Of a stretch of DNA of 33,492 nucleotides, positions 1-33,492 are shown piece after piece. The notes beneath the pieces were generated by a model that was not told the origin of the DNA, did not search any database, and worked only from the letters and a program-made list of their open reading frames with translations. Location of the stretch: NCBI GenBank assembly GCA_030065775.1, contig JASJDL010000010.1, positions 1 through 33,492 on the forward strand. Direction: 5' to 3'. The translations under genes were made by a program, and so were the position numbers. Source of the DNA: Flavobacteriaceae bacterium. Its GTDB lineage: Bacteria > Bacteroidota > Bacteroidia > Flavobacteriales > Flavobacteriaceae. Positions within the stretch are counted from its first letter, which is position 1, and each line of letters begins with the position of its first letter.

Positions 1-214
1 AAAACCCATTACTAATGAAGTGCTACCATTTTTATGTAAACCGTACCGAATTAAAGGTATCGCAGACAAGCCATAGGATTGGTACATTTTAAAGATTGAT
101 CCAAAAAATATTTTAATCCTTAACAAAAATTCAAGTATTTACTAATTAAAAAGGTCCGGCACTTTAGTAATGTGTATAGGTATCTTTACGTCAAACTCGC
201 AAAACATTAAATTT

Positions 215-670
215 ATGAGAAAAACTTTTTTTATTTTCTTCTTGTCTTTAGGATGTGCGATATCGAGTTTTGGCCAGCAAATTGATTATAATGAAGAAAA
301 AGGCTATATAGCCAACGGTTATGATGTTGTGTCTTATTTTTCAAATAAGGTATTACGAGGAATTTCCAAATACACGTACACCTACAATAATGCCGACTAT
401 AAGTTCTCATCAGGTGCTAATTTGGAAAAATTTAAAGCCAATCCTAAAATGTACGTCCCTAAATATGGAGGATGGTGTGCTTATGCCATGGCAGATAAAG
501 GAGAGAAAGTTCGTATAAATCCAAAAACTTTTGAAATTAGGAATGGGAAATTATATCTTTTTTACAATGCTTTTTTTGATAATACTTTGGAGAGTTGGCT
601 AAAAGAAGGACCCAATGAATTAAGAAAAAAAGCTGATGTAAATTGGGATAAAATAAAGTATAAGAAATAA
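215..670 (+). CDS. YHS domain-containing protein, probably exported
   Basis: ORF with internal ATG at 215 giving signal peptide MRKTFFIFFLSLGCAISSFGQ; YHS-like core NGYDVVSYFSNKVLRG...YKFSSGANLEKFKANPKMYVPKYGGWCAYAM. Confidence 0.8.
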   Translation: MRKTFFIFFLSLGCAISSFGQQIDYNEEKGYIANGYDVVSYFSNKVLRGISKYTYTYNNADYKFSSGANLEKFKANPKMYVPKYGGWCAYAMADKGEKVRINPKTFEIRNGKLYLFYNAFFDNTLESWLKEGPNELRKKADVNWDKIKYKK

Positions 671-695
671 GTGACTTTGAATTATAGCGATAAAA

Positions 696-721
696 AAAAG
701 CGAACTTTTCAGTTCGCTTTT
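696..721. terminator. Bidirectional intrinsic terminator between convergent YHS and hppA genes
   Basis: AAAAGCGAACT-TTTC-AGTTCGCTTTT, 11-bp perfect inverted repeat flanked by A-run and T-run. Confidence 0.85.
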
Positions 722-742
722 ACTATTTTAAAATAGTGTAAT

Positions 743-3076
743 TTATTCTTCGTGTTCTGCGATTAAGTGATCTACCTCATCACCTTCAACAGTCTTAACA
801 GTGACATCTTTTTTGCCATTTACTTCTGTCGTTGTGATTACCGTAGCATTCTTCTCACCGTTTTCCTTTTTAACAAGTACTTTCATCTCAGTATTCGCAT
901 TATCTGCTACCATTTCATTCACGATAGCACCCTTCTTATTATAGGCTGTTACCTCATCAACACTTATTGCAATACTTGGAGCAATAACTAAGGCCACTAC
1001 AGACATTAACTTTAAAAGAATATTCAATGAAGGACCCGAGGTATCCTTAAATGGATCTCCGACAGTATCACCAACCACAGCTGCTTTATGAGCATCTGAA
1101 CCCTTTCTACCTTCTTCTTCGATCATTTTTTTTGCATTATCCCAGGCACCTCCTGCATTTGACTGGAAAATCGCCATTAAGACACCTGCAGTTGTTACAC
1201 CTGCTAATAAACCTCCCAACATTTCCGCACCGCCAATAAATCCTACTGCTACAGGAACAGCAATCGCTAGCAATCCAGGGAATACCATTTCTTTTATAGA
1301 AGCTGTGGTTGAAATTTCCACGCATTTCTCATACTCTGCAACACCATTAGCAGCATCAAATATCTTACGATCAGCTTCAGACGCCTTAGACATATCACTA
1401 TCATACTTGCGCATTACCTCTAAAGCATCCTTTAAAGCAGGAATATCTCTAAATTGTCTACGTACTTCTTCGATCATTGCCATGGCAGCTCTACCAACAG
1501 CATTCATCGATAATGCCGAGAATACGAATGGCAGCATACCACCAACTAATAATCCGGCCATAATTTTTGGTTGAGAGACATCAATTGCAGTTACATTAGC
1601 TGTTTTCATAAATGCCGCGAATAAGGCTAAAGCCGTTAAAGCCGCAGATGCAATCGCGAATCCTTTACCAATTGCCGCAGTTGTATTACCTACTGCATCT
1701 AACTTATCTGTACGTTGACGTACCTCGCTAGGCAATTCACTCATTTCGGCAATACCACCCGCATTATCTGAAATTGGCCCGTAAGCGTCAACCGCCAACT
1801 GAATACCTGTATTTGCTAGCATACCAACAGCGGCAATAGCAATACCGTACAATCCTGCGAAGTGATGCGAAACTAAAATAGCAGCTGCTATTAATATAAT
1901 AGGAATTGCTGTTGACATCATGCCAACACCCAAACCAGAAATAATATTTGTTGCAGAACCGGTCTCAGACTGTCTTACAATATCTCTAACCGGCTTCTTA
2001 CCTGTACCTGTATAATACTCTGTAACTTTTCCAACTAATAATCCTGCGATTAATCCGGCAATTACTGCTGCAAAAACACCAACAGAACCATAAGGAAGTC
2101 CTTCAATAGTCTCAGGAATAAAGGCTTTTATGATGAACCATGATGCCACCAACATTAATCCCGCAGATCCAAATTCACCAACATTTAAAGCCGTATGAGG
2201 AGAACCTCCTTCCTTTACTCTCACAAAAAAGGTTCCTATAATTGACATTACAATTCCAACTGCTGCTAGAGCTAATGGCAAATAGACGGCTCCTAAGCCA
2301 TCAAAACCTGGCGTAACCAGTAAAGCACCCAAAACCATTGTACCAATTATAGAACCAACATACGATTCGAATAAATCGGCACCCATTCCAGCGACGTCTC
2401 CAACATTATCTCCAACATTATCTGCAATCGTTGCGGGATTCAACGGGTGATCCTCAGGAATACCGGCCTCAACCTTTCCAACCAAGTCAGCTCCAACATC
2501 AGCAGCTTTGGTATAAATTCCTCCTCCTACACGAGCAAATAAAGCTATTGAAGAGGCTCCAAGAGAAAAACCAGATAGTACATTTAATACTTCATTGATT
2601 CCCCAACCTTGCGTATTGTAAAAAGCAAACAATCCGCTTAGGCCTAAAACACCTAAACCAACAACACCTAATCCCATTACGGATCCACCTGCAAATGCTA
2701 CTTCTAATGCTTTTCCTAAAGATATTCTAGCTGCGTTTGTAGTTCTCACATTCGCTTTTGTGGCTACACGCATTCCAATAAATCCGGCCAACGCAGAACA
2801 GATAGCGCCAACTACAAATGAGATAGCAACCATCCAATTTGAATCTGCTTCTGACTGTCCTTTAAACACTAAGAGTGCGGCAATGGCTAAAACGAAAATG
2901 GATAATATTTTGTATTCGGCTTTTAAAAATGACATAGCCCCATCAGCAATGTTCTTTGCTATTGATGCCATATTTTCATCGCCTACTTCCTGTTTAGATA
3001 CCCAAACATTTTTAGCGTAAACAAAAATCAATGCTAAGACACCAAATGCAGGTAAAAATTGTACTAATGATTCCAT
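743..3076 (-). CDS. hppA: Membrane-bound (K+-stimulated type) ion-translocating inorganic pyrophosphatase
   Basis: Multi-TM protein with [46 protein letters not shown] and [23 protein letters not shown] signatures; likely start at internal ATG ([12 protein letters not shown]). Confidence 0.95.
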
Positions 3077-3195
3077 AAAAGTTGTTGTTTTTTCTTGGTT
3101 ATGGTTTAAACGCGGCAAAAATAGTAAAACCCAGTAGATTAAAAAAATAAAAACCCAGCTAAAGAAGTAGTTCCTTTAAAGTAAAAATTTCTTTT

Positions 3196-4749
3196 TTACT
3201 TCTTTAAAACTTTACCGTTCAATTGATTCGTGAATTTTCCATTGGCAACGGATATTTTTCCATTGATAATACTGTATTCCAACCCTTGTGCCAGCTGAAA
3301 TGCATCTTTATAATTTGCTTTATCTTGAAATGTTTCAGGACTGAAGATAATTATATCGGCATAATAACCTTTATTCAATATTCCTCTTTTCGGGATTCCA
3401 AATATTTCCGCTGTTTTAGAGGTACTACTGTTAATAAAGGTAGCTACGTCAATTATTTTTTCTTTTCTAATATAGGTGTTGAACTTCCGAGGAAATGATC
3501 CGTACTTACGGGGATGGCCTGTATTACCATCTGACCCGGTCACCACCCAATCCTGCCGCATGAAGTTTTTAATGTCATATGGATTCATATTGAAGGATGC
3601 CACACGAACATATCCTTTTTTAATCACCTCGAATACGGTTTCTTCTGGAGATATCTTCAATTCCTGTGCTATTTCCAGTAAACTTTTATTTACTAAACTC
3701 GAGTCTGGAATCTTCACTATTAGTAGTTTATCAGGGCCTCCACGACGTGTAATATTCTTTCGGGTTTCCGCTAAGATTCTTTGCTTTAGTTGAGGGCTTT
3801 TATATCGAATAAAGAGTGAATCTTCACCCCCGCTTTCGGCCCAACGGGGTACAACTGCTGCCTTTAAACTGGTTGCAGAAGCGTTATAAGGATATTGATT
3901 TGCCGTAACCTCTATACCTTCTTGTCGCGCTGATTCAATTAGTTTGATAATAGAATCACTTTGCTTCCAAACATCAACCCCCAAACATTTTATATGAGAA
4001 ATATGTATTGGTAATTTTGCTTGCTTACCTATAGTAATGGCTTCTTCAATTGCAGGGATCAACCCAACTGAATAGGAGCTTTCATCTCTTAAATGCGTAT
4101 CGTAAATACCATCATTCTCTGCCACTATTTTAGCAAGAGCAATAACTTCTTCAGTATCAGCATAGCTTCCAGGTGCATAAAACAGTCCTGTTGACATGCC
4201 AAAAGCACCTGCATCCATTTCTTCTTGCAACAATTCTTGCATTTTAAGAATTTCTTCTTCGCTGGCTTTCCTATCACTTTTACCCATCACCTGTTCTCTA
4301 ATAGTTGCGTGACCTACTAAAGGAACCGCATTGGTACCAATACCTTGTGTTTCATATAATTTGATGTATTTAGAAGACGGGTAGAAACTATCCCCATCGT
4401 TTCCAACTACAACGGTTGTGATTCCTTGAAAAAGAAAAGGCCGATTATGTGACTTTGTTGTATCTATTAAGTCTCGGTCTGCATGTGTATGCGGATCAAT
4501 AAATCCTGGTGAAACAATCAGCCCTGAGGCATCTATCGTCCTTGTAGCTTCTATTGTTGCGTCCTTTTCATTACCAATAAAAACAATTTTATCGCCCGTT
4601 ATAGCGATGGTCAAATCGCTCGCCGCTGAATCGATACCATTATAAACGATGCCATTTTTGATAAGGATATCTGCTTCTATTTTTCTTTTGGAGCAAGAAG
4701 AATATAGTAGTAAGATAATTACGAGGTATGTGCCAATCTTGAGATTCAT
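3196..4749 (-). CDS. N-acyl-D-amino-acid deacylase/D-aminoacylase family amidohydrolase, lipoprotein
   Basis: Lipobox LLLYSSC; amidohydrolase motif GFIDPHTHADRDL; GAFGMSTGLFYAPGSYADTEEV typical of the D-aminoacylase family; TGSDGNTGHPRKYGSFPR C-terminal metal/active-site region. Confidence 0.85.
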   Translation of the reverse strand: MNLKIGTYLVIILLLYSSCSKRKIEADILIKNGIVYNGIDSAASDLTIAITGDKIVFIGNEKDATIEATRTIDASGLIVSPGFIDPHTHADRDLIDTTKSHNRPFLFQGITTVVVGNDGDSFYPSSKYIKLYETQGIGTNAVPLVGHATIREQVMGKSDRKASEEEILKMQELLQEEMDAGAFGMSTGLFYAPGSYADTEEVIALAKIVAENDGIYDTHLRDESSYSVGLIPAIEEAITIGKQAKLPIHISHIKCLGVDVWKQSDSIIKLIESARQEGIEVTANQYPYNASATSLKAAVVPRWAESGGEDSLFIRYKSPQLKQRILAETRKNITRRGGPDKLLIVKIPDSSLVNKSLLEIAQELKISPEETVFEVIKKGYVRVASFNMNPYDIKNFMRQDWVVTGSDGNTGHPRKYGSFPRKFNTYIRKEKIIDVATFINSSTSKTAEIFGIPKRGILNKGYYADIIIFSPETFQDKANYKDAFQLAQGLEYSIINGKISVANGKFTNQLNGKVLKK

Positions 4750-5894
4750 TGCGATGTGGTTGTTAAAAGCAAAGTTTTCATTAATTCACGGGCATATACT
4801 CCTGCCCGCTTTCTAATTGTATCCCTATCCACTTCGTCTCCATCTTCATAAGTGACAGCTTCGCACCCAATTTGATTAAAAAAATAATTATAACAATATG
4901 GTAATTCTTGACTACGTCTTCTGGCTTCAACTTTGAATGAAGAGTTGTTTTGGATATTTCCAATCCAGTTAGGGATGATTTTTTTTGTTTTTATTTCATT
5001 AACTGAATCTAAGACCAGCATATAGGGCCCGCTATACGATGTATGGAAATCTATGGCAAATTCTATTTTAGTTCCTTCTTTAATTTTAGTCTCTATATAT
5101 GATTTTACAGCTTGCGTTTCGGGTTCTTTGAAATCTACCCAGTCTCTATTTAGATCAGTTCCGTTCGCATTATGACGCCAATTACCCATATCTGCGCCAT
5201 CTGGATTCAACAGTGGAAATACTATAATATTGAACTCATTTCTAAATGAATTTGCGATTTCAGAATCACCTATCATTTCTTCATAAAAAGCTTTAAAACC
5301 AATTGTTCCCCCGGGTATTTCGGGTGGGTGTTGTCTTGCGATCATAACAACCGATCTGTTTAATTCTTTATTGGAATTCAATACATAGTTGTTATTTTTT
5401 AAGACTGTTTGTCCGGCCACTTCTTTACTTAAAAAAGGACGAAGAATCAGAATACTGTCAAGCCATGAATAGGTATCATTACTTGATTCAATTTCCTGGG
5501 CTGCGACATAAATTTTCTTTGAAGAGACATTGAGCCTTAAAGTGGCTGTACCCAGAGATGTATCAATCTTTATATCCGATTCCTCTATTTTTTCCCATGA
5601 TTTCTTGTCTGGGCTTAATTTTGGGATGTAACGATGCTTATACGCTCCATAATCCAAGGTTACTTCAATCTCTTTTTCAGACCCTGATGTGATCCCAAAG
5701 GCGAACCAGGGGCTTTTATTAACAGGTTCAAAAGCAGGGTTTATATAAGCGATGTATTTATCATTTCCCTTAAAGGAAACGCTGTCTAATCTGGCGCCCG
5801 CAAAACTACTATCAAATAAAACTTCAGTTTTGGGTTCATTTTTACAGCTCAGGCTTAAAACTGTAAACAAACAAATACGAATAACTATTCTCAT
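4746..5894 (-). CDS. M14 family zinc carboxypeptidase, lipoprotein
   Basis: Signal peptide/lipobox LSLSC; RQHPPEIPGG (HxxE), NGTDLNRDW, IDFHTSYSGPY, TYEDGDEVDR; N-terminal domain NKSPWFAFGI...YKHRYIPKLS. Confidence 0.85.
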   Translation of the reverse strand: MRIVIRICLFTVLSLSCKNEPKTEVLFDSSFAGARLDSVSFKGNDKYIAYINPAFEPVNKSPWFAFGITSGSEKEIEVTLDYGAYKHRYIPKLSPDKKSWEKIEESDIKIDTSLGTATLRLNVSSKKIYVAAQEIESSNDTYSWLDSILILRPFLSKEVAGQTVLKNNNYVLNSNKELNRSVVMIARQHPPEIPGGTIGFKAFYEEMIGDSEIANSFRNEFNIIVFPLLNPDGADMGNWRHNANGTDLNRDWVDFKEPETQAVKSYIETKIKEGTKIEFAIDFHTSYSGPYMLVLDSVNEIKTKKIIPNWIGNIQNNSSFKVEARRRSQELPYCYNYFFNQIGCEAVTYEDGDEVDRDTIRKRAGVYARELMKTLLLTTTSQ

Positions 5895-7117
5895 TTCAAT
5901 AAAACATGCATCATCTGTTGCGCTGATACTTTGCCAATTAATTTTATTTGATCTCTAGGGGTTTTGTCTCCAATTTCATAGGTGATCCCCACAGCGTTAT
6001 GCCCATATAAAAACCAGCCTTTTGACACCGGTGAAGTACTATTTGCAGCTTTTTCATTAACCTTATACCCGGAGATATTTTCTTCTAAAGCCGCGAACCA
6101 ATCCTCAATAAAGTTTGGTAATGTGGTACGCTCTCTGATTTTATTGGTATAAAAAACGTCTTCATAGGTAGAATGGAAATCGAGACCTAGCAGCAGCACA
6201 GCTTTGTCTTTTTTAAGTTGTTTCGTAACAAACTTGACGATATTCCTTACTTCGGGTTGATGGTATTTTGACCAATCTCTGTTCGTATCAACTCCCGCAG
6301 CGCTATGCCTCCAATGCCCAAGATCAACACCATCTGGATTCACTATAGGAAATGCCAAGACGCGATATTTCCTTAAAAAATCACTAGAAAGCTCTGAATT
6401 ATCTAAAACCGTTTGCAAAAATTCTTTAAATGCAAAAAAACCTGTTACTTCGGGTGGGTGTTGTCGTGTAAGCAAAACAATAATCGGCTTGTTTTTTTTA
6501 GCACCCCTGTAGATATCTAATACAGGAAGTTGCCTGCCTAACTTCGATTTGCCAAAATTCTTAAAACGAACATACTCCTTTCCCCTAATTAACTTCATAT
6601 ACCAATTTTTAACATCTGTAGAAGTCTGGAGTTCTTGTGCAGCAATTGTTAATGGTTTCTTATCAAGGGAAACTTTAATCGTAACTATTGAATCTTTCTT
6701 GAAAATATTGGTAGAGTCAATGAGTCTCCAACGATTATTTTTCTTGAGTTTAGGGATATATCGATGCTTATGGCCTTTCGGATATTTGAACGTAAAATAG
6801 AATGTTTTAGGTACTGATGACCAGGCCTTGAAGGCATAATAAGCACTGCGGTTTATGGGTTCATTTTCGGGGTTTATTATTAAAATTGCAGAACTATCAC
6901 TAGCCGTTTCAACTCCATTTAATCGCGCTCCATCAAATTGATTACTGGTGTAAACTCCTGCATCTTCTAAACTAAAAACTTTCTTCAGTTGACTTGAAAT
7001 TGGTTTTGTTGTCGTATCAACAGGCTTTTCAAAATCTACAGTATTCAAAGTTTTACAGGAAATAAATAAAACTAAACAGGAAGAAAGGAGTAGATTTTTA
7101 AGGGTATTTAGATTCAT
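5891..7117 (-). CDS. M14 family zinc carboxypeptidase, lipoprotein (paralog of the neighbouring gene)
   Basis: Lipobox LVLFISC; RQHPPEVTGF, AGVDTNRDW, LDFHSTYEDVFY, TYEIGDKTPRD; same N-domain NRSAYYAFKAW...HKHRYIPKLKK. Confidence 0.85.
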   Translation of the reverse strand: MNLNTLKNLLLSSCLVLFISCKTLNTVDFEKPVDTTTKPISSQLKKVFSLEDAGVYTSNQFDGARLNGVETASDSSAILIINPENEPINRSAYYAFKAWSSVPKTFYFTFKYPKGHKHRYIPKLKKNNRWRLIDSTNIFKKDSIVTIKVSLDKKPLTIAAQELQTSTDVKNWYMKLIRGKEYVRFKNFGKSKLGRQLPVLDIYRGAKKNKPIIVLLTRQHPPEVTGFFAFKEFLQTVLDNSELSSDFLRKYRVLAFPIVNPDGVDLGHWRHSAAGVDTNRDWSKYHQPEVRNIVKFVTKQLKKDKAVLLLGLDFHSTYEDVFYTNKIRERTTLPNFIEDWFAALEENISGYKVNEKAANSTSPVSKGWFLYGHNAVGITYEIGDKTPRDQIKLIGKVSAQQMMHVLLK

Positions 7118-7172
7118 ACGTATTGGTTAGTGCGAATAAAGTTAACAAATTATTAGTCGCTCACACCAAAAT

Positions 7173-7198
7173 AAAAAAACCTCGCAGTTTTGCGAGGT
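7173..7198 (-). terminator. Intrinsic terminator downstream of tRNA-Leu
   Basis: ACCTCGCA-GTTT-TGCGAGGT with T-run on the minus strand (A-run at 7173-7179 on plus). Confidence 0.85.
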
Positions 7199-7201
7199 CT
7201 G

Positions 7202-7285
7202 TACCAAAGGTGGGACTCGAACCCACACGCTATTGCTAGCATTGGATTTTGAATCCAACGTGTCTACCAATTCCACCACTTTGGC
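7202..7285 (-). tRNA. tRNA-Leu (CAA)
   Basis: Cloverleaf readable on minus strand: GCCAAAG...TTGGA-TTCAAAA-TCCAA anticodon arm (CAA), long variable arm TGCTAGCAATAGCG, T-arm GTGGGTTCGAGTCCCAC, 3' CTTTGGT-A. Confidence 0.96.
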
Positions 7286-7368
7286 AAATGGGATGCAAAT
7301 CTATAAAATATTTTGCTTCTGTCATATAAAATAGTAAAGAAGAGTGGCTTGGCTTTTTAAATAATTTT

Positions 7369-7376
7369 TACTTTTG
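7369..7376 (+). promoter_or_regulatory. Bacteroidota-type -7 promoter element upstream of prs
   Basis: TACTTTTG matches TAnnTTTG; TTG at 7349-7351 is a possible -33. Confidence 0.55.
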
Positions 7377-7422
7377 TGCCAAATTGAAAATCAACGCAAT
7401 TACTTTAAAACACACAACTCAA

Positions 7423-8364
7423 ATGAAACAAAAAGTACCTAAGCCCAAACTTTTTGCTTGCTCACAATCTTTAGAATTAGCCCATAAAATAGCCGATGCC
7501 TACGGCGGTAAACTAGGAAAATCAAGAAAAAATGTTTTTAGCGATGGTGAATTTCAGGTTTCTTTTGAAGAATCCATTCGAGGACGTCGTATATTCATTA
7601 TTGGTTCCACCATTCCACCCATGGATAACTTAATGGAAATGCTTTTGTTTATTGATGCTGCCAAGCGGGCTTCCGCACGTCATATCACGGCAGTGATTCC
7701 TTATTTCGGATGGGCACGTCAGGACAGAAAGGATAAACCTCGTGTACCTATAGCAGCTAAAATGGTCGCAAATCTATTGCAGGCTGCGGGTGCTACGCGC
7801 ATCATAACCATGGATTTACATGCCGACCAGATTCAAGGATTCTTTGAAAAACCCGTTGACCATCTTTATGCTTCGACCATATTTTTACCTGAAATTAAAA
7901 AAATGAACCTGGATAATCTAACCATTGCTTCTCCAGATATGGGTGGTTCAAAGAGAGCTTATGCCTACTCTAAATTTCTGGAAAGTGAAGTTGTTATCTG
8001 TTACAAGCAGCGCAAAAAGGCGAATATAATTTCACATATGGAACTCATCGGTAATGTAGAAGGTAAAAACGTGATCTTGGTCGACGATATGATCGATACC
8101 GCGGGTACCTTAACGAAAGCCGCTGATCTGATGATGGAAAAAGGTGCAAAAAGCGTTCGCGCAATCTGTACCCATGCAGTACTTTCTGGGGAGGCTTATG
8201 AGCGCATAGAAAACTCAAAATTAGAGCAGTTAATTATTACCGATACAATTCCGCTAAAAAAACAATTATCTAAAATAAAAGTTGTATCTTGCGCGCCCTT
8301 ATTCGCAGACGTAATGCACAAAGTGCAAAGCAACCAGTCGATAAGTGATCAATTTTTAATGTAA
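7423..8364 (+). CDS. prs: Ribose-phosphate pyrophosphokinase
   Basis: FSDGEFQVSFEESIRGRRIFIIGST, YFGWARQDRKDKPRVPIAAKMVANLL, DLHADQIQGFF, VDDMIDTAGTL; ATG start at 7423 preferred over the TTG of the ORF track. Confidence 0.96.
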   Translation: MKQKVPKPKLFACSQSLELAHKIADAYGGKLGKSRKNVFSDGEFQVSFEESIRGRRIFIIGSTIPPMDNLMEMLLFIDAAKRASARHITAVIPYFGWARQDRKDKPRVPIAAKMVANLLQAAGATRIITMDLHADQIQGFFEKPVDHLYASTIFLPEIKKMNLDNLTIASPDMGGSKRAYAYSKFLESEVVICYKQRKKANIISHMELIGNVEGKNVILVDDMIDTAGTLTKAADLMMEKGAKSVRAICTHAVLSGEAYERIENSKLEQLIITDTIPLKKQLSKIKVVSCAPLFADVMHKVQSNQSISDQFLM

Positions 8365-8383
8365 ATAAATTTTTTAGTAAGTA

Positions 8384-9049
8384 ATGAAATCAATTACGAT
8401 CAAAGGATCTCAAAGAGAAAGCGTGGGCAAGTCTTCGACAAAGGCCTTACGTAATGCTGGAAAGGTTCCTTGCGTGTTATACGGAGGAGACAAACCATTA
8501 CACTTTTCAGCTGATGAAATAACATTCAGAAATTTGGTGTATACTCCAAATGTTTACACGGCGTCAATTGAATTAGATGGACAAAAGTATGCTGCGATAC
8601 TGCAGGATATTCAATTCCATCCGGTAACCGATAAAATCTTGCATATTGACTTTTATCAACTATTTGATGATAAAGAAGTAACCATGAATATTCCTGTTAA
8701 ACTTGAGGGTAATGCTCCTGGAGTTATTGCGGGGGGTGTTTTGCGTTTCCCGAATCGTAGATTAAGAGTTCGTGCGATTCCAGCAAATCTGCCTGACTTT
8801 ATCACAGCCGATATATCGAAACTAAAAATTGGTGATAAAATTTATGTAACCGATGTTGCCAGCGATGATTTTTCAATTTTACATCCAGACAATATGGTAG
8901 TATGTCAAGTAAGAATGGCGAGAGCTGCTATTACAACTACTGTTGATGAGGATGAAGAAGATGAAGAAGGAACTGAAGAGGGAGCTGCTACTGAAGAAGG
9001 AGCAACTGAAGGTGCTGCAGCACCAGAGGCAGAAGCTTCTCAAGAATAA
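8384..9049 (+). CDS. rplY: 50S ribosomal protein L25/general stress protein Ctc
   Basis: [35 protein letters not shown]...[22 protein letters not shown]; acidic C-terminal tail; conserved prs-rplY-pth order. Confidence 0.95.
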
Positions 9050-9077
9050 GAATTCAATTCAAATGAACACTAGGAAG

Positions 9078-9102
9078 AGCTTCGCTTAAAGCGGAGCTTT
9101 TT
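9078..9102 (+). terminator. Intrinsic terminator after rplY
   Basis: AGCTTCGCT-TAA-AGCGGAGCT followed by T-run. Confidence 0.8.
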
Positions 9103-9121
9103 CATTTATAACCATATCGAT

Positions 9122-9129
9122 TATATTTG
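9122..9129 (+). promoter_or_regulatory. -7 promoter element upstream of pth
   Basis: TATATTTG, exact TAnnTTTG match, 4 nt before the ATG at 9134. Confidence 0.55.
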
Positions 9130-9133
9130 CCGG

Positions 9134-9760
9134 ATGCAGATCATATCTTTTTTAAGATCCCTTTTCGGAACGAAATCTACTACAGAAGAATCCATGAAGA
9201 AATATTTGATCGTTGGTTTAGGAAATATAGGAGCTAAATATGACGAAACCCGTCATAATATCGGGTTCAAGATACTCGATGAACTCGCTAAGACAAGAGA
9301 AGCAACTTTTGAAACACAAAAACTTGGTGACCTGGCAAAATTCAGGTTTAAAGGACGCGCCTTTATCTTATTAAAGCCCTCAACATTCATGAACCTAAGC
9401 GGTAAGGCCGTAAAATATTGGGCGGGTAAAGAAAAAGTTCCATTAGAGAATATCTTGATCATCTGTGATGACTTAAATCTCCCATTCGGCACAATTCGCA
9501 TAAAAGCTAAGGGAAGTGACGGTGGACATAACGGCCTTAAAGACATTATTGAAGTTTTAAACTCGACAAACTACGCACGTTTTCGTTTTGGCATCAGTAA
9601 CGAATTCTCAAAGGGACGTCAGGTAGATTATGTCTTAGGCAGATGGAGTGAAGACGAAAATAAAAAATTGCCAGAACGACTTGAAAAGGCCATTCAGGCA
9701 ATCCTATCTTTTGGTACGGCCGGTATTAAAAATACCATGAATGAGTACAACGGCAAGTAG
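9134..9760 (+). CDS. pth: Peptidyl-tRNA hydrolase (alternative start ATG at 9194)
   Basis: MKKYLIVGLGNIGAKYDETRHNIGFKILDELA, LLKPSTFMNLSGKAV, ICDDLNLPFGTIRIKAKGSDGGHNGLKDI. Confidence 0.95.
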   Translation: MQIISFLRSLFGTKSTTEESMKKYLIVGLGNIGAKYDETRHNIGFKILDELAKTREATFETQKLGDLAKFRFKGRAFILLKPSTFMNLSGKAVKYWAGKEKVPLENILIICDDLNLPFGTIRIKAKGSDGGHNGLKDIIEVLNSTNYARFRFGISNEFSKGRQVDYVLGRWSEDENKKLPERLEKAIQAILSFGTAGIKNTMNEYNGK

Positions 9761-11614
9761 TTATTCGACCGTCACCGATTTTGCTAGATTTCTGGGCTGA
9801 TCTACATTACAACCGCGCATTACAGCGATATGATATGATAATAACTGAAGAGGAATCGTAGTCAACAATGGTGTTAATGCCTCCTCCGTTTCGGGTATTT
9901 CTATGACATGATCTGCAATTTCTTTCACCTGCGTATCTCCCTCTGTAACAACCGCAATAATCTGACCTTTACGCGACTTGATCTCTTGAATATTACTTAC
10001 AACCTTTTCATAATGGCCTCTTTTGGTGGCAATTACCACTATCGGCATATTTTCATCGATTAATGCAATCGGCCCGTGTTTCATTTCCGCAGCCGGATAG
10101 CCTTCTGCATGGATATAAGAAATTTCCTTTAACTTTAAAGCACCTTCGAGTGCCACAGGGAAATTGAACCCTCTTCCTAGATACAAGAAATTAGCGGCAT
10201 CTTTATAAATACTTGAGATGTATTTTACATGCTCATCTATTTTCAACAGTTCTTCTACTTTTTTCGGAATCAATTCCAATTCCTGTAAATGCATGCGGTA
10301 GTCTGAGCTAGACATGGTTCCCTTTGCTCTTGACAATCGAAGTGCAATTAAGGTTAATACCGTGATTTGCGTTGTAAATGCTTTTGTGGACGCTACGCCT
10401 ATTTCAGGTCCGGCATGCGTATATGCACCAGCATCTGTTTCCCGTGCAATAGACGATCCAACAACATTACAGACACCAAAGACAAACGCTCCTTTAGATT
10501 TAGCCAATTTGATCGCTGCAAGCGTATCGGCTGTTTCACCCGACTGTGAAATGGCTATCACGATGTCTTTTTCAGTTATGATAGGATTGCGATATCTGAA
10601 TTCTGAAGCATACTCGACCTCAACAGGTACTCTGGCAAAATCCTCAAAAATATATTCAGCCACTAGGCCTGCGTGCCATGAGGTTCCACAGGCAACAATA
10701 ATAATGCGATCAGCATTTAAGAATTTCTTCATATTATCTTCTACACCCGCCATTTTAATGATCGCCTGCTTGAGCAATAAGCGACCTCTATACGTATCCA
10801 CTATCGCTCTTGGTTGCTCATGGATTTCCTTTAACATAAAATGCTCATAACCTCCCTTTTCAATCTGCTCCAAATTCATTTGTAGTTCTTGAATATCAGG
10901 AGTTACCAGGGAATCATCCTGAATCTTTCTGATTTTTACATCTTTGCCTAGACGAATTATGGCCATTTCCTCATCTTCTAAGTATACGGCATCTTTTGTG
11001 TATTCAATAAAAGGTGAAGCATCAGAAGCGACAAAGTATTCTGATTTATCTTTTCCCAGTCCAATGGCAATTGGACTTCCTAAACGAGCAACAACGATTT
11101 CATTGGGCTTTGTTTTATCAAATACGGCTATCGCATAGGCTCCAATCACTTGATTCAATGCAATTTGCACCGCCTTACCGAGCATAACCCCATTCTGTTT
11201 TTTAACCTCTTCAATGAGGTTTACTAAAACTTCTGTATCCGTATCGCTTTTAAAGCTGTATCCTCGCTTGATTAATTCCTTTTTAATAGTATCGTAGTTT
11301 TCTATGATACCATTATGAATTATTACCAAATCTCCTGATTGTGATACATGCGGATGCGCATTAACATCATTCGGAACACCATGTGTAGCCCAACGTGTAT
11401 GACCAATTCCTAAATTACCCTCGGTGGTAATTTCTTTTTCTACCCGTTCTAAGAGATCACTTACTTTTCCTTTGGTCTTCGAAAGTTTAAGGTTATCGCC
11501 GTCATACAACGCAATACCGGCACTATCGTACCCTCTGTATTCGAGGCGTTGAAGCCCGTTAATGATTATGGGATAAGCTTCCCGATGCCCCACATAACAA
11601 GTAATTCCACACAT
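9761..11614 (-). CDS. glmS: Glutamine--fructose-6-phosphate aminotransferase (isomerizing)
   Basis: MCGITCYVGHREAYPIIINGLQRLEYRGYDSAGIA; SIS domains; C-terminal DQPRNLAKSVTVE. Confidence 0.98.
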   Translation of the reverse strand: MCGITCYVGHREAYPIIINGLQRLEYRGYDSAGIALYDGDNLKLSKTKGKVSDLLERVEKEITTEGNLGIGHTRWATHGVPNDVNAHPHVSQSGDLVIIHNGIIENYDTIKKELIKRGYSFKSDTDTEVLVNLIEEVKKQNGVMLGKAVQIALNQVIGAYAIAVFDKTKPNEIVVARLGSPIAIGLGKDKSEYFVASDASPFIEYTKDAVYLEDEEMAIIRLGKDVKIRKIQDDSLVTPDIQELQMNLEQIEKGGYEHFMLKEIHEQPRAIVDTYRGRLLLKQAIIKMAGVEDNMKKFLNADRIIIVACGTSWHAGLVAEYIFEDFARVPVEVEYASEFRYRNPIITEKDIVIAISQSGETADTLAAIKLAKSKGAFVFGVCNVVGSSIARETDAGAYTHAGPEIGVASTKAFTTQITVLTLIALRLSRAKGTMSSSDYRMHLQELELIPKKVEELLKIDEHVKYISSIYKDAANFLYLGRGFNFPVALEGALKLKEISYIHAEGYPAAEMKHGPIALIDENMPIVVIATKRGHYEKVVSNIQEIKSRKGQIIAVVTEGDTQVKEIADHVIEIPETEEALTPLLTTIPLQLLSYHIAVMRGCNVDQPRNLAKSVTVE

Positions 11615-11630
11615 AGCGTATTTTTTTAGT

Positions 11631-13199
11631 TTATTCCGGTGTTTTGGTATAGTAGATTCTCAACTTAAGTCTTCTATCAAAATCTTGATCATTTTCATCA
11701 AAGTTATTACCTTTTATAACAACACTTTGAGCATTCCAGCTAAAGTTTTTTACTATAGTATCAACAATACTTACAGGTGCTTCAGTAGGATGATACATTT
11801 TGATCGCAAGTTTATACAATTCCAATGGATCATCATTCTTTAAGACTTCTGAAATATAATCTGTTATAAAGAATCTGTAGAAGTAGTCTTCTGGGTCGTC
11901 ATCCTCATTTGTAATTAAATTTCCGTCAACACCAATGGGAGCCTCGGTTATATGGTCAAGAATTGAAACACCTTGCTCAGCGTTGTATAAGTATAACCTA
12001 TTTGGCAACCGTGATGCTTCCGGATCGTCTAAATACAACTCTAAAACCGCACCATTAATTAACCATCCTTCTTGTCTAATTCTATTCAAACTGTCAAGGT
12101 CAATTCCGTCAAAAAGTTTTAATTCCACAATAGAACCCTGAGCACCCTGTACAAAAAGTTTGCTATGGCCATTTATGGAATCAGGCGCATTGAATTGAGC
12201 TAGTAATTCTGTAGCTGAAGAGTAATCCCTGTTATACGTTGCGGCCCTAATCCCAGATAAGGGAAATACCACGGTCTGTTTAGTTTTTACCGGAACATTT
12301 ACATCATCAGTATCGCCATCACCATTAAGATCCACTGTTGTCTCGTCAGTCAAAACCTCATTCGTATAATAAATCGATATGTTGGCATCGTTCATTGAAA
12401 GGAACATTAGAGATCCCAGATCAGACTGAGGTTCAATAATTATACCTCTGAAATAATTCGAAAAGAGCTCAGGTGACTCTGCTTCTGCTTCGGTGATTTC
12501 ATCGATAAATATTCGCTTAAACTCATCTGAATCCAAACCCAATTTAACAGACGGATTCCTTGCTTCCTTTAGTATTGTATCAATTCGCTGCTCATTTTCA
12601 AAAAAACTTCTTGTCACATAAAGTACCGTATCATTAGCATCAGGTTCGAAGCTTTCAGCATAGAGTTGCTCACCCTTTGTGTAAGATTCATTCGAATAGT
12701 ATAGCTTGTTCCTAGTGGGATCTTGAGGGTCGAGGGTATTCAAAAAAGTCGTGAGTCTATTGACTTCTAATTGATAAGATGTGTCGGCATCTCCGAAAAT
12801 TGAATCTAGTGTAAAATTCGGTGTACCGTCTTCATTATTTTCTTGCCTGGTAGCAAAATAAGGTATATCTAATATTACGGTATCTATAACCGGGTTAAGG
12901 CCAAAGTCAATTCCACCTACCGGTAGACCGAGCTGAGAAATGAAAGCTGATCTAAGAATTCCGAAATCATCATCATTCAAAACACCAATACCATATATGG
13001 GTAGGCCATCAACCCTCGATGAATCTACGTTCTTCGAATAGGCAACAACTTCAAAATCTTGAAATTCAGTATCAAACAGATTATTATTAACAATATTTAC
13101 ACCGATATTCTCGAAATCTTTCTCACAGGAAATTACGCCGAAAAAGACTACACAAAAAACAAGCAAATACTTTGCACTGTTTATAATTTTATTAGTCAT
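11631..13199 (-). CDS. DUF4270 domain-containing lipoprotein
   Basis: Lipobox FGVISC followed by EKDFENIGVNIV; VAYSKNVDSSRVDGLPIYGIGVLNDDDFGILRSAFISQLGL typical of DUF4270 proteins. Confidence 0.8.
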   Translation of the reverse strand: MTNKIINSAKYLLVFCVVFFGVISCEKDFENIGVNIVNNNLFDTEFQDFEVVAYSKNVDSSRVDGLPIYGIGVLNDDDFGILRSAFISQLGLPVGGIDFGLNPVIDTVILDIPYFATRQENNEDGTPNFTLDSIFGDADTSYQLEVNRLTTFLNTLDPQDPTRNKLYYSNESYTKGEQLYAESFEPDANDTVLYVTRSFFENEQRIDTILKEARNPSVKLGLDSDEFKRIFIDEITEAEAESPELFSNYFRGIIIEPQSDLGSLMFLSMNDANISIYYTNEVLTDETTVDLNGDGDTDDVNVPVKTKQTVVFPLSGIRAATYNRDYSSATELLAQFNAPDSINGHSKLFVQGAQGSIVELKLFDGIDLDSLNRIRQEGWLINGAVLELYLDDPEASRLPNRLYLYNAEQGVSILDHITEAPIGVDGNLITNEDDDPEDYFYRFFITDYISEVLKNDDPLELYKLAIKMYHPTEAPVSIVDTIVKNFSWNAQSVVIKGNNFDENDQDFDRRLKLRIYYTKTPE

Positions 13200-13227
13200 A
13201 AACAAATAGTAATATTTAAATAATCAA

Positions 13228-14034
13228 TTATAAGACTTTGGTTAGGTAAAAATCGGAATAGGCCTCTGTGAAATCATCAACAGGCTGGTATTCTAATACT
13301 GGGGTTTCAGAAGATTCGATATGCTCTAAAATCTCTTTTGGCAGCTTTTCGCTTCCTTTGATAACAGCATCAGAATTTTCAATCGCAATTTTTAAAAGGT
13401 TAGTATGATTCGCCTTAGTTAATGATTTTAATTTTTCTTCAGAAATAGAGTCAAATTTAATTTTCGTGATCATTTCCTCACCCAATGAGCCTTTAAAATC
13501 ATTATTATAGATAGAGGTAACTATTTTACTTTCGGCAAAAAGAGGATCATTTTTATAATACTCTCTAAGGTACAAAGGCAGTAAAGAGGCCATCCATCCA
13601 TGCACATGAATAATATCAGGTGCCCAATTCAATTTTTTCACCGTTTCCACAACACCCTTGGCAAAGAAAATCGCTCGTTCATCGTTGTCAGGAAATAAAT
13701 TTCCTTCTTCATCAGTATAAAGTGCTTTGCGCTTAAAGTACTCTTCATTGTCTATAAAGTAAACCTGCATTCTCTCCTTTGGAATCGAAGCCACTTTAAT
13801 GATTAATGGCATATCCATATCATTGATTATGAGGTTCATACCCGACAATCGTATCACTTCATGTAGCTGATGTCTTCGCTCATTAATGACACCAAATCTC
13901 GGCATAAAAATACGTGTCTGTGCACCATTGTTATGCATTTTTCTAGCTACTTCAAAAGACATGTTAGCAGTTTCATTCTCAGGCAAGTAGGGTACAACTT
14001 CAGAAGAAACGTACAGAATTCTCTTATCTTTCAT
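13228..14034 (-). CDS. Glycogen/starch synthase N-terminal-domain-like protein (truncated GT5-like)
   Basis: KRILYVSSEVVPYLPE...ARKMHNNGAQTRIFMPRFG...DNDERAIFFAKGVVETVKKLNWAPDIIHVHGWMASLLPLYL resembles Glyco_transf_5; only 268 aa. Confidence 0.75.
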   Translation of the reverse strand: MKDKRILYVSSEVVPYLPENETANMSFEVARKMHNNGAQTRIFMPRFGVINERRHQLHEVIRLSGMNLIINDMDMPLIIKVASIPKERMQVYFIDNEEYFKRKALYTDEEGNLFPDNDERAIFFAKGVVETVKKLNWAPDIIHVHGWMASLLPLYLREYYKNDPLFAESKIVTSIYNNDFKGSLGEEMITKIKFDSISEEKLKSLTKANHTNLLKIAIENSDAVIKGSEKLPKEILEHIESSETPVLEYQPVDDFTEAYSDFYLTKVL

Positions 14035-14058
14035 AAATCCATCTTAGTTACGAATATG

Positions 14059-14066
14059 CAAAATTA
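14059..14066 (-). promoter_or_regulatory. -7 promoter element for the 13228-14034 gene
   Basis: TAATTTTG on the minus strand (TAnnTTTG) about 25 nt upstream of the start codon. Confidence 0.45.
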
Positions 14067-14136
14067 CAAAATTTTATGCAGATTTAGACCTAAAAACAGT
14101 AAGTTTACCCGCTTTTAACTCATAATTAAGAACTTC

Positions 14137-14979
14137 ATGCGGGTTTTTCATTCTATCCTATCATTACAGAAATATCTCAACAAAAAACGCACCAAAAATT
14201 CGATCGGATTCGTTCCTACTATGGGGGCACTTCATGACGGACATCTGGCCCTTGTTAAAAGAGCGATTAAAGAGAATGATATAGTTGTAGTGAGTATTTT
14301 TGTGAACCCAACCCAATTTGATAAAAGCGAAGACCTTAAAAAATATCCCCGAACACTTGATACCGATGTCAATCTGTTAAAAACGACGAAGCATACTATA
14401 GTTTTTGCACCCTCTGTTGAAGAAATGTACCAACAAAACATCAAAGCCAAAAAGTTTCATTTTGATGGATTAGAATATGAAATGGAAGGAAAACATCGCA
14501 ATGGCCATTTTGACGGTGTCGGCACCATAGTAAAACGTCTTTTTGAGATTGTACAACCTCACAAAGCCTATTTCGGTGAAAAGGATTTTCAACAATTGCA
14601 GATTATCAAAAAATTGGTCGATAAATACCAACTTCCTGTAAAAATAATTGGATGTAAAATTCATCGCGAAGCAGATGGTTTGGCCATGAGCTCACGAAAT
14701 ACACGACTCACAAAAAAACAACGAGATGCCGCTCCTTTTATCTATCAAATACTCAAAGAAACTAAAAATAGGTTCAAAAAAGAATCGATCCCAACTATAG
14801 AGCAATGGGTAACTAAACAATACAAGAATAACCTTGAACTTCAGTTGGAGTATTTTGAAATTGCCAATAGTAAGACTTTAAAACCTGCACGGCGAAAACT
14901 AAAAAAAAATAAATATAGGGCATTTGTAGCGGCCTATGCAGGAAACATTCGTTTGATCGATAACATCGCTTTAAATTAA
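14137..14979 (+). CDS. panC: Pantoate--beta-alanine ligase
   Basis: IGFVPTMGALHDGHLALVKRA, VSIFVNPTQFDKSEDLKKYPRTLDTD, GHFDGVGTIVKRLFEIVQPHKAYFGEKDFQQL, SSRNTRLT. Confidence 0.96.
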   Translation: MRVFHSILSLQKYLNKKRTKNSIGFVPTMGALHDGHLALVKRAIKENDIVVVSIFVNPTQFDKSEDLKKYPRTLDTDVNLLKTTKHTIVFAPSVEEMYQQNIKAKKFHFDGLEYEMEGKHRNGHFDGVGTIVKRLFEIVQPHKAYFGEKDFQQLQIIKKLVDKYQLPVKIIGCKIHREADGLAMSSRNTRLTKKQRDAAPFIYQILKETKNRFKKESIPTIEQWVTKQYKNNLELQLEYFEIANSKTLKPARRKLKKNKYRAFVAAYAGNIRLIDNIALN

Positions 14980-14980
14980 C

Positions 14981-14988
14981 TACTTTTG
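14981..14988 (+). promoter_or_regulatory. -7 promoter element upstream of the YbhN-like gene
   Basis: TACTTTTG (TAnnTTTG) directly after the panC stop codon. Confidence 0.4.
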
Positions 14989-15007
14989 TCAGCGAAAAAA
15001 CCTTACC

Positions 15008-15979
15008 TTGAATTCTAGTTTTAAAAAAACATTGTTTGCAATAATTCCTATAGCCATAGGCATAGGTGTGATCTGGTATTTTTTGGCCCAACTGTCTCCA
15101 CAAGACAAAAAAGATATCATAAATTCGTTTAAATCGGCTAACTACTGGTGGGTGGGTTTATCATTATTTTTTGGAATGCTGAGCCATTTTTCAAGAGCCT
15201 ATCGCTGGCAATTTTTATTTGAACCATTAGGGTACAAGCCAAGATTTGTCAACAGTTTTATGACTGTTTTAATGGCCTATTTAGTGAATCTGGCGATGCC
15301 AAGAGCAGGTGATGTCGCCAGAGGAACAGCAATTTCAAGATATGAAAAGATTCCGTTTGAAAAAGCCATTGGAACTATTGTTGCCGAAAGAATTGCCGAT
15401 GTAATTCTATTATTATTTATTATCGGAATCGCCTTTATCTCACAGGCAGAACTCATAAAAGGTTACTTATTTAAAAATGGTACTTCCAGTACAGTAATTG
15501 GCATCCTGATTTTATTGTTGCTAGGAGGATTTGCCATTATAGGATTTCAATTAATTCAGAGAGCCAAAAGTGGATTTTTACTCAGGGTTAAAAAATTTGT
15601 AAACGGATTATTTGAAGGGGCCATAAGTATCTTCAGAATGAAGAAAAAATGGCCTTTCATTTTACATACTTTTTTTATTTGGGTGATGTATGTACTCATG
15701 TTCTACGTGGTCACTTTTGCGCTGCCTGAAACAACTCATTTACCTTTTGAAGCAATTATTGTAGGCTTCGTAGTTGGCGGATTAAGTATGGCCCTGACCA
15801 ACGGCGGACTGGGTACGTATCCTGTTTTTGTTGCCGGTGCTTTAGCATTATATGGCGTTGCCGGAAATCCGGCGAATGCTTTCGGATGGATCATGTGGAC
15901 CGCCCAAACCCTGATGATTATTGTTTTTGGCGGATTTTCTTTTTTATTACTACCTATTTACAATCGAAACCGGGGTTAA
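15008..15979 (+). CDS. Lysylphosphatidylglycerol synthase TM region/UPF0104 (YbhN-like) membrane protein
   Basis: Multi-TM; FFGMLSHFSRAYRWQFLFEPLGYKPRFVNSFMTVLMAYLVNLAMPRAGDVARGTAISRYEKIPFEKAIGTIVAERIADVI. Confidence 0.85.
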   Translation: MNSSFKKTLFAIIPIAIGIGVIWYFLAQLSPQDKKDIINSFKSANYWWVGLSLFFGMLSHFSRAYRWQFLFEPLGYKPRFVNSFMTVLMAYLVNLAMPRAGDVARGTAISRYEKIPFEKAIGTIVAERIADVILLLFIIGIAFISQAELIKGYLFKNGTSSTVIGILILLLLGGFAIIGFQLIQRAKSGFLLRVKKFVNGLFEGAISIFRMKKKWPFILHTFFIWVMYVLMFYVVTFALPETTHLPFEAIIVGFVVGGLSMALTNGGLGTYPVFVAGALALYGVAGNPANAFGWIMWTAQTLMIIVFGGFSFLLLPIYNRNRG

Positions 15980-16908
15980 TGGAACGATTTTATAGTAATG
16001 GTAAATTGCTGATCACAGGTGAATACCTCGTTTTAGACGGAGCGCGCTCATTGGCTTTGCCTACCAAAAAAGGACAAGCACTTAACGCGCAGCCTATTGA
16101 AGACTCCAGACTAATTTGGGAGAGTTTTGATGAACAGAACAACCCCTGGTTACAAGTTGAATTTGACTTACCAGGACTTCGGATAATTTCTGAGACCTTT
16201 GCTTCAAATATAGAAGATGGCAGTGACTCACTCGGATTGAAACTTCAAGAAGCCCTGCTGGAAGCCAAAAAATTAAATCCTGATTTTCTAAAAGATACGA
16301 AAGGGTGGTACATTAAGTCTAATCTCGATTTCCCAAGAAATTGGGGGCTGGGTTCTTCATCAACACTCATCAATAATATAGCACAATGGGCCAAAATTGA
16401 TGCCTTTTCGTTGCAATTCAAAATCTTCGGTGGCAGCGGCTATGACATTGCGTGTGCCCAACATGATTCACCTATTATCTATCAGTTGAAAGACCAAGAG
16501 CCAATTATTGAAAGTGTGAATTTTGATCCTATTTTTAAAGCGCAGTTATATTTCGTACATCTCAATAAAAAGCAAAATAGCCGGGATGGCATTGCCCGAT
16601 ATCAAAAATTTCAAGCCGATAAATATGCTTTCAAAGAAGAGATCTCGGCATTGACAAATGCGATCTTAATCGCAGATTCTTTAACCGATTTCGATCAAAT
16701 TTTGATGGAACATGAACGCCTCATTGCATCGGTTATTGATCAAAAACCTGTTCAGCAAGTTTTGTTTTCGGATTATTTTGGACAAACAAAAAGTCTTGGT
16801 GCCTGGGGTGGCGATTTTATACTCGCTACGGGAAACGAACACACTCCGAATTATTTTAAGAAGAAAGGATTCCCCACAATAATACCTTACCAAGAAATGG
16901 TACTATGA
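15979..16908 (+). CDS. GYDIA-family GHMP kinase
   Basis: FYSNGKLLITGEYLVLDGARSLALPTKKGQ; NWGLGSSSTLINNIAQWA (P-loop-like GLGSSS); GGSGYDIACAQ; ATG overlaps the upstream stop (TAATG). Confidence 0.85.
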   Translation: MERFYSNGKLLITGEYLVLDGARSLALPTKKGQALNAQPIEDSRLIWESFDEQNNPWLQVEFDLPGLRIISETFASNIEDGSDSLGLKLQEALLEAKKLNPDFLKDTKGWYIKSNLDFPRNWGLGSSSTLINNIAQWAKIDAFSLQFKIFGGSGYDIACAQHDSPIIYQLKDQEPIIESVNFDPIFKAQLYFVHLNKKQNSRDGIARYQKFQADKYAFKEEISALTNAILIADSLTDFDQILMEHERLIASVIDQKPVQQVLFSDYFGQTKSLGAWGGDFILATGNEHTPNYFKKKGFPTIIPYQEMVL

Positions 16909-18119
16909 ATCAGCGAGTAGTTATAATTGGTGGTGGAGCAGCAGGGTTTTTTGCCGCGATAACGATCGCTGAAACTAATCCTGATTTACAGGTTACCATA
17001 CTTGAAAAAAGCAATAAGGTACTTCAAAAGGTTAAAATTTCGGGAGGTGGTCGCTGTAACGTTACACATGCATGTTTTGACCCGAAAGATTTGGTGGAAT
17101 TTTACCCTAGAGGCAAAAGAGAACTACTTGGCCCCTTTCATCAATTTATGACCGGAGATGTGATGCAATGGTTCGAAGAGCGCGGTGTTGCATTAAAGAT
17201 AGAAGCAGACAACCGCGTATTTCCAGTGTCTAATTCATCACAGACTGTGATCGATTGTCTCTTGCAAAGTGCTAAACAAGGAGGTGTTGAGGTACAGCTC
17301 AATCAACATGTAAAGCATATTTCGAAGATCGAAAACCAGTTTAAAATTAGTACTGATTCCCAAAAGTTCCTGACAGATAAATTACTGATCGCAACCGGAA
17401 GCAGCCCAAAATTTTGGAGACTGCTGGCACAACTAGGGCATACCGTTATCCCGCCAGTACCTTCCTTATTTACTTTTAATACTAAAGATCTAAGAATTCT
17501 AGATATTCCAGGTATTTCCGTTCCTGATGCCACTGTGAACTTGGTCGATTCTCCTTATGAAGCAAGAGGCCCTTTACTCATTACCCACTGGGGAATTAGC
17601 GGCCCTTCCATATTAAAATTATCAGCTTTTGGAGCCTTATTTCTTGCTGAAAAAAATTATCAATACGATGTTCATGTCAACTGGATTTCCAAATCAAAAG
17701 AAGAGGTATTGAAACTTTTGAAATCAGCCAAAGCGACCTACGCCAAAAGGACCGTAGTTCAAAAAAATGTCTTTCAAGGCATTCCCAGGCGCCTTTGGGA
17801 AAACCTGGTTTCGGCCGCTCAAATAAATCCAAAACAGAATTGGGCAGATTTAAGCAATCAACAACTCGAAGATCTGGCTTCTCAATTGACAAATACCATT
17901 TTTAAAGCCAAGGGAAAATCGACCTTTAAAGAAGAGTTCGTTACAGCTGGTGGGGTAGATCTAAAGGAAATTAATTTTAAACGATTTGAAAGTAAACTTC
18001 ATAAAAATCTCTTCATGGCTGGTGAAGTATTGAATATTGATGCTGTTACCGGCGGATTTAATTTTCAAAATGCCTGGACTGGCGCTTATGTTGCTGGTAA
18101 AGCCATTGCACTACAGTAG
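16905..18119 (+). CDS. NAD(P)/FAD-dependent oxidoreductase, HI0933/BaiN-like flavoprotein
   Basis: VVIIGGGAAGFFAAITIAE (Rossmann), KVKISGGGRCNVTHACF, AGEVLNIDAVTGGFNFQNAWTGAYVAGKA. Confidence 0.92.
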   Translation: MNQRVVIIGGGAAGFFAAITIAETNPDLQVTILEKSNKVLQKVKISGGGRCNVTHACFDPKDLVEFYPRGKRELLGPFHQFMTGDVMQWFEERGVALKIEADNRVFPVSNSSQTVIDCLLQSAKQGGVEVQLNQHVKHISKIENQFKISTDSQKFLTDKLLIATGSSPKFWRLLAQLGHTVIPPVPSLFTFNTKDLRILDIPGISVPDATVNLVDSPYEARGPLLITHWGISGPSILKLSAFGALFLAEKNYQYDVHVNWISKSKEEVLKLLKSAKATYAKRTVVQKNVFQGIPRRLWENLVSAAQINPKQNWADLSNQQLEDLASQLTNTIFKAKGKSTFKEEFVTAGGVDLKEINFKRFESKLHKNLFMAGEVLNIDAVTGGFNFQNAWTGAYVAGKAIALQ

Positions 18120-18172
18120 TTGTTAAAATTTTGTTAACTTAGTCTTAGGTTATAACCATCAAATTGCTGATC

Positions 18173-20314
18173 TTGAAAAAACTATTTCTCGTTCTCATTA
18201 TAATCTTCGCTTATTCATGTAACCCTGATGACTCTGCAGATAACATGGAGAAAACATATACACTCATACCAGACGAAAAGTTTGAGCAGATTTTAGTAGA
18301 TCAAGGCTTGGATAGCGATCAAATGGTTAATGGGCAGATGCTCTATACTGATGCTCAAAAAATTTCGGATTTAATAGTGATATTCGGCATAAATAAAGAG
18401 CTCGATTTAGAAGGAATTCAAGATTTTGTCAATCTAAAAACTCTTTACATCTATGGTGGAGCAATCAGCATTCTTGATTTAGATGATAACATAAATCTTA
18501 TTGATGTAAAATTAGAGCAAACTATCATTGAGAATCATTTGATACTTCCTTTAGAGTCAGACCTGAAAAATCTTACTCTTGAACTAGCCAGATTAAAACT
18601 CTTAAATCTACGTGAAAATGTCAAATTAGACAGTCTAACTGTTCGAAGTAACTCTTTGGAACAATTAAATATCTCCAATAGTGTAAACTTAAGTTCTTTA
18701 CATCTTACCAGCACCACCAGCGATTTTGTGGCATTAGATCTGAGCAGCAATGTCAATTTAAAAACTGCCAAATTATCAGTCGCAGGCATTACCTCTCTTG
18801 ATATAAGCAATCTGACGAAATTAAAAAATTTGAACACCATTAATTGCCCAAAGCTTATTTGTGCTAAAATTTTTGAAAACCAAGACATTTCTGACTTTAA
18901 GTATGGATATCATACAACATTTACCACAAATTGTAACAACTTGCCTGAAAGAGAATATACCACGATAACCAATGAGGAATTTGAAAGAACTTTAATTATT
19001 AATGATATCGATACCGAAGACCAATTGGACGGGAAGGTGCTTACAAAATCTCTGGAAAACGCAAAAGGCCTTTATATTGGTGGACGGTTTACAACATTAG
19101 ATAGTTTAGATGGTCTGGAAACGCTCAAAAACATAGAATGGATTTATTTCTATGATCTATTCTTAGGTAATAATCTAAGACTTGAGAATTACGACTTTAG
19201 TCAAAATACGAAGTTAAAGCATTTCACTATTAGAGGGCTCGATCAGCCTCATGGCGCTACGGGTATTGATTTCGTTGCAGATTTATCGCAGCTAAAAAAA
19301 TTAGAAACTCTTGAACTTACTTACGCTAGTTTTAGCAACCTTGATTTTAGGGAATGCCCCGACTTGAAGGTGGTAAAAGTTGTGAACGATTTATCTTTGG
19401 ATTATGACTTTACGGGAAACCCTGAACTGGAGCAGATTATAATAGAAAGGGCGAATTCAGTCGATATATCACAAAATTTAAAACTAAAAGAATTAGAACT
19501 AAAATCATCTTTAATTCCCAGTCTGGATCTCAGCAATAATTCAAATATAGAATCCATTAGTTTGGATGGATTGACCATAACCTCATTAGAAATCAATAAC
19601 AAACCGCAATTAAATGAGCTTGTTTTAAAAAACCTCAACAATTTAGCCACACCCGATATAAAGAACAATACCAGCCTGAAAACATATCATGTTGAAGACT
19701 GCAACTTAATAGGAGAAGTTGATGTCAGCTCAAATAGCGGTTTAGAAAGATTGGTTGTTAAGAACAATCAGAATATAAATTCTCTTAATATTGAACAAAA
19801 CACAAATTTAAGGGATTTGCTGGTCTGGAATACGCGGGTTAGCAGACTTGACTTAATGAACAATAGTTTACTGGAGTACCTTTCCATAAGGCATAATCCA
19901 ATGAGTGAGATAGATATTTCTAATAATTTATCACTATCAGTGCTTTCGGTGCAACATTCAGACATTTCTAATTTAGATATATCAGATCACGACAATCTCA
20001 GAGGTTTATATGTAAGACACACAAATATTAACAGCTTAGATTTACGTGATAAGACTCGTATGGAATTGATGCTGTTAAACCATAATAAATTGACGTCAGT
20101 TGATCTGACCAATATGCGTATTTTAAGAGAATTGTACATCAATAACAACGAATTATCACAATTAGATCTTAGCAATAATTTATCGCTTATTGCAGCAAAT
20201 GTGTATGATAACCCTGACTTAGATTGTATTAAAATAGCCGAAATACAAAAAATTTCATTGGTTTCAAGAGTCAATAGAAGTGAGTATCAAACATTATCTA
20301 CAAATTGTTTATGA
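18173..20314 (+). CDS. Leucine-rich-repeat lipoprotein with duplicated head module
   Basis: Signal/lipobox KKLFLVLIIIFAYSC-NPDD; many LxxLxIxxNxxL / LDLSNN repeats. Confidence 0.8.
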   Translation: MKKLFLVLIIIFAYSCNPDDSADNMEKTYTLIPDEKFEQILVDQGLDSDQMVNGQMLYTDAQKISDLIVIFGINKELDLEGIQDFVNLKTLYIYGGAISILDLDDNINLIDVKLEQTIIENHLILPLESDLKNLTLELARLKLLNLRENVKLDSLTVRSNSLEQLNISNSVNLSSLHLTSTTSDFVALDLSSNVNLKTAKLSVAGITSLDISNLTKLKNLNTINCPKLICAKIFENQDISDFKYGYHTTFTTNCNNLPEREYTTITNEEFERTLIINDIDTEDQLDGKVLTKSLENAKGLYIGGRFTTLDSLDGLETLKNIEWIYFYDLFLGNNLRLENYDFSQNTKLKHFTIRGLDQPHGATGIDFVADLSQLKKLETLELTYASFSNLDFRECPDLKVVKVVNDLSLDYDFTGNPELEQIIIERANSVDISQNLKLKELELKSSLIPSLDLSNNSNIESISLDGLTITSLEINNKPQLNELVLKNLNNLATPDIKNNTSLKTYHVEDCNLIGEVDVSSNSGLERLVVKNNQNINSLNIEQNTNLRDLLVWNTRVSRLDLMNNSLLEYLSIRHNPMSEIDISNNLSLSVLSVQHSDISNLDISDHDNLRGLYVRHTNINSLDLRDKTRMELMLLNHNKLTSVDLTNMRILRELYINNNELSQLDLSNNLSLIAANVYDNPDLDCIKIAEIQKISLVSRVNRSEYQTLSTNCL

Positions 20315-20330
20315 ATACGTCACCTAGGAA

Positions 20331-21107
20331 TCATTCTTTTTGATCTAGAATTGCTTTATTTAGATATGAAGCTATTATACCGCCGAGCATTGGCGATAAG
20401 ATATACACGGTTAAAAAACTAAAGCGTACAGCGGGAAATGCAGCTGATTTCCAACCGGCAAAATAGGCCACAATCCTGGGGGAAAAATCGCGTGCAGGAT
20501 TGAATCCTCCCTGGGTAAAAGGTGCAATCAGACATATTAAAATCGTAACCGTCAGGCCAATCAATAATGGAGTCGCATTGTTGAGCTGCTCAGGTTTTTC
20601 TGTCACTCTGAAGATCACAAATACCAATAGAAAGGTGCCCAGGCCTTCGAGAAAACACGCCTGAAGATATGATACTGAGAATTTTTCCGCGAAAGTGGGA
20701 TTCGGGAAATATTCACCAAACATCATCGCTGAGCGATATGAATACGTGCTCCCTCTTAGAATTCCGTTGACTTCTTCATAATTTGCAATGGCAGTATTAA
20801 ATATCAGAAATAAAAGCAGTCCACCGACCAAAGCACCTAGAAACTGGGCTATCAGATAAAAAGGTAATTTTTTAGGTCTAAGTTGTTTGGCAAAGACCAT
20901 CGCAACACTGACTGCAGGATTTAGATGAGCCGGACATATATTTCTAACCGCAAAAATGGCCATAGCCACTCCTAATCCAAAAATAAGCGCTACACCCAAA
21001 AGGTTGAGGGCTCCGAACACTACAGAAACAGCTACAGCGCCACATCCAAAAAAAACAAGCAGTAAAGTCCCTAGGAATTCCCCTACGTATTCTTTAAAAA
21101 AAATCAT
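20331..21107 (-). CDS. MIP family aquaglyceroporin (GlpF/AqpS-like)
   Basis: Six TMs; two NPA boxes HLNPAVS and GGFNPARDFSPRI (Asp after Arg as in glycerol-facilitator types); located in an ars-type gene set. Confidence 0.88.
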   Translation of the reverse strand: MIFFKEYVGEFLGTLLLVFFGCGAVAVSVVFGALNLLGVALIFGLGVAMAIFAVRNICPAHLNPAVSVAMVFAKQLRPKKLPFYLIAQFLGALVGGLLLFLIFNTAIANYEEVNGILRGSTYSYRSAMMFGEYFPNPTFAEKFSVSYLQACFLEGLGTFLLVFVIFRVTEKPEQLNNATPLLIGLTVTILICLIAPFTQGGFNPARDFSPRIVAYFAGWKSAAFPAVRFSFLTVYILSPMLGGIIASYLNKAILDQKE

Positions 21108-21109
21108 TA

Positions 21110-21748
21110 TTAAATAATGCTGGAGAAGATATAATACATTTCTGTAGCAATTTGCTGGCTACGTTCGTGGTATTTTTCCGCTTGTTGAGGTGTATCATCG
21201 AATGCTTTCGGGTCTTCATATGTAATGGTTACTCGTGTTTCGGCTCCCGATATAACTGGACAATTTTCATCAGCATCAGAACATGTTAGTATTGCCGCAA
21301 AATCAGATTTTGGGTTTAACGCATGATCAAACGTTTTTGAAAAACCGATCACAGGATATATACTTTCCCCAAATTTAATGACATACACCGGATTGTCACC
21401 CTGAGAAATTTTGGTGATCTCAAAACCAGAATTTTCTAATGTCTCAACCACTTTTGGAAATAAGGCAGTGGCTTCAGTTCCGCCGGAGTAACAAAAGACG
21501 TTACGAACACCAAAATACCGGGCCATAGTCTGTGCCCAAACCTGAGATAAATGACTTCTCCGAGAGTTGTGAGTGCAAATAAAATTCAATCGAATATCTT
21601 TTTTAAAGTCTACCCTATTCTGAATATAATGAACCAAAGGTTTTAATAGTACTTTACGGTCTTCGCTTAAGCTTAAGGGATCTAAATTCGATATAGTATT
21701 TTTGAGCTCACCAAAAAGCTTCGTCTTATTTTTCTTTTTAATCTTCAC
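21110..21748 (-). CDS. arsC: LMW-PTP-type arsenate reductase-like protein (longest ORF starts at 21796)
   Basis: P-loop ICTHNSRRS (CX5R) and LTCSDADENCPV Cys pair; in-frame GTG at 21748 avoids the 28-nt overlap of the longest ORF with its upstream neighbour. Confidence 0.82.
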   Translation of the reverse strand: MKIKKKNKTKLFGELKNTISNLDPLSLSEDRKVLLKPLVHYIQNRVDFKKDIRLNFICTHNSRRSHLSQVWAQTMARYFGVRNVFCYSGGTEATALFPKVVETLENSGFEITKISQGDNPVYVIKFGESIYPVIGFSKTFDHALNPKSDFAAILTCSDADENCPVISGAETRVTITYEDPKAFDDTPQQAEKYHERSQQIATEMYYIFSSII

Positions 21749-21768
21749 AAACGAATTATTACGTATTG

Positions 21769-22257
21769 TTAACAACAAGCAGACCCAGAGCAGCATGTGT
21801 CATCTGCGGTAACGAGCGTTTGACTTGGCGCTCCAAAAGCGTCCTTGGCTTTACAATCTGTTTGAGAAACAAATAACTGTATTATTGTTTTATCTGAAGT
21901 TAATTTTACGTTATGAATTTCCAGATTTGCTTTGTGAAACAGCTCATTACTATATTCAAAAAACACCTGTGACCCTTTATCAATTTTGTGAATTTTATCC
22001 ACTTTTTCAAGGATTGATAAGGCCTTCTTTGAAGTCATATATTCGACTTTATCAATTTCTTTCGGACTTTCCCAAAGCTGAATGATGGTTTCATTCCAAT
22101 CATCCGATCTGCCTCCGCAATCTACCGATTTTATAGTTGTATTCTTTACTTCGGTGATATGATAATTTGCACCAACATAGGTGCCATCTTTGTACTCAAA
22201 TAGCAATTCCTTTTCGCCGTGTTCTTTTAAAATGTTTAAAAATTCTTGTGTTTTCAT
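21769..22257 (-). CDS. DUF6428-like protein with Cys-rich C-terminus
   Basis: MKTQEFLNILKEHGEKELLFEYKDGTYVGANYHITEVKNTTIKSVDCGGR...W.ETIIQLW; ends TCCSGSACC. Confidence 0.7.
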   Translation of the reverse strand: MKTQEFLNILKEHGEKELLFEYKDGTYVGANYHITEVKNTTIKSVDCGGRSDDWNETIIQLWESPKEIDKVEYMTSKKALSILEKVDKIHKIDKGSQVFFEYSNELFHKANLEIHNVKLTSDKTIIQLFVSQTDCKAKDAFGAPSQTLVTADDTCCSGSACC

Positions 22258-22269
22258 ACTTATTATTTT

Positions 22270-22839
22270 TTAACAACAAACTATTTTTTTTCGCAATCGG
22301 TTCCAGGTGTCTTTTCCAGGAGGAAAAAGCAATAAAACATGAATTAAAGCCAAAATAATCGCACCTGGAATTATATTCACAGCAACAAAACTAAAAATAT
22401 CCCTGCCAAGGGAATCAGTTAGTTGTGTATTCATTAGAATCTTGTTTTCACTAACGGTCAGTTTAGTGCCTATTATCAGAATTATAGATGCAAAATGAAA
22501 TGCATTCGCAAATAGATGTATGATATACTCCCATTTAGGTAGACCTCCCATAAAAGCTCTACTATCCGCTTCTGAATAGGCATCTAACGCAAGTACAACC
22601 AAATCTATTATAACGATAACAGCGCCTATCACAAGGCTTACTTCATTATTCTCAATAAACAAAAGCCATACAATTACAGGAAATAACATGGCTCTCAAGG
22701 CGTGAATTTTATGTTCGAAGAGACTATCTTTTCTATTAAACAATTTATATTTAAAAATATGAAGATAAAAGCCATCATAGGTAGCCAAAATCATAAATAG
22801 TACGAGACAAAAAGTGCCTAGAAAATATAGCGTTTCCAT
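22270..22839 (-). CDS. Uncharacterised ~5-TM membrane protein ending in Cys-Cys
   Basis: 189-aa ORF, hydrophobic segments, C-terminus RLRKKIVCC; tightly packed between arsN-like and DUF6428-like genes. Confidence 0.75.
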   Translation of the reverse strand: METLYFLGTFCLVLFMILATYDGFYLHIFKYKLFNRKDSLFEHKIHALRAMLFPVIVWLLFIENNEVSLVIGAVIVIIDLVVLALDAYSEADSRAFMGGLPKWEYIIHLFANAFHFASIILIIGTKLTVSENKILMNTQLTDSLGRDIFSFVAVNIIPGAIILALIHVLLLFPPGKDTWNRLRKKIVCC

Positions 22840-22848
22840 AATTTATAT

Positions 22849-23346
22849 TTAATCTATTCCTACCGTTTTACTTCTTCGTTCCATTAAAACATTATTATAC
22901 CAGGTATCCCCTAACTTTCCTATTCTTTCGCGATAGCCTATTGTTCTGAAACCTAGTTTTTTATGTAAATTAATGCTTGCAATATTTTGAGGAAAGATAC
23001 CGGATTGTAAGGTCCAAATACTTTCTTGTTCGCTTTCGGTTATTAAATGTTCGAGCAATTTAGAACCGATTCCTTTTCCTTGAAATCTGGTATGTACATA
23101 AACACTTACTTCTGCCACGCCACCATACACACAACGGCTTGATACAGGTGATAAGGCCGCCCAGCCTACCAATTGATTAGCTATCCAGGCTGCCAGCCTG
23201 CACATCTTTAAATGTGAGGCATTCCACTGGTCCCACGATGGAACTTCAGTCTCAAAAGTGGCCACTCCGGTTGCAATTCCATCTTTGTAAATCGACGAAA
23301 CATTAGACCAGTCTTCAGCGGTTATATGTTTAATTTCTATACTCAA
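22849..23346 (-). CDS. GNAT N-acetyltransferase, ArsN/phosphinothricin acetyltransferase-like
   Basis: ITAEDWSNVSSIYKDGIATGVATFETEVPSWDQW...AEVSVYVHTRFQGKGIGSKLLEHLI...LHKKLGFRTIGYRERIGKLGDTWYNNVLMER; TTG start. Confidence 0.82.
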   Translation of the reverse strand: MSIEIKHITAEDWSNVSSIYKDGIATGVATFETEVPSWDQWNASHLKMCRLAAWIANQLVGWAALSPVSSRCVYGGVAEVSVYVHTRFQGKGIGSKLLEHLITESEQESIWTLQSGIFPQNIASINLHKKLGFRTIGYRERIGKLGDTWYNNVLMERRSKTVGID

Positions 23347-23362
23347 ATCGTAATTTTACGAT
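23347..23362. promoter_or_regulatory. Candidate ArsR operator 2 (between arsR and the arsN-like gene)
   Basis: ATCGTAA-TT-TTACGAT: perfect 7-bp arms, 16 bp total, directly abutting the TTG start. Confidence 0.6.
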
Positions 23363-23380
23363 AATTATTTTCAAATTTTT

Positions 23381-23713
23381 TTAGCAACACTGTATTCCTC
23401 CGAAATCTTGTTTAAACAATGTGTCAAAAAGCTCCTTAGCCTTTTGCCAACTCTCCTGATGAATGCAATAGCGTATTTTAGGTGGATTCACCTCACCCTC
23501 TATCAAACCGGCATCTTTTAGCTCTTTTAAATGTTGCGAAATCGTTGATTGTGCCAATGGCAATACATCGACGAGATCGCCTGTGTAGCAACAACTTTGA
23601 TTGCTCAAATGTTTTAAAATCACCAATCGAACAGGATGCCCTAATGCCTTGGCGTAACGTGCCAGTTCTTTTGACTCCTCTGAATACTCAATATGCTGTA
23701 AAGTTTTATTCAT
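23381..23713 (-). CDS. arsR: ArsR family winged-helix metalloregulator
   Basis: YAKALGHPVRLVILKHLSNQSCCYTGDLVDVLPLAQSTISQHLKELKDAGLIEGE; C-terminal GGIQCC. Confidence 0.92.
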   Translation of the reverse strand: MNKTLQHIEYSEESKELARYAKALGHPVRLVILKHLSNQSCCYTGDLVDVLPLAQSTISQHLKELKDAGLIEGEVNPPKIRYCIHQESWQKAKELFDTLFKQDFGGIQCC

Positions 23714-23718
23714 AGTTC

Positions 23719-23734
23719 ATCGCAAATATACGAT
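23719..23734. promoter_or_regulatory. Candidate ArsR operator 1 overlapping the arsR -7 box
   Basis: ATCGCAAATATACGAT, 13/16 identical to the 23347-23362 palindrome; contains TATATTTG on the minus strand (23723-23730). Confidence 0.65.
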
Positions 23735-23770
23735 TAATATTTAAATTGCAAAATTTTGCCTTAATTTTCC

Positions 23771-23778
23771 TATGTTTG
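23771..23778 (+). promoter_or_regulatory. -7 promoter element upstream of the DoxX-like gene
   Basis: TATGTTTG, exact TAnnTTTG match. Confidence 0.45.
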
Positions 23779-23834
23779 AATACTAATGAGTACGACTTAA
23801 TCCTTCAAAGACGCCTCACTTAATACCTAGCATT

Positions 23835-24266
23835 ATGCACGACCAAATAAAAACCTCACGCACTCAAAACATTTTTAGAATTCTGTTGGGCTGTTTTATG
23901 GTATATGCCGGTATCAGCCATCTCACTTTTAACCGGATTGACTTTCAGGCACAGGTACCAGATTGGGTGCCGTTAGGTAAAGACTTAGTGGTGTTAACAT
24001 CCGGAGTCATTGAAATACTCTTGGGGCTTTCGATTCTCTTTTGGACGAAGCAACGTGTAAAAGTCGGTTTTGCATTGGCATTGTTTTTTGTAGCAATCTT
24101 TCCCGGGAATATATCGCAATATTTGAATGGTACCGATGCCTTTGGTGTTTTGAATTCAGATAGGGCAAGATTCATTCGGCTATTTTTTCAACCCGTATTG
24201 ATCGCCTGGGCGCTATGGTCAACCGGTGCCTGGTCGGCATGGATACATCGAAATAAAAAGAGCTAG
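23835..24266 (+). CDS. DoxX-like small membrane protein
   Basis: RILLGCFMVYAGISHLTF...VPDWVPLGKDLVVLTSGVIEILLGLSILF; 4 predicted TMs. Confidence 0.75.
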   Translation: MHDQIKTSRTQNIFRILLGCFMVYAGISHLTFNRIDFQAQVPDWVPLGKDLVVLTSGVIEILLGLSILFWTKQRVKVGFALALFFVAIFPGNISQYLNGTDAFGVLNSDRARFIRLFFQPVLIAWALWSTGAWSAWIHRNKKS

Positions 24267-24324
24267 TTTTTAAACTTGGCGTTTCGATAATCAAAAAAAC
24301 CCATAATCAATTGGTGAACGAATC

Positions 24325-25815
24325 ATGAACTTAAAGAGCTTTTTAATCTTGTGCTGCTTTGTGTTTGCTTCTTGCTCACAACCTTCAAAATCTTCAGATA
24401 ATAGTGTACCCGTCGCAGACCAGTTATCTAAAGCGCGGTCATCAGATGGGTATTATATCTCATGGAAAGAACATATTATAGATGATACTGCCAGCAGCGG
24501 AATTGATATAAGTGGAAGTGATGGGTTATCGATCGGAGACCTTGACAAAGATGGTATTATTGATATTGTCTCTGTTCATGAATCTGACACAGAATATGAC
24601 GGTGCTCTTGAAGGTCACATTAGAATTGCATTCGGATCACAAGACTCAAATAAATGGGTGTCGATTACTTTAGCTCAAGGAAAAGAAGCCGCTGCAGCTG
24701 AAGACGTTGCAATTGATGACGTAAATGGCGATGGTTATTTAGATGTAGTTGCAGCTTGCGAATTGGGTCACCTTATCTATTTTCAGAATCCTATGTCTGA
24801 GATTCGCTCCTCGAAATGGCCAAGGATCATTCCCGAAGTTACTCAAGAACGCGGATCATTCATTCGAGTATTTCTAGCAGATTTGAATAATGATGGGAAG
24901 CCTGAAGTGATTAGCGCCAACAAAGGTGATCAATTAGGTGCCGGCACTAATGATAATGCTGTTGATGGACTCAATACCATTTCATATTTTGAAATTAAAG
25001 GAGATCCATTGAAGAATGATTCATGGGTTGAACAGGAATTGATCAAGGTTAAGATTCCTATCAACTCGCGGCCCATAGATATCGATAAAGACGGTGACCT
25101 GGATGTTATTGCAGGCTCTAGAGGTGAAAATAAGATTATCCTTTTCGAAAATATGAGCAACGACACCATACGTTTTAAAGAGCATCCAGTGATTATTAGG
25201 AGAGCTAATATGTCAGATAACGACAAAATAGAATTAAATGACTCCATTCCAAAAGTGAACGGTTTTAATATGGATTTTTTGGATGTAAATAGTGATGGTA
25301 GACTCGATATTTTACTCACAGAAGTCATTGATGAATTTCCCCTTGGAACAACGCTGGTATGGCTGGAACAACCTCAAGAATTGTCTCAAGACTGGATTGC
25401 ACATTCTATCGGTTCAATAAAACCGGATAGGCTGGTTGGTTTCGCTGTCGCGGATATTACCAATGATGGGAAACCAGATGTAATTACCGGCGGTTATAGC
25501 AGAGGAAACAGAAGAACAGATGAAGACATCACTGTTAAGGATCCTCTTGGGAGGCTGGCATGGTTTGAACATCCGCAAGACCCATATAAACCTTGGATAC
25601 GACAAGATATATCGCGCCGTAAACGCGGCATGTTCGATAAATTTATTCCTCTTGACTTAGATAAAGACGGTGATATTGATTTCCTGTCGACGCGCGGAAA
25701 TAGTCTACCCTATGACGGTGTGTTTTGGCTAGAACAGATCAGAACTACAGAACCCTCAAAATCATTTATGAGTGCAAGGGTGAAAGATAGCGAAGAGATG
25801 CCAGTACCCAAATAA
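24325..25815 (+). CDS. FG-GAP/VCBS repeat-containing lipoprotein
   Basis: Lipobox CFVFASC; repeated DLDKDGIIDIVS, DVNGDGYLDVVA, DLNNDGKPEVIS, DIDKDGDLDVIA, DVNSDGRLDILL, DITNDGKPDVIT, DLDKDGDIDFLS. Confidence 0.85.
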   Translation: MNLKSFLILCCFVFASCSQPSKSSDNSVPVADQLSKARSSDGYYISWKEHIIDDTASSGIDISGSDGLSIGDLDKDGIIDIVSVHESDTEYDGALEGHIRIAFGSQDSNKWVSITLAQGKEAAAAEDVAIDDVNGDGYLDVVAACELGHLIYFQNPMSEIRSSKWPRIIPEVTQERGSFIRVFLADLNNDGKPEVISANKGDQLGAGTNDNAVDGLNTISYFEIKGDPLKNDSWVEQELIKVKIPINSRPIDIDKDGDLDVIAGSRGENKIILFENMSNDTIRFKEHPVIIRRANMSDNDKIELNDSIPKVNGFNMDFLDVNSDGRLDILLTEVIDEFPLGTTLVWLEQPQELSQDWIAHSIGSIKPDRLVGFAVADITNDGKPDVITGGYSRGNRRTDEDITVKDPLGRLAWFEHPQDPYKPWIRQDISRRKRGMFDKFIPLDLDKDGDIDFLSTRGNSLPYDGVFWLEQIRTTEPSKSFMSARVKDSEEMPVPK

Positions 25816-25864
25816 ACTGCTGGTGAACCGATTACAGCGAAGTCCAAACACTTGAAGCATTTCA

Positions 25865-27388
25865 TTACTCTGCGATCACGGTGAAATCTCGAATCGCCTG
25901 ATTGGGTTCCATAATATCATAGCCTTTCCAAAACTCAGGACTATATTTCGGCATATAAGTAGGTAGCACACTGTTTTGTTCTTTAAAACCTTCAAAAGCC
26001 GTTGCTGTTATGGCATCGGTATCAAAAATAACCACTTCCTTTTTTTCTGAACTGGTAATCGCAAAGTCTAACTTTACATAGAGTTCATTCTGTTTGCGAC
26101 GCCCCTTTACATGTTTATTTTTCTCAATAATCTTCAAAGGTCTGCGAACACCAAATCTACTGGCATTTTCTTTTTCAAGATATTGCAGGTTGTATCGATT
26201 ATCTTCATCCTTACCAAAAATCATTTTCCCTTTTGCCAGATAAATTCTAAAAGAAAAACCCAATAATTTAAAATTCTTCACCGCTTTTACATTTTCATAA
26301 TCAGCCCGAATAATAGCGAAGTCTTCGGTATTCACATAGAGTTTTCCTTTGAAGTCTTCGGACCGCTTTGGCTTGAATTCCAATACATATACCGCATCAT
26401 CACCTAAAAAAGTAATATCTAATAAGGTAAAGTCGTACCTGTTGGATTTATTGATAAAATTAAGATTGCTCTTCTCTTGAAAAAACAAACCGCCAAAGAG
26501 TCCCGACAAACTAGACCGTCGGTATTTTGCAAAGTTCTTTTTTCGGTCTTCCTTTTTTTTCTTCTCTTCTTCCAATTTTTTATTGAGTGCTTCGGCATTG
26601 GTTGAATCTACTGCTTCATTTTGTAGTTCATCCATGTCAAGTTTGGTCCCAAAAATCCCAGATTTTATCTTGAAGTAAGAGTTTTTCTTTACGTTTTGGT
26701 TGATGATACGTTCGAATTTTTCCTCCAAAGCAGTTAAACCGACTTCGTTATTCTTATCGTAAAGTTCTGAGGCTTTAATCAGGTCAATTTTCTGCTTTTC
26801 TTTATCAAAATTCCCGTAAAGGTCACATAAAACCTCCGTATAGTACGAGTTATTCTTCGGGATGCTTTGCATCACACTGTCAAGAAATGGTTTATTGAGT
26901 TCTTTTATGGTTGATTTTTTTAGTGTGTAATCAGACTTTATAAAGTTTTGATGGTTCGATTCACGGAAAAACAGGCGCTTTTTAGTCAAATCAAAATTGT
27001 AATTCTGAGGAATGTTTTCTTTTACTTTTTCAATGATCTCTTCAGCAGTATAGTTTTTACTGCTAAGTACAACCTCCCGTAATTCAATAGCTTTAGGCGC
27101 CAAATAAATAACACTGTCTTTAAACTGGTTTAGGGGCTTGGCGATGGTCTTAAACCCAATACAAGAAATGGTTAAGGTATCTGTTGGTTTGGAATCTTTT
27201 CTGTACAAAAAACTAAAACGGCCTTCTTCATTACTAATCATTCCGCTTTTTTTATACAAGATCGTGGCATAAGGTACCGGTTCCTTTGTGACAGAGTCTA
27301 TAATTTTAGAGCTTACTATCTGTGCTTGCATTGTGAATATAAATCCAAATACGACTGCGAAAACTAGTAAGCTTTTATTTTTTTGCAT
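25865..27388 (-). CDS. Carboxypeptidase-like regulatory domain-containing protein, exported
   Basis: Signal peptide; IIDSVTKEPVPYATILYKKSGMISNEEGRFSF...DTLTISCIGFKTI...ELREVVLSSK typical CarboxypepD_reg-like N-terminus. Confidence 0.8.
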   Translation of the reverse strand: MQKNKSLLVFAVVFGFIFTMQAQIVSSKIIDSVTKEPVPYATILYKKSGMISNEEGRFSFLYRKDSKPTDTLTISCIGFKTIAKPLNQFKDSVIYLAPKAIELREVVLSSKNYTAEEIIEKVKENIPQNYNFDLTKKRLFFRESNHQNFIKSDYTLKKSTIKELNKPFLDSVMQSIPKNNSYYTEVLCDLYGNFDKEKQKIDLIKASELYDKNNEVGLTALEEKFERIINQNVKKNSYFKIKSGIFGTKLDMDELQNEAVDSTNAEALNKKLEEEKKKKEDRKKNFAKYRRSSLSGLFGGLFFQEKSNLNFINKSNRYDFTLLDITFLGDDAVYVLEFKPKRSEDFKGKLYVNTEDFAIIRADYENVKAVKNFKLLGFSFRIYLAKGKMIFGKDEDNRYNLQYLEKENASRFGVRRPLKIIEKNKHVKGRRKQNELYVKLDFAITSSEKKEVVIFDTDAITATAFEGFKEQNSVLPTYMPKYSPEFWKGYDIMEPNQAIRDFTVIAE

Positions 27389-27572
27389 GGTTTCAATTTT
27401 TGTACTGCGAATTAAATCAATCTTATAGTCTCTACACTTTGTTTCACATTTTCTTAAGACAGATTTATTCTTTTTTTAACGCTTTCGCGGATACGAATGG
27501 TTGTTCAATAGACGAGCAATTCAATAAAAAGTAACACGAATTTTGACTAATTTGCAACGAATAACCAAACCT

Positions 27573-28079
27573 ATGATTGTTAAAGTACTGAATCCCGAAC
27601 AGGTAAAAACTACTGCTGAAATCGCGCATACTATCTGGAACCATCATTATGTACCCATTATTGGCCAGGATCAGGTGGATTATATGCTCGAGCACCTCCA
27701 AAGTGAAAGAGCTATTTCTGAACAAATTGAGTCAGGGTATGAGTATTATTTGATATATCAAGAAAAGACCCCTGTTGGCTATCTAAGCTTACGTCCTAAC
27801 TATCCGGAAGGGAAAATCATGATCAGCAAAATTTATATCGATGCTACTACCCAAGGAAAAGGGTATGGTTACGAATTACTTGAATTTGTCAAAAAATTAA
27901 CCTTAAAACGATCTTTTAAATCCGTCTGGTTAACTGTAAACCGCCACAACTCGAATACGATTAACTGGTATCAAAAAAGAGGCTTTGAAGTGATCGGAGA
28001 AAAGAAGCTTGATATAGGCAACGGTTTTGTTATGGATGATCTTGTAATGGAAGCTTCAGCCGATAAATTATTGTCATAA
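27573..28079 (+). CDS. GNAT family N-acetyltransferase
   Basis: ISKIYIDATTQGKGYGYELLEFVKKL...VWLTVNRHNSNTINWYQKRGFEVIGEK; ATG at 27573. Confidence 0.88.
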   Translation: MIVKVLNPEQVKTTAEIAHTIWNHHYVPIIGQDQVDYMLEHLQSERAISEQIESGYEYYLIYQEKTPVGYLSLRPNYPEGKIMISKIYIDATTQGKGYGYELLEFVKKLTLKRSFKSVWLTVNRHNSNTINWYQKRGFEVIGEKKLDIGNGFVMDDLVMEASADKLLS

Positions 28080-28081
28080 AT

Positions 28082-28318
28082 CTACTTCGCTACTTCACCT
28101 CGATGCGGTCTTAACGCGTCTCGTACCGCTATCATATCTTTTTCGTTGATGATCATGAAAGCCGTTGTATGAAAATCGGAAAAAGTTTGGGTAGCAATTT
28201 TATAAGAAGTAATCTTTTGTACATCAGCATAGTCCTTGAGATGCACTACATGATGTTCCGCCGTTTTTTGAGCAGACGGTCCACGAAAATCCCAAATCAA
28301 TTTTATTTTTCGACTCAT
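28082..28318 (-). CDS. Small conserved-type hypothetical protein (78 aa)
   Basis: Complete ORF, compact fit between neighbours, soluble composition; no recognised domain. Confidence 0.6.
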   Translation of the reverse strand: MSRKIKLIWDFRGPSAQKTAEHHVVHLKDYADVQKITSYKIATQTFSDFHTTAFMIINEKDMIAVRDALRPHRGEVAK

Positions 28319-28349
28319 TTTTTCTCTTGAAGTGCAAAACTAATAATTC

Positions 28350-28357
28350 TATCTTTG
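28350..28357 (+). promoter_or_regulatory. -7 promoter element upstream of mvaD
   Basis: TATCTTTG (TAnnTTTG) with TTG at 28327-28329, 20-nt spacer. Confidence 0.6.
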
Positions 28358-28372
28358 CACAAAACCAAAATT

Positions 28373-29479
28373 TTGGACGGAAACGAATTTATCTACAAGG
28401 CCCCTGATACTAAAATTTTATCCGATGGAAGCTTCACTTGGAAAGCCCCAAGCAATATCGCCCTCGTAAAGTATTGGGGAAAGCATGGTATGCAATTACC
28501 TAAAAACACCTCGATAAGTTTTACCTTAGATGCTTGCCATACCATCACTACTTTAGAATTTAGAAATCATACTAAAGTTGGTTCAATATCGCATAAAAAT
28601 GAACTCAATTTTAACGTCTATGTCGACGATCAAAGACAAGATGATTTTAAACCTAAGATTGCTGCTTTTCTAACAAGGATAAAGAACTACGTTCCGTTTC
28701 TAGATGATTACGACTTGAATATTAAAACCCATAATTCTTTTCCTCATAGCAGTGGTATAGCGTCATCCGCGAGTGGTATGGCTGCCCTGGCTCTATGTAT
28801 TATGAGTATGGAAAAGGAATTAAATCCATCAATGTCAGATGAGTTTTTTTACCAAAAAGCTTCCTGGCTTGCACGTTTAGGATCAGGCAGTGCTGCACGA
28901 AGTATTAAAGGTAGCATAGTTGTTTGGGGTGAACATCCTGGGCTCAAAGGAAGTTCCGATTTATTTGGAGTTGAATTTCCCCATGAAGTACATACCAATT
29001 TTCACAACTTTCATGACACCATCCTTTTAGTAGATAAGGGTCAAAAACAGGTATCAAGTACTGTTGGCCATAATTTAATGCATGAACATCCTTTCGCGGG
29101 GCAACGTTTTGATCAAGCGAACGAGAACATTAGTAAACTGAGTGCTATCCTACAAAATGGCGACCTTAAAGCGTTTGTAGCTCTTGTTGAGAGTGAAGCG
29201 TTGACTTTACATGCCATGATGATGACCAGTAATCCGTACTTCATCCTCATGAAACCCAACACGCTTTCGATTATCAATAAGATCTGGGATTTCCGCAAAA
29301 AGACCGGTGCGACTATTTGTTTTACATTAGATGCCGGGGCCAATGTACACGTGCTTTATCCTGAGAAAGAGAAGAAATCTATTCACAAATTTATAACGAC
29401 AGAATTACTTCAATTTTGCCAAAACAGGCACTATATCAGTGATCGTATTGGTGCTGGTGCTAAAAATTTGACCAAATAA
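28373..29479 (+). CDS. mvaD: Diphosphomevalonate decarboxylase
   Basis: SFTWKAPSNIALVKYWGKHGMQLPKNTSISFTL; NSFPHSSGIASSASGMAALAL; RLGSGSAARSIKGS; TTG at 28373 preferred (see finding). Confidence 0.93.
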   Translation: MDGNEFIYKAPDTKILSDGSFTWKAPSNIALVKYWGKHGMQLPKNTSISFTLDACHTITTLEFRNHTKVGSISHKNELNFNVYVDDQRQDDFKPKIAAFLTRIKNYVPFLDDYDLNIKTHNSFPHSSGIASSASGMAALALCIMSMEKELNPSMSDEFFYQKASWLARLGSGSAARSIKGSIVVWGEHPGLKGSSDLFGVEFPHEVHTNFHNFHDTILLVDKGQKQVSSTVGHNLMHEHPFAGQRFDQANENISKLSAILQNGDLKAFVALVESEALTLHAMMMTSNPYFILMKPNTLSIINKIWDFRKKTGATICFTLDAGANVHVLYPEKEKKSIHKFITTELLQFCQNRHYISDRIGAGAKNLTK

Positions 29480-29505
29480 TTTGACTGAAATTGTGAATTT
29501 ACCGT

Positions 29506-29513
29506 TATATTTG
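29506..29513 (+). promoter_or_regulatory. -7 promoter element upstream of mevalonate kinase-like gene
   Basis: TATATTTG, exact TAnnTTTG match. Confidence 0.5.
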
Positions 29514-29546
29514 TGTGAATTTTATTGAGATAGCAAGAAAAATTCC

Positions 29547-30473
29547 ATGAAGGGGCCCTTATTTTACGCAAAAATCTTATTGTTCGGTGAATATGGAATC
29601 ATTAAAGATTCTAAAGGTTTAGCTATACCATATAATTCCTATCAGGGTGCTTTAAAGACAAATGAAAACCCGAGCGAAGCTTCTAAAAAATCTAATAAGA
29701 ACTTAGCAGAATTCCAGAACTATTTAAGAGGTCTTTCCAAAGAGTTGGTACAGTTTCGATTCGATGAACTCGAACGCGATATCAATGCGGGTATGTATTT
29801 TGACTCCAGTATTCCCCAGGGTTACGGTGTTGGTAGTTCAGGTGCCTTGGTCGCTGCTATCTACGACAAATATGCCAACGATAAGATCACTGTTCTGGAA
29901 AATCTTACAAGAGAAAAATTATTAAAACTGAAAGATATTTTCGCTGCTATGGAGTCCTTTTTTCATGGCAAAAGTTCTGGTCTTGATCCGCTAAATAGCT
30001 ATCTCAGCCTGCCAATACTTATCAATTCAAAAGACAACCTTGAACCTACCGGTATTCCCTCCCAAAAAGAAGGAAAGGGTGCTGTATTTTTGCTAGATTC
30101 TCAGCAAGTTGGTGAAACGGGCCCTATGGTGAGTATTTTCATGAATAAAATGAAAAATGAAGGTTTTAGAAAAATGATCGATGAAGATTTTGCCAGGTAT
30201 ACCGATGCTTGTATCGACGACTTCTTACACGGCAATGTGAAATCACTATTGGGCAATGTCAAACAATTATCTAAGGTGGTCTTGGCCAATTTTAAGCCAA
30301 TGATCCCAAAAGCATTTCATAAGGTCTGGCAAAAAGGTATTGAAACCAATGATTATTACCTGAAATTATGCGGTTCAGGCGGTGGTGGTTATATTCTTGG
30401 CTTTACACATGATTATCAGAAAACCAAAGAGCTTCTGAAAGACTACAAATTAGAGTTGGTGTATACTTTGTGA
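29547..30473 (+). CDS. Mevalonate kinase-like GHMP kinase
   Basis: YAKILLFGEYGIIKDSKGLAIP; IPQGYGVGSSGALVAAIYDKY; MESFFHGKSSGLDPLNSYL; LCGSGGGGYILGF. Confidence 0.88.
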   Translation: MKGPLFYAKILLFGEYGIIKDSKGLAIPYNSYQGALKTNENPSEASKKSNKNLAEFQNYLRGLSKELVQFRFDELERDINAGMYFDSSIPQGYGVGSSGALVAAIYDKYANDKITVLENLTREKLLKLKDIFAAMESFFHGKSSGLDPLNSYLSLPILINSKDNLEPTGIPSQKEGKGAVFLLDSQQVGETGPMVSIFMNKMKNEGFRKMIDEDFARYTDACIDDFLHGNVKSLLGNVKQLSKVVLANFKPMIPKAFHKVWQKGIETNDYYLKLCGSGGGGYILGFTHDYQKTKELLKDYKLELVYTL

Positions 30474-30489
30474 TGCAGAATCCATTTTT

Positions 30490-31422
30490 ATGGATAACTT
30501 TGATGGCGTTGTGAAGCACGTTTCCAAAAAAAAATATTCTATCTTTTATAAGTTTTTCAGCCTGCTTTCTGTAGTGCGAGGATACAATATTTTGATTATT
30601 GTTCTGGCGCAGTATTTAGCCTCTTTATTTATTTTTTCACCTGAAAGCTCTTTAAAAGATGTAGTTTTTGATTCAGACTTATTTTTAATTGTGTTTGCGA
30701 CTGTTTGTGTGATCGCTGCCGGTTATATCATTAATAATTTTTATGATGCTGAAAAAGATCGCATTAACCGTCCGTTAAAAGCCAAAATTGATAGTATTGT
30801 CAATCAAAAGACGAAGCTCAACATCTATTTCTTCCTAAATTTTTCTGGTTTTGTTTTAGGATTTATTATTTCCTGGAAGGCTGCTTTGTTTTTTGCGGTT
30901 TATATTTTCTTAATCTGGTTTTATTCCCACAAGTTGAGCAAATATCCCTTAACAGGATTAATTTCCTCCACAGTACTGGCGTTGTTGCCCTTTTTTATAA
31001 TCTTTGTTTATTATCGCAATTTTTCAAAGGTTATTTTTGCGCATGCCCTATTTTTAGGAATTATTTTATTGATCAAAGAACTTCTAAAAGAATTAGAAAA
31101 TATCAAAGGTGACTTGTTACAAGACTATAAAACGGTACCCGTAGCTTATGGTGATAATTTTACAAAGGGATTGATCAGTTTTTTGGCAATTCTGGTTGCG
31201 GTTCCCGCTTATTTTTTATGGAAATATCCCGAGATTGGTTACATGAAATACTACTTTTATGGTACTGGAATTATCCTGGCGATCATGACATTTCAATTGT
31301 GGATAGGTAATTCAAAAAAGAACTATGTCTTTTTGCACAATGTTATAAAGCTTGTTTTGATTGCGGGTGTTTTTAGCTTAGTTTTAATCGATACCTCGGT
31401 TATCATTCAACGAATTTTATAA
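30490..31422 (+). CDS. UbiA family prenyltransferase (geranylgeranylglycerol-phosphate geranylgeranyltransferase-like)
   Basis: Multi-TM; NNFYDAEKDRINRPLKAKI (NDxxDxxxD-type motif) and KELLKELENIKGDLLQDYKTVPVAYG second motif. Confidence 0.85.
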   Translation: MDNFDGVVKHVSKKKYSIFYKFFSLLSVVRGYNILIIVLAQYLASLFIFSPESSLKDVVFDSDLFLIVFATVCVIAAGYIINNFYDAEKDRINRPLKAKIDSIVNQKTKLNIYFFLNFSGFVLGFIISWKAALFFAVYIFLIWFYSHKLSKYPLTGLISSTVLALLPFFIIFVYYRNFSKVIFAHALFLGIILLIKELLKELENIKGDLLQDYKTVPVAYGDNFTKGLISFLAILVAVPAYFLWKYPEIGYMKYYFYGTGIILAIMTFQLWIGNSKKNYVFLHNVIKLVLIAGVFSLVLIDTSVIIQRIL

Positions 31423-31423
31423 T

Positions 31424-32374
31424 ATGGATCAGTATTTAAAAGTTGCATTGGCGCAAATCTCGCCAGTTTGGTTAAACAAAGATAAAACCTTGGAGAAGGT
31501 CAAAAATGCAATTGCTGAAGCTGCCGAAGAACAGTGCGAATTGATCGTATTTGGTGAAGGTCTTGTGCCCGGGTATCCATTCTGGCTGGCTTTGACAGGA
31601 GGTGCTCAATGGAATACTAAAGTTAATAAAGAACTCCATGCGCATTATGTAAACAATGCGGTTACCGTTGAACGCGGTGATTTAGATTCAATTTGTGAGC
31701 TGGGTAGGACTCTTAACATCGCTATTTATTTAGGGATCATTGAACGTCCTTTAGATCGTGGTGGTCACAGCATTTATGCTTCCCTAGTGTATATCAATCA
31801 AAAAGGTACTATAGGTTCGATCCACAGAAAGCTACAACCTACGTATGACGAACGTCTGACCTGGGCGCCTGGGGATGGTCATGGCTTGCAAGTACATCCA
31901 CTTAAGAAGTTCACAGTTGGGGGTTTAAATTGCTGGGAAAATTGGATGCCATTACCTAGAGCTACCCTGTATGGACAAGGTGAAAATTTACATATTGCCG
32001 TTTGGCCCGGTAGTGACCATAATACCAAAGATATTACAAGATTTATAGCGCGCGAATCGCGCTCGTACGTTATTTCGGTTTCAAGCCTCATGACACGGGA
32101 AGATTTTCCGAAGGATACGCCACATTTGGAGAAAATAATCGAAGAAGCGCCAACTATTTTGGCCAATGGCGGTAGTTGCATTGCCGGCCCTGACGGGGAA
32201 TGGCTCATTGAACCACAACTTCAGAAAGAAGGGCTACTAATTGAAACTTTAGATTTTAACCGGGTATTGGAGGAACGTCAGAATTTTGATCCCGTAGGTC
32301 ATTATTCTCGACCCGACGTAACAAAATTGATGGTAAATCGAGAGCGGCAATCCACAATTTCACTAAAAGATTAG
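31424..32374 (+). CDS. Carbon-nitrogen hydrolase, nitrilase branch
   Basis: VFGEGLVPGYPFW (Glu), HRKLQPTYDERLTWAPGDG (Lys), GGLNCWENWMPLPR (Cys). Confidence 0.88.
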   Translation: MDQYLKVALAQISPVWLNKDKTLEKVKNAIAEAAEEQCELIVFGEGLVPGYPFWLALTGGAQWNTKVNKELHAHYVNNAVTVERGDLDSICELGRTLNIAIYLGIIERPLDRGGHSIYASLVYINQKGTIGSIHRKLQPTYDERLTWAPGDGHGLQVHPLKKFTVGGLNCWENWMPLPRATLYGQGENLHIAVWPGSDHNTKDITRFIARESRSYVISVSSLMTREDFPKDTPHLEKIIEEAPTILANGGSCIAGPDGEWLIEPQLQKEGLLIETLDFNRVLEERQNFDPVGHYSRPDVTKLMVNRERQSTISLKD

Positions 32375-32394
32375 CACACCATACATTTAAGAAG

Positions 32395-32402
32395 TACCTT
32401 TG
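32395..32402 (+). promoter_or_regulatory. -7 promoter element upstream of the pseudouridine synthase
   Basis: TACCTTTG (TAnnTTTG), overlaps the TTG used by the ORF track. Confidence 0.5.
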
Positions 32403-32417
32403 CCAAAATTTTTTAAA

Positions 32418-33275
32418 ATGGCAACTAGAAAATCATCGTCGAGAGGACGACACGCCAGCAGTACTTCTCGAAAATCTCCTTCTCAACAAAGAATAGCTAA
32501 TAAAAGTAAGTCGGGTTCTAAAAAAGAGGCACGCAAAACTACTGATGTGCAAAAGAAATCGGGCTCAGGTTCTATTCGCTTAAACAAATACATTGCGAAT
32601 GCGGGTATCTGTTCCCGTCGTGAAGCCGATACCTTCATCAAAGCTGGAAGTGCTACCGTCAATGGAAAGGTAGTAACAGAAATGGGCTACCAGGTAAAAC
32701 CGGGGGACGAAGTACGCTTTGACGGTCAATTAATAAGCCCTGAAACCAAACGGTATGTTTTACTCAATAAACCAAAAAATTATATTACCGACGTTGCAGA
32801 TCAGCGTGGAAGAAAAACCGTTATGGAATTAATCTCAAGTGCCACAAAAGAACGTTTGTATCCAGTGGGGCGTTTAGACCGTAATACCACGGGTTTATTA
32901 TTATTCACTAATGATGGCGATATTGCCAAGAAGCTAACACAACCAAAAGTACCGTTTAGAAAACTGTACCAGGTTTCATTAGATAAAAAATTAAGTACGA
33001 AAGACCTTCAAAAGATGTCTGAAAATTTTATGCTGGAAGGTAAGATGGTCTATATTGATGCTGTATCGTATATAGAAAATCAGCCTAAAACCGAGGTGGG
33101 TATTGAGATCCATTCTGGCAGAAACCGTATTGTGCACAAAATATTTGAACACTTCGGCTACAAGGTAACAAAGCTAGACAGGGTTTTATTTGGAGGATTA
33201 ACAAAGAAAAATTTACCCCGCGGGCACTGGCGCCACCTCACGCAGCAGGAAGTCAATAATTTAAAGATGATATAA
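32418..33275 (+). CDS. RsuA/RluB-family 16S/23S rRNA pseudouridine synthase
   Basis: IRLNKYIANAGICSRREADTFIKAGSATVNGKVV (S4 domain); LYPVGRLDRNTTGLLLFTNDGDIAKKLTQP (catalytic Asp motif). Confidence 0.92.
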   Translation: MATRKSSSRGRHASSTSRKSPSQQRIANKSKSGSKKEARKTTDVQKKSGSGSIRLNKYIANAGICSRREADTFIKAGSATVNGKVVTEMGYQVKPGDEVRFDGQLISPETKRYVLLNKPKNYITDVADQRGRKTVMELISSATKERLYPVGRLDRNTTGLLLFTNDGDIAKKLTQPKVPFRKLYQVSLDKKLSTKDLQKMSENFMLEGKMVYIDAVSYIENQPKTEVGIEIHSGRNRIVHKIFEHFGYKVTKLDRVLFGGLTKKNLPRGHWRHLTQQEVNNLKMI

Positions 33276-33376
33276 GAATAACTTTAAATCAAAAACCGCA
33301 GAAATTCTATGGTCTCTTGTGTTACCGCCAGGATTAACTCCTAATGGTCGCTATTCCTTTGGTTCAATTCCTGAAA

Positions 33377-33408
33377 AAAATAAACCCACTCATTTTTTGA
33401 GTGGGTTT
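33377..33408 (-). terminator. Intrinsic terminator downstream of tRNA-Phe
   Basis: AAACCCACTCA-TTTTT-TGAGTGGGTTT, 11-bp perfect stem, T-rich tail on minus strand. Confidence 0.85.
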
Positions 33409-33419
33409 TGTATTTTAAG

Positions 33420-33492
<73 letters not shown>

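Follow-up and report, generated by a model that had tools for sequence, protein, structure and literature searches.

Two predicted ArsR operators flank arsR in a Flavobacteriaceae ars locus, the downstream one a candidate natural roadblock

The ars locus and its two palindromes

The window analyzed here, the whole 33,492-nucleotide stretch of DNA from a Flavobacteriaceae bacterium, contains on its minus strand the gene arsR (positions 23381 to 23713), followed by a series of genes that could be involved in arsenic resistance. The 110-amino acid product of arsR is an ArsR/SmtB repressor with the recognition helix Q55-S-T-I-S-Q-H, recognized as an ArsR-type winged HTH protein by the Pfam profile HTH_5 (PF01022; 47.5 bits, cut-off 22) and as a metalloregulator by the NCBIfam profile NF033788 (63.1, cut-off 55). 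The next gene, with a TTG start (22849 to 23346, minus strand), encodes an N-acetyltransferase that scores 128 bits against NF040503 (ArsN1 family A), below the cut-off of 170, and is accordingly kept as arsN-like rather than assigned to ArsN1. Four putative operon members in the same orientation occupy positions 20331 to 22839, namely a 189-amino acid membrane-like protein that matches no Pfam or NCBIfam profile (22270 to 22839), a DUF6428 protein (21769 to 22257; PF20001, 143 bits), an arsenate-reductase-like, or ArsC-like, protein of the LMW-PTP type (21110 to 21796; a partial match to TIGR02691 of 42 bits, below the cut-off) and an aquaglyceroporin-like, MIP-family (aquaporin-type) channel (20331 to 21107; PF00230, 151 bits). 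Neither an ArsB nor an Acr3 pump was recognized among the putative ars operon genes scanned with Pfam and NCBIfam profiles. On the other side of arsR, a divergent gene for a DoxX-like protein (23835 to 24266) shares the promoter region with arsR; TATGTTTG at 23771 to 23778 could be the -7 box of this gene and lies clear of the ArsR site described below.

Two 16-bp palindromes bracket arsR. The first, ATCGTAATTTTACGAT (23347 to 23362), has perfect 7-bp arms, whereas the second, ATCGCAAATATACGAT (23719 to 23734), is imperfect, with six of its eight pairs matching; the two copies are 372 bp apart and identical at 13 of 16 positions. This agreement and both sets of coordinates, given in an earlier note on this DNA, proved exact when checked against the letters of the window. 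Because arsR lies on the minus strand, the copy at 23719 to 23734 is the upstream one, and we denote it O1 (ATCGTATATTTGCGAT on the minus strand); the copy at 23347 to 23362, denoted O2, reads ATCGTAAAATTACGAT on the minus strand. O2 begins 18 nt past the arsR stop codon, and the TTG start codon of the arsN-like gene (23346) follows it without a gap. A 10-bp A/T tract, AAAAAAATTT, runs from the arsR stop codon (23373 to 23382, minus strand) and belongs, together with O2, to the downstream module.

Within the window, a loose version of the motif, with up to three mismatches, is found eight times, a number that is reached in 19 of 100 shuffles. Given that this comparison was unconvincing, genome-wide and comparative tests were used. 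The genome scan that the earlier note had proposed found the strict pattern ATCGYNNNNTTRCGAT at only two positions in the whole assembly (2.84 Mb, approximately 80% complete), and these are the two sites that flank arsR. About 1.6 matches per assembly are expected from base composition; both observed matches fall within 400 bp, around one gene, the product of which is expected to bind them.

Conservation and specificity of the operators among Bacteroidota

The comparison set was built from 80 relatives of ArsR, to which members of the genus and the family were added, yielding 115 non-redundant loci. In the first set, the pattern TCGYN6RCGA occurs upstream of arsR in 68 of 81 loci and downstream in 37 of 81; the background amounts to 21 matches in the other 546 kb of locus DNA. 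Both palindromes are thus conserved in orthologous intergenic regions, the finding on which, according to the earlier note, the proposal depended. On the strength of this conservation and the restriction of the motif to a single locus of the genome, the assignment of both sites to the ArsR operator type is borne out: the two palindromes are almost certainly ArsR operators, and the ArsR of this organism is predicted to bind both O1 and O2.

The downstream operator is present in 64 of the 115 non-redundant loci, across many Bacteroidota, with Lutibacter oricola and Sunxiuqinia elliptica among the cultured carriers, and its position is nearly fixed, with a start between +17 and +22 nt past the arsR stop codon in 61 of these 64 loci and at exactly +18 in 37. 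An A/T tract of at least 7 bp follows the arsR stop codon in 92% of the carriers, compared to 16% of the non-carriers and 16% of 355 control genes. The genes behind the downstream operator belong to at least five unrelated families (Thioredoxin_3, ArsN-like GNAT, LMWPc, DUF6428 and FmdE), which indicates that the site travels with arsR rather than with any one target gene. The operator is absent from the remaining 51 relatives, including close ones from the same genus, and is therefore not essential.

The operators of the relatives come in two flavors, ATCG..CGAT and TTCG..CGAA, and the upstream and downstream copies share the flavor in all 28 loci that have both. The flavor corresponds to residue 55 of ArsR, where the recognition helix begins: all 71 ATCG loci encode Q at this position, and all 41 TTCG loci encode either K or R. 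On the ArsR tree this change maps as a single switch, so that the match between residue and flavor counts as one event rather than many; nevertheless, it amounts to a two-flavor operator code tied to a single residue of the recognition helix.

Two additional features were noticed in the TTCG-type loci. Many of these contain a third operator of the same flavor approximately 1.1 to 2.1 kb past the arsR stop codon (loci L044, L052, L059, L064, L074, L076, L079, L080, L083 and L090). An extra half-site, ACGAA, is located at +2 after the downstream palindrome in 18 of 24 loci of the TTCG type, L052 and L075 among them, and at the same position after 8 of 34 upstream copies of this type.

The downstream operator is distributed patchily, its presence changing 28 times by our count on the ArsR tree, which could be taken to mean that O2 is a functionless relic, for instance, of a promoter duplication or of the shuffling of an arsR cassette. 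The tree (115 rows, 110 columns), however, has poor resolution, so the count is probably inflated by misplaced rows, and the perfect arms of the copy in the window, the fixed offset, the linked A/T tract and the matching flavor in two deep clades all argue for selection. We therefore consider a relic highly improbable.

Promoter elements and the proposed role of O2

On the minus strand, O1 reads ATCG-TATATTTG-CGAT, that is, a 16-bp ATCG-N8-CGAT palindrome of the Arsenicibacter rosenii type located in the arsR promoter, and its center is a full Bacteroidota -7 box (TATATTTG, 23723 to 23730, minus strand; consensus TAnnTTTG). A -33 element, TTTG, is found 18 nt from this box (23749 to 23752, minus strand). 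The suggestion that the upstream copy encloses the -7 box of arsR thus holds in the window and extends to 68 of 69 upstream ATCG-type sites (with at most one mismatch), among which TTTG peaks 18 to 20 nt ahead of the palindrome, which leaves 18 to 20 nt between the two promoter elements. At the upstream operator of TTCG-type loci, the -7 box usually precedes the palindrome immediately, on its 5' side. Either arrangement is compatible with repression by occlusion.

The downstream copies are organized differently. The O2 of the window contains no TAnnTTTG and no such box paired with a -33 TTTG at 17 to 23 nt, the arrangement by which a second promoter would be recognized. With up to one mismatch, TAnnTTTG is found in 8 of 40 downstream ATCG-type copies, as opposed to 68 of 69 upstream ones, and the exact motif is absent from 38 of these 40 downstream regions. 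Furthermore, in five members of the genus (the window and four relatives), the operator adjoins the start codon of arsN, leaving no room for a promoter.

These observations bear on the possibility that O2 marks another promoter under ArsR repression, from which arsN and the downstream genes would be transcribed independently of arsR. The placement of O2 ahead of the next gene does resemble the upstream arrangement; TAnnTTTG lies inside the palindrome in 6 of 24 TTCG-type downstream copies, so that loci of this type may contain a weak internal promoter; and in 3 of the 64 downstream copies a -7 box is accompanied by a suitably spaced -33 TTG. A sigma-70-like match, TTGAAA-16-TACGAT, also ends in O2, but such matches in this region are as frequent as expected from shuffles, and a promoter that adjoins the TTG codon would place the transcription start at or inside arsN. 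With the promoter grammar largely missing, an internal promoter at O2 was rejected as a candidate, and we regard it as unlikely. The second control point postulated in the earlier note between arsR and the resistance genes is supported by the conservation of the site, whereas the transcription start implied between arsR and arsN is not supported. If arsR is indeed uncoupled from the resistance genes, a block of read-through appears more likely than an internal promoter.

A different type of explanation, that O2 acts as RNA, with a hairpin past arsR causing attenuation or masking the start codon of arsN, draws on the 6-bp stem that the palindrome can form beside the latter codon. The predicted fold, however, is no better than that of shuffled sequences (-4.3 kcal/mol, z -0.07), and O2 is not followed by a U-run or any terminator that could be found there, so a hairpin or terminator was rejected. 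Given that it would also leave unexplained the match of O2 to the upstream operator in both sequence and flavor, a role in RNA can hardly be credited.

Cooperation between O1 and O2, with ArsR dimers or tetramers bridging the two sites, looping out arsR and raising the occupancy of O1, would make use of two sites of the same class, 372 bp apart in the window and 334 to 383 bp apart in 27 of 28 two-site loci. However, ArsR/SmtB proteins are generally dimers, so bridging of two sites is unlikely, and the distances between the centers of O1 and O2 show no helical phasing (R 0.18 to 0.25, p 0.17 to 0.42), on which grounds a loop of this kind was rejected. Although looping can reinforce weak roadblocks (PMC10310618), we consider it even less probable at this locus than a second promoter.

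With no room for a promoter, no terminator character and no helical phasing, the layout that remains is that of a roadblock operator, that is, an operator within a transcription unit and without a promoter of its own; O2 corresponds to this description on the assumption that arsR and arsN are co-transcribed. We thus propose, with a probability of about two in three, that O1 and O2 are operators of the adjacent ArsR and that O2 is a natural roadblock, or insulator, rather than a second promoter. The position, conservation and shared specificity of the two sites and the lack of promoter elements at O2 are read directly from the sequences, and it is from these that we infer the roadblock and the read-through of the operon. 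Under this scenario, ArsR bound to O1 would cover the -7 box of the only recognizable promoter and block initiation until released by trivalent arsenic, and ArsR bound to O2 would be an obstacle to any RNA polymerase that escapes O1. Leaky transcription, which is needed to maintain some ArsR in the cell, would then cover arsR and mostly halt before arsN and the other resistance genes; arsenic would clear both O1 and O2, allowing the whole operon to be read. Such an arrangement would address a general problem of autoregulated repressors, which require slight expression although the leak also reaches the genes behind them: a second operator immediately past the repressor gene would solve it.

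A simple roadblock accounts for neither the A/T tract nor the constancy of the 18-nt offset. RNA polymerase occupies approximately 15 to 18 bp of DNA in front of its catalytic center; a roadblock at +18 would therefore stop the enzyme at about the end of arsR, a coincidence that is suggestive only. As a tentative extension, to which we give slightly less than even odds, the arsR stop codon, the A/T tract of 7 to 10 bp and the operator at about +18 could constitute a portable Bacteroidota cis-module that insulates any following gene from the leak, with the distance between stop codon and operator tuned such that the polymerase halts on finishing arsR. Because the two-operator layout is conserved across Bacteroidota, the roadblock idea can be examined in natural settings, and the module might supply ready-made parts for low-background sensors in these bacteria.

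Comparison with known systems

The closest characterized counterpart of O1 comes from the same phylum. DNase I footprinting and EMSA of ArArsR from Arsenicibacter rosenii SM-1 (Zhang et al., 2025; PMC11868830) identified an operator of the O1 class, ATCGTAATATTGCGAT, upstream of arsR; the protected region, TTTTATCGTAATATTGCGATCACAATC, contains the O1-class 16-mer when compared with the sites described here, and the footprint also spans a 3' ACAAT extension that is present in the relatives analyzed in this work. These experiments lend independent support to ArsR as the protein that binds sites of this class. For the A. rosenii arsRMC operon, one promoter and one site were described and no second operator was reported (PMC11868830), in contrast to the two sites found here. 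The conserved cysteines differ as well: the As(III) ligands in A. rosenii are C41, C80 and C82 (PMC11868830), whereas the present ArsR has C41, C42 and C83 and lacks an equivalent of C80, the apparently corresponding position 81 (R in this protein) being occupied by K or R throughout the 77 relatives. C42 and C83 are invariant in 77 of 77 relatives and C41 is found in 74 of 77; this set (CC...YC) is possibly another variant of the As(III) or MAs(III) site. Four loci of the comparison set, chosen by motif only, serve as stand-ins for ArArsR (L109 to L112; CxC...CYC type, operator ATCGTAATATTGCAAT).

Natural roadblocks formed by repressors are known for PurR, GalR, CcpA and CodY, which bind past the start site and stop the elongating polymerase, and ArsR has been named among the roadblock proteins (PMC10310618). 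Unlike the sites of these four regulators, the site described here is located directly past the repressor's own gene and would part the regulator from its targets. The ars operon of E. coli R773 is likewise autoregulated, with arsR as the first gene, but its ArsR operator is described upstream only, and the site ahead of the output gene was engineered (PMC3918153). Our literature searches, which covered few subscription papers, turned up no natural case of a second ArsR site located between the repressor gene and its targets.

The arrangement most similar to the one reported here was built by synthetic biologists for arsenic sensors. In the E. coli biosensors of Stocker et al. (2003), as summarized in PMC3918153 and PMC3690029, two operator copies flank arsR, the second one lying between arsR and the output gene; the second site downstream of arsR reduces the background of the reporters (PMC3918153), and this drop is attributed to the blocking of read-through (PMC3690029). 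The roadblock effect of a second ArsR site is known only from the engineered E. coli system and is proposed for the locus described here, where, in contrast to the biosensors, the arrangement is natural, widespread and characterized by a fixed offset of 17 to 22 nt and an A/T tract. If the portable module tentatively suggested above exists, it would be the phylum-wide natural counterpart of the engineered second site.
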